Assembly (NCBI GenBank): GCA_016215105.1
Contig: JACRLJ010000107.1
Coordinates: 1 to 45,154 of the forward strand
Direction of reading: 5' to 3'
DNA: 45,154 nt
Origin: Candidatus Hydrogenedentota bacterium
GTDB lineage: Bacteria > Hydrogenedentota > Hydrogenedentia > Hydrogenedentales > SLHB01
The notes below the pieces were generated by a model. That model saw only the letters and a list, made by a program, of their open reading frames with translations, made no database searches and had not been told where the DNA came from. Made by a program: the position numbers and the translations under genes. Each line of letters starts with the position of its first letter. Within the stretch, counting starts at the first letter, position 1. This document shows positions 1 to 45,154 of the stretch, piece by piece.

Positions 1-82
1 ACGAAAAGCGAGTCAGTCCCCGTTTTTCGCTTGAGCCGCGTGTCTAACTACGGCGTTTCAACTTTGGTTCGCTACACTATCC
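1..82 (-). repeat. Dispersed repeat family T, copy 1 (partial at window edge)
   Basis: Read on the minus strand, this stretch starts TAGTGTAGCGAACCAAAGTT and ends in GGGGACTGACTCGCTTTTCG. It matches the copies at 29954-30069 and 45069-45154. Its first three bases are the TAG stop of the GH29 reading frame, so the repeat abuts the gene directly. The window edge cuts it off before the AAAGCG hairpin part seen in the copy near 30 kb. Confidence 0.85.
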
Positions 83-307
83 GCCGATTTCCATCGCCAA
101 AACCGACACCGCGGGATCAGGCGCGTCCTTCGGGAGAAGCACCGTTACGCCATCGGGACGGGCCTCGGTCTTGAGCGGCGTGTGCGCCGGATCGGTCATC
201 AGATACGCGCGCCGCAGTTGGTCGCCCTTGACCGCCACGTCGAGTCGGCCGTTGGCGGGCCAGTCAAACACGTGGGCATACACCTTGCCCGGTTTGATCG
301 TGTACCG
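77..307 (-). pseudogene. C-terminal part of the GH29 alpha-L-fucosidase beyond an in-frame TGA
   Basis: This stretch continues the fucosidase in exactly the same reading frame after the TGA at 308-310. It reads RYTIKPGKVYAHVFDWPANG and on to LAMEIGG before a TAG stop. That is the usual C-terminal beta-sandwich start of GH29 enzymes (W-G-R-x-T, then xVYAHVFxWP). About 76 residues would be lost if the TGA is read as stop. Within it, a start at Met 281-283 is the only local ATG and is an internal methionine-like position (VYAHV), not a believable gene start. Confidence 0.8.
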
Positions 308-1495
308 TCACCACGGCGCCGCGCCGTACGGACTCGCGGTGGTGCCGTAGATGGCGTCGCCATTGACGGCCATCCACTTCCCCATCTCCCGCATCCGGAC
401 CACGCTTTCCTCCGGGATGCTGCCGTCGCCTTTCGGCCCTACGTTTAACAGATAGTTGCCGCCCTTCGACACAATATCCACCAGCGTGCGCAGCAGCGTT
501 GGCGTCGATTTCCAGGCGGCGTCCTGTTCCGAATATCCCCACGACGTGTTCATCGTCATGCAGACTTCCCAGTCCACGCCGGGCGCGCCGGTGGCCGGCA
601 CGGTCTGCTCGGGCGTCGTGAAGTCGCCGTGCGCCGGCGTCCACTTCCGCAAGCGGTCCGAGGAATCCTCCTTCTCGATGTCGGGCGTATCGTACAGGCG
701 ATCGTTCGCAATGATGGCCGGCTGCAAGCTCCGCACCATCGCCGTCAGTTCATCCGAGCGCCAGAAGGGTCCGTCATTTCCCGCCTTCGAGAAATCCCAC
801 CACAGGATGTCGATGGGACCGTAGTTGGACATCAGTTCGCGCACTTGGTTGTGAAGGTAATTCACATAGATGGCATGGTTGCGCGGACCGTTGGGGGATG
901 GCTGGCCGTGGCGCGGGTGGGGCAGCTTATTGGCCGCATCGTAGTCGTACTGCGGGTGATGCCAATCAATGACGGAATGGTAGAACCCCACTTTCAGTCC
1001 CGCGCCATGAACTGCTTCGACGATCTCCCTGCACAGGTCGCGGCCCACGGTATCGTAGGCGTCGAAATCGGTGTACTGCGAATTGAAGATGCCAAACCCT
1101 TCGTGATGTTTCGATGTGAAGACCAGATAGCGGCAGCCCGCGTCATGCGCCAGCGCCGCCCATTCCGAAGCAAAGCCGGGTTCGGGCCGGAAATGCGGGA
1201 TGGCCTCGTGGGCATACTCCCACGTATCCGCCTTCACCGCCTGTTCAATCCACTCCATCCCCCCGCTCGAACCGGTGGACTGGCCTCTCCAATTTCCCGC
1301 CAGGCCCGAGTACAAGCCCCAATGCACGAACATCCCAAACCGCGCCTCACGCCACCATGCCATTCGCGCGTCGCGCGCCGCTTTCGTCTCCATACTGGTC
1401 CCCGTCTCCTTTGCCGCTTCCTCGGCGCGGCCCAACGAGGTCGCGCCTAACATCATTGCCGCCACCAACATGGCTACCGGTATCTTCGTATTCAT
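308..1495 (-). CDS. Alpha-L-fucosidase, GH29, secreted, interrupted by a premature stop
   Basis: GH29 enzymes release alpha-linked L-fucose by a retaining mechanism. The start at 1495 (MNTKIPVAMLVAAMMLG) gives a clear signal peptide and is preceded by GGAGA about 5 bases upstream; an upstream in-frame ATG at 1528 lacks both. Family blocks are plain: WWREARFGMFVHWGLYS near residue 45, FTSKHHEGFGIF, and ILWWDF, where Asp234 is the expected nucleophile. The frame ends at TGA 308-310 right after PYGAAPW, where homologues continue W-G-R. A single base (TGA for GGA) would restore Gly and a protein of about 472 residues. The catalytic barrel is complete, so a truncated but possibly folded product cannot be excluded. 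It is either a recent nonsense mutation or a sequence error. Confidence 0.88.
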   Translation of the reverse strand: MNTKIPVAMLVAAMMLGATSLGRAEEAAKETGTSMETKAARDARMAWWREARFGMFVHWGLYSGLAGNWRGQSTGSSGGMEWIEQAVKADTWEYAHEAIPHFRPEPGFASEWAALAHDAGCRYLVFTSKHHEGFGIFNSQYTDFDAYDTVGRDLCREIVEAVHGAGLKVGFYHSVIDWHHPQYDYDAANKLPHPRHGQPSPNGPRNHAIYVNYLHNQVRELMSNYGPIDILWWDFSKAGNDGPFWRSDELTAMVRSLQPAIIANDRLYDTPDIEKEDSSDRLRKWTPAHGDFTTPEQTVPATGAPGVDWEVCMTMNTSWGYSEQDAAWKSTPTLLRTLVDIVSKGGNYLLNVGPKGDGSIPEESVVRMREMGKWMAVNGDAIYGTTASPYGAAPW

Positions 1496-1697
1496 CTGAT
1501 TCTCCGTACAGACACTATCGGTCCCCATGACCCAGCCTGCGGCGAGTATACGGCATCAGAAACGGCTGCTCAATAGACGTCGGCGACGTCAACACGCGCA
1601 CGCTCCAACATGTTGCGTTTTTCCGCAAAGTCGTGCAGTATGGTGGTGAGGATTCGGTGAACGCGGTGTTCAAATCGATGCGGAGTACCATAGCGCC

Positions 1698-2684
1698 ATG
1701 ACTATCACATCCACCCAGACGGGTCTATCTCCGCAGCAACAGGAGACGTTTCTTCGCGAGGGCTATCTGGTCGTCGAAGACCTGTTCACCGACGCGGACC
1801 TCCAACCCGTCATTGGCGAGATCAACGAAGAAGTCACCCGGCGCGCCGGCGAGGCCGTGTCTGCGGGAGAACTGTCGAGCGTGTTTGCGGAGGCCGGTTT
1901 CGAGCGCCAACTCACCTTGATCAGCCGCGAGACCGACAAGGTCGCCCGGTCCATCTGGAACGGAATTCTGTGCGGTCCCGCGATATTCAACCTGATTCGT
2001 CATCCGAAACTGCTCGACGTTGCTGAGTCGCTCTGCGGTCCGGAACTCATCGCCAGCAGCGTCTACCGTCTGCGTCCGAAGATTCCACATTACGGCTTTG
2101 GCGCGGTGCCGTGGCACCAGGACTCCGGGTACTTCGAGCCGTATTGCGACAAGGCGCTGGTGCTGACCGTGTGGCTGCCGCTAGTGGACGCTACGCCGGA
2201 GAACGGTTGCCTCGAAGTCATACCGCGCAAACACCAGGGGGAAGTCGCGGCCCACACCACCCATGCGCCAACCGGCTACCTGGTGATTCGTGAGGACGCC
2301 ATGCCCCAGGGACCGAGTGTGCTCGCGCCGGTGCGCAAAGGGGGCGCGCTCCTGCTCACGAACCGCACTCCGCACGCGAGCGGGCTGAACACGACCGACA
2401 TTGTCCGGTGGAGTATGGACCTGCGGTATCAGAGCGCGGCCCTTCCGACGAACGCGGCCATTCCTCGACTGGACGGCGAGAGTGTCCCCTCGCCCGAACG
2501 CGGCGTTCCCGTTGCGTGCTATCCGCCCGAGGCCGATTTCCTCGTTCGCAGCCGGCTGCGTCCGCACGCGGTGGTCACGGACCCGGCGGAATTCCAGCGC
2601 CTGCGGACAACACACCAAGCGCGGCCCGTAACGGATCGTTGGCGGCTTACGGACACCCCCTTCTGGAATGTAAGGGGCCAATAG
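1698..2684 (+). CDS. Phytanoyl-CoA dioxygenase (PhyH) family protein
   Basis: A 328-residue protein of the PhyH family of non-haem Fe(II)/2-oxoglutarate oxygenases. The iron triad is visible as His-Gln-Asp in VPWHQDSGYFEP (about residue 139) and a distal His in TPHASGLN (about residue 225); Arg in RWSMDLRYQS is the likely 2-oxoglutarate ligand. The N-terminal segment QQQETFLREGYLVVEDLF is typical of the family. No signal peptide, so cytoplasmic. The substrate cannot be told from sequence: this family covers phytanoyl-CoA, ectoine and many natural-product hydroxylases, and large paralogous sets are common in planctomycete-like genomes. It stands alone and diverges from the fucosidase across a 200-bp gap. 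GGAG lies somewhat far upstream (about 15 bases) of the ATG. Confidence 0.88.
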   Translation: MTITSTQTGLSPQQQETFLREGYLVVEDLFTDADLQPVIGEINEEVTRRAGEAVSAGELSSVFAEAGFERQLTLISRETDKVARSIWNGILCGPAIFNLIRHPKLLDVAESLCGPELIASSVYRLRPKIPHYGFGAVPWHQDSGYFEPYCDKALVLTVWLPLVDATPENGCLEVIPRKHQGEVAAHTTHAPTGYLVIREDAMPQGPSVLAPVRKGGALLLTNRTPHASGLNTTDIVRWSMDLRYQSAALPTNAAIPRLDGESVPSPERGVPVACYPPEADFLVRSRLRPHAVVTDPAEFQRLRTTHQARPVTDRWRLTDTPFWNVRGQ

Positions 2685-3132
2685 CGGATCATTTGACCTC
2701 GTTAAAATGAGATACTCGAATTCGGGAATTCGATTCAAGACTTCGCCAGAATCGATATCGATACTGTCTTGACGACCGGCGCAATTGATCCTAGTTACAT
2801 CCGCTGAGAATCCGGCCAACAGGTCGGCTTCCTGACCGCGCCTTTAGAGCACCGTTCGAATTTCTTTCCTCTCCGGCTACTTACAAACCCTTGCGACAAT
2901 ACCAACCGATGAGTCTGAATTACTCATAGTACCGAGCATCCGGAACAAGCTACTCCTTTGATTCTGAGGGCATTATTGGAATAGTGAGAAAGTCCAGAAT
3001 GCAGGTGTCTACCTTCCAGTGAAGTTGGACGTTAGCTCAATGGAGGCCAATCCAGGTCATTGGCTCTTGGGGTCGTAAACAGCATCCTTTTGCGGAAACT
3101 TTACCGCCCAAACTTCAGAGGAGAAGAAGACG
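2685..3132. other. Intergenic stretch of 448 bp, no gene seen
   Basis: No convincing coding frame. It is more AT-rich than its surroundings and holds two perfect palindromes, TCGAATTCGGGAATTCGA at 2716-2733 and ATCGATATCGAT at 2751-2762. The methyltransferase gene that follows has a good GAGGAGAAG ribosome site just before 3133. I see no clear promoter. Confidence 0.5.
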
Positions 3133-3921
3133 ATGGAGCGAACGGAGTTTTTTGAGACTGCGGTTCAGCAGGGTTTCTACGGGAATGAAAAGACCTCGCT
3201 CTGGGGCAAGAAAGATAACGTTCGTCGCTTCTGGGAGGATATCTTCACCAAATTGCTCCTGCGTCCTGCGGTCGCGCAATTGCTCAAGGAAGAACCGCGC
3301 CTTCGAGTAGTCGACCTCGGCTGCGGAAGCGGGGAAGGGCTGGACTTGCTTCGGCACATTCCCCTCGGGGCTTCGCCTCACGAGCCTAGCCAGAATTTCC
3401 TGCTGAACTGGCCCGAAATAGAAATCTACGACGGTGTAGATTTGTCGTCAGCGATGATTCTGCAGGGACAAACCAACTACGCGAATCGAGATAATGCCCA
3501 ATTCCCCGTTGGCGACTTGTCCCAAGGTTTTCCCCTGACTGACAGACCTCCGTACCATCTCTACCTCTCAACGTACGCGTCGCTCTCCCACTTAACATTT
3601 CCCGAACTCGAACACCTACTATGCGACATTTTCAAGCATGCGCAGGAGCATGCATACGTCTTGATTGATGTTTACGGACGTTGGTCGCCGGAATGGCCGG
3701 TCTATTGGTCCGCGAGTGCGAGCAAACTCGAACCGTATACCATGGCTTACCTGTACGATCAGCGGCAGCTGGATAGGGAATCGGTTGAGTGGTTTAAGGT
3801 CTCCTATTGGACCGCCGCCGAATTAGAAAGCGCGGTCCGGCGCGCTGCCGAAAAAGCAGGTGTCCGCGTGAACGTCAGCGCCATGAAGGATCGCTCCATA
3901 TTGGTCGGGCGTCGATCGTGA
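3133..3921 (+). CDS. Class I SAM-dependent methyltransferase
   Basis: A 262-residue protein with motif I RVVDLGCGSGEGLDLL near residues 57-72 and an acidic residue in DGVDLSSAM that would bind the SAM ribose. Later strands (YHLYLSTYASLSHLT, HAYVLIDVYGRWSPEW) match the Rossmann-like fold. The substrate is unknown. A strong GAGGAGAAGAAG ribosome site precedes the ATG. The frame ends SILVGRRS-TGA. The frame shifted by one base then reads DYRGEISALCTDLRYLESSA and remains protein-like to 4315, so this gene is probably the first part of a longer protein of roughly 390 residues split by an indel near 3905-3920. An alternative is two overlapping genes, but the second has no good start. Confidence 0.8.
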   Translation: MERTEFFETAVQQGFYGNEKTSLWGKKDNVRRFWEDIFTKLLLRPAVAQLLKEEPRLRVVDLGCGSGEGLDLLRHIPLGASPHEPSQNFLLNWPEIEIYDGVDLSSAMILQGQTNYANRDNAQFPVGDLSQGFPLTDRPPYHLYLSTYASLSHLTFPELEHLLCDIFKHAQEHAYVLIDVYGRWSPEWPVYWSASASKLEPYTMAYLYDQRQLDRESVEWFKVSYWTAAELESAVRRAAEKAGVRVNVSAMKDRSILVGRRS

Positions 3922-3943
3922 CTATCGAGGCGAGATTTCCGCT

Positions 3944-4315
3944 TTGTGCACCGATCTGCGCTATCTGGAGAGTTCCGCATCGTCTGCGCCAGAGGCGTTT
4001 GCGCGCATTCGCGAGTACGCCGGGCAGTGGCAAGTTGTCGTAGACACCGTGTCGGCCCTGATGCGCCAAGATCGTCCCGAAGTAAAGCGACTGATTGAGT
4101 CCGCAGAGCCGGCATTGTCCGATGAACTCAAAATGCTGGCTTGGACCTATCGGAATGCCGATCGGTTTCCGGTTGTAGATTTTTGGGCCAGTGTTATGGG
4201 ACCGCAGGTGGCATGCGTGCTACGCAATCTCGAAATGTCGTTGCCACCGGGATTAGGGTGCGGGCACGGTCTTCTGTGTATGCTGGAAATCGAAGCAGGC
4301 AATTCTGCCGCATAA
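3944..4315 (+). CDS. Probable frameshifted C-terminal part of the preceding methyltransferase
   Basis: A 123-residue frame with natural amino-acid composition (ALSDELKMLAWTYRNADRFP, VVDFWASVMGPQ). It opens only with TTG at 3944 and has at best a weak ribosome site, yet its frame is open upstream into the end of the methyltransferase gene with the protein-like stretch DRDYRGEISAL. I read it as the helical C-terminal domain of that protein, separated by a one-base shift. I do not recognise the domain. If it is independent, it would be a small cytoplasmic protein of unknown role translationally coupled to the upstream gene. Confidence 0.55.
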   Translation: MCTDLRYLESSASSAPEAFARIREYAGQWQVVVDTVSALMRQDRPEVKRLIESAEPALSDELKMLAWTYRNADRFPVVDFWASVMGPQVACVLRNLEMSLPPGLGCGHGLLCMLEIEAGNSAA

Positions 4316-4492
4316 CCGGCGGCCTGACGCGTTAGACGGAGGAACCGGACGCTGTGAACATTGCTTGGGATGTGCCGAGTGGAAGATCTTGGCGATTGAT
4401 CGGCGAGGCCGGACGGCGATGGGGATTCCCGAAGGTGAACTCTTGCAGGCAGATCGGGTATTACAGACTTCAGAAAGTGAGACTCGTATACC

Positions 4493-5803
4493 GTGCGCCT
4501 CAGCAAGTCAATGCTATGGACCACTGCAATTGCGCTATCGTTAGTGTGCGCAGTTGTCTCGGTTCGCTTGTGTTTCCCTTCGCGTCCCTGGCCGCCGAAG
4601 CCGCTCGACACGGCGTTCTACGTGTGGCAAAACCAGTGGAACGACGGCGTGCGGAGCGCCGTTGAGAGGGCCGCGAAGACCACGCACCACTTCATGGTGT
4701 CTCTGGGGGAAGTGAGCGTATCGGCGAACGGCTTCACGTTTAACGCGGCTCAGCCGGATTGGAAAGTACTCGCCGAATCGCAGGTCAAGACAACCATTGT
4801 TCTGCGGGTCGGTGTCGGGTTGAACAAACTACTCACGGCGGACTCCTTCGAGAAATCCCACCGCTATCTCGCATCTTTGCTGAACGACATTCTCGCTACC
4901 GCGAAACAGAATGGCGCCGCCCTCACCGGGATTCAGATGGATTACGACAGCCCGACCTCGGGACTCGCCGCGTATCGGCGCCTGATGAATGCCCTGCGCG
5001 GGGACATTCCCGGCGTCGAATGGTCTGTTACCGCGCTGCCCACGTGGACGAAGGACCCGGACTTTCCCGCCTTGGTCAAAGACCTGTCCTACTATGTGCT
5101 CCAGGTCCACTCGCTTGAACCGCCTACGAGCATTGACAAACCGATCGTGCTATTCGATCCATCCAAGACCGAAGGCTATCTGCGCCGGGCCGCGTCGATC
5201 GGGGTTCCGTTTTACGTCGCGTTGCCCACGTATGGTTATCAGGTCGCGTTTGACGAAAAGGGGCACTTCATTGCTCTGTCCGCCGAAGGTCCGAGTCATG
5301 CGTGGAAGCCCGGCGTTCAAGTGCGCACCGCCATGTCCGATCCTGCCGCGATCGCCAAGACCGTCCAGCAACTTGGAGCGAGTACTCCTCCCCCGTGCAT
5401 TGGGATCGCATGGTTCCGCCTGCCCGTCGAATCCGACGAACTGAACTGGTCCTGGTCCACCCTTGAAGTAGTGCGGCAGGGCCGCGCGCCACGTGTCGCG
5501 TATACGGCCGAGATCCGGAACCCGAGTCCGAATCTCTACGAAATCTGGATCAGCAACACGGGCGAATCCAATGTCGCCCAGAAGATCCAGTTCGACGTCC
5601 ATTGGCAGGATACGAGACCTCAGGTTCATGATCTGGTCAATGAGTTCCAGGCCGTCAAAGGGGGACCAGAATCGGCCCTGCGTCTCGCCGGCCCAGCTCC
5701 GCGGCAGGGAAAACCACTCATGGTGGGATGGTTTCGCTTCGCTCCGCGGGATTCCGAAGTGAAGCCGCCGTTGCGCAGCGGGGATGTGGCGGTCACGCCG
5801 TAA
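4493..5803 (+). CDS. DUF3142 domain protein, secreted or membrane-anchored
   Basis: A 436-residue protein starting at GTG with an N-terminal hydrophobic segment (SMLWTTAIALSLVCAVVSV) that serves as signal peptide or anchor. After it comes DTAFYVWQNQWNDGVRSAVE, the hallmark opening of DUF3142 proteins. The middle (GIQMDYDSPTSGLAAYRRLM, VEWSVTALPTW, SYYVLQVHSLEPP, GVPFYVALPTYGYQ) follows a TIM-barrel glycosidase-like rhythm with an acidic residue after strand 4 (QMDYD). A C-terminal segment from about residue 340 looks like a beta-sandwich. The biochemical activity of DUF3142 is not known to me. It is the only gene between the methyltransferase and trpB, separated from both, so probably its own unit. 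Confidence 0.8.
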   Translation: MRLSKSMLWTTAIALSLVCAVVSVRLCFPSRPWPPKPLDTAFYVWQNQWNDGVRSAVERAAKTTHHFMVSLGEVSVSANGFTFNAAQPDWKVLAESQVKTTIVLRVGVGLNKLLTADSFEKSHRYLASLLNDILATAKQNGAALTGIQMDYDSPTSGLAAYRRLMNALRGDIPGVEWSVTALPTWTKDPDFPALVKDLSYYVLQVHSLEPPTSIDKPIVLFDPSKTEGYLRRAASIGVPFYVALPTYGYQVAFDEKGHFIALSAEGPSHAWKPGVQVRTAMSDPAAIAKTVQQLGASTPPPCIGIAWFRLPVESDELNWSWSTLEVVRQGRAPRVAYTAEIRNPSPNLYEIWISNTGESNVAQKIQFDVHWQDTRPQVHDLVNEFQAVKGGPESALRLAGPAPRQGKPLMVGWFRFAPRDSEVKPPLRSGDVAVTP

Positions 5804-5878
5804 GAAACGCCTCAAATCCAAGGGCCAACGGCCCCCAGATCACGTCCGATTTCGTGACAAGATTTGCGCGGGGCAAAA

Positions 5879-5887
5879 TGCTATGAT
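5879..5887 (+). promoter_or_regulatory. Possible extended -10 element upstream of trpB
   Basis: TGCTATGAT fits an extended -10 (TGn plus TATGAT), 83 bases before the trpB start. No good -35 is spaced correctly, which extended -10 promoters can tolerate. The support is weak in a genome with unknown sigma preferences. Confidence 0.3.
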
Positions 5888-5969
5888 TCCCGCGACTGAG
5901 CAAAGCACGGCGGTCCATGGGGGAGCGTCGTGAATCGGGAGCAATCGTAAGATTAGAGGAAGAAGACCC

Positions 5970-7340
5970 ATGGATCAGTACAACATCACGCTCAATCCCA
6001 AAGACATGCCAGACGCCTGGTACAACATCAACGCCGACATGCCCGAGCCGATGGCGCCGCCGTTGCATCCCGGCACGATGAAGCCGGTTGGCCCAGACGA
6101 CCTTTCGGCTATCTTCCCGATGGGGCTTATCCAGCAGGAAATGTCCGCCGATCCCATGATCTCCATTCCCGGCGAAGTGATGGATAAGTACCGCCTGTGG
6201 CGCTCGACTCCCCTGCGCCGCGCGTATCGCCTTGAAAAGGCTCTGAATACTCCCGCGAAGATCTATTACAAGAACGAAAGCGTGTGTCCGGGCGGCAGTC
6301 ACAAGATTAACACCGCTATCGCGCAGGCCTATTACAACAAGGCCGAAGGCACCACGGAAATCACGACCGAGACCGGCGCGGGCCAGTGGGGCTCGGCGCT
6401 TTCGATTGCCTGCTCGATGCTGGGCATGAAGTGTACTGTGTACATGGTCCGCGTGAGCTACGATCACAAGCCCTACCGCCGCGTTCTCATGCAGACCTAT
6501 GGCGGCAATGTGATTCCCAGCCCGAGCCCGACGACGAATTCCGGCCGCGCGTTCCTTGCAGCCGACCCGGACACGACCGGCAGTCTGGGCATGGCGATTT
6601 CCGAGGCGGTCGAGGTCGCGGCCACGAGTGGCGGGAAGATCAAATACAGCCTCGGGAGCGTGCTCAATCATGTTCTCTTGCACCAGACCATTATCGGTCT
6701 CGAAGCCAAGAAGCAGATGGAAAGCGTTGGCGCCTATCCGGATGTTGTCATCGCGTGCTGCGGCGGCGGCTCCAATTTCGGCGGAATAGCTTTCCCCTTT
6801 GCCCACGACAAGCTCCGCAAGGGAAAGAAGATCGACTTTATCGCTGTCGAACCGGCGGCGTGCCCGAGTCTGACTCGGGGAATCTACGCGTACGACTTTG
6901 GCGACACGGGCAAGCTGACACCGCTCTTGATGCAGTACACGCTCGGTCACGACTTCGTTCCCTCGGGCATTCACGCGGGCGGCTTGCGCTACCACGGCGT
7001 CGCATCACAACTCGCGTTGCTGGTCAAGAAGGGCGTTATGCGCGCAGTGGCGTACAAGCAGAATCCTGTGTTCGAGGCCGCGGTGATGTTTGCCAAGGCC
7101 GAAGGAATCATTCCCGCCCCCGAAACGTCGCACGCGATCCGCGCCGCCATTGACGAGGCCATCAAGTGCCGCGAGTCTGGCGAAGCGAAAACCATCCTGT
7201 TCAATCTAAGCGGTCACGGGCATTTCGACATGATGGCCTATGACGCGTACAACTCGGGCCAGCTTGTAGACCTTGAATTGGACGAGAAGGCGCTCGAAGC
7301 GGCCGAAGCCGCCATCCCGAAAGTAACCGCGCCGGCGTAA
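5970..7340 (+). CDS. trpB: Tryptophan synthase beta chain, TrpB2 type
   Basis: A PLP enzyme that joins indole and serine to give tryptophan. The 456-residue length and the N-terminal extension [20 protein letters not shown] are marks of the TrpB2 subgroup rather than TrpB1 (about 400 residues). The PLP lysine is Lys112 in [11 protein letters not shown], the phosphate loop is [10 protein letters not shown], and the ETGAGQWG loop carries the catalytic Glu. The tail [19 protein letters not shown] is also TrpB2-like. No trpA or other trp gene is nearby, as is common for TrpB2, which does not depend on TrpA in the usual way and is often thought to salvage indole. Flanked by a possible extended -10 upstream and a GC-rich hairpin downstream, so likely monocistronic. 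Confidence 0.92.
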
Positions 7341-7430
7341 AGCGCTCGATTCAAGCTTTCTGGTGTAAGCCCCGGCAGGGGCGTAAGAATCTGCGACTCG
7401 GTGTGAAGAGATCAGGAATTGAAGGCCTTT

Positions 7431-7450
7431 AGGCCCCCGCACGGGGGCCT
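7431..7450 (+). terminator. GC-rich hairpin after trpB
   Basis: AGGCCCCCGCACGGGGGCCT forms a perfect 9-bp stem with a two-base CA centre, 90 bases after the trpB stop and 44 before the next gene. The following TCTCTGT is only partly T-rich, so termination strength is uncertain. Confidence 0.55.
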
Positions 7451-7493
7451 TCTCTGTAATACTGGATCGGCTAGTTGCCTGGGAGACTGAAAA

Positions 7494-7982
7494 ATGAAGC
7501 TTGTCATTGTTCTTGCCGTGATTCTGGTGTCCGTCGCCGGTGAGCAGGCAGCCTGTGCGGCGGCGGCCGCAGAGACTGCCAGGCCCGATTGGTGGTTGAC
7601 GCCTTTCTGGGAAGGGACGGTTACGCACGGTGAAAGCCTGTTCTTCATCGAGTCTTCCGGCGAACGTCCCACGGCGGGATTGCTGTTCCACACGTCGAAA
7701 ATAGTTCGCGTCGAACAACCGAGTACAGGCTTGGTCCTCGTCGAGGGCAAGGATTACGCGCTCGGGGCCAACGGGCAGTCCGTGATTCTTCCCGAGGGCT
7801 CCCGTATTCCGTTCAAGAAGCTCGACGAGATGTATCCCGAAATTGGCGCGCCCCAATCCATCAAGCAACGCGTGGACGGCAAGAAGAGCCTCTTCTTCAG
7901 TGAAGGACACGTCTACCACGACCTTCAGGTCGAGGTCACGTATGAGCAGCAAACAGTTGCCGGCCACGATGGCCAAGCTTAA
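7494..7982 (+). CDS. N-terminal domain of a split SGNH/GDSL hydrolase, secreted
   Basis: A 162-residue frame with signal peptide (MKLVIVLAVILVSVAGEQA) followed by a beta-rich domain (WWLTPFWEGTVTHGESLFFI, KDYALGANGQSVILPEGSRI, HVYHDLQVEVTYE). In a family of secreted SGNH hydrolases, this domain is directly followed by a short linker and then the line LPxTxAKLxxGxxLKxxxxGDSI. Here that line lies in the next frame (from 7942), and the last residues of this frame (QQTVAGHDGQA) are out-of-frame reading of the same bases. The gene is thus probably the first part of one enzyme, broken by an indel near 7940, with a few linker residues possibly missing. Two overlapping genes making separate subunits is the alternative. 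Confidence 0.65.
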   Translation: MKLVIVLAVILVSVAGEQAACAAAAAETARPDWWLTPFWEGTVTHGESLFFIESSGERPTAGLLFHTSKIVRVEQPSTGLVLVEGKDYALGANGQSVILPEGSRIPFKKLDEMYPEIGAPQSIKQRVDGKKSLFFSEGHVYHDLQVEVTYEQQTVAGHDGQA

Positions 7983-8580
7983 CAAGAAGCTGTCCGTCAA
8001 GCTGGTGTTGCTCGGCGATAGCATTTCGGCGGGCGCGAATGCGTCTGTTACCACCGGCGCGCGCCCAGGCATGCCACCGTACGGCCAGTTGGTCGCCGAC
8101 GGCCTGCAGGCGCGATTCGGCTCTCCGGTCGAGTTCAAGAACTTTGCCGTGGGCGGAAAGGCCACACCGTGGGGAATTGAGGAAATCGACAAGATCGCCC
8201 CGTTGAAGCCCGATCTCACCATTATCGCCTTCGGAATGAATGACGCCTCGGGACGGACCCCCGCCGACGTGTACGCTGCGAACACCAAGACGATGATCGA
8301 CAAGGTGCGCGCGGTGAATCCGGCCGCCGAGTTTGTTCTCGTCGCCACAATGGAAGGCAACCCCGAGTGGTCGGCGACCTCCGAGCAGCACTACCTCGAC
8401 TACCGTGAGAAGCTTCTGGGCATGGCTGGCGAGGGCGTCGTGGTCGCTGACATGACCAGCGTCTGGCGCGAACTGCTCAAGTACAAGAAGTTCGCGGATA
8501 TTACGGGAAACGGCGTCAACCATCCGAACGATTTTGGGCACCGCGCGTATGCGCAAGTGATCTTGGGGCTGGTGAAATAG
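7942..8580 (+). CDS. SGNH/GDSL-type esterase catalytic domain
   Basis: A 212-residue catalytic domain beginning MSSKQLPATMAKLNKK. Block I is LLGDSISAGAN with the nucleophile Ser, block II has the oxyanion Gly in NFAVGGKATPWG, block III the Asn in IIAFGMNDASG, and block V the His in NGVNHPNDFGHRAYA. Family members act on acyl or acetyl esters, often on polysaccharides; the substrate here is unknown. The ATG at 7942 overlaps the upstream frame by 41 bases and has no clear ribosome site of its own. Without a signal peptide of its own it would stay in the cytoplasm, which supports reading both frames as one damaged secreted protein. Confidence 0.78.
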   Translation: MSSKQLPATMAKLNKKLSVKLVLLGDSISAGANASVTTGARPGMPPYGQLVADGLQARFGSPVEFKNFAVGGKATPWGIEEIDKIAPLKPDLTIIAFGMNDASGRTPADVYAANTKTMIDKVRAVNPAAEFVLVATMEGNPEWSATSEQHYLDYREKLLGMAGEGVVVADMTSVWRELLKYKKFADITGNGVNHPNDFGHRAYAQVILGLVK

Positions 8581-8613
8581 TCGGGCGTAGGAACGGAAAC
8601 GCTAGATCCAAGC

Positions 8614-8886
8614 TAATCCACCGGCTGTGCCGGTGAGCATTGAACAGGCTCTGCCGTTCCGGCAGTTCTCGAAATGCGAGACCTCCGCCATTTGCGATGA
8701 GCTACCAACGTGTCATTCTGAGCGGTAGCGAAGAATCTACGGCCAACGTGGACGGCCCACACTGAAGAAGTCCAGCGCCCAACCTCCACAGCTCACGAGC
8801 AACACGCCCAGCCCGTGGCGCCCGTAGAGCAGATTCTTCGCTTGCGCTCAGAATGACACGTTGCTGGGCTCATATCGTAAATGAAA
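8614..8886. repeat. Dispersed palindromic element, copy A
   Basis: Order of parts: AATCCACCGGCTGTGCCGGT, a block with GCCGTTCCGGCA, then GTGTCATTCTGAGCG with GAAGAATCT near 8713-8739, a unique middle, and the inverse AGATTCTTCGC with CAGAATGACACG near 8830-8863. The same parts in the same order are at 30180-30413. Inner ends form long inverted repeats, as in non-autonomous mobile elements. A related hairpin, ACCACCAGCTCTGCTGGTGGT, lies further on near 8918-8938. Confidence 0.75.
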
Positions 8887-9731
8887 TCGAACGGCCCCTT
8901 TTGAGGGCCTTCCTCATACCACCAGCTCTGCTGGTGGTTTCTGATTAGCCGGTGATGAATCTCGGACATTCTGGACTGGCTAGATTTCCGCAGTGGTGAG
9001 AACGAGTTAGATGCGTTTTCGTCATAGGGCGATCCATCGAGGCCCCCGAAGGCCGTCACCGATCGGAACCCGGCTTCCCTGAGCATGTCGGCCAATTCTT
9101 TCGCCGAATACAGCCACAACTTCAACGTGAACTCGATCCGCTCAGTTTCCGTGAGATAGATCCAGCGGCTCTCCACAAACGACCAATCCCCGATGATCTT
9201 TTGTTCTAGTAGGCGAACCACACCGTTCTGTTCCGTCCAGTCCTTCGGCGTGAATTTTCGCGCCCCCGCTTCTTTTCCCGCCAATTCCATCAGCAGAACG
9301 CCACCGTCCCGAAGCGAATGATACAGGTTTGACAATACCCTTTGGTTCGATGCCTCGTCTTCAAAATACCCGAAGGCCGTGAACATGTTTATCGCGCCGT
9401 CGAACATGTTCGGGGCGCAGAATTCACCCATGCCGCTTCGAACAAATTCGATGCAAAGCCCCTCGTCCCCAGCGCGGCGTCTTGCCTCGTCGAGGTACGA
9501 TTCCGTCCTATCGACTCCGGTGACTGCGAAACCCCGCCGTGCTAGTTCCAGACTGTGCCGCCCTGGTCCGCAGCACAGGTCCAGGATTGCCGACCCCGGC
9601 GCCGGGTTCGTGAGCGCCAGTATCTGATCCACCTCGGCGCGTGCGCTCTCCCAGTGCTTGTCGCTAAAGCTCCACTTTCGCCAGCATTCCCAAAACCGTT
9701 CGTCTTCGTGCCACGGAATTAAATCGCTCAT
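8793..9731 (-). CDS. Class I SAM-dependent methyltransferase with repeat-derived C-terminus
   Basis: A 312-residue frame. Motif I SAILDLCCGPGRHSLELARR, followed by VTGVDRTESYL and a central VLLMELAGKEAG, identify a class I methyltransferase of the type with an inserted antiparallel sheet (RWIYLTETERIEFTLKLWLY) and a late LADMLREAGFRSVTAFGGL. The homologous part ends around YDENAS (near 9020). The last 70 or so residues (for example NHQQSWWYEEGPQKG and SERKRRICSTG) are translations of the dispersed element that overlaps the 3' end, so the native tail has been replaced. The core fold appears intact and the enzyme may still work. The start at 9731 is the first ATG in frame. Substrate unknown. 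Confidence 0.82.
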   Translation of the reverse strand: MSDLIPWHEDERFWECWRKWSFSDKHWESARAEVDQILALTNPAPGSAILDLCCGPGRHSLELARRGFAVTGVDRTESYLDEARRRAGDEGLCIEFVRSGMGEFCAPNMFDGAINMFTAFGYFEDEASNQRVLSNLYHSLRDGGVLLMELAGKEAGARKFTPKDWTEQNGVVRLLEQKIIGDWSFVESRWIYLTETERIEFTLKLWLYSAKELADMLREAGFRSVTAFGGLDGSPYDENASNSFSPLRKSSQSRMSEIHHRLIRNHQQSWWYEEGPQKGPFDFIYDMSPATCHSERKRRICSTGATGWACCS

Positions 9732-9874
9732 CGCATTACAGTCCTTTCGTTGGCAGCTTCACGAACGACATCTCCCTTTCCTCCATCGGTTTTATGCGCA
9801 CCGACTTGCCCCTGGATTCTTTGCGCGTCCTGCCGTGTTATGTATACAAAAACGGTACTAACCTCAGGCGCAAA

Positions 9875-10726
9875 ATGAACCCATCCTCATCACAGCTAGA
9901 TAGCACATTCCGACGAATGTGGCGCTGGTATTACGCTGTGCCGCCGGAAAAAGGCGCGTGGGTATGGTGGATAGGGCCGATGATCGTCGGGATTGGGGCT
10001 GCGCGTCACCTGACGCCCGAACTGGCGCTGCTCATCGGGGCCGCACTCTCCGGATTCATGATCAAACAGCCGCTCACGCTGGTCGTCAAAGTCATGAGCG
10101 GACGCCGCGGCAGCCCGGATTGGGGGCCCGGGATTGCCTGGACTCTCATCTATACAGTAGTTGTCAGCGCTTTCGCGGCGGCGTTGGCGATGGCGGGGCA
10201 TGTACGGGTATTGCTCACGGGCGCGGTTGGCCTGCCGCTATTCGCCTGGCATCTCTGGCTTGTGAGCCGGGGAGAAGAGCGCCGCCAGATCGTCGTGGAT
10301 ATCGCGGCGGCGGGCGTCCTCGCGCTTACCGCGCCAGCGGCGTACTGGACTTGTGGCGGGGCAGACGCGAGCGTTCCCTGGGTTGTGTGGGTGTTGACTT
10401 GGTTGCAGTCGTCGGCGTCCATCGTTCATGCGTTTCTACGCCTGCAACAACGCAAGTTGAAGGAAGCCCCGTCACTGTCCGAACGCTGGCGCAGCGGCGT
10501 TCCTTCATTGCTCCACCACGTCTTGAACGTTGCGGTGGCCATCGTCTTGGCTGTCGGCGGTCTGGCTCCGGCCTTGACCGCCGTGGCCTTCATTGTGCCG
10601 CTTGCCGACGGAATCGAGGGCGTCATGCGTCCTCCCGTTGGCGTCAAACCCGGACGAATCGGGATGCGGCAGCTTGGCGTGACATCAGTCTTCGCTGGAC
10701 TCATGCTGATAGCGTATTTGGTGTGA
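9875..10726 (+). CDS. YwiC-like integral membrane protein
   Basis: A 283-residue protein with about eight to nine hydrophobic segments. The start MNPSSSQLDSTFRRMWRWYY at 9875 is chosen because upstream in-frame sequence lacks protein character. The N-terminal PPEKGAWVWWIGPMIVG is the motif of the YwiC-like family (PF14256 style, usually PREHGAW). Late segments VPLADGIEGVMRPPVGVKPG and RIGMRQLGVTSV resemble the C-terminal signature of the same family. The function of the family is not known to me, although the fold may be related to UbiA-like membrane proteins. It is convergent with the truncated pilC gene, with a repeat cluster between them. Confidence 0.75.
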   Translation: MNPSSSQLDSTFRRMWRWYYAVPPEKGAWVWWIGPMIVGIGAARHLTPELALLIGAALSGFMIKQPLTLVVKVMSGRRGSPDWGPGIAWTLIYTVVVSAFAAALAMAGHVRVLLTGAVGLPLFAWHLWLVSRGEERRQIVVDIAAAGVLALTAPAAYWTCGGADASVPWVVWVLTWLQSSASIVHAFLRLQQRKLKEAPSLSERWRSGVPSLLHHVLNVAVAIVLAVGGLAPALTAVAFIVPLADGIEGVMRPPVGVKPGRIGMRQLGVTSVFAGLMLIAYLV

Positions 10727-10912
10727 CGTTGAAAGTCGAAGACTGAACGGCCAGTGAGGATCCCTCGACATCCTCAGCAGGGCAATTGTCACGACACAAT
10801 GTTCGGGTCGGCACAGCGGGTCTTGCTACCGGTGTGTCTGCCAAGTATGCGATAAGGGATGAATCCAATACGGATGCAAGCTTCGCGGGGTAATGAGAGA
10901 ACGAGAGTCGCA

Positions 10913-11108
10913 GCCCTGAAAGGGCCGCGCTATCGCAGCCCAGGGCAACGCCCTGGGAAAAGGGATTGGAATTGTGCGAGCCCTGAAAGGGCGTTCTACT
11001 GAAGGCGCCGTGCGAGAAATCCTTGGGCGAATAGATGGCGCTGAAGAGAATATAGGCCGCCCTTTCAGGGCTGTTCTCGGGGGCGGTCACCAGCACCCAG
11101 GGCGTTAG
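10913..11108. repeat. REP-type palindrome cluster 1
   Basis: GCCCTGAAAGGGC occurs at 10913-10925 and 10980-10992, and its inverse GCCCTTTCAGGGC at 11059-11071. Between the first two lies CCCAGGGCAACGCCCTGGG (10939-10957), and a half of that second palindrome (ACCCAGGGCGTT) is near 11094-11106. The cluster shares its order with the larger one at 20934-21158, but its right arm is incomplete and overlaps the 3' end of pilC. Confidence 0.85.
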
Positions 11109-12021
11109 CGCGGGCAAAGACTTCATTGCCGGAGGTCCGTTCCACGATTTCGAGCGCGGCGAGGATGGCGACACCGCTTCGGGTCAGGGTGCTCAAGGTG
11201 CGCGCAAAACGGCTGATAGCCACTTTCCGCAGCAGTTTTCCGAATACCGGCATGCGCAGCTTTATGTGATCGAGTTGCAGGCGGCCCACTGGCGTTTCCG
11301 CGTAGAAGCGGACCCCGATAAAGGCGCCAACCGCCGCGGCCGCGACGAGAATCGCGGTCCAACTCCGAAGCGCCTCGCTGATGCCCAGAAGGATTCGCGT
11401 TGGCAGGGGAAGCTGCTTTCCGAAGCTCTCGAAGATGGTCGCGAACTGGGGCACTACGAAAATAATCAGGCCCGCCGCGATCAGCACGATCATACTGAAG
11501 GCCACCACGGGATAGGTCATGGCGGACTTGATGCGGCGCTTCAACTCTTCGGAGGCCTCGAGGTAATCGGCCAATTGCAGAAGAACTCCGTCCAAGTCAC
11601 CACCGGCTTCACCGGCGCGCACCATACTTACATAGAGATCGGGAAAGACGCGGGGATGCTTCCGCAGCGAGTCCGAGAAGGTCTCGCCGCTTTCGACATC
11701 CTGGCCGATCTGCTGAATGACTCGGGCAAATCGTTCGTCTTCGGTTTGTTCGCCGAGAATATCCAAGCCCTGCAAGAGCGGCAAACCGGCGTTGACAATG
11801 GTTGAGAGCTGACGCGTAAAGAGCAGGATTTCGACGGTCTTGACTTTGGGACCGCCGCGGCCGACCGCGCCATCCTTCCCTGCGGTACGCTCCTGAATCT
11901 GCTCGGCAGACAATCCGCGCTGAGCGAGCAACTGTGTGACGGCCTGGCGGCTGTCCGCCGTCAGGGTACCCGACTGTTTCTTCCCGTCGCGAGAACGAGC
12001 AACATAGGCAAACGTTGGCAT
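11065..12021 (-). CDS. Type II secretion/type IV pilus inner-membrane protein PilC/GspF, C-terminally truncated
   Basis: The platform protein of type IV pilus or type II secretion machines, in the inner membrane. MPTFAYVARSRDGKKQSG is the usual opening; LLFTRQLSTIVNAGLPLLQG and FPDLYVSMVRAGEAGGDLDG mark the first T2SSF domain; two membrane spans follow (VAFSMIVLIAAGLIIFVVPQ and ILVAAAAVGAFIGV). The second T2SSF domain has begun (FARTLSTLTRSGVAILAALE) but stops at 318 residues, where about 400 is normal. The last 13 or so residues are read from REP repeat sequence, and the TGA stop lies within GCCCTGAAAGGGC. The final membrane span is missing, so function is doubtful. It is last in the minus-strand run from the amidase gene, 82 bp after the aminotransferase. 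Confidence 0.88.
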   Translation of the reverse strand: MPTFAYVARSRDGKKQSGTLTADSRQAVTQLLAQRGLSAEQIQERTAGKDGAVGRGGPKVKTVEILLFTRQLSTIVNAGLPLLQGLDILGEQTEDERFARVIQQIGQDVESGETFSDSLRKHPRVFPDLYVSMVRAGEAGGDLDGVLLQLADYLEASEELKRRIKSAMTYPVVAFSMIVLIAAGLIIFVVPQFATIFESFGKQLPLPTRILLGISEALRSWTAILVAAAAVGAFIGVRFYAETPVGRLQLDHIKLRMPVFGKLLRKVAISRFARTLSTLTRSGVAILAALEIVERTSGNEVFARANALGAGDRPREQP

Positions 12022-12103
12022 ACGGATGGGCCTCCAAATTCCGATGTGGCAAGATTATAGCAAAACCGGGTCGTTTGACAAGAGTTTTCTTTCGCGCACG
12101 AGT

Positions 12104-13336
12104 TTACATTGCCGCAAAGCACTCCGCGACCTTCTTAATCGCCGCCGCAATATCCCGCACATCCTGCTCGATCATGTGTTCGGTGATCGGGCAGCGCCAA
12201 CTGGTGGCTTCAACTTCTTCGGCGGCCGGACACATGCCGGGGCCGTAGGAGACCTTGCGGCCGTAGACGCCGTCCCAGGGGTAAGAGCAGTTTTCGTAGG
12301 CGTTATGGTCCGCCAAGACCGGGTATTCGTAGACCATCTTGCCGATGTAGCCCCCGCTTACCGGCACGCCTTCCGCGGCGACGGCAGCCACGAATTCGTC
12401 GCGCGGCACGTTCAGCGTCTTCGGGTCCATACGTCCCATGTAGAACCAGTAGGAACTCTTGCAGCCATCGAGGACTTTGTGCGGATGAATGCCCGGAACA
12501 CCCTTAAGGCTCGCCGTGAGCAGGTCGCCGAGCATGTTTCGCTTTTCAACGATGGCCGGCAGCTTGCGCAATTGCGCCAGGGCCACGGCGCCGTGCAGCT
12601 CGCTAGGGCGGTAGTTCATGGCGAGAAACGGCGGCCTCCGTCCCTGTCCGTCGCGCGCGTATCCCTTGTCGAGGCACAATTGGGCGCGCGCGGCGAGGGC
12701 GTCGTCGTTGGTGAGCACCATCCCCGCGTCGCCTGCACTGATGTGTTTGAAGTCGTTCAGGGAAAAGCACCCGATATCGCCGAGCGTCCCCGCGAGTTTT
12801 CCCTTGTACCAACACAGGTAACTCTGGGCGCAATCCTCAATGACCTTGACGCCACGTTTGTGGGCCACGGACAGAATCCCGTCCATATCAGCGGCGTTTC
12901 CGGCCAGATGCACCACGATAACCGCCTTGGCCTTGCCGGTGATTTGGGCCTCGACGCTTTCGGGCGTGACGTTATACGTATGCGGGTCAATGTCGGCGAA
13001 GAGGGGCACGCCGCCTTGCGCGAGGATGGCGATAACGGTCCCCTGGTCCGTCATGGGCGAGGTGATGACTTCGTCCCCCGGGCCGACGCCCAGGGTGGCG
13101 GTGGCTACGTGCAACGCCGCTGTGCCGCTGGTGACCATGTGGCAGTGTTTGACGCCGTACAATTCGGCGAACTGGGCGCGAAACGCTTTCACCTTGGCGC
13201 CGTGCCAGTAGAAGAGCGTCTGCTGGTCCAAGGCCTCCTTGAGTTCCTGAAGTTCTTCCTCGCCGAAACGAGGACCGGTGGTGACCATCGGAGTCGTCCG
13301 GACTGGAGCTCCTCCGTGAATCGCCAGTTCATTCAT
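12104..13336 (-). CDS. DegT/DnrJ/EryC1/StrS family aminotransferase
   Basis: A 410-residue fold-type I PLP enzyme. Members aminate keto-sugars or carry out related cyclitol chemistry for antibiotics, lipopolysaccharide or glycans. TSGTAALHVATATLGVGPGD near residue 70 is the cofactor phosphate loop, VIEDCAQS holds the PLP-ring Asp, and Lys197 in SLNDFKHISAGDAGM is the Schiff-base lysine. The opening LAIHGGAPVRT is typical of a subgroup found in planctomycete-like bacteria, often outside sugar-antigen clusters. The start codon overlaps the stop of the DCC protein gene by four bases, so the two are coupled. No nucleotide-sugar genes are close, so its substrate stays open. Confidence 0.88.
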   Translation of the reverse strand: MNELAIHGGAPVRTTPMVTTGPRFGEEELQELKEALDQQTLFYWHGAKVKAFRAQFAELYGVKHCHMVTSGTAALHVATATLGVGPGDEVITSPMTDQGTVIAILAQGGVPLFADIDPHTYNVTPESVEAQITGKAKAVIVVHLAGNAADMDGILSVAHKRGVKVIEDCAQSYLCWYKGKLAGTLGDIGCFSLNDFKHISAGDAGMVLTNDDALAARAQLCLDKGYARDGQGRRPPFLAMNYRPSELHGAVALAQLRKLPAIVEKRNMLGDLLTASLKGVPGIHPHKVLDGCKSSYWFYMGRMDPKTLNVPRDEFVAAVAAEGVPVSGGYIGKMVYEYPVLADHNAYENCSYPWDGVYGRKVSYGPGMCPAAEEVEATSWRCPITEHMIEQDVRDIAAAIKKVAECFAAM

Positions 13337-13764
13337 CGTCTACCTCCTTCGGAATCCACGATAAACCGTTCTGATTCGCCGGCGGTCGGTGTTCTGCACG
13401 TGTCACGTTTGCCAAACCATTGATACCGGCGTCTTGCGATGAAAGTGTACACCGCGTCGCGAATTGGCCTCGGCACGGCGATGAACGCATACATCACCAG
13501 GCACACGCCACCCAATTGCCGGGTGATCCGCAATACGGCGGTAGATTTGTCGTAACAGGCGCCTCCTTCGATCAGAAACACCGTGTCGAGATCTTCGGCG
13601 CTTCGGCTGTACCTCGCAAGCAGGTTCCGGCCCGCATCGGACTGGAGCGCAGCAAAGCGGAACTTGCCCGCGGGGTCGCGGTTCAGAATAAAGTCCACCC
13701 ACGCGTTACACAAATTGCACGCGCCGTCAAAAAGGATAATGAGATTACTGTCCGATGGACTCAT
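13333..13764 (-). CDS. DCC family thiol-disulfide oxidoreductase (DUF393)
   Basis: A 143-residue protein with LIILFDGACNLCNAWVDFIL at the N-terminus. The Cys16-x-x-Cys19 pair and the preceding FDG are the mark of DUF393/DCC proteins (YuxK type), a thioredoxin-like family. Further family blocks are FRFAALQSDAGRNLL and CYDKSTAVLRITRQLGG. It lies 24 bases after dnaE and overlaps the aminotransferase by four bases, so it sits inside the same transcription unit. Its redox partner is unknown. No signal peptide, so cytoplasmic. Confidence 0.87.
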   Translation of the reverse strand: MSPSDSNLIILFDGACNLCNAWVDFILNRDPAGKFRFAALQSDAGRNLLARYSRSAEDLDTVFLIEGGACYDKSTAVLRITRQLGGVCLVMYAFIAVPRPIRDAVYTFIARRRYQWFGKRDTCRTPTAGESERFIVDSEGGRR

Positions 13765-13788
13765 CCGTTCCCGCGTCGGCCGCGTTAC

Positions 13789-16700
13789 TCAGTCGTGCAG
13801 CGGCAAGCCGTTTCCGCCAGAGTACCACATGGTGTCTTCACCAAGGAGTTGTTCGACCGTGGCGCGCAAGTCGGGCGACGGTGTGACCCGGCAGGCGTCA
13901 GTCGCGTGAACGGTGACCTCGCCATGTTCGGGGGTTTGGCAGTGCAGATAGACGTCGCACTTGCCCGGCCGTTCACCTAACGACTCCGCGAGGCGCTGTA
14001 GCACAATCTCGTCGGTTCCGACGGTATTGATGCGAATATGAACGGCTTTGGTCAGGGTCTTCTCCGCTTCTTCGATGGGGATGATTTCGGAGGCGATAAG
14101 ACCGGCCTCGTTATTGCGAAAATTCACCCGCGCCGAGATCATCACAATCATATCCTGCACCAGCAAGCCGGCCTTTTGCTCGTACAGGTCGCTGAAGACG
14201 GTGATTTCGACCGGGCCTTCGAGCGTGTTCAGCGTAACGAATGCCATCTTCTTGCCCTTAGCCGTAATGTGATGCTTTACTTGCGTGAGCAACCCCCCAA
14301 CCACGACCTCCTGGGCTTCGCGGGCCTCGGCGAGGTCGACCAGACTGATCGAGGAGAAACGCTCCAATATGCTCGCATACTTCGCCAAGGGATGGCTGCT
14401 GACGTAAAGGCCGAGCATTTCCTTCTCGAATTCAAGAATCTCGTTGTCCGGCCAATCGGCCACGTCCGGTTTCTGGCGCATCACCGGTTCCGCGTCGTCC
14501 CCTTCGCCTCCCATCAGGTCCAGCAACGAGAACTGCCCGGACGCGCGTTCCCGCTGGCTAATCTGGCCTTCGCTCAATGCGGAATCGAGCACATGGTCGA
14601 CTTGGCAGCGATTCCAACCGGTGCTGGCGAAGGCGCCGGCCTTGTTCAGGCTTTCGATCACGCGCCGGTTAACGGCGCGCGTATCGATGCGGCTGCAGAA
14701 GTCAAAGATGTCTTTGAACGGGCCGTCTTTGTCGCGCTCGGAGACAATGGATTCAACGGGGCCGCCGCCAACGTTCTTGACTGCGCCCATGCCAAAACGG
14801 ATGCTCTCCCCTTCGACGGTGAATCCGGAATAGCTTTTGTTCACGTCGGGCGGGAGCACCTGGATGCCCATGCGGCGGCATTCCTCGACGTAGATACCGA
14901 CCTTATCGAGATTGCTCAATTCGCTGGTGAGCAAAGCCGCCATGTACTCGACGGGGAAATTGGCCTTGAGATAGGCGGTCTGATAGGCCACGAACGCATA
15001 GGCGGCGCTGTGGGACTTGTTGAAGCCGTACCCTGCGAACTGTTCAATTTTGTTGAAGAGTTCGTCGGAGATCTTCTCATCGATCCCCTGGCTCTTCGCG
15101 CCTTCGTTGAACTTACTGCGCTGCTCGGCCATAAGATCGGCCTTTTTCTTCCCCATGGCGCGGCGAAGAATATCGGCCTGCCCGAGGCTGAATCCGGCGA
15201 TCGCCTGCACGATCTGCATGACCTGCTCCTGGTATAGAGCGACGCCGTAGGTCTCTTTCAGAATCGGCTCCAGCCGGGGATGATCGTATTTGATCTTGTC
15301 GGCATGGTGTTTGTTCTCGATGTAGGTGTCTTTCAAGGCCATGGGGCCTGGACGATACAACGCGACGAGGGCGCAGATTTCCTCGAGGCTTTCGAGGCCG
15401 ATGCGCTTGGCGAGATCGCGCATGCCCGCGCTTTCAAGCTGGAAGATCCCGGTGGTCTTGCCCGAGCGCAGGAGCGCGTAGGTCTTCGCGTCCGTCGGTT
15501 CGAGACGGTCCACATCAATGTTGACGCCCCGGTTTTCCTTGACAAAACGGGCGGCATCGTGGACCACGGTCAAGGTACGCAGGCCGAGAAAGTCCATCTT
15601 GAGCAAGCCGATAGCCTCGACGTACGTCATTTCCGCCTGGGTGGCGACCACCTCGCTGGCGGCGGCTTTGAACAAGGCCACGTGGTTGGTCAAGGGTTCA
15701 TCGCAGATTACCACGCCCGCGGCGTGGGTGCCGCAGTTGCCGATGGTGCCTTCGAGGCGCGACGCGAGTTTCCACAAGCGCGCGACTTGCGGGTCCTCTT
15801 TCACCATCCGCTGCAGTTCGGGTTCACGCGAAACGGCGTCGTCCAAGGTGATCTTCAGTTCGTCGGGAATGAGTTTCGCGATGCGGTCCACATCACCGTA
15901 GGCCATGCCGAGGACGCGCCCCACATTACGAACGACCTGTTTGGCCAACATTCGGCCAAAGGTGATGATCTGGCTGACGTTGTCGCGTCCATACTTGTTG
16001 CGGACGTAGTCGATCACTTCTTCGCGGCGTTGGTAGCAGAAGTCGAGATCGAAGTCCGGCATCGAAATACGTTCCGGATTCAGGAAACGTTCAAAGAGCA
16101 GACCATAGCGCATGGGGTCGAGATTCGTGATTTCGAGCGCGTAGGCGACGAGGCTTCCCGCGCCGGAACCACGGCCCGGACCGACGGGGATGCCGTGACT
16201 GCGTGCGAAAGCGATCAGGTCCCATACGACGAGGAAGTAGTCGACAAAGCCCATCGTGTCTATGACGCTGAGTTCGTAGTGCGCCCGGTCCAGATGCGCC
16301 TGCGAGGGCTTGCCGTTGTAGCGGTCTTCCAGCCCGATCTGAACCAGGTGTTTCAAATAGTCGACCTTGGACATCCCTTCGGGAGGGGTGTACTTCGGAA
16401 TAAGGTGTTTGCCCAGGGGCAGGTCGAGGTTGCAGCGGCTGGCGACCTTCTCGGTGTTCGAGATCGCCTCGGGCCATTGCGTGAATACCTCGCGCATCTC
16501 GTCCGGACTGCGGAAATAGAGTTCGTTGGTGGGAAACTTGAAGTGCTTATCATCGTCCAACATGCCGTTGGTCTGGATGCACAAGAGGGCTTCGTGCGCG
16601 TCGGCGTCGGCCTTGTCGAGGTAATGGCTGTCGTTGGTGGCGATCACCAGCAAGCCGTGGTGTTCCGCCATTTCCGCCAAAATCGGGTTGATTTTGCGTT

Positions 16701-17253
16701 GTTCCGGCATTCCATGGTCCATGAGCTCGATTAGAAAGTTGTCGCGGCCGAAAATCTCGATGTACTTCCGAATGGCCTCGTTGGCTTTGTCGAGGTCGTC
16801 TTCAAGCAGGAACTGCGGTATCTCCCCCGCCAGGCACGAACTGGTGGCAATCAGGCCTTCCTTGTGCTGAGCGATCAATTCGAGATCAACTCGGGGCTTG
16901 TAGTGGAATCCTTCGAGATAGCCTGCCGAACTTAGGCGGCACAGGTTGTGGTATCCCGTTTCGTTCTCGCAGAGCATCAGAAAGTGGTTGTAGGCGCCGC
17001 CCTGCGAACGCGCGCCCCGGTCAAACCGGCTTCCTTTGGCAATATACAACTCGGAGCCGATAATGGGCTTTACGCCCGCCTTTTTGGCGGTCTGATAGAA
17101 CTCGATCGCCCCGAATAACGCGCCGTGGTCAGTAATGGCGCACGCCCGCATGCCGTAGTCTTTGCAGCGATCAATCAGTTCCTCGACTTTGGCGGCGCCG
17201 TCGAGCACGCTGTATTCCGTGTGTACGTGTAAATGGACAAAACCTGCGCTCAT
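13789..17253 (-). CDS. dnaE: DNA polymerase III alpha subunit
   Basis: The replicative polymerase, 1154 residues, full length for DnaE1. The N-terminal PHP domain shows HLHVHTEYSVLDGA and CAITDHGALFGA with most metal-binding residues in place. The polymerase core has GPGRGSGAGSLVAYAL, the two catalytic Asp in MPDFDLDFCYQRREEVI, and KMDFLGLRTL. LYRPGPMAL and GYGFNKSHSAAYAFVAYQTA belong to fingers and tandem helix-hairpin-helix parts. The OB-fold region is VVVGGLLTQVKHHITAKGKK. Its start overlaps the stop of the upstream amidase gene by four bases. The unit then runs on into DCC and aminotransferase genes. Essential housekeeping gene, no anomaly seen. Confidence 0.97.
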   Translation of the reverse strand: MSAGFVHLHVHTEYSVLDGAAKVEELIDRCKDYGMRACAITDHGALFGAIEFYQTAKKAGVKPIIGSELYIAKGSRFDRGARSQGGAYNHFLMLCENETGYHNLCRLSSAGYLEGFHYKPRVDLELIAQHKEGLIATSSCLAGEIPQFLLEDDLDKANEAIRKYIEIFGRDNFLIELMDHGMPEQRKINPILAEMAEHHGLLVIATNDSHYLDKADADAHEALLCIQTNGMLDDDKHFKFPTNELYFRSPDEMREVFTQWPEAISNTEKVASRCNLDLPLGKHLIPKYTPPEGMSKVDYLKHLVQIGLEDRYNGKPSQAHLDRAHYELSVIDTMGFVDYFLVVWDLIAFARSHGIPVGPGRGSGAGSLVAYALEITNLDPMRYGLLFERFLNPERISMPDFDLDFCYQRREEVIDYVRNKYGRDNVSQIITFGRMLAKQVVRNVGRVLGMAYGDVDRIAKLIPDELKITLDDAVSREPELQRMVKEDPQVARLWKLASRLEGTIGNCGTHAAGVVICDEPLTNHVALFKAAASEVVATQAEMTYVEAIGLLKMDFLGLRTLTVVHDAARFVKENRGVNIDVDRLEPTDAKTYALLRSGKTTGIFQLESAGMRDLAKRIGLESLEEICALVALYRPGPMALKDTYIENKHHADKIKYDHPRLEPILKETYGVALYQEQVMQIVQAIAGFSLGQADILRRAMGKKKADLMAEQRSKFNEGAKSQGIDEKISDELFNKIEQFAGYGFNKSHSAAYAFVAYQTAYLKANFPVEYMAALLTSELSNLDKVGIYVEECRRMGIQVLPPDVNKSYSGFTVEGESIRFGMGAVKNVGGGPVESIVSERDKDGPFKDIFDFCSRIDTRAVNRRVIESLNKAGAFASTGWNRCQVDHVLDSALSEGQISQRERASGQFSLLDLMGGEGDDAEPVMRQKPDVADWPDNEILEFEKEMLGLYVSSHPLAKYASILERFSSISLVDLAEAREAQEVVVGGLLTQVKHHITAKGKKMAFVTLNTLEGPVEITVFSDLYEQKAGLLVQDMIVMISARVNFRNNEAGLIASEIIPIEEAEKTLTKAVHIRINTVGTDEIVLQRLAESLGERPGKCDVYLHCQTPEHGEVTVHATDACRVTPSPDLRATVEQLLGEDTMWYSGGNGLPLHD

Positions 17254-17735
17254 GCAATCCGCTCCAACACCATATTCAACGCATTCTCCGCTGTTTGTTC
17301 TTTCACATCCTGCCGTGTTCCCGGAAACACGTTGCGCGTAACAAACGTACCTGCCGCGCCGGCTACCGCGATGTAGACGAGCCCCACCGGCTTATCGGGC
17401 GAGCCGCCGGAGGGCCCGGCGATGCCGGTCACGCCGACACCGTAGGTCGCCTGAAAGCGGATTCGGACACCCTCGGCCATGCGCTGCGCCACGACCTCGC
17501 TTACAGCGCCATGCTTGGCAAGGTCCGTTTCGGGCACGTTCAGTAGATCCATCTTTGCCGCATTGCTGTAGACGACGACCCCGCCTAGGAAGTAGACCGA
17601 CGACCCTGGGACATTCGTTATCCGGTGCGCGATTAGGCCTCCGGAACACGATTCCGCTGTCGCCAGGGTCTGGCCCAGCCGTGTCAGCCGCTCGCCAATA
17701 GCGTGCGTTATGTCCAGTGGCGCGTCTTGGGTCAT
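17250..17735 (-). CDS. pncC: CinA C-terminal domain protein, nicotinamide-nucleotide amidohydrolase
   Basis: A 161-residue stand-alone CinA C-terminal domain; PncC enzymes deamidate NMN to nicotinate mononucleotide for NAD recycling. Family motifs are TLATAESCSGGLIAHRIT, GGVVVYSNAAKMDLLNV and GVGVTGIAGPSGGSPDKPVG. The start MTQDAPLDITHAIGERL at 17735 is chosen because the frame upstream is not protein-like; it has no strong ribosome site. The 3' end overlaps dnaE by four bases. The N-terminal molybdopterin-like domain of full CinA is absent. Confidence 0.88.
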   Translation of the reverse strand: MTQDAPLDITHAIGERLTRLGQTLATAESCSGGLIAHRITNVPGSSVYFLGGVVVYSNAAKMDLLNVPETDLAKHGAVSEVVAQRMAEGVRIRFQATYGVGVTGIAGPSGGSPDKPVGLVYIAVAGAAGTFVTRNVFPGTRQDVKEQTAENALNMVLERIA

Positions 17736-17965
17736 TGTTAGGGGCGTTGTTTGGCGTACTTTCCCGGATAACCGCGGCAAAACCGGCTGGTTTTCGGTAA
17801 CAGTACCATAGACCGGCGGCCTTGATAAATGCCGAGCCTTGGATGGCATGCGACTCAGGGGCGCCGATTCCCCCTTGCCTCCCCGTACGGGGATAGGGTA
17901 TACTCTTGACACGTGAATGGATGAAACAAACTGCCAGAACTCGGAAAGGCTGGGGAGTAAGCGGC

Positions 17966-18916
17966 TTGAAACGTTATCTCATTCTGTTGTGCGGTGGAAT
18001 CGCGTTGTCGTGGACGGCCTTCGCACAGAATGCGCCGGTTGCGTCCGCGCCCGCCGCCAAACCCGCCCCCTCCGCGTCGCTGACCCAACCGACCGAAGCC
18101 CAGAAGCGCAAGAAGGCCGTCACTCATCTCTCCATGTCTTCGGAAATGCACCTGTTCAGGGACAAGAAGGGTACCCCGGTCCTCACGAATCGCCCCGAGA
18201 AGTATCGCGGCAAGAAGGAGTACATCGAGATTGCCATCAAATACGAGCCAATCTCGACTCCCAGCCGGTTCAGGAAGTACATTTCGCCTTTCCAGTATAG
18301 CGATGCGAATATTGCCGAATTAGTCGCCGAGTATTCCCGCCGATATGTCCTGGACGAGAAACTGGTGTGGGCGGTTATCCGTGCGGAGAGCAACGGGAAT
18401 CCCAACGCGGTTTCTCCGGCGGGCGCCTGCGGTCTAATGCAACTGATGCCGGGCACGGCGATGGATATGGGCATTCGCACGGAGGCGGACATTTTCAATC
18501 CAGCCAAGAATATCGCTGGCGGAACCCAATATCTGGCCAAAATGCTCAATCTTTTCGGTAACAATACGAGTTTGGCGTTAGCCGCCTATAATTCCGGCCC
18601 GGAGACGGTTAAGAAATATGGCGGCATTCCGCCGATCCCGGAGACTCAGAACTACGTGCGGCTTGTCCAGCAGTACGCAGGAATGAGCGCCAGGCCCATC
18701 TACGTGCCCGCGGATAGAAAAGACATACCCTTGGATGGCCGGTTCTACTGGTTTCGCCTGAAGAGCGGACGGAGTGAGCCAGCCGAGAAATACGCAGAAG
18801 CTGGAGATACCTATTGGATTACGTACAAGAATAGATTGACTCCGATTCGCAAAGACAAGGTACAGGACGTTACCCCGCCGAATAAGAAGCTCGCGGAAGC
18901 GAGTTTTCAGCAGTAA
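17966..18916 (+). CDS. Soluble lytic murein transglycosylase (SLT domain), secreted
   Basis: Cleaves peptidoglycan glycan strands to anhydro-muropeptides in the periplasm. TTG at 17966 is preferred as start: GGGGAG sits eight bases before it and it gives a clean signal peptide MKRYLILLCGGIALSWTAFA; an ATG at 17921 and a TTG at 17906 are alternatives. A low-complexity Ala/Pro segment is followed by a DUF4124-like part (HLFRDKKGTPVLTNRPEKY). The SLT domain holds the catalytic Glu in VIRAESNGNPNAVS, then GACGLMQLMPGTAMDMG, NIAGGTQYLAKML and LALAAYNSGPETVKKYGG. It diverges from the amidase gene, sharing about 230 bp. Confidence 0.92.
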   Translation: MKRYLILLCGGIALSWTAFAQNAPVASAPAAKPAPSASLTQPTEAQKRKKAVTHLSMSSEMHLFRDKKGTPVLTNRPEKYRGKKEYIEIAIKYEPISTPSRFRKYISPFQYSDANIAELVAEYSRRYVLDEKLVWAVIRAESNGNPNAVSPAGACGLMQLMPGTAMDMGIRTEADIFNPAKNIAGGTQYLAKMLNLFGNNTSLALAAYNSGPETVKKYGGIPPIPETQNYVRLVQQYAGMSARPIYVPADRKDIPLDGRFYWFRLKSGRSEPAEKYAEAGDTYWITYKNRLTPIRKDKVQDVTPPNKKLAEASFQQ

Positions 18917-18958
18917 CGCGCCCCCCACGCTAGAGCCTCTGTAACGTCATCTCTTGGT

Positions 18959-20848
18959 TCAGGCGTAACACCGGATTTCGTAGACGCGCGCAAGCGGGTC
19001 ACCGTTGGTCTTGAGCACTCGCAGGCGTATTGCGGAGGTCTCGATCGGTGCCCACTCGTGGCGGACCAGGCGCAGGTAATTGCCCGTGCCCCTGGCCACC
19101 TCGCGCCATCCCTCAGCAGCCTTCACCTCGATTACGTAGTCTGAGACGGTTTCTGGCTGGGCGCCGCGCGTCTGAGGCAGATATGCCGCGTCCTCGCCGC
19201 TCAGGAACAGTTTTCGGTGCAGCCCAGAGTCAAAGGTAATTTGGATTTGGCGTAACGCATGAGATTCCTTCCAGTCCAACTGCACCCATGGGGAGCCGTC
19301 GCTCATGGCCGCCCGCCACTGGTTCAAGACACCTTCGCCCATGCCGCGATTCCATCCGTCAATCACCGCTTCCGGCGGCCCATCGTTCGTGTGGTGCGAG
19401 CACGTGACTTCGGCCGAACGCGCGAGGTCGTCCAGGTCTTCGTTACTGACGCCCAAGAGCGATTGGTCGTCCCGCAACAACCGCTGCTGGAACCGCTTCA
19501 GGCGCGCCGGGTCCGCCACAATGTCGCGCGGCAGGCGCCTTTCCGAAGCGCAGAAGGCCGCCGCCGTCCCCGCCGCCTGGCCCATGGCGGCGCAAGTGGC
19601 CATGACCCGGGTAGAGGTTAGCGCGACATGGGAAGCGCTGATGTTGCGCCCCGCCATCAGCAAGTTCGGCCGGTCCACGCTGTACAGCGACCGCAGCGGG
19701 ATCGAGTAAGGCCGGTCAAACTGGATTTGGACACATGGCGGTTGATCACGATCATCCATGCCGCCCGGAGGGTGGTCGTCCATGGGCCAGCCTCCAAAGG
19801 AGACCCGGTCCGGGTAGAGGACCGCGTCCTCAAGTTCCCGCTGAATCATGACGTGTTCGCCGAGTATGCGGCGGCTTTCCCGCTTGCCCGGGATCATGCC
19901 TATCCACTGCAGCGCCCAGTTCTCCGATTGCGGATGTTGGCCGCTGTTTTTGATGTAGTCCCACACTCCCAAGAGGATGCGGAGCAGTTCATGGCGAATA
20001 CGCCGATTGTCCTTGATGGTGTCCAGTTCGCCGCCCCACTCGATCCACCAGTAACCGTACTCCCAACTCTGGATGCTCCGGTGTTTGAAATCGTCCTCGG
20101 TGAATTTACGCGCCCACGGTGGCGGAGAGAACGGCATCGGCCGGTCATGTTTGCACGCCATAAACAGCAGGCTGTTTCCCATGGTCTTTTGGTCAGCCTG
20201 TTCGGGGGCCAGACTCTCGCCGTACTGGTCGCGGCCTTCGCGGCCTCGCATGCAGCGGGCGCCGGACAGCGCCGCTACGGCGCCGTCGCCGGTGCAATCC
20301 AGAAAGTAGTCCGCCCGGATGTCGTAGCGCTCCGCGAGCTGCGGACACGCGGCGGTGACGGCGCTTATTCTTCCCTTCGCTACTTTGACGTCTATAACGG
20401 AGGTGTCAAGCATTAGCGTGATGTTGGGTTCGCTGATGACCTTGTTGTAGAGAAGCAGGTCCCACATCTCGAACGAACGCTGGAGGTTTGTGGCGGAATC
20501 GGTGAGTTTCAGTTCCTCGATAATGCCCGATTCGCGCCACAGCGCAGTAGCCTTATGATTATTGGCCCCGCAGACGTGCATCCGGATTTCGCTGCTCGAA
20601 TTGCCCCCCAGCCGCGAGCGGTCCTGGATCAAAACGACCGAGGCGCCGTTGCGCGCCGCCGCGATCGCCGCGCAGACCCCCGCCAATCCACCGCCCGCCA
20701 CCACGACGTTCGCTTTGTGCTGCTTCTGCGTCCAGGACTCCGGGGCCGCCGTGGGTAGCGACGCCCCCTCGACGGTGTTCCCGCCGAACAAGGTTCCCGC
20801 GGCCATCACACCACCCGACATCGCAATAAACTCCCTGCGCGACGGCAT
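18959..20848 (-). CDS. Tat-exported FAD-dependent oxidoreductase with discoidin-like C-terminus
   Basis: A 629-residue protein. The start at 20848 has GGAGG nine bases upstream and gives MPSRREFIAMSGGVMAAGTL, an N-terminus like a twin-arginine signal though with SRREF as core. The FAD domain has the dinucleotide fold VVVAGGGLAGVCAAIAAARN, VLIQDRSRLGGNSSSEIRMH and FLDCTGDGAVAALSG, matching the FAD_oxidored group (PF12831). RPNLLMAGRNISASHVAL near residue 450 is the second FAD contact. The last 130 residues (WVQLDWKESHALRQIQITFD, AIRLRVLKTNGDPLARVYEI) look like an F5/8 type C carbohydrate-binding fold. Such proteins are numerous in planctomycete-like genomes; the substrate is probably a sugar or sugar-like polyol, but this is inference. 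Confidence 0.88.
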   Translation of the reverse strand: MPSRREFIAMSGGVMAAGTLFGGNTVEGASLPTAAPESWTQKQHKANVVVAGGGLAGVCAAIAAARNGASVVLIQDRSRLGGNSSSEIRMHVCGANNHKATALWRESGIIEELKLTDSATNLQRSFEMWDLLLYNKVISEPNITLMLDTSVIDVKVAKGRISAVTAACPQLAERYDIRADYFLDCTGDGAVAALSGARCMRGREGRDQYGESLAPEQADQKTMGNSLLFMACKHDRPMPFSPPPWARKFTEDDFKHRSIQSWEYGYWWIEWGGELDTIKDNRRIRHELLRILLGVWDYIKNSGQHPQSENWALQWIGMIPGKRESRRILGEHVMIQRELEDAVLYPDRVSFGGWPMDDHPPGGMDDRDQPPCVQIQFDRPYSIPLRSLYSVDRPNLLMAGRNISASHVALTSTRVMATCAAMGQAAGTAAAFCASERRLPRDIVADPARLKRFQQRLLRDDQSLLGVSNEDLDDLARSAEVTCSHHTNDGPPEAVIDGWNRGMGEGVLNQWRAAMSDGSPWVQLDWKESHALRQIQITFDSGLHRKLFLSGEDAAYLPQTRGAQPETVSDYVIEVKAAEGWREVARGTGNYLRLVRHEWAPIETSAIRLRVLKTNGDPLARVYEIRCYA

Positions 20849-20933
20849 AGTTGACCCTCCTCGTTGCCATGCCCTCAAGCCCAATAAGTGGCAAGCGTTT
20901 CCATATGCTTGCTTGCCGCTACCATACCACGAG

Positions 20934-21158
20934 GCCCTGAAAGGGCACACTATCGCAGCCCGGGCAACGCCCTGGGAACACGTAACCGTCCCAACGGCAG
21001 CCCTGAAAGGGCGCGCTATCACTTCATCCGCGGCGCCTGCGCGCCAAGAGATTCCAGCATGGAAGCTATCCAATAGTACGCCCTTTCAGGGCTAACACGA
21101 TTCCGACCTTATTTCCCAGGGCGCTGCCCTGGGCTGGAATAGGCCGCCCTTTCAGGGC
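20934..21158. repeat. REP-type palindrome cluster 2, mirror-symmetric
   Basis: Left half: GCCCTGAAAGGGC (20934-20946), CCCGGGCAACGCCCTGGG (20959-20976), GCCCTGAAAGGGC (21000-21012). Right half in inverse: GCCCTTTCAGGGC (21080-21092), CCCAGGGCGCTGCCCTGGG (21115-21133), GCCCTTTCAGGGC (21146-21158). The whole is thus an inverted pair of identical three-part units around a 67-bp unique centre. It lies just upstream of the FAD oxidoreductase start and shares its order with the cluster at 10913-11108. Confidence 0.9.
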
Positions 21159-21205
21159 CACGGAACCGGCGCTGCCGCCTTACACGTTCGTCAGTTAGTG
21201 TTGCC

Positions 21206-21328
21206 TTATTCATGCGCCTTCTGTTCCGCGCGCCGGACCTTCATCTTCGCCCGGTAATCCGCGACGGCCTTTTCGTGTTCCGCCAACGTTTCGCTGAAAG
21301 TGTGCGTCTGGCCGTCGGCGTTGGCAAC
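21206..21328 (-). pseudogene. Duplicated 3'-end fragment of mltG
   Basis: The 120 bases at 21209-21328 match 23442-23561 (the 3' end of mltG) without gaps and with 8 differences by eye, about 93% identity, in the same orientation. The encoded peptide is ANADGQTHTFSETLAEHEKA and on to RRAEQKAHE, then TAA, whereas mltG continues five residues further. The upstream part of mltG is absent and there is no start codon of its own in homologous sequence. With mltG it forms a direct repeat around two genes. Confidence 0.88.
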
Positions 21329-21545
21329 TTGCATCTCGAATGGCTGAACACCAATACTAACGCGTGCCACGATCGAAAGGAAGGGGCTATGAGGAAGATC
21401 TTGGACACCGCCACTCCAACGCGTTCCAGCTTGGACTGCACCCACTTTCCGGCTGCCGCCAATGCGAAGTGGAACGTCGGCAACATCCGACCGGCTCGCA
21501 AAGGCCGCGGCGAAGGCGCACGACTCCCCCACCAAGAAAGGCGCA

Positions 21546-22649
21546 ATGGCTTTCTTCGGATGGAATAGACCGGGGACGATAGCCCGGTTGGCGCTCCTAC
21601 TGGCGGGTCTCGGATGTAGCGGCACGTTGCCGTCTGATAAGGGGCCACTACTCATCGATACCGCGACGGGAAAATGGGAACCCGGTCCGGTCCTACCCGG
21701 GCTCGTCGTAGGATGGAACGATGCCAAAAGTCAGTTCTACCTTCTTTCCGAAAACTGGGACTCGGAGACCACTACGGTCGCGACGGCAACGTACAAGGGA
21801 GAAGTGCTCGAAAAGTGGCGAGTGGATACGCCACTAAATCCCCTCGAACGCGAATACGCGCTCTCGCCTGATGGGACGCGGCTGGTCTACTTTCGCATAC
21901 ACCAGACGAAGGGCCCTTCCTCGTTTGAATTTACCTGGGAATTGTGCGTGCGAACGCTGGCTACGGCCGAAGTCCTTCCGGTATTGACCGGTACGGATAT
22001 CATCAACGGCGTTCCCATCAGATGGGCTTCAAATGATCGCTTTGTAGTTCTGTTCGACAACATGGCGCCAAAGGAACAACGGAATACCATTGTGAGTTTT
22101 TCGTCTCCTGACCTGTCCCCTGTCGTAGCATGTCAAGGGAAGAATCTTGGTGTGCTGAACGAAGACCTCTTGAGCGCGTCGCCTGACGGACGCCACATCG
22201 TTTTCGAAGAAGGCGGTTCTTCCATGTGGGTACTCGACTTCATCAACAACCGGCAGACCCTTGTGCCCGACGCGGACTGCATACGCGCCGCGTGGTCGCC
22301 GGACAGTTCGATGTTGGCTTTTTTCAAGAAGAGTAGCCACAGGTTGAGTTTGTGGAAGGTTTCCGACGAGAGCGTGCGGGAAATCGAAGAGGCTCCGCGA
22401 GCGACGTCGATTGAGACGAACCTTCTGTTCGTGGGCAAGAATCGGATTGTCTACACCTTTGATGGCGGCACGTTCGGAAAGTGTCCGTTGGTGATCTTCG
22501 AGTTGGAATCGAAGACGAAACGCCAACTCCGAAGCAAATCCTGGGGTGGAATCGTGCCGATTGAAAATGGGAATAGAATCCTCATCGGCTCAATGTCTTA
22601 TTCGCCAACTATTCCCGGCGGCGCCGTTGCTGGTGTCCCAAATCCATGA
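21546..22649 (+). CDS. WD40/TolB-like beta-propeller protein, exported
   Basis: A 367-residue protein. The start at 21546 (MAFFGWNRPGTIARLALLLAG) gives a signal sequence that ends in LGLGC-like residues (AGLGCSG), a poor but possible lipobox. After it come repeated blade-like segments: YALSPDGTRLVYFRI, LLSASPDGRHIVFEEGG, RAAWSPDSSMLAFFKKS, FVGKNRIVYTFDGG. These SPDG/SPDS turns are typical of WD40-like PD40/TolB-type propellers, so a periplasmic protein-binding or scaffolding role is likely. The partner is unknown. It lies between the two copies of the mltG 3' end with the membrane protein gene that follows 51 bp later. Confidence 0.7.
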   Translation: MAFFGWNRPGTIARLALLLAGLGCSGTLPSDKGPLLIDTATGKWEPGPVLPGLVVGWNDAKSQFYLLSENWDSETTTVATATYKGEVLEKWRVDTPLNPLEREYALSPDGTRLVYFRIHQTKGPSSFEFTWELCVRTLATAEVLPVLTGTDIINGVPIRWASNDRFVVLFDNMAPKEQRNTIVSFSSPDLSPVVACQGKNLGVLNEDLLSASPDGRHIVFEEGGSSMWVLDFINNRQTLVPDADCIRAAWSPDSSMLAFFKKSSHRLSLWKVSDESVREIEEAPRATSIETNLLFVGKNRIVYTFDGGTFGKCPLVIFELESKTKRQLRSKSWGGIVPIENGNRILIGSMSYSPTIPGGAVAGVPNP

Positions 22650-22700
22650 GCTGAATACTTGATCGTCCAGACCGAAGCGACGCGAGAGAGGGTCCACAAC

Positions 22701-23186
22701 ATGACAGAGACAAAGGGCAGAGACAAATTGACGCCGGTCGGCAATGTCCCCGTCGGTAAGAGACTTATCCTACTTGCGTTCTATATCCCATTATCCCTGG
22801 CTGTCGCCGTGCTTTCCTTCGGGTTCGGGCATGGCTCCTTCATCCCTCTCGCTCTGTTCTATTCGTGGATGTCTGTCGTTGTAGGCCTAATAATGGAGTT
22901 TAATTACTTTCCCGGCGTTGAGTGGGTTTTACTCATCCTGCTCGTCATATATCAGGTGATTTACTTTGTAATCACCACGGTGGCCGCACGTCGCGGCGTT
23001 CGTTACTACGCAGCTTGCATAGTCATTCATCTAATAGGGACAACCGCGACTCTCTGCTTCGGTGTGAAGAACGATTCGTTCCCCGCGAGCCTTTATCTAG
23101 CAACTATGATTATCGCCCTGGTCCTGTTCTGCGGGTATCACTACGTGGATTGGAAACTGATGAAGGGCGAGAGTCTGATGGTGTGA
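22701..23186 (+). CDS. Small membrane protein of unknown function
   Basis: A 161-residue protein, not recognised. The start at 22701 (MTETKGRDKLTPVGNVPVGK) follows GAGAGGG. Four to five hydrophobic stretches can be seen: LILLAFYIPLSLAVAVLSFG, FIPLALFYSWMSVVVGLIM, VEWVLLILLVIYQVIYFVIT, YYAACIVIHLIGTTATLCFG and LATMIIALVLFCGYHY. The gene appears less GC-rich than its neighbours, and together with the propeller gene it is enclosed by the mltG direct repeat, which would suit acquisition as a unit. Confidence 0.65.
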   Translation: MTETKGRDKLTPVGNVPVGKRLILLAFYIPLSLAVAVLSFGFGHGSFIPLALFYSWMSVVVGLIMEFNYFPGVEWVLLILLVIYQVIYFVITTVAARRGVRYYAACIVIHLIGTTATLCFGVKNDSFPASLYLATMIIALVLFCGYHYVDWKLMKGESLMV

Positions 23187-23305
23187 GACCTCGAATCTTT
23201 TGGGCCACTCAAGGAAGCAAAGGTGATGAGACGCCGTAGGCGTATGGATACCATAGTTCACTACACGACGAAAATGACGGTTTCCAACCTGTCACAGCTC
23301 GACAT

Positions 23306-23338
23306 CCGTTCGTGGTGAGCTTGTCGAAACATGAACGG
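23306..23338. repeat. Short imperfect palindrome
   Basis: CCGTTCGTGGTGAGCTTGTC followed by GAAACATGAACGG. Its ends CCGTTCgTG and CAtGAACGG pair. The central TGGTGAGCTTGTCGAA is a sequence style I know from dispersed intergenic palindromes in many bacteria. Only one copy is in this window. The rest of the 237-bp gap before mltG holds no gene. Confidence 0.5.
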
Positions 23339-23423
23339 AGGCGCGGAGTCCCGATGGGTGTGACGGACTAGAGGAAATCGGGACTTCACGACGGCGAGTG
23401 ACGACGCTTTCCCGTCCACCGCG

Positions 23424-24545
23424 TCAATTTGCGGCCGCCTGTTCATGCGCCTTCTGTTCCGCGCGCTGGACCTTCATCTTCGCCCGGTAATCCGCGACCG
23501 CCCTTTCGTGTTCCGCCAAGGTCTTGCTGAAGGTGTGCGTCTGGCCGTCGGCGTTGGAAACGAAATAGAGATAGTCCTCCTTGGCGGGATTCAATGCGGC
23601 GCGCAGACCGGCCATTCCGGGATTGCCGACGGGGCCTGGCGGCAGACCGGCGTTCTTGTAGGTGTTGTACTGCGAGTCCACCTGTTTGTCCGCGTCCATC
23701 ATGCGCTGCCCGTATTTCGAGAGCGCGTATTGGAGGGTCGAGTCCAATGACAGCGGGATGCCCTGGCGAAGCCGGTTGTAGATCACCGCGGCGACTAGGG
23801 GACGCTCCGCGTCGAGTTTAGCCTCTTTCTCGACCAGTGAAGCGATCGTGACGACTTCCATCTTGTTGCGGGCGGCGGCCTCCGGGAACTCCGTGAGAAG
23901 GCTCGCATAGGCTTTTTCGAATTGCTCGACCATTCGCGCGACTACCTCGCGTTCGGTCGGTTTCTTCTCGAAGAAGTAGGTGTTGGGCATAAGAAAACCT
24001 TCGAGCGTTTGCGCGTGAATCCCCAGACGCGCGATGAGCGCTTGGTCCGCGGCCGCATTGAGAAACGCCCGCGGATCGGGAAACATCTGCGCGATTTGGC
24101 TCAATGCAAGGCCTTCCGGCACGGTAACCCGGCGGTCGTCCGGGATTTCTCCCGGCAATAGCGGCGCATTGGGTCCCTTCTGCATGAGACGCAGCAGTTC
24201 GAGCGCGGACAGGCCATGCGGCAGCGAATACGGGCCGTATTTGATGGGCCTATTGGACCCGTCGATCCGAATGGCCAGCCAGAAGAAGGACGGATGCTCG
24301 ATGTAGCCTTCCGTGGTCAGTATGCGGCCGATGTCTTTTCCTTTCGCCCCTTCCGGGACGACGACGCGGGACACAGATCCCGAAACGCCGGGGCGCGTCA
24401 CGTGGTCGTAGACCATGTAGGCCAGAAACGCGCCCGCCACCACCAACAAGAGCAAGACCAGGAAGAACAGTCCAGCGAGCCGGGCAAGCCACCGGCGTTT
24501 GCGTTTGGGGCTCGGCGCCTGTTCGTGCGGGGGATTGGCGGTCAT
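23424..24545 (-). CDS. mltG: Endolytic murein transglycosylase MltG
   Basis: An inner-membrane enzyme that cuts nascent glycan strands and sets their length. 373 residues. A basic N-terminus precedes one membrane span (LAGLFFLVLLLLVVAGAFLA). A LysM-like part (VVVPEGAKGKDIGRILTTEG) follows. The YceG catalytic domain shows TIASLVEKEAKLDAERPLVA, with the catalytic Glu in VEKEA, and IPLSLDSTLQYAL, YNTYKNAGLPPGPVGNPGM and DYLYFVSNADGQTHTFSKT. The start overlaps the stop of ruvX by four bases. The final 40 residues are duplicated at 21206-21328. Confidence 0.95.
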   Translation of the reverse strand: MTANPPHEQAPSPKRKRRWLARLAGLFFLVLLLLVVAGAFLAYMVYDHVTRPGVSGSVSRVVVPEGAKGKDIGRILTTEGYIEHPSFFWLAIRIDGSNRPIKYGPYSLPHGLSALELLRLMQKGPNAPLLPGEIPDDRRVTVPEGLALSQIAQMFPDPRAFLNAAADQALIARLGIHAQTLEGFLMPNTYFFEKKPTEREVVARMVEQFEKAYASLLTEFPEAAARNKMEVVTIASLVEKEAKLDAERPLVAAVIYNRLRQGIPLSLDSTLQYALSKYGQRMMDADKQVDSQYNTYKNAGLPPGPVGNPGMAGLRAALNPAKEDYLYFVSNADGQTHTFSKTLAEHERAVADYRAKMKVQRAEQKAHEQAAAN

Positions 24546-24988
24546 GATGCGCTGCGGTCTCGCGCCTGCCGGTCGAGATAGGTTTGCAGGATGTATTGCG
24601 CGGCCACTTTGTCGATGACCTTCTTGCGTCCTTTTCGGCTTACGTCCGCGTCAATGAGCATGCGTTCCGCGGCCGCGGTGGTAAAGCGCTCGTCCTGGGT
24701 GACGATCTCCGCTTTGATCAAGGGGCGCAATTCGTCCAAGAACGCGAGGACTTTCCGGGCTTGCGGGCCGCATTCGCCGCGCTGATCCAGGGGAAGGCCG
24801 GCGACGACCCGCACGACTTCCTTCTCTTCGACCAACTTCGCGATCGCAGCGGCGTCTTTTTGGGGAGAGGTACAACGGATCACGTCATGGGGCGACGCGA
24901 TGATGCCCAAGGGATCGCTCAGCGCGACGCCGATGCGAACGTCGCCGATGTCGAGTCCGAGAGAGCGTCCTGGATAGGGCTGGCTCAT
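24542..24988 (-). CDS. ruvX: RuvX/YqgF Holliday-junction resolvase-like nuclease
   Basis: A 148-residue RNase H-fold protein, linked to 16S rRNA 5'-end processing and thought to resolve junctions. RSLGLDIGDVRIGVALSDPL carries the first catalytic Asp; VVAGLPLDQRGECGPQA and TQDERFTTAAAERMLID give further family blocks, and the end has KVIDKVAAQYILQTYLD with the last acidic residue. AGGA precedes the start by about ten bases. It lies 19 bases after alaS and overlaps mltG, the classic alaS-ruvX-mltG order. Confidence 0.95.
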   Translation of the reverse strand: MSQPYPGRSLGLDIGDVRIGVALSDPLGIIASPHDVIRCTSPQKDAAAIAKLVEEKEVVRVVAGLPLDQRGECGPQARKVLAFLDELRPLIKAEIVTQDERFTTAAAERMLIDADVSRKGRKKVIDKVAAQYILQTYLDRQARDRSAS

Positions 24989-25007
24989 CGTTAGATCCTA
25001 TTCTCGA

Positions 25008-27644
25008 TCATCCGAGCAACGCTTTGACAACTTCCGGCGCCGTTGCGATGGCCTCACCCAACTTCTCGGGGTTCTTGCCGCCGGCTTGGGCCATATCGGG
25101 CCGGCCGCCACCGCCGCCACCCACGATGGGCGCCAACTGCTTCACGATGTCCCCCGCCTTGATCTTGCCGACCAAGTCCTTCGATACGGATACGCAGAGA
25201 GACGCTTTTCCTTCCGCGGCGCTGCCGAGCACCAACACGCCCGACGTCAGCTTGTCACGGAGCGAATCCAGGACCATGCGCAGACCCGCCGCGTCCTGGC
25301 CTTCGACCTCGCTGGCGAGCAACTTGACACCGTCAATCTCCTGTACGCGCGACATATAATCAACCGAACCGCCCGTCGCCGCGGCTTGTTTCCATTTCTG
25401 GACTTCCCGTCCGAGGCGTTTGTTCTCGTCGATCAAAGCCTGTACACGCGAAGGCAACTCGTCCAGGCCGGCGTTGAGCAACTGGGCCGCCGTGGACAGG
25501 TTGCGCTCGCGGGACTGCAGGGCCTCGACGCAACGCTCACCGCAAACCGCTTCGATACGGCGAACTCCAGAGGATATCGCCGACTCGCTCATGATCTTGA
25601 AATAGCCGATCACGCCGGTGCGTGGCACGTGGACGCCACCGCACAATTCCATGCTGATATCCCCCACGCGCACGACACGCACCACCTCGCCGTATTTCTC
25701 GCCGAACAGCGCCATCGCCCCCGCCGACCGCGCATCCGCTATGGCCATCTGATCGATGGTCACCGGAGTGTCGGTGCGAATAAACTGGTTCACCATGCGC
25801 TCGATATCCTGCAAGCGGCTGGCTTCAATGCCCTCGAAATGGGTAAAGTCGAAACGCAGACGATCCGGTTCCACCCTCGAACCGGCCTGATGCACGTGAT
25901 CGCCGAGGGTCTCCTGCAGCGCGGCCTGCAGCAGGTGCGTGGCCGTGTGATGATTCATCGTGGCTTCGCGGGCGCGTCTGTCCACCTGCGCGTTCACCGT
26001 GTCGCCCACCTTGAGCGCGCCGCGCGTAACGCGGGCGTAATGCAGGGTCATTTTGCCGACGAGCGCCTTCGCGACGGTGACGTGCGCGTTGCCGTCCACG
26101 GCGTCCAAGACGCCAAGGTCGCCGACCTGCCCGCCCGATTCCGCGTAGAACGGCGTGACGTCAAGGACGATCTCGCCTTCTTCGCCCGATTTGAGGGAGT
26201 CCACGCGTTGACCGTTCTGCATGATGCCGACGATTTTGGAGTGATGTTCGAGCGCATCGTAGCCCACGAACTTCGTATCTCCAACTTCGTCGTGCAACAC
26301 GCGGTACGCGCGTCCGATGGCTTCTTCGCCCGTACCGGTCCACGCGCTGCGGGCCTGCTCACGCTGACGCTTCATGGCCGAGTCAAACCCCTCACGGTCC
26401 ACCTGATAACCGCGGTCCGTGGCGATGTCCGTGGCAAGATCAAGCGGGAATCCATAGGTGTCGTGCATGCGGAACAGATCATCACCGGGCACGAGTTTGC
26501 GCCCGTCCTTGTCCAAGCCTTGGAATATTTCTTCAAGCATGTCCATGCCGCGCGCGAGGGTACTGCGGAAGCGCTCCTCTTCCGTGAGGATGATCTTTTC
26601 AATCTGCACCCGGTTCTCGCTCAGTTCGGGATACTGATGGCTCATGCGGTCCACCACCGTCTGAACCAACTGATACAGGAACGGTTTGTCGAGCCCGAGT
26701 TCACGCCCGAATCGCGCCGCGCGGCGCAGCAACCGCCGCTCGACGTAGCCCCGTCCGTCGTTCGCCGGCAACACGCCATCGGCAATCATGAAGGACAGCG
26801 CCCGCGCGTGGTCGGCGATCACACGAAACGGAGTGGGATTCTTCTTGTACGACACTTTGCACAGCGATTCGGTGGCTTCGATGATCGGCATGATGCCGTC
26901 GGTGTCGAAGACCGTTTCCTTGTCTTGGAGAATCGCGGCGAGCCGTTCCAGGCCCATGCCGGTGTCGATACCCCGGTTCTTCAGCGGCAGCCGCGCTCCG
27001 TCCAACTGCTCGTCAAATTGCGGAAAGACCAGGTTCCAATATTCCATGAACCGGTCCGTCGGATCGGTACCGGGCGCTTCGTCCGGATGCGTCGCGTTAC
27101 GCGCGGGATTGCGGTCCAGATGCAGTTCGGAACACGGACCACACGCTCCCGTATCGCCCGCCGGACCCCAGAAATTGTCTTTCTTGCCCAGCCGGGCGAT
27201 CTTACGGACGGGAATTCCAATTTCCTTTTCCCAGATCGCATACGCCTCGTCATCGTCCTCGTACACCGACACCCAGATATGATCAGGGTTGATCTTGACG
27301 ACCTGCGTCGAATACTCCCAGGCCCACTGTATGGCTTCGCGTTTGAAATAGTCGCCAAACGAAAAGTTGCCCAGCATCTCGAAGAACGTCATGTGACGCG
27401 CGGTCTTGCCGACTTCGTCCAAGTCATTGGCTTTCCCGCCTGCCCGCAGACACTTCTGGGACGTTGTGGCCCGGCGGTACGGAACCGGGTCGGCGGCGTA
27501 ATACGGCTTGAACTGCACCATCCCCGCGCTGGTAAACAACAAGGTCGGATCATTGCTCGGAACGATGGTGTCGCTCCGTTCGATCACGTGTCCGCGCTGA
27601 CGGAAGAAATCCAGATAACTGGCCCGAATATCGTCTATTTTCAC
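25008..27644 (-). CDS. alaS: Alanyl-tRNA synthetase
   Basis: Charges tRNA-Ala. 878 residues, standard length. The start at 27644 follows GGAGA at six bases. The class II core shows SYLDFFRQRGH, NDPTLLFTSAGMVQFKPYY and RHMTFFEMLGNFSFGDYFK, and the ATP site is near GDTGACGPCSELHLD. The editing domain has the zinc motif NHHTATHLLQAAL and LCGGVHVPRTG; the C-Ala domain ends GGGGGGRPDMAQAGGKNPEK. First gene of alaS-ruvX-mltG. No anomaly. It uses TGA as stop, which also argues against UGA recoding in this genome. Confidence 0.98.
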   Translation of the reverse strand: MKIDDIRASYLDFFRQRGHVIERSDTIVPSNDPTLLFTSAGMVQFKPYYAADPVPYRRATTSQKCLRAGGKANDLDEVGKTARHMTFFEMLGNFSFGDYFKREAIQWAWEYSTQVVKINPDHIWVSVYEDDDEAYAIWEKEIGIPVRKIARLGKKDNFWGPAGDTGACGPCSELHLDRNPARNATHPDEAPGTDPTDRFMEYWNLVFPQFDEQLDGARLPLKNRGIDTGMGLERLAAILQDKETVFDTDGIMPIIEATESLCKVSYKKNPTPFRVIADHARALSFMIADGVLPANDGRGYVERRLLRRAARFGRELGLDKPFLYQLVQTVVDRMSHQYPELSENRVQIEKIILTEEERFRSTLARGMDMLEEIFQGLDKDGRKLVPGDDLFRMHDTYGFPLDLATDIATDRGYQVDREGFDSAMKRQREQARSAWTGTGEEAIGRAYRVLHDEVGDTKFVGYDALEHHSKIVGIMQNGQRVDSLKSGEEGEIVLDVTPFYAESGGQVGDLGVLDAVDGNAHVTVAKALVGKMTLHYARVTRGALKVGDTVNAQVDRRAREATMNHHTATHLLQAALQETLGDHVHQAGSRVEPDRLRFDFTHFEGIEASRLQDIERMVNQFIRTDTPVTIDQMAIADARSAGAMALFGEKYGEVVRVVRVGDISMELCGGVHVPRTGVIGYFKIMSESAISSGVRRIEAVCGERCVEALQSRERNLSTAAQLLNAGLDELPSRVQALIDENKRLGREVQKWKQAAATGGSVDYMSRVQEIDGVKLLASEVEGQDAAGLRMVLDSLRDKLTSGVLVLGSAAEGKASLCVSVSKDLVGKIKAGDIVKQLAPIVGGGGGGRPDMAQAGGKNPEKLGEAIATAPEVVKALLG

Positions 27645-27793
27645 CGGTGGTCTCCGTTAGAGTTCACTTGGATAGGAGGCAGAAGTCTAGCAAATTCAGC
27701 GGGTTTCGTGCAAAAAGTAACCACTCAGGCGCGATTCAACGCCCCGTCGACAGCCCGCGCTCATCGAGCGTGGGCGTACTCGGACGTCCGACT

Positions 27794-27829
27794 TGTCAGA
27801 CCTGTCCGATCTGTCCGACCTGTCCGCGG
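27794..27829. repeat. Four tandem 9-mers TGTCCGAYC
   Basis: TGTCAGACC, TGTCCGATC, TGTCCGACC and TGTCCGCGG follow each other directly, about 70 bases before the alpha-galactosidase start in the divergent gap with alaS. It could be a slipped simple repeat or a set of regulator sites; only the repetition itself is visible. Confidence 0.6.
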
Positions 27830-27901
27830 TCCCAAAAAGTATGCGCACTACCTCTCGATCTGATACGCTGCTTCGTTCAAAGCTAGAGGATATCAAACAA
27901 T

Positions 27902-29956
27902 ATGTTCACCAATATCCGCAGTACACTAATTCTGGCCGCCTGCCTCGCGACCCTCTCCCCCGTCGCCCTTGCGACGGAAATGACCCCCGAGGACAAGGCG
28001 CTGGCGCGCGGTTTCTTGGGCGCGCATTTCGCGGCCATTCCGCAGACCGCGTTTCCGTTCTCATTTGTCTATGACGGCCACCCTTCGGCGGAATTCCTCT
28101 CAGGCTGGAATTCCGCGATGACGGAGAAGAAGCTCGATGCGCAACGCATGGAGCACACGTTCGTGTTCGCAGATGCCAAGACCGGTCTGGAAGTCCGTTG
28201 CGTGGTCACACAGTACGTGGACTTTCCGGCGGTGGAATGGGTCCTCCGTTTCAAAAACACCGGCGCGGCCGATACACCCATCCTTGAGAACATCCAGGCG
28301 CTCGATACGTCTTTCGCAGCAGGCGCCGGTGATTGCCGCCTTTACTATGCGGAAGGAAGCCACGAGCGCATTACCGATTTCCAGCCCCTGGAGAAGGCGC
28401 TCGCCGTGAATGATCGCGTGCCCTTGGCGTCGTTCGGCGGACGTTCTTCGGACGGATTCCTGCCCTTCTTCAACCTGCCCCTTCCCGGAGGCGGCGGCGT
28501 GGTCAGCGCTGTCGGCTGGACGGGACAGTGGGCGGCGGAATTTGCCCGCGCCGGCGACTCCGTACAGCTTCGGGCGGGCATGGAAAAGACCCATCTCGTC
28601 TTGCATCCCGGCGAGGAGATTCGCACCCCCGCAATTCTGCTGGTATTTTGGTCCGGCGCCGACCGGGTTCGCAGCCAAAACCTCTTCCGATCCTTCCTGC
28701 TTCGCCATTGCACACCAACGCCCGGTGGCCATCCAGTGGAGCCGCCCGTCGCGGTTTCGCCGCACGGAGAAATCCCGTTTGAAGGAACCACCGAGGCCAA
28801 CACAATCGCGATTATCGAGCGCATTTCGGCGCAAAAACTCCCCGTCGACACGTGGTGGATCGATGCGGGCTGGTTCGATTGCGAGAAGAACTGGGCGCGA
28901 TGGATCGGCAACTGGCAGCCCAGTCCGGAACGGTTTCCGCACGGTCTCAAGCCCATGGCCGACGTCGCTGACCAGAAGGGTCTGAAGTTCCTGCTGTGGG
29001 CCGAGCCGGCACGCGTGAGGCCGGGCACGTGGCTCCAGAAGAATCACCCGGACTGGCTCGTGGCGCCACCGCCCGCGGAGAGCTTTCCAGCGGAACTGCG
29101 CTACATGGCTAACGACGGATTTCATCTGTTGAACTTCGGGAACCCCGCCGCCTTGGCGTGGGCCAAGCAGAATTTCAGCGGCATGATCGGAGAACTGGGG
29201 ATCGACGCTTACCGAAATGATTTCAATATGTACCCGGTGTACTACTGGCGAAACGGCGAAGCGCCGGACCGTCAGGGGATCAATGAGATCCGGTACGTCA
29301 CCGGCCTTTATGACTACTTCGACGCGCTTGTGCATGACCATCCCGGGTTACTGCTCGACAACTGCGCCAGCGGCGGACGCCGCATTGATTTCGAGATGTT
29401 GCGGCGAGCGCTGGTACTCACGCGCAGCGATTACCTTTGGGACCCCGTCGGCCAGCAGTGCCACACCTTCGGTTTGGCGCAGTGGATTCCCCTGACAGGG
29501 ATCGGGGCCGCCTCCACCCAGCCTTACGAATGCCGCAGCGGCATGGGCGCCCACTACGCGTTGGCGATTAACACGGCCAGCGCCGATGCGGCCGCCTGGA
29601 AGTCCGTCAAGGACTTCCTCGAACACTATCAAGCGATTCGTCCACTCTTTCAAGGTGATTTCTACACGCTCAGTCCCTACAGCACGGACCAGAAAGCGTG
29701 GCTGGCCTTCCAGTTCGACCGGCCCGACTTGAAGGCGGGTGTCGTGCAGGTCTTTCGGCGGGCGGAATGCACGGACGCCTCCTGGACCTGCCACCTCCAA
29801 GGTCTCAACCCCCGAAGGAGCTATACCCTCACCGATTGGGACAACACGCCTCCGCAAACGCTGACGGGTCAAGAACTCTCCGAAAAAGGCGTGAGCGTTA
29901 CCGTCAAAGACAAGCCTGGGGCGGCAGTGTTGGTCTACAAGCTGGTCGAGCGCTAG
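27902..29956 (+). CDS. Alpha-galactosidase, GH36/GH27-like (clan GH-D), secreted
   Basis: A 684-residue retaining glycosidase. The N-terminus MFTNIRSTLILAACLATLSP ends in ALA, a signal peptide with a good cleavage site. An N-terminal beta-supersandwich (residues about 40-290) precedes the barrel. VDTWWIDAGWFDCEKNWARW, LLWAEPARVRPGTWL and the nucleophile Asp440 in YRNDFNMY are diagnostic. DNCASGGRRIDFEMLRRA follows, and Asp510 in TRSDYLWDP is the acid/base. The C-terminal Greek-key domain ends VLVYKLVER. It would release terminal alpha-galactose from oligosaccharides outside the cytoplasm. Single gene, divergent from alaS. Its TAG stop is the first base triplet of repeat family T. Confidence 0.92.
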   Translation: MFTNIRSTLILAACLATLSPVALATEMTPEDKALARGFLGAHFAAIPQTAFPFSFVYDGHPSAEFLSGWNSAMTEKKLDAQRMEHTFVFADAKTGLEVRCVVTQYVDFPAVEWVLRFKNTGAADTPILENIQALDTSFAAGAGDCRLYYAEGSHERITDFQPLEKALAVNDRVPLASFGGRSSDGFLPFFNLPLPGGGGVVSAVGWTGQWAAEFARAGDSVQLRAGMEKTHLVLHPGEEIRTPAILLVFWSGADRVRSQNLFRSFLLRHCTPTPGGHPVEPPVAVSPHGEIPFEGTTEANTIAIIERISAQKLPVDTWWIDAGWFDCEKNWARWIGNWQPSPERFPHGLKPMADVADQKGLKFLLWAEPARVRPGTWLQKNHPDWLVAPPPAESFPAELRYMANDGFHLLNFGNPAALAWAKQNFSGMIGELGIDAYRNDFNMYPVYYWRNGEAPDRQGINEIRYVTGLYDYFDALVHDHPGLLLDNCASGGRRIDFEMLRRALVLTRSDYLWDPVGQQCHTFGLAQWIPLTGIGAASTQPYECRSGMGAHYALAINTASADAAAWKSVKDFLEHYQAIRPLFQGDFYTLSPYSTDQKAWLAFQFDRPDLKAGVVQVFRRAECTDASWTCHLQGLNPRRSYTLTDWDNTPPQTLTGQELSEKGVSVTVKDKPGAAVLVYKLVER

Positions 29957-30069
29957 CGTAGTGAATCAGAATTGAAGCACCCTAAATGAATACGGAGCTC
30001 AAGCGAAGATCGGGGACTGACTCGCTTTTCGGCAGTTTGAAAAGCGTGTCTGTCCCTGCTTTTCGCGGC
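29954..30069 (+). repeat. Dispersed repeat family T, copy 2
   Basis: Begins at the TAG stop of the alpha-galactosidase gene (TAGCGTAGTGAATCAGAATT), continues with GAGCTCAAGCGAAGATCGGG, GACTGACTCGCTTTTCGGCA and ends in the hairpin-capable TTTGAAAAGCGTGTCTGTCC / CTGCTTTTCGC. This is the only full copy in the window. CGCTTTTCGGCAGTTTGAAAAGCG can fold on itself. Confidence 0.85.
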
Positions 30070-30179
30070 AGTCCCGTCCAAAACACAAGACTCCGTCAGC
30101 GTAGCTCACTTCATTAGTTGCGAGGTCGTGAGGCGCCTTCATCCGGGATCGGCTTTTGGGGAGCGGTCCAAGTCATTTC

Positions 30180-30413
30180 TAATCCACCAGCTTTGCTGGT
30201 GAGAATTCGTCTGGCTTCGCCGTTCCGGCCCCTCTCGGAACGCGGAGACCCTGGCCAATTGCAGGGGACCGTCAACGTGTCAGTCTGAACGAAGTGAAGA
30301 ATCCCCCGCACACATTCGGATGACACTGCCCTATGCGCGGAACGATTCCACGTTAGACTGAGATTCTTCACTTCGTTCAGAATGACACGCTGTGTAACAC
30401 ATATCGCAAATTG
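30180..30413. repeat. Dispersed palindromic element, copy B
   Basis: Same order as copy A at 8614-8886: AATCCACCAGCTTTGCTGGT, TTCGCCGTTCCGGC, CGCGGAGACCCTGGCCAATT, CAACGTGTCAGTCTGAACGA with GAAGAATCC, a unique middle, then GAGATTCTTCACTTCGTTCA with GAATGACACG and CATATCGCAAATTGAG. Outer and inner parts are inverted repeats. The rest of the 600-bp gap between the alpha-galactosidase and the small gene at 30556 shows no other gene. Confidence 0.75.
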
Positions 30414-30555
30414 AGTTGATCTGTGCCTCCAAGGCGAACGCGGCAGGCCTTCGCGCCCATCATGGGCTTTCCGACCGGCTTTGAAAACTTGCGCGGCCAT
30501 AGGCTCCTTTTGCTATCCTATTCGGATCGGGTTGGCGCAGTTTGAGGGTGAGTGC

Positions 30556-30762
30556 ATGTCCGTAGTCAAAGTCCACGATGGCGTGGCATTGATCGAAGTG
30601 AACGATCCGCTTGTTTTGACGGAAATTGAGAGCGACGCAGCGCTTCAGCCCTTCCTGGGGGAGCGGTTATCCGACCAACGGATCGCCGTACAGCCCCAAG
30701 CGTTGCCTGAGGTATTGAAACGGCTTCAATCGCTGGGCCACTTGCCACAGGTGCTGGAATGA
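30556..30762 (+). CDS. Small protein coupled to the XPB-associated gene
   Basis: A 68-residue protein starting MSVVKVHDGVALIEVNDPLV, with GAGGG about eight bases before the ATG. Its stop overlaps the next start (ATGA), so the two are translated together. The line LTEIESDAALQPFLGERLSD and RIAVQPQALPEVLKRLQSLG resembles the extreme C-terminal module that I associate with long XPB-associated (Helicase_C_3) proteins of Chloroflexi-type bacteria. Here it would be a free-standing subunit. The resemblance is from memory and not computed. Role otherwise unknown. Confidence 0.6.
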   Translation: MSVVKVHDGVALIEVNDPLVLTEIESDAALQPFLGERLSDQRIAVQPQALPEVLKRLQSLGHLPQVLE

Positions 30763-33269
30763 ACCAGCGATTCAGCATACGCGAGTGTCTCCATGGCTAT
30801 TCGAACGATACCTTGGGCGCAATCTGCGATTACTGGAAGCTCGCGGCGACTTCTAAGCCAAGCCGGCTCAAGGCGATAGAGCGTGTACTGGGCGACCCGT
30901 TCCACGTCAAGAGTGTCCTGTCGGCCTTGGACCCCGTATCGGTCCGAATACTGAAACGGACCGTTGAGCGGGGGACTATTCCGGCGGCGGACCTGCTCAG
31001 TGTCCCCGGACTTTTCGGTACCCATCAGCCCAACCAGGCGCTTCAGCGGCTCGCGCAGTCTGGGATGATCCTGGTCTGTCCGAGCGACCGTAACGGCGTG
31101 TTCTCGCTGGGTATGCTTTCCCGGGAACGTCTGAACGGGAACCGTGGCCCCGATCTCATCGTGCCGGGAACCGTGGAAACTTCCCTACCGGAACCTCCGC
31201 CTTTGGGACTGGGATTGCCGGTGAGCGCCGACCCTCCGCAGACGCTTGATGCTCCGGGTCCCCACCGCATCACGCAGACGATGCTGGAAGTCTTCCGTCT
31301 GGTGGACCTGGTTGAGCCCCGCATTACGGGCGCGGGTGAGCTGCATCGCAATGATGAGGTACGTCTTAACGAATTACGCCGCGAATCCGGCCTCTCGCGC
31401 GAGTTGGTGAACCTGGGTGTCATGATGGCGCGCCAGATGCGGTGTGTCGTCGTCGAAAACCGGAAGCTGGTCACGTGCGCGCGCGCCGACCTCTGGACCG
31501 AGCAGACCCGCGCGCGGCGGATGCGCGACCTGTTCTGTGCGTATGTCGCGTCACCGGGACTGGCTGACCTCCAACTCTTCTTTCCAGACATGCTGGCCGC
31601 ATTCGAGGAACACCTCCCTGTCGATTCGGTCCGGCGGAATTATCACCGGGAATTGGCAGTGTCCATCCTTCGCGTGTCACCCGAGGGCGCCTGGCATCCT
31701 GTCGGTGGACTTGCCGACGCGATCGAGCAGTCGGACCGCAACGTTCTATTTGTCGAAGAGCGGTGGCGCTCTATTCTCGCGCATGCGCAGGACTCCGGTC
31801 CGGCGTGGCAGGAGCGCGCCTGGCAGGCGGGAGAAAAACGCCTTTTCACTTGGCTCGTCCAGTCGTTCTTGGCGGATTTAGGGATGGTGGAACTGGGCGG
31901 TCAAGGGCAGCTCTTTCGTCTTAGTCCCATCGGACGCTTTGTCTTGGGCGTGGGACCGGAGCCGGAGGACGCGCACCTGAACGGTGAGAGCAGCCTAACG
32001 GTGCAGCCAGACTTTGAGGTGATCGTCTACTTAGACCGGTGCGCCCCGTCTTTGCAACGGAAACTGTCCCGCTTCTGTGACCGGCGCCGGGCTGGCGCCG
32101 CCAGCACGTACGTCCTTACGGAACAGAGTATCTATCGCGGAGCGGGATCAGGGATTCCTCCTCGAGAGGCGCTTCAGTTGCTCTCCGACTCTTCGAGTCA
32201 TCCGTTACCCGACAACGTGCGCGAGCAGGTGGCGGCGTGGCAACGGAAGATGGAGTCGATAACCCTTCACCGCCGATGCACGTTGGTGGAATTCCTGGAC
32301 GCTGCGAAACGGGACTCGGCCATCGCGAGCTATCCCAACGCGCGAGCGATCGGGGATCGTTTTCTGCTTGTCACCGCTGACCTGGCGCCAGCCGCGGCGC
32401 CGCGTATTCACTACGGGGCGCCACTCAAACCTGCGCTGCGTCAGGAAGAGGGTCTCCAACTGCGTCTGCCTTGGGACGAGGTCGATCTATTTGCGCGCAA
32501 GCGGCTGGCCGAGATTGGCGAGTTGCGCGAAAACGATTCCCAGGACCTCTGCCTGCGCCTGGAGCGTGGCAAGACGGGCCGTCCGGAAGACTGGAACTTG
32601 ATCGCCGCGCAACTTGAGTCGCTTACGGCCGAACCGCTGCGGGCGCGTTACCGGCTTGCCTTGCGCGCCTGGAGTGGTGAACTCGGTCCAGCCACTGCGG
32701 GGCCCGCGACGCTCTTGCGCTTCAACGACCTCGACACCTGCGAAGCGGTTCTCGACTTCCCGGAAGTGGCCGAATATGTCGAAGGGCGGGTCGGGCTTTA
32801 TACGCTCCTGATTAGCAAAGGAAAGCTCGCGCACGTCAAAAAGGCGCTGCGAGCGCACGGCATCGCCATCGAGGCAGGCGCTGCGTTGGCGGACCCGCTT
32901 CCGCCGGAGAAATGGGTCGAGCATTGGGCCGAGCGGCGAAAGAGTTTCGACGACGGGAATCGGGAGAACCAAACGGTATCTCCCGGCGTGAAGACCGTCA
33001 CCGAGTACCACGACGCGCTTCCGATGTATTCGCCGCGCATCGTTTGTGAGTTGCTGGCGGACGCGATTGCCCGGCGCAAACCCGCGCTGATCGAGTATCG
33101 GCCGACCTGGAGCAAACAAGCGAGTGTCCGCCGTGTCGACCCGGTTTCGCTGGATGTTTCGGCCCCCTCCCCGTTTCTCAGCGCCTTCTGTCACACCGCG
33201 CACTCGGCGCGCACGTTCCAACTGGCGCGCATTCAGGGCATCCGCATCCTGGAAGACGATTCGTATTAG
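30759..33269 (+). CDS. Large Helicase_C_3 (XPB/Ssl2 N-terminal-like) protein with WYL-like end
   Basis: An 836-residue cytoplasmic protein. The central block at about residues 410-505 (SLTVQPDFEVIVYLDRCAPS, RRRAGAASTYVLTEQSIYRG, HPLPDNVREQVAAWQRKMES) matches the XPB/Ssl2-like N-terminal domain called Helicase_C_3. The N-terminal 250 residues look like tandem winged helices (SLSRELVNLGVMMARQMRC, ILKRTVERGTIPAADLLSVP). The last 80 (ALIEYRPTWSKQASVRRVDP, FQLARIQGIRILEDDSY) resemble a WYL ligand-binding domain. No Walker A or DEAD/DEAH motif is present, and no XPB helicase gene is adjacent. Family members usually accompany an XPB-type helicase in DNA repair, so it may act with one encoded elsewhere. 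Confidence 0.8.
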   Translation: MNQRFSIRECLHGYSNDTLGAICDYWKLAATSKPSRLKAIERVLGDPFHVKSVLSALDPVSVRILKRTVERGTIPAADLLSVPGLFGTHQPNQALQRLAQSGMILVCPSDRNGVFSLGMLSRERLNGNRGPDLIVPGTVETSLPEPPPLGLGLPVSADPPQTLDAPGPHRITQTMLEVFRLVDLVEPRITGAGELHRNDEVRLNELRRESGLSRELVNLGVMMARQMRCVVVENRKLVTCARADLWTEQTRARRMRDLFCAYVASPGLADLQLFFPDMLAAFEEHLPVDSVRRNYHRELAVSILRVSPEGAWHPVGGLADAIEQSDRNVLFVEERWRSILAHAQDSGPAWQERAWQAGEKRLFTWLVQSFLADLGMVELGGQGQLFRLSPIGRFVLGVGPEPEDAHLNGESSLTVQPDFEVIVYLDRCAPSLQRKLSRFCDRRRAGAASTYVLTEQSIYRGAGSGIPPREALQLLSDSSSHPLPDNVREQVAAWQRKMESITLHRRCTLVEFLDAAKRDSAIASYPNARAIGDRFLLVTADLAPAAAPRIHYGAPLKPALRQEEGLQLRLPWDEVDLFARKRLAEIGELRENDSQDLCLRLERGKTGRPEDWNLIAAQLESLTAEPLRARYRLALRAWSGELGPATAGPATLLRFNDLDTCEAVLDFPEVAEYVEGRVGLYTLLISKGKLAHVKKALRAHGIAIEAGAALADPLPPEKWVEHWAERRKSFDDGNRENQTVSPGVKTVTEYHDALPMYSPRIVCELLADAIARRKPALIEYRPTWSKQASVRRVDPVSLDVSAPSPFLSAFCHTAHSARTFQLARIQGIRILEDDSY

Positions 33270-33275
33270 TTCGGG

Positions 33276-35288
33276 CTAATTGCTATAAAGCGACTCGATC
33301 GCGACGAGACAGCGGGCGGCCGTAACTGGAGCGGAATACAGCGGCGGATTGCGGTCAGTGGCGGGCGCTTCTGACAGGGTGCGTCTCAGCGCCGTAACCG
33401 CGACCGGCCGCAGGCGCTCCAGCCATTCCGTGCGGGCCTTGCACACCATGGCGAGGTCGCTTATGGCGAAAATCGTCCTCTCACCCTCCAACGCCGGAAG
33501 CGCCTTCAACGCCGCAGTGATTGGCGCATCCCAGCGCGCGTCGTCGAGCGGAATGACCTCAGCGGGCCAGTATAGAAGCGGGTTCTCAATCTTCCAGTTC
33601 TGAGAGGCGTCGAGGAAGTGATACTGGGCCGCGGCTTTCATCTGCCGCATACGTTCGGTCCATTCGGGTCTGTCATACCCCAGGTACTGCGCGATATGAA
33701 GCGCGGCGCCTATTCCTCCGACGATACCCGCCAATTGCGCATCGGTTCGCCCGTCGCGCCAATACGCGTCCACAAAGAACGGAAGCGGCTCTCCGCTGCG
33801 TTCGTCCACCCATCCGGTTAGGAAATCGCCCGCCAGGTCGGTCGCCGCCCAGACTTTCTTCAGGTATTCCAAGCGCGCATTCTGGTCCAGCGATTCCGCG
33901 TGACGCCAAAATGACCACACCATCCAGGCGGAGGCCTCGACATCCAGGATGAGATGCGGCAACCCCTCTACGCGATTCCCATACATCGCCGCAGGCAGTG
34001 AGCCCGCCGGTTTTCCCGGTCCGCTGGTCTTGCGAAGGCACTCGATATAGAACAACGTATGTTTTTCCGCCAGCTCCGAATACCCGGCGAGGTCAAACGC
34101 GAGAGTAATCCACGCGCCCTCTTTGGCCCGGTCGAACACAAACGGCGCTTGAGTTGGCGAGGCGCTGACCACGGCGCCGCTCTCGCGGTCCCGCGCGTTG
34201 GCCAGAACAACCAAGCACTGCTTGCCCAGCTCGATTAGCGCGGGATCGGCTTGGGACGGAAGCCGGGCCTCTTCGAGCCACTTGGCCCAATGTTTTCGGT
34301 TGTTCTGGAGCAATGACTCGTATTTGGCGGACGCGGCTGAATCCAGCGCGTTCCGTACCTCGGCTACGTTCATACCAAATCCAACGAGTACCGTTACCGA
34401 AAACTCGGGAGCCCCCGATCGGGGGACGTTCCAAAAGAGTGCGGAATCGCACTGGCCCACAGCGCTGCGTTGACCGGCGAGTTCACCGGCGTCCGCCTGG
34501 CGAAGCGCCGATGACGCCTCTGACTTCTCGCCGCAGTGATATTCTGACGGCGACTCGACGCCACGGTACCCAATCCACACCCCATCGGAAAACGAGGACC
34601 ACTCGGACGCCGAAGAAGAATTCGCCGCCAGGCGTCGGACGTGTTCCCAGTCGCTCTTGCCGGGGTCTTTCGGACGGAAATGGTAAATGGTTCCGCTTTC
34701 CGTGTCGGCGAACGAGGCGAAATCACTGATGGATTCCAGCCCCCAACCTGCCGTTGGCAGTTCTGGAACGAGAAGCGTGCAGGGGGAAAAACCGGCATAC
34801 CAATACACCTGGGTCAGGTCACCGGTTCCGTATGCGCTCAGGTGCGACACGAGCACATTCTTATCCGGACACACGAACAGGGCGTGCTTGGCGACAAGAC
34901 CCGTGCCCGGCAGCGTCAACAACGTTTCGGCCACGTTCGGAGTATGGGTAAGATAGCGTGTCGAGGTCTCCCAGGGCTGGCCCGCGAGCCACAGTGTCTT
35001 ATCCTCAATTCGCAGTCCCCACATCAGTCCGCCGCGCTCGCTCGAGCCGGTGGCGCCACGCGGTGAGAATGCTTGGACCCTCAATTGGTTGTGGTAGCTT
35101 GGGCTCGGCCACTGGCACGCCGTGACTTGCCCGTATGCGGTGACGTAGACGGTGAGGTCGCTGTTACCCGAAACGATCAAGTTATTGCCGGCGCTGAGAG
35201 CCGGGCTAGCCGCCGCGTACTCCGGTTCGGGAGGGCGAACGTCAGCAGCCAAGAGTGCGCTGATTGCAATCGTCAAGGCGATAGTCAT
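33276..35288 (-). CDS. Secreted six-hairpin-glycosidase-like protein
   Basis: A 670-residue protein with N-terminal signal peptide (MTIALTIAISALLAADV). The first 320 residues are beta-rich (SGNSDLTVYVTAYGQVTACQ, MWGLRIEDKTLWLAGQPWE) and resemble the N-terminal sandwich of GH15-type glucoamylases. The second half is helical with LPAAMYGNRVEGLPHLILDV, ASAWMVWSFWRHAESLDQNA and PFFVDAYWRDGRTDAQLAG, as in an (alpha/alpha)6 barrel. I cannot assign catalytic residues securely; a Glu or Asp in the PAEVIPLDDARWD stretch is a candidate. The start overlaps the stop of the upstream gene (ATGA). It is convergent with the Helicase_C_3 gene with only six bases between. Confidence 0.62.
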   Translation of the reverse strand: MTIALTIAISALLAADVRPPEPEYAAASPALSAGNNLIVSGNSDLTVYVTAYGQVTACQWPSPSYHNQLRVQAFSPRGATGSSERGGLMWGLRIEDKTLWLAGQPWETSTRYLTHTPNVAETLLTLPGTGLVAKHALFVCPDKNVLVSHLSAYGTGDLTQVYWYAGFSPCTLLVPELPTAGWGLESISDFASFADTESGTIYHFRPKDPGKSDWEHVRRLAANSSSASEWSSFSDGVWIGYRGVESPSEYHCGEKSEASSALRQADAGELAGQRSAVGQCDSALFWNVPRSGAPEFSVTVLVGFGMNVAEVRNALDSAASAKYESLLQNNRKHWAKWLEEARLPSQADPALIELGKQCLVVLANARDRESGAVVSASPTQAPFVFDRAKEGAWITLAFDLAGYSELAEKHTLFYIECLRKTSGPGKPAGSLPAAMYGNRVEGLPHLILDVEASAWMVWSFWRHAESLDQNARLEYLKKVWAATDLAGDFLTGWVDERSGEPLPFFVDAYWRDGRTDAQLAGIVGGIGAALHIAQYLGYDRPEWTERMRQMKAAAQYHFLDASQNWKIENPLLYWPAEVIPLDDARWDAPITAALKALPALEGERTIFAISDLAMVCKARTEWLERLRPVAVTALRRTLSEAPATDRNPPLYSAPVTAARCLVAIESLYSN

Positions 35289-36742
35289 TGGACTGGTCTT
35301 GCCATACGAGTGGGAGAACGCGCCAGATAGCCATTGAATTCCAGCATGGCTCCTTGGTTCCGCGCTTCCAGTTGAAGTGTTCCCAAGTAGGCAATAGCCT
35401 TTGCAAACGGAAGGACATCCTTGTCAACGTCCGCCTTGTTCATGCCCGGGAACAATTCATGCGCGCCGGCATTCTCAACAACTTCTTCTGCAGCGGACGA
35501 TAGCTTTTTCCAATTCAAACGGACGGCGAGATCGGCGTCTACGTTGTCGTCGCTCTTCAGTTTTCCCGCAAGAACCGCCATAAGCGGTTCGTTGGTGGCA
35601 GCAATCCACGTCGTACCGCTCCGGCAAAGGCATAGATTCAGCGAATTCCCCAGAAGCGGCGCAGCAACGCCGCGCTGACCGTTCCAATCGTAGGGCGTTG
35701 GCGCGAGGGGCGCCAGTACCGGCGCGAGTGGATGAGTTTTCGCCTGGGGCGACGCGTTCCTCAGCAGCAGCGCCAAAGACGGGACTGGGACCGCCTCTGA
35801 CGTGTCAATCGAAGTCAACGCCAAAGAACACTCTTCCATCTGCTCGTCCCAGTCCGCAGCCAAGGAACCTAAGGCCCATCGCTGCCCGAGCGAAGTGGCG
35901 AAAGCGCCAATGGCGTCGCGCCCTGGTAGTCCGTGCAGCGGCTCGACGAACAACTCGAGTACGGCCCGGATGTCAGTCCAACGCGGGGCCGAAATCGAAC
36001 ACAGAGGATCATTCGGCCAGGCGTTGGCCAAGGTCAACGGCGACTTTCGCGTCGTGGTCTTGACTCGGAGTTGGCCCTCGATTGGCCAGCCATCCCGTGC
36101 CCGAAAGCGGATCAACGCATCGTGCGCGGACGGGAGAAGAACGCGCAGTTCGTCTCGCCCGTTCGATTGCGCGAGACGGGGCGCGGGCGCCCTCAAGGCG
36201 GCGCGTACATAATCGCTGGAGGTCGATACGATCAGAAACCCCTCGCGCCAACCATAGGCATACTCACTATAGCGCCCAACGCCGTCGGCGTCCGTCGGAT
36301 ATCCTAGCGCGGCGCGTAGCCGGCTTGCGGTGCGCAGAAGCAAACCGGGATAGACGCAGACACCCAAACCATCTGGAGATCTTGCGGCCAGGAACCGGTG
36401 GCCCATCCAGGTGGACCAACGCGCTGGAAAGGGCCGGATTCCTACAGTCTTTCGAATGTGAAGAATCGTCGAGGCGTCAGGACTGGGAATCTCCTGGCAG
36501 AGGCTCTTCCAGGCGTCCGATTGTTCGAGGCCATACCAGACAGCGCCGAAATCCTCCGCCGCGAAGATGTAGCGCGCGTCTTCGGGACAGAATCCGTCGG
36601 CACTGGTTTTCGTGAGTGAACGATCCCACACAGTAAGCGCCACGAGCAGGACAGTTGTCAGGAGAAGCGGGATCCAACGCCATCCAATAGCGTGGCGCCG
36701 GGAACGTCGTCCGTGTGGACGTTGTGAGCCGTTTTCCGTCAT
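35285..36742 (-). CDS. Membrane-anchored protein of unknown function
   Basis: A 485-residue protein, not recognised with certainty. A basic N-terminus (GRRSRRHAIGWRW) and one membrane span (IPLLLTTVLLVALTVW) predict a type II orientation with a large periplasmic domain. The line AEDFGAVWYGLEQSDAWKSL, TWMGHRFLAARSPDGLGVCV and GWREGFLIVSTSSDYVRAAL, with later TTWIAATNEPLMAVLAGKL, has the feel of DUF3352-type proteins, but this is a guess. The gene's TGA overlaps the ATG of the six-hairpin-like gene, so both products are made together. No good ribosome site precedes the chosen ATG. Confidence 0.6.
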   Translation of the reverse strand: MTENGSQRPHGRRSRRHAIGWRWIPLLLTTVLLVALTVWDRSLTKTSADGFCPEDARYIFAAEDFGAVWYGLEQSDAWKSLCQEIPSPDASTILHIRKTVGIRPFPARWSTWMGHRFLAARSPDGLGVCVYPGLLLRTASRLRAALGYPTDADGVGRYSEYAYGWREGFLIVSTSSDYVRAALRAPAPRLAQSNGRDELRVLLPSAHDALIRFRARDGWPIEGQLRVKTTTRKSPLTLANAWPNDPLCSISAPRWTDIRAVLELFVEPLHGLPGRDAIGAFATSLGQRWALGSLAADWDEQMEECSLALTSIDTSEAVPVPSLALLLRNASPQAKTHPLAPVLAPLAPTPYDWNGQRGVAAPLLGNSLNLCLCRSGTTWIAATNEPLMAVLAGKLKSDDNVDADLAVRLNWKKLSSAAEEVVENAGAHELFPGMNKADVDKDVLPFAKAIAYLGTLQLEARNQGAMLEFNGYLARSPTRMARPVQ

Positions 36743-36791
36743 GGATTAGGCGTATCGAGTCGCGCTATCCGGCTGATTTGGCGGCGCACCG

Positions 36792-37064
36792 CTAGCCTTC
36801 ATTCCAGACGGCGTCCTTCTCTTTGTCGCGCTGAGATTCGAGTCGTGCGACCTGGTCCGCGCAGGTAGCGCGAGCCGCATCGAATTCTTCGACGGTTTTC
36901 GCCGCCGCCGCTCGATCATCGTATTGCAGGCGCGCCTCAGCGATTTTGGCGTCGTATTTCTTCTCGATTTCGGCCAGGCGCGCCCGTTGGGCGTCGGAAA
37001 GCTTCTTTGTCGAGCCGCTGTCCTTCTCAAGGCGTTCCATGGCTAGTTCATAAGCCGTCTTCAT
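36792..37064 (-). CDS. Small charged coiled-coil protein
   Basis: A 90-residue protein beginning MKTAYELAMERLEKDSGSTK with AAAGGA before the ATG. It is almost all helix with heptad pattern (LSDAQRARLAEIEKKYDAKI, FDAARATCADQVARLESQRD) and many charges. I recall short proteins with the same MKxAYELAMERL opening in verrucomicrobial and planctomycete-like genomes; their function is unknown. Single gene with short gaps on both sides. Confidence 0.72.
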   Translation of the reverse strand: MKTAYELAMERLEKDSGSTKKLSDAQRARLAEIEKKYDAKIAEARLQYDDRAAAAKTVEEFDAARATCADQVARLESQRDKEKDAVWNEG

Positions 37065-37178
37065 ATGGGAATCCTTTCTTAGATCACTTCAAAATGGCGA
37101 GCCGCCGTTTTCCCGAATGTGTATCAACGAAACGCCGGCCCTTCGGCCAACGCGCGCGGAGCTGTAGTGGAAACAGGA

Positions 37179-37670
37179 TTATACCGAAAACTCGTCTTCA
37201 AGGATCGAAGATATGAAGCGTTCAATCGATACGGGATAATAGCGGCTGTTAGGCGTGACGATGAGCCCCGTCGTGATATCTTCGTAGCGCTCCAGTTCAT
37301 CCAGCGTTCGCGATAGGACGGAATCCACCGAGGCGTCTACCTGTTTCACCTCGAGGTGTTCCGATTTGCATTCGACCGGTCTTCCCCGAAATCCCAGGAA
37401 TCCAAACACCCTTCCGGCGAGCGCCGCGTCCACGTTGTCCTCGCCGAATATTTCCTCGTAGCTGGGTTCGAGTTGGGGCGGACGGATGATAAAACGGGGC
37501 GACACCTGCACTTTGCCGCGAACTTCGGTAGTGCCTGCCCCGGAGCTAAGTGAGGCCCCTAGACAGATATACGGCAGCTCGTGATAGCCGCTGATGATAC
37601 CGTGTGTTGGCCGGCGTACAATCACCGTCTTCTGGAAGACTTCCCGCATTTCATTCGGACTAAGACCCAT
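37179..37670 (-). CDS. Uncharacterised 163-residue protein
   Basis: Starts MGLSPNEMREVFQKTVIVRR with GGAGA about 12 bases upstream. The segment VRRPTHGIISGYHELPYICL and the regular beta pattern (VRGKVQVSPRFIIRPPQLEP, VFGFLGFRGRPVECKSEHLE) suggest a compact beta-rich cytoplasmic domain. The last third, LERYEDITTGLIVTPNSRYY followed by PVSIERFISSILEDE, is a helix pair. I do not recognise it. It shares strand with the coiled-coil and sigma genes, but gaps exceed 110 bp, so an operon is uncertain. Confidence 0.62.
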   Translation of the reverse strand: MGLSPNEMREVFQKTVIVRRPTHGIISGYHELPYICLGASLSSGAGTTEVRGKVQVSPRFIIRPPQLEPSYEEIFGEDNVDAALAGRVFGFLGFRGRPVECKSEHLEVKQVDASVDSVLSRTLDELERYEDITTGLIVTPNSRYYPVSIERFISSILEDEFSV

Positions 37671-37953
37671 ACTTCGCAGTGTTCTCCACTAAGCCAATTG
37701 CCGAGGGTTTCCGTGACAACTCGATTGGTCCAGGCCGCCGGCGCAGACGGCGTCCGCCGGATGTTCCTATTTCAATTCTACCCGATCACGAGGCAGTACT
37801 TCGCCGGCCTGAGGTCCAAGAACGACTCTGCCGCTGCCGTCTGGCGCTCGAAATATCAGCCGCGACCACAGCGAAGCGGATGCGGACAAAGCAAACGCCC
37901 GTCAATCCGCGCCGTGTTCCTCGTACTCGGCTAGTCCCCCGCGTCCGGCTTCC

Positions 37954-38580
37954 TTACGATTCGTTCTTTGAGACAAGCCGCCGTTCCTTTGCGTACTTGT
38001 AGAGTTGGTCGCGCAGCAACTTTCGTCCCCGGTACAAGCGGGACATGACCGTTCCGAGCGGACAGTCCATAATGTCCGCAATTTCCTTGTAGGACATGTC
38101 CTCGAGATCCGCCATGATTACGGCGTCCTTGAAATCCTTTGGCAGGTTTTCGATGGCATTGCGGACTTCGTCATCAAGCAACTCGAGCAAACTGCTGGTG
38201 TTTAGGACTGTCGGGTCGTAACGAACATGGGGGTCTGGAGTCGTTTCCGCTGCTTGTTCCGTGCCGCTCAGTTCGACGAAAGAAGGGCGCCGCACCTTGC
38301 GGCGGTACTCGTTGATGAAGGTATTGCGCAAAATGGTGAGCAGCCAAGCCTTGATGTAGGTGCCCGCCTGGAATTTCGAATGAAAACGCAGGGCTTTGAC
38401 AATAGAGTTCTGCGTCAAGTCCTGCGCATCCGCCGGATTGTGCGTCAACCGTAACGCAACAGCGTAGAGCATGTCCAGGTGTTCGAGCACAAGCCGCTCA
38501 AACTCTTCGGAACGAGGCCCGCTTTCGCCTTCTGTTGTATCGCGCAAAGGAATATTCCCGCGTATCGATAGGATATACAA
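37954..38580 (-). CDS. ECF-type RNA polymerase sigma factor
   Basis: A 208-residue sigma-70 family protein. Region 2 runs LDMLYAVALRLTHNPADAQD and KAWLLTILRNTFINEYRRK; region 4 has VIMADLEDMSYKEIADIMDC and GTVMSRLYRGRKLLRDQLYK, the DNA-binding helix-turn-helix. The linker with TEQAAETTPDPHVRYDPTVL is long, as in sigma factors of the RpoE-like general ECF groups. There is no anti-sigma gene next to it: the neighbours are an unknown protein and a divergent GHMP kinase. Regulation must then involve distant genes. Start taken at the first ATG; a shorter start is possible. Confidence 0.88.
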   Translation of the reverse strand: MYILSIRGNIPLRDTTEGESGPRSEEFERLVLEHLDMLYAVALRLTHNPADAQDLTQNSIVKALRFHSKFQAGTYIKAWLLTILRNTFINEYRRKVRRPSFVELSGTEQAAETTPDPHVRYDPTVLNTSSLLELLDDEVRNAIENLPKDFKDAVIMADLEDMSYKEIADIMDCPLGTVMSRLYRGRKLLRDQLYKYAKERRLVSKNES

Positions 38581-38840
38581 TAAGTTACCAGCACGCGCCG
38601 AAGCGCACGCCGGCGTTGTGCCGACTGTTGGCGAACCATCCTATCAGTCCCCAGCATGAGCATTCAATAACGCAGCACGACGGTTGCGAACATACAACGT
38701 AAACGACGGATCGTTGCCGTCTGCGCCCTGGAGACAGCGCGGCGGAGGCGTCAATCTATCGCCGGGTTGAACCAAGTGATTCCGGCTTGTATTCTCTGGT
38801 TCACATAATCCGCGCCGCGTTGAAAGGAAAACGAACTCTT

Positions 38841-39848
38841 ATGGCACATGAAGCAAGCGCATTTGCCCGAGCGGGATTGGTGGGCAATCCGTCGGACGGA
38901 TACTTTGGTAAGACGATCAGCTTTGTGATTCGGGACTTTGCGGCGAAGGTGACGATTTACGAGCATCCGCAGGTCGAAATCGTACCCAGTTTTCAGGATC
39001 GGTCAGTCTACTCTTCCGTACGCGATCTCGTTCGGGACGTGCAGGAACAGGGGTATTACGGCGGTATCCGCCTCATGAAAGCTACGATTCGGAAATTCGT
39101 CAACTATTGTGACGCGCACGAAATTGAGTTGCCTGACCGGAACTTCTCGATTCGGTATCGATCGAACATCCCCCGCCGCGTGGGGCTTGCGGGCTCGAGC
39201 GCGTTGGTCACCGCCACGCTGCGGTGCCTGATGGATTTCTATGAAGTCGACATCCCGAAACCGATCCAACCGAACGTGATTCTGAGTGTCGAGAATGAAG
39301 AACTGGGCATATCGGCCGGGTTGCAGGATCGCGTCATCCAAGTTTACGAAGGGTGTGTTTACATGGACTTCGATCGCGAACTCTTGTCCGCGCAGGGCCA
39401 TGGAAACTACGAGGAACTGGACTTGGGGCTTCTGCCTCCGCTCTTTATCGCCTACCGGACGGATCTTGCGGAGGGTTCCGAAGTATTCCACAACAATATT
39501 CGCGAGCGCTGGAACAACGGTGACTCCGAGGTCGTCCAAGCGATGCGCGACTTCGCTGGGTACGCCCAGGAGGTGCGCGACCTTCTACTGGCGGGCCGGA
39601 GCAGCGAGATCGGCCCGTGGATGGACAAGAATTTCGATAGGCGCCGCTCGATCTATGCGATCGACCCGGCCAACGTGGACATGGTGATGCGGGCGCGTTC
39701 GGTGGGCGCCCACGCGAAGTTTGCCGGTTCAGGCGGCGCGATCGTGGGTTCCTACGAGGACGATACCATGTATCAGCGCATTCGTGATGTGTTCGAAAAC
39801 ACCGCTACCGTTGTGCTGAAACCCCAGATCCGAGGCGGAGCAACTTAG
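38841..39848 (+). CDS. GHMP family kinase, glucuronokinase-like
   Basis: A 335-residue sugar or metabolite kinase. The start MAHEASAFARAGLVGNPSDG at 38841 is chosen since it opens on the conserved RAGLVGNPSDGYFGKTISF, the style of plant glucuronokinase and related GHMP enzymes. The ATP loop IPRRVGLAGSSALVTATLR lies at about residues 111-129; ENEELGISAGLQDRVIQVYE holds the catalytic Asp region, and the C-terminal motif GAHAKFAGSGGAIVGSYED is typical. Glucuronokinase makes glucuronate 1-phosphate; other substrates are possible. It stands alone, with the sugar isomerase gene convergent 45 bp further on. Upstream is the divergent sigma gene. Confidence 0.82.
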   Translation: MAHEASAFARAGLVGNPSDGYFGKTISFVIRDFAAKVTIYEHPQVEIVPSFQDRSVYSSVRDLVRDVQEQGYYGGIRLMKATIRKFVNYCDAHEIELPDRNFSIRYRSNIPRRVGLAGSSALVTATLRCLMDFYEVDIPKPIQPNVILSVENEELGISAGLQDRVIQVYEGCVYMDFDRELLSAQGHGNYEELDLGLLPPLFIAYRTDLAEGSEVFHNNIRERWNNGDSEVVQAMRDFAGYAQEVRDLLLAGRSSEIGPWMDKNFDRRRSIYAIDPANVDMVMRARSVGAHAKFAGSGGAIVGSYEDDTMYQRIRDVFENTATVVLKPQIRGGAT

Positions 39849-39893
39849 GAATCCGGATGGTGCGTCCCGGCCCCCGTCAAGTTCTTGGGTAGT

Positions 39894-40706
39894 TCATATG
39901 AAGCGTTTCATGTACTCGATGCTGCGAACCGCGATAGCCTCCGGGCCAGGTTCGAACTTGAACACCTCGACCGACACGTAGTCCCGGTAGCCGACGCTCT
40001 TCAATGCATCGAAAATGGGACCGAAATCGACCTCTCCCCATCCCGGTCCGTTCATGTTTTCGTCGTTGGCGTGATAGTGCGCCAAATGCTTTGCATGTCT
40101 GCGGATGGTTGCGGGCCGCCCTTCTTTTTCGAAGGTCATCGCTTTGGTATCGAGAAGGAGGCGGAAATTCGGGTGATTGATGCGCTCGATGAGGCGAACG
40201 GTTTCCTCGGCGGAAATGCAGAAGTTGGTCTCGAGATGGGTGAGCGGCTCCATGCAGATGGTTACACCCCGCTCGGCGCACACCGGCAGAACTTTCGTGA
40301 ACGACTCGACAGTAAAATCCAGCGCCTGATCATAGGTCAGGGATTCGTGGACGTTGCGCTGCTTTGGGGAACCGAAAATGATGAGCTTCCCTCCCACGTC
40401 TCCGCAGAAATGCGCCAAGTCTACCAGATACTGACTGGTGCGGCTGCGAACTGCCTCGTCCGGACTATTAATATGAAGCCCTTCGGGACCGACCAACACC
40501 CAGTGTATGCCGAGCACGTCGAGATCGGCCTTTCGCGCGCTCTCCACGATCATCCGGCGTGTTGCGGCCGGTATGTCCGTGACATGCTGCGCTAGTGTGA
40601 ATGGCGCGATTTCAATTCCATCGTAGCCAGCTTCTTTCACGTAGCTCATGGTCCTGGGAATGTCGTTCCAGTCCTTGAATATCTCGCTGCAAATGCCAAA
40701 CTTCAT
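39894..40706 (-). CDS. Sugar phosphate isomerase/epimerase family protein (AP endonuclease 2-like TIM barrel)
   Basis: A 270-residue xylose-isomerase-like TIM barrel. MKFGICSEIFKDWNDIPRTM opens strand 1; YDGIEIAPFTLAQ, ICMEPLTHLETNFC with a metal-binding Glu, FRLLLDTKAMTFE with Asp, and HYHANDENMNGPGWGEVDFG with His and Asp residues, then VSVEVFKFEPG with the last Glu, form the usual metal site. It likely isomerises or epimerises a sugar or sugar acid (hydroxypyruvate isomerase and tagatose epimerase are relatives). It begins four bases after the stop of the GGDEF protein gene, so both are on one transcript. No signal peptide. Confidence 0.85.
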   Translation of the reverse strand: MKFGICSEIFKDWNDIPRTMSYVKEAGYDGIEIAPFTLAQHVTDIPAATRRMIVESARKADLDVLGIHWVLVGPEGLHINSPDEAVRSRTSQYLVDLAHFCGDVGGKLIIFGSPKQRNVHESLTYDQALDFTVESFTKVLPVCAERGVTICMEPLTHLETNFCISAEETVRLIERINHPNFRLLLDTKAMTFEKEGRPATIRRHAKHLAHYHANDENMNGPGWGEVDFGPIFDALKSVGYRDYVSVEVFKFEPGPEAIAVRSIEYMKRFI

Positions 40707-40710
40707 GCGG

Positions 40711-42054
40711 TCAGGTCGTCCTTTCCATATCGCTTGTTTGGGGATCGTAAACGTACACGCGATTGCCCCCCGAGCGCTTTGCGTCGTACATCATCGCGTC
40801 CGTGAACTGAATAAAGGTCCGCAACGAATACCCTTCTTTATACGACATGAGACCAACGCTTAGCGTCAGGTGGTCGAAATGCTTGTCCTCAAAACTGCGC
40901 CGAATACGTTCCGCAATGGCCAACGCCTGCGCCTGATCCGCTTCCGGCAAGATCGCGATGAACTCGTCACCCCCGTAACGGAAGCCAACATCGACGTGGT
41001 CACGCGTGCATTCCATGACGACGGCGCCGGCGGTCTGCAACACGCGGTCGCCCTCGAGGTGGCCGTGGCAATCGTTGTAAGTCTTGAATTGGTCCACGTC
41101 AAATAGCACCAGCGAAAGCGGGTGTTTCTGACGGCGCGCGCGCTCGATTTCAGTCTCGAGGCGGTCATAGAAGTACCGTTGGTTGTACAGTCCCGTAAGG
41201 CTGTCCTTAATCGAGATTTCTTTCAGCTCTCGTTCGAGACGTTTCTGCTGCGTAATGTCTTTGCAGATCGCGAGAATAGATTGGACATCGGCGCCGGCGC
41301 TGTTCACAAGCGAGAGGGAAATATTCACCGGGATGACGGAGCCGTTCTTGTGTTTCAACTCGGTCTCATAGTTTGGCAGCGGCGCGTTCCCCTGCATGAT
41401 CCGGCGGATGTGTTGTATCTCCTCGAGCCCGCCCGCAAACAAGCCTGCCGCATGAGCTGCCGCCACTTCCTCATTGAGGTACCCTAACATCCGCAGCGCC
41501 CCGGAATTCACGAATTCAACATTGCCGCCGGGACCGATGGTAAGAATGGCGTCCACGGTGCTGTGAAGCAGGTCCTCTAGATAATGCTTCGTTGTTCGAA
41601 GCTCGAGGTTTATTCGTTCGAGGTCTTCGGTAGCGGCCTGAATGCGCGATTCCAACTGCTCCTGGTATTCGCGATTCTGTCTGACGAGATTGCGTTTCTC
41701 GAGTACGCGCGCGACCGCGAACGAAATCTCGCTCAAATTGAACGGTTTGAGTACGTAGTCATCCGCGCCGGCGCGCATGGCCTCGATGGCGTTCTTCACT
41801 TCGATAAGGGCGGATACGACGATGATATTGACGCCGCTTCCGATTTCGCGCAGGCGCCGAACCACCTGGATTCCGTTCATCTCAGGCATGCGGAGATCAG
41901 TAAGGAGCAACGCGATGTCTTCGGAACTACAAATGCGAATCGCCTCTTCAGGCGATAGCGTCCCCTGGCACTGGTAACCTTCGGCGGTCAGGTGCTGACA
42001 AAGCACATCAAGGATGATGGCTTCGTCGTCCAGAACCAGGATCCGTTCACTCAT
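40711..42054 (-). CDS. Response regulator with PAS and GGDEF domains (diguanylate cyclase)
   Basis: A 447-residue signalling protein. The receiver domain occupies residues 1-120: acidic Asp9-Asp10, phospho-acceptor Asp53 in LLTDLRMPEMNG and Lys in VLKPFNLSE. A coiled-coil linker (QEQLESRIQAATEDLERINL) joins a PAS domain (about 160-275; HSTVDAILTIGPGGNVEFVN, ILAICKDITQQKRLE). The GGDEF domain has LTGLYNQRYFYDRLE, LFDVDQFKTYNDCHGHLEGD and intact YGGDEFIAILPEADQ, so it should make cyclic di-GMP. The inhibitory RxxD site is not canonical (DHVD instead). No histidine kinase gene is adjacent. Coupled to the TIM-barrel gene downstream. Confidence 0.93.
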   Translation of the reverse strand: MSERILVLDDEAIILDVLCQHLTAEGYQCQGTLSPEEAIRICSSEDIALLLTDLRMPEMNGIQVVRRLREIGSGVNIIVVSALIEVKNAIEAMRAGADDYVLKPFNLSEISFAVARVLEKRNLVRQNREYQEQLESRIQAATEDLERINLELRTTKHYLEDLLHSTVDAILTIGPGGNVEFVNSGALRMLGYLNEEVAAAHAAGLFAGGLEEIQHIRRIMQGNAPLPNYETELKHKNGSVIPVNISLSLVNSAGADVQSILAICKDITQQKRLERELKEISIKDSLTGLYNQRYFYDRLETEIERARRQKHPLSLVLFDVDQFKTYNDCHGHLEGDRVLQTAGAVVMECTRDHVDVGFRYGGDEFIAILPEADQAQALAIAERIRRSFEDKHFDHLTLSVGLMSYKEGYSLRTFIQFTDAMMYDAKRSGGNRVYVYDPQTSDMERTT

Positions 42055-42144
42055 GAATGAAAACCCACCCCACCGGCCTGGAGATCCCGATTCGAGACGG
42101 TCAGTTTAGAATCCACAGGACAAGACGCGTACGTGATACTGATT

Positions 42145-42381
42145 CTAGAGATACTTCACTACGGCCCAGGCAACGGGGATCGACGCCAGCCCAACACAGA
42201 TCTGGGGCCAGCTTGCCGTCTTGAACTTCTTGTTGGCCAGAGCATCAAACCCCTTCTTGCTCATGCTGCCATCCATGCCGTCCCCAGCGGCATACGCCTT
42301 TTCCGTGAAAGCCATCGTTATCACGCCTGCGGCGAACACCAAGACCAACGCGACCATAACGGTCTTCATTGCCATCGTCAT
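42145..42381 (-). CDS. Small protein with signal sequence and C-terminal membrane span
   Basis: A 78-residue protein. The start at 42381 (MTMAMKTVMVALVLVFAAGV) is chosen because AAGGAAAGG lies just upstream. The N-terminal segment up to KAYA looks like a cleavable signal. A short hydrophilic part (GDGMDGSMSKKGFDALANKK) is followed by one more span, QICVGLASIPVAWAVVKYL. Not recognised. It lies upstream of, and on the same strand as, the diguanylate cyclase gene with 90 bp between, so co-transcription is possible. Confidence 0.55.
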   Translation of the reverse strand: MTMAMKTVMVALVLVFAAGVITMAFTEKAYAAGDGMDGSMSKKGFDALANKKFKTASWPQICVGLASIPVAWAVVKYL

Positions 42382-42522
42382 ATTCCTTTCCTTGTGGCAT
42401 CCGTCCGGCATCGAGACCGGATATCACTTTACTCTTGTGCGGAAGCCGGCTAGCGCCGCACAGCACTGCCCTTACACTTCTATTGTACCTAGTAGCGCAG
42501 GAACTTGCAATGCGCCGCGAGC

Positions 42523-43554
42523 TTACAATCGGACAGCGGTACCCGTCTGGGCCGCCTCAACTGCTGCGAGCGAAATCTTCAGGCTTTTTAGGGCGTCCGA
42601 GTAATTGCTTCTGATTTTCGAGAAATTCTTCGTTTTGACGGCATTTACAAACGCGGCGTCGATCTTAGGTGAAGTATCCGCCATTATCGTCTCGCTGGTC
42701 GTCTTCCCGTCTACTTTTCGAATAATCTCCATCTTCTCGTAGTCAATCTTGAGGCGGAACTCCGTAGTGAAGATGTCCAGCAGGACCTCGAACAGGTAGT
42801 TGACTTGACACGAACAGGTGAAGACGGCCGGGACGGCGGACTCGAACTGCATTAACAGCGTCGTGGCGTCCCAAATGTTGTACTCGTGGCGTTCGAGCCC
42901 CGCCGTGGCCGAGGATGCCGACCCTTTTCCCAAGACGGTGGCGTCCAGAGTGTCCGCCGAGACGACGGCGCCCTGGCGCTTGGATGCGGCGACCCATTCG
43001 ACATCGCCCAGGATGTACCGCATCAGGTCCAGCATGTGGGTGGCCTGTTCGGTGATCTGGCCGCCTGACAGGGCCATCCGGGTATACCACCCGCCGATGG
43101 CGCCGCATACGTAATACCCCTGCGCCATGTTGATGAAGGCGCCGCGCAACATCTCTCTTGCCCGGTCCACGATGTCGAAATAGCGGACTTGGTAGCCGAC
43201 ACAGGTGCCGATCCCGCGCTTGATAACGCGTTCTTCGATGTCATTGGCCAGGGCCAGCGTGGTCGCCAACGGTTTCTCTACGAAGAATGGCAGGCCTTTC
43301 TCAATGACATCAATCTCGGGTTCCCCATGCTGATACGGTGGAATCGAAATGTAGCAGCAGTCAAGGGATTCTTCAGCCAACATCACCTTGTGGCTGGCGT
43401 AGGGCTTGGCGCCGTGTTTCTCCGCCGCGGCCTGGGCTCTTGGAAAATCGACGTCGGCAATAGCCATGACCCGGCCGTCCGGAACATCCTTCAGCATATC
43501 CATATGCCAGCACGCGTTACCTCCCGCCCCAATGAACCCAATCTTGACCGTCAT
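42523..43554 (-). CDS. Gfo/Idh/MocA family oxidoreductase
   Basis: A 343-residue NAD(P)-dependent dehydrogenase acting most likely on sugars, inositols or their acids. AAGGAGAGG directly precedes the ATG. The dinucleotide fold is MTVKIGFIGAGGNACWHMDM, and the family signature EKPLATTLALANDIEERV follows with the catalytic-region Lys. The substrate-binding half has GGWYTRMALSGGQITEQATH, where Gln and His are the expected catalytic pair (normally D..H). No signal peptide, so cytoplasmic, unlike many paralogues in these genomes. It follows the URO-D family gene on the same strand with a 127-bp gap. Confidence 0.92.
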   Translation of the reverse strand: MTVKIGFIGAGGNACWHMDMLKDVPDGRVMAIADVDFPRAQAAAEKHGAKPYASHKVMLAEESLDCCYISIPPYQHGEPEIDVIEKGLPFFVEKPLATTLALANDIEERVIKRGIGTCVGYQVRYFDIVDRAREMLRGAFINMAQGYYVCGAIGGWYTRMALSGGQITEQATHMLDLMRYILGDVEWVAASKRQGAVVSADTLDATVLGKGSASSATAGLERHEYNIWDATTLLMQFESAVPAVFTCSCQVNYLFEVLLDIFTTEFRLKIDYEKMEIIRKVDGKTTSETIMADTSPKIDAAFVNAVKTKNFSKIRSNYSDALKSLKISLAAVEAAQTGTAVRL

Positions 43555-43681
43555 ACCGCCTCTCCTTCAGCTTCGTGCGACAAGCTTCCCACGTAAATCG
43601 AAAACTACAAGTTCCCGGCGCCTCTGCGGCGTCATCGAATTTCGTATTCTACATGCGCGGCTAACCGTTTTCACACTGGCG

Positions 43682-44755
43682 TTACCGCGCCGTGAGTTCG
43701 CGCCATAGTTCGAGCATGGCCGCGCACTCGCTTCGCGCCGACGGGAAGACGGTAGAGCGCAGAACGCAACGCGCGCCCGTGGAACGCACCAATCCCCCAA
43801 TGCGGCGGACATAGTCTTCCCAAGATTCGTCGGGGAGTCCCTCGACCCGGCTGTATAAGACCGTGTCGTTCTCGGCGCACTGTTCCAGGAGCCACGAGGC
43901 GCTGTGCATGCCCGGTTGTACGTCGATGGCCTTGATCCATGGCGAACGGCAGAGCTCCTGAAAAAGGTGATCGCACCGCCCGCAGAAATGGGCAAACGCC
44001 CCGCCAAAGGGGACCACCGACCGAGTGATGATGGGTAGTATCACTTCGTCGATACTTTGCGGAGAGAACAAGATCGCGGTGTCTTCGCTGGTGCGCGCGC
44101 CTGCGTTGGGAAAGTAGACACCCTGGGCCGTTCCATGCCCGTGGATCATCGTTCCCTCGGAGTCGCCGATCGCGGCCCGCATGCGCTGCGATACCCGCAC
44201 GAAGAGGTCGAGACAAATCTCCAGAAGTTCATCGACCCACTCCCGGCGCGAGGGATCGATAACGTCGTAGAAGATCTGATCGCCCCACAGCATATGGGCA
44301 ATGTCGAATACCCCTTGCGTGTCGGGATGGTACGGCGCGATCTCGGTTTCGCCGGATGCCCGGTGAATTGCGTAGAACCGTTCTGCGTTTCGGATCATGT
44401 CGGTGTCGGCCAGCTCTACGGAGCGCGCAGCCCGCAGCGCGTCCTCGCTCAGCGGCTCATCCGGCCAAGGCATTTGGCCATCTTGAAGCAGATACTTCTG
44501 ACCCGCCATTGCCGGTATGAATACTACGCCAAAATTCGGACGCACCGTCGGGATGCCATCCGTGGGCCAATCGATGACCGAACGGGCGCGTGTGGTTTCG
44601 CGCTTCCAGACTTCCTCGGGATTCAACGAAAACGTGGACATAGCTGGCGATACGCTGTCCGTCGCCGCGATTTCACCAGGGGCCGGAATGAGGATCAGAC
44701 TCGGACCGGCTCCAGACCAGAATTGTTTGTGACGTTCGATTTTCTCGTGCAACAT
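43682..44755 (-). CDS. Uroporphyrinogen decarboxylase (URO-D) family protein
   Basis: A 357-residue protein of the broad URO-D superfamily, which also covers MtaA/CmuA-type corrinoid methyltransferases. The start at 44755 (MLHEKIERHKQFWSGAGPSL) has AGGAGA 12 bases upstream; an ATG at 44782 is the alternative. Family-like stretches are DIAHMLWGDQIFYDVIDPSR, GTMIHGHGTAQGVYFPNAG and the late ITRSVVPFGGAFAHFCGRCD, where HFC with a further Cys could bind zinc as in the methyltransferases. It lacks the heme-enzyme signature of HemE, so heme synthesis is unlikely. With the following Gfo/Idh gene, a role in methylated or sugar-acid substrates is conceivable but unproven. Confidence 0.75.
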   Translation of the reverse strand: MLHEKIERHKQFWSGAGPSLILIPAPGEIAATDSVSPAMSTFSLNPEEVWKRETTRARSVIDWPTDGIPTVRPNFGVVFIPAMAGQKYLLQDGQMPWPDEPLSEDALRAARSVELADTDMIRNAERFYAIHRASGETEIAPYHPDTQGVFDIAHMLWGDQIFYDVIDPSRREWVDELLEICLDLFVRVSQRMRAAIGDSEGTMIHGHGTAQGVYFPNAGARTSEDTAILFSPQSIDEVILPIITRSVVPFGGAFAHFCGRCDHLFQELCRSPWIKAIDVQPGMHSASWLLEQCAENDTVLYSRVEGLPDESWEDYVRRIGGLVRSTGARCVLRSTVFPSARSECAAMLELWRELTAR

Positions 44756-44786
44756 AAAAGCGTGTTCTCTCCTTACGCCCATTTAG

Positions 44787-44839
44787 CTTCTTTGTCCGCA
44801 ACGTCCATATTATTCGCGTAGATGTTGCGGACAAAGAAG
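44787..44839. promoter_or_regulatory. Long inverted repeat upstream of the URO-D family gene
   Basis: Arms CTTCTTTGTCCGCAAC (44787-44802) and GTTGCGGACAAAGAAG (44824-44839) are perfect over 16 bases and nearly so over 20, with a 21-base AT-rich spacer that contains TAATAT on the minus strand. It begins 32 bases upstream of the URO-D start. It may be an operator with a promoter in the spacer, or an RNA hairpin in the leader. Only one copy is in this window. Confidence 0.6.
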
Positions 44840-45068
44840 TCACACCATTAGCTACGCCTTTGCGGCCCAGCCGCTTCAGGGACGTCCCGGTCCCCGCGTA
44901 ACTCCGCGCGGCTGCCTTGATATCCCCAAGATTCACTGTTCCGCCTGTTCCTCGTGGAGCAGGTCGCGGAAAGCGCAATGCCCTCGCGCAAGCCGCAATC
45001 TTACCACCGCGAACCCCGAAGATGAAAAACGGCGCCGCGTCGAACAACTCGCCCTCTGGCCGGAGTCC
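44840..45068 (+). other. Gap with a possible gene tail ending at repeat T copy 3
   Basis: No full gene is seen. On the plus strand, the last 70 bases read LTTANPEDEKRRRVEQLALW and PES before the TAG that starts the repeat. That piece looks like a natural protein C-terminus, but the frame upstream of about 45000 is rich in Cys, Ser and Arg and not protein-like, so at most a remnant is present. Confidence 0.35.
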
Positions 45069-45154
45069 TAGTGTAGCGAATCAGATTTGAAGCGCCTTGA
45101 CTCAAAACGGAGCATGAGCGAAAACCAGGGACTGACTCGCTTTTCGGCAGTTTG
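45069..45154 (+). repeat. Dispersed repeat family T, copy 3 (cut by window end)
   Basis: TAGTGTAGCGAATCAGATTT, GAGCATGAGCGAAAACCAGG and GACTGACTCGCTTTTCGGCA then TTTG at the window end. It matches copies 1 and 2 in order and spacing. It is in plus orientation while the copy at the window start is in minus orientation. Confidence 0.85.

Follow-up and report, generated by a model that had tools for sequence, protein, structure and literature searches.

A coupled gene pair in one Candidatus Hydrogenedentota family with likeness to the p52 and p8 subunits of TFIIH

On the plus strand of a 45,154-nucleotide stretch of Candidatus Hydrogenedentota DNA, which we call the window, an open reading frame of 68 amino acids runs into one of 836 amino acids. 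The larger product combines a Helicase_C_3 domain with a C-terminal WYL domain, and there is no ATPase gene beside the pair. What do these two proteins do, and does a helicase encoded elsewhere take part?

The gene pair and its distribution

The coordinates, the lengths and the ATGA coupling that an earlier note on this DNA had given for the pair are exact when read against the sequence itself (Table 1), and the 4-bp overlap of the small and the large gene is found in 13 of 16 readable homologous loci. The same note had seen a two-gene unit without an adjoining ATPase, and we agree: the large protein has no Walker A motif, and among its 15 homologues neither Walker A nor DExH ATPase motifs were found apart from chance DEVD/DELQ occurrences.

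Upstream of the pair, a consensus scan revealed no canonical promoter, while a TATRCT-like box can be recognised by eye 20-40 nt 5′ of the small gene in most relatives. No common regulatory palindrome is evident 5′ of the pair, only the -10-like boxes.

Table 1. Features of the gene pair in window coordinates; residue numbers are those of the large protein
Feature	Position	Strand	Basis
Possible -10 box (TATCCT) of the operon	30514..30519	+	By eye; weak
GAGGG ribosome-binding site of the small gene	30544..30548	+	Sequence itself
Small gene (68 aa) for a free-standing p8-like module	30556..30762	+	Co-occurrence, dN/dS, fold, Foldseek
ATGA overlap, translational coupling	30759..30762	+	Sequence; same 4-bp overlap in relatives
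Large gene (836 aa) for a p52-like, WYL-bearing protein	30759..33269	+	Foldseek; no Walker A
N-terminal helical region, residues 7-395, like p52 NTD and MD1	30777..31943	+	AF2; homologues that match the Tfb2 HMM
Helicase_C_3 / clutch domain 1, residues 413-500	31995..32258	+	Pfam PF13625
Module after clutch 1, residues 508-538, at the position of the p8-binding p52 C-terminal domain	32280..32372	+	AF2 (b-a-b-b)
Second, diverged clutch-like domain, residues 560-639	32436..32675	+	AF2 (b-b-a-b-b-a-a); hhalign
p8-like module 2 (residues 651-699), closest of the copies to the small protein	32709..32855	+	hhalign
WYL domain, residues 763-829	33045..33245	+	Pfam PF13280

Around the pair, the window has alaS, an alpha-galactosidase-like gene and others that match no family. 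Beyond the pair, no neighbour is common to all homologous loci, with a few recurring in subsets of genomes; we therefore regard the pair as a unit of its own. Two minor features of the surroundings are recorded here. The minus-strand genes at 33276-35288 and 35285-36742 overlap and encode proteins of 670 and 485 amino acids, both without a Pfam match, and a 925-amino-acid open frame (25086-27863, plus strand) lies antisense to alaS, probably as a by-product of G+C-rich codon use.

A search of 386 genomes places the pair in one Candidatus Hydrogenedentota family only. Full-length relatives of the large protein are present in 17 of the 25 genomes of the window's own family, and the search of the order's remaining families and of distant bacteria gave none. 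In all 17 genomes that have either gene (17/17) the small gene adjoins the large one, always directly upstream, and nowhere was it found as a solo gene. It is also the better conserved of the two, with 54-69% identity of the small protein to the window's copy compared to 36-45% for the large protein. Its dN/dS of about 0.08-0.2 among the closest pairs corresponds to strong purifying selection. A chance open reading frame and a leader peptide were considered for the small gene, and both are ruled out by the 17/17 conservation together with the dN/dS. Conservation of the neighbourhood, which the earlier note had made one test of its proposal, is thus confirmed within this family, in which the small gene is kept beside the large gene, and does not extend to Helicase_C_3 genes generally.

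Likeness of the two proteins to p52 and p8

Both domains that had been assigned to the large protein exceed their Pfam cut-offs: Helicase_C_3 (PF13625) at residues 413-514 with an E value of 5.8e-13, and the C-terminal WYL domain (PF13280) at residues 763-829 with an E value of 2.1e-12 (47.3 bits compared to a cut-off of 21.8). The N-terminus has no Pfam match to a DNA-binding family. In the AF2 model (pLDDT 81.7) the N-terminal half is largely helical and is followed by a clutch-type domain, a b-a-b-b module, a second clutch-like domain, a b-a-b-b-a module and the WYL domain. Compared directly by profile, the module after clutch 1 is weakly similar to the others. Clutch 2 with its module matches a paralogue from the phylum (hhalign 69%, E 4.6e-5), and the module at residues 651-699 matches the small family (hhalign 53%, E 1.4e-4).

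A Foldseek search of the large-protein model against 350,542 PDB chains returned p52/Tfb2 from human, yeast and Chaetomium at ranks 1-14 (best E 1.1e-8, about 550 columns), followed by the WYL proteins PafBC, CapW, BrxR and DriD. Over the whole chain these p52 matches superpose poorly (global TM-score 0.16-0.38, rmsd 12-18 A), and the agreement is one of ordered local structure; we attribute the low values to differing domain orientations, the order of the domains being the same.

Sequence profiles lead to the same proteins. At E<=10, a profile built from 33 related bacterial proteins retrieved 13 PDB sequences, each of which is XPB or Tfb2/p52, with best E values of 4.8e-11 for XPB, 3.9e-7 for Tfb2, 7.3e-7 for C. 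thermophilum p52 and 1.6e-4 for human p52. Pfam Tfb2 is matched by 17 of the 33 profile members (best E 7e-6). For the large homologues, Tfb2 (PF03849) is matched weakly by 5 of 15 (best 20.3 bits, E 2.9e-4); no match reaches the cut-off of 34.5 bits, and the window's own large protein has none. These matches start up to about 50 residues before Helicase_C_3. When the Tfb2 HMM was run on six-frame translations of 68 genomes, most matches were these bacterial p52-like proteins.

The p52 clutch and the XPB N-terminal domain share one common fold, form a pseudo-symmetric dimer and have T119 in common as a conserved residue (Greber 2019, PMC6422496). In the family alignment, Thr454, kept in 14 of 15 homologues, aligns with human XPB T119. 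The resemblance of the large protein to p52 in fold and sequence is thus well supported. Both follow the same order, from a helical N-terminus through a clutch to a p8-type module; the large protein differs in being bacterial and in adding the diverged clutch/module unit and the WYL domain. A further difference from TFIIH is that p44/Ssl1 (PF04056) has no match in the genome and that the sequences stay under the Pfam Tfb2 and Tfb5 cut-offs.

The WYL part retrieves PafBC, PafC, BrxR and CapW in the PDB sequence search. Across the 15 homologues the W and Y of the motif are lost, and R818 and R829 of the region are invariant. The ssDNA-binding arginine pair of PafB is partly kept, position 821 being K, Q or R and position 824 being R or Q (Q in four homologues).

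The small protein has a b-a-b-b-a fold in its AF2 model (pLDDT 80.5). Foldseek ranks 1 and 2 among the 350,542 chains are yeast Tfb5, once with Tfb2 (3dom_B) and once in TFIIH (5oqj_5), at a probability of 0.99 and an E value of about 0.1. Run against 1348 foreign ORFs, the small-family HMM gave 6 matches, all of them to Helicase_C_3 proteins (five p52-like proteins and one XPB) and all located just after the clutch. The bacterial post-clutch module and the small family match at 97% in hhalign. Accordingly, the small protein represents, detached and as a protein of its own, the module that p52-like proteins and XPB carry after the clutch. The earlier note had called it a detached copy of the terminal module: the HMM and hhalign bear out the detached copy, and its closest counterpart in the large protein is internal (residues about 651-699) rather than terminal.

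That the small protein is specifically p8-like is suggestive. With a Tfb5 profile of two sequences only, the bacterial post-clutch module matches Tfb5 at 58% in hhalign, with 0 of 200 shuffles as good, and the small family matches it directly at 5%, with 1 of 200 shuffles as good. Pfam Tfb5 (PF06331) gives E 0.094 for one member of the small family, the cut-off not being reached, and the Tfb5 HMM over 68 genomes gives only background (E 1.15 in one genome) without singling out the small gene. The PDB sequence search with the small family returned two weak, irrelevant matches only, and Pfam, NCBIfam and PADLOC have no match to the window's small protein. By p8-like we mean the fold, the size, the partner and the module, not proven orthology, and the same module may have become detached in parallel. 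The nearest solved fold is that of p8/Tfb5 (about 70 amino acids), the small protein being likewise a separate protein with the b-a-b-b-a fold of the module and its gene being coupled to a p52-type gene. The small partner had been thought to be without a described precedent; p8/Tfb5, the partner of p52, is just such a detached module.

XPB and p52-like genes in and beyond the phylum

An XPB encoded at a distance, as had been suggested, does exist: a 570-amino-acid protein (L001:1444-3153) on contig C52 of the same genome. XPB is full-length in 15 of the 17 pair-bearing genomes and a fragment in one more, and in Hydrogenedentota the pair does not adjoin it. A partner of the Bax1 type had also been envisaged; Bax1 nuclease (PF05626) is missing from the genome. 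The archaeal XPB-Bax1 system is comparable in having a partner protein for XPB, but Bax1, a nuclease, belongs to another family (DUF790). Bacterial XPB (Rad25-like) itself shares with the large protein a Helicase_C_3 N-terminal domain and the module that follows; RecA-like domains and a Walker motif are missing from the large protein.

The whole Hydrogenedentota order also carries a single-unit p52-like paralogue of 614-660 amino acids (L002:76-1953, L021-L033), unlinked to XPB. Like p52, this paralogue has one clutch and ends at the p8-like module. In two genomes of family f1 that are at least 93% complete (G008 and G011), both genes of the pair are missing and XPB and the single-unit paralogue are kept, an apparent joint loss or absence.

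Outside the phylum, a Helicase_C_3 protein occurs in 41 of 318 genomes. We chose 20 foreign regions, 12 of them for holding two close matches, and in those 12 loci (L091-L102) a p52-like gene lies next to XPB on the same strand, a count that is selected and not a frequency. In four of them (L095, L099, L100 and L101) the two genes overlap by 4 bp. Tsukamurella and Actinomyces records likewise have an annotated XPB within a few kilobases of the p52-like gene. In M. tuberculosis, Rv0862c next to Rv0861c is presumably a further case of a 'helicase-associated domain-containing' (PF13625) protein beside XPB. These p52-like genes beside XPB are candidate XPB regulators beyond the window's family.

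The PF13625 proteins beside XPB in Actinobacteria and others resemble the large protein in having no ATPase, a Helicase_C_3 domain with the post-clutch module and, sometimes, a WYL domain, which in one XPB-adjacent protein (L091) is also C-terminal. They differ in that XPB is adjacent, compared to remote for the window, and that the module is fused: no separate p8-like ORFs were found beside the p52-like genes of other phyla. A 99-amino-acid ORF upstream of the Actinomyces p52-like gene was considered as a p8 and rejected, its product being hydrophobic and unrelated.

Possible function and its alternatives

We propose, with a probability of roughly 0.55, that the pair is a bacterial counterpart of the TFIIH p52-p8 subcomplex that regulates XPB and carries a WYL sensor. 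In TFIIH, the clutch of p52 serves to recruit XPB, whose ATPase p52 and p8 together stimulate (PMC7708078). The large protein would work like p52 by virtue of a helical/winged-helix N-terminus, a clutch with the XPB N-terminal-domain fold and a p8-type module, and would add to this plan the diverged clutch/module unit and the WYL sensor. As p8 does, the small protein would pair with one p8-like module of the large protein and stabilise that module. Through its clutch the complex would dock on the N-terminal domain of the remotely encoded XPB and set its ATPase or translocase activity, and the WYL domain may tie this control to DNA damage, signalled by a nucleic acid or a nucleotide. We read the WYL domain as a sensor because the WYL domains of PafBC bind ssDNA (PMC11804915). 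In short, we infer the heterodimer, the XPB docking, the WYL ligand and the repair role of the pair.

Several findings speak against the p52-p8 reading, namely the low global TM-scores, the Pfam Tfb2 and Tfb5 cut-offs that are not reached, the Foldseek E value of only about 0.09 for Tfb5, the missing p44/Ssl1, the lack of linkage between the pair and XPB in the phylum and the presence of a second p52-like protein. The last two findings would also fit a self-sufficient complex in which the large protein's two clutches bind one another in the manner of p52 and XPB, a fused mimic acting without XPB. The second clutch could in that case occupy the first, so that XPB would have nowhere to dock, and the protein of the L002 type would be there to serve XPB. 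The tandem clutch/module units agree with such an arrangement, but the second unit is strongly diverged (hhalign of clutch 1 with clutch 2, 2%) and the single-unit relatives are operon partners of XPB, so that we think it rather improbable.

The absence of linkage to XPB could also reflect a stand-alone transcription regulator, with N-terminal helical domains that bind a promoter, a WYL domain that senses ssDNA as in PafBC or DriD, a small protein that acts as a dimerisation subunit, and no XPB. Such DNA-damage regulators share the C-terminal WYL with the large protein, whose WYL domain is over the Pfam cut-off, and PafBC, CapW, BrxR and DriD come after p52 in the fold search. We nonetheless consider this unlikely: every better fold match is p52, the large protein outside its WYL domain is p52-like in fold, the N-terminus matches no DNA-binding family, and the W and Y of the motif are lost with the two PafB arginines partly kept. 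The match of the small-family HMM to the module in XPB itself (G045, E 4.9e-4, and the XPB of L095) raises another idea, that the small protein mimics the module after the XPB N-terminal domain and competes directly on XPB, with the large protein merely restraining it; 17/17 co-occurrence and coupling with the large gene favour an obligate pair instead and make this very unlikely. Membership in a phage-defence system, to which the PADLOC WYL models matching the large protein might point, is hardly credible, since the match is confined to the generic WYL part and the loci have no conserved neighbours beyond the pair, those in the window being alaS, the alpha-galactosidase-like gene and the no-family genes.

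The p52-p8 reading bears on how bacterial XPB is thought to work. Bacterial XPB was proposed to act probably alone, since no other TFIIH subunit homologues were then known in bacteria (Balasingham 2012, PMC3353954), and its role is termed 'elusive' in a 2026 review (PMC13024598). In the open-licence literature we found no description of bacterial p52, Tfb2 or p8 homologues, which does not prove priority. More broadly, at somewhat less than even odds, bacteria of many lineages may possess a TFIIH-like XPB-p52 module encoded by adjacent or overlapping genes, with a p8-like subunit and a WYL domain in one Hydrogenedentota family; regulation of XPB by p52-p8 would then be older than eukaryotic TFIIH or parallel to it. 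The p52-like and p8-like pair, together with the XPB/p52-like gene pairs elsewhere, makes the lone action of bacterial XPB directly testable. It would also offer a two- or three-protein system for studying the control of XPB by p52 and p8, a mechanism affected in xeroderma pigmentosum and trichothiodystrophy.

Finally, the residues of human XPB that follow its N-terminal domain, where the DRD-like region starts, line up with the post-clutch module of the bacterial p52-like proteins, which suggests that the XPB DRD, the p52 CTD and p8 belong to one module family.
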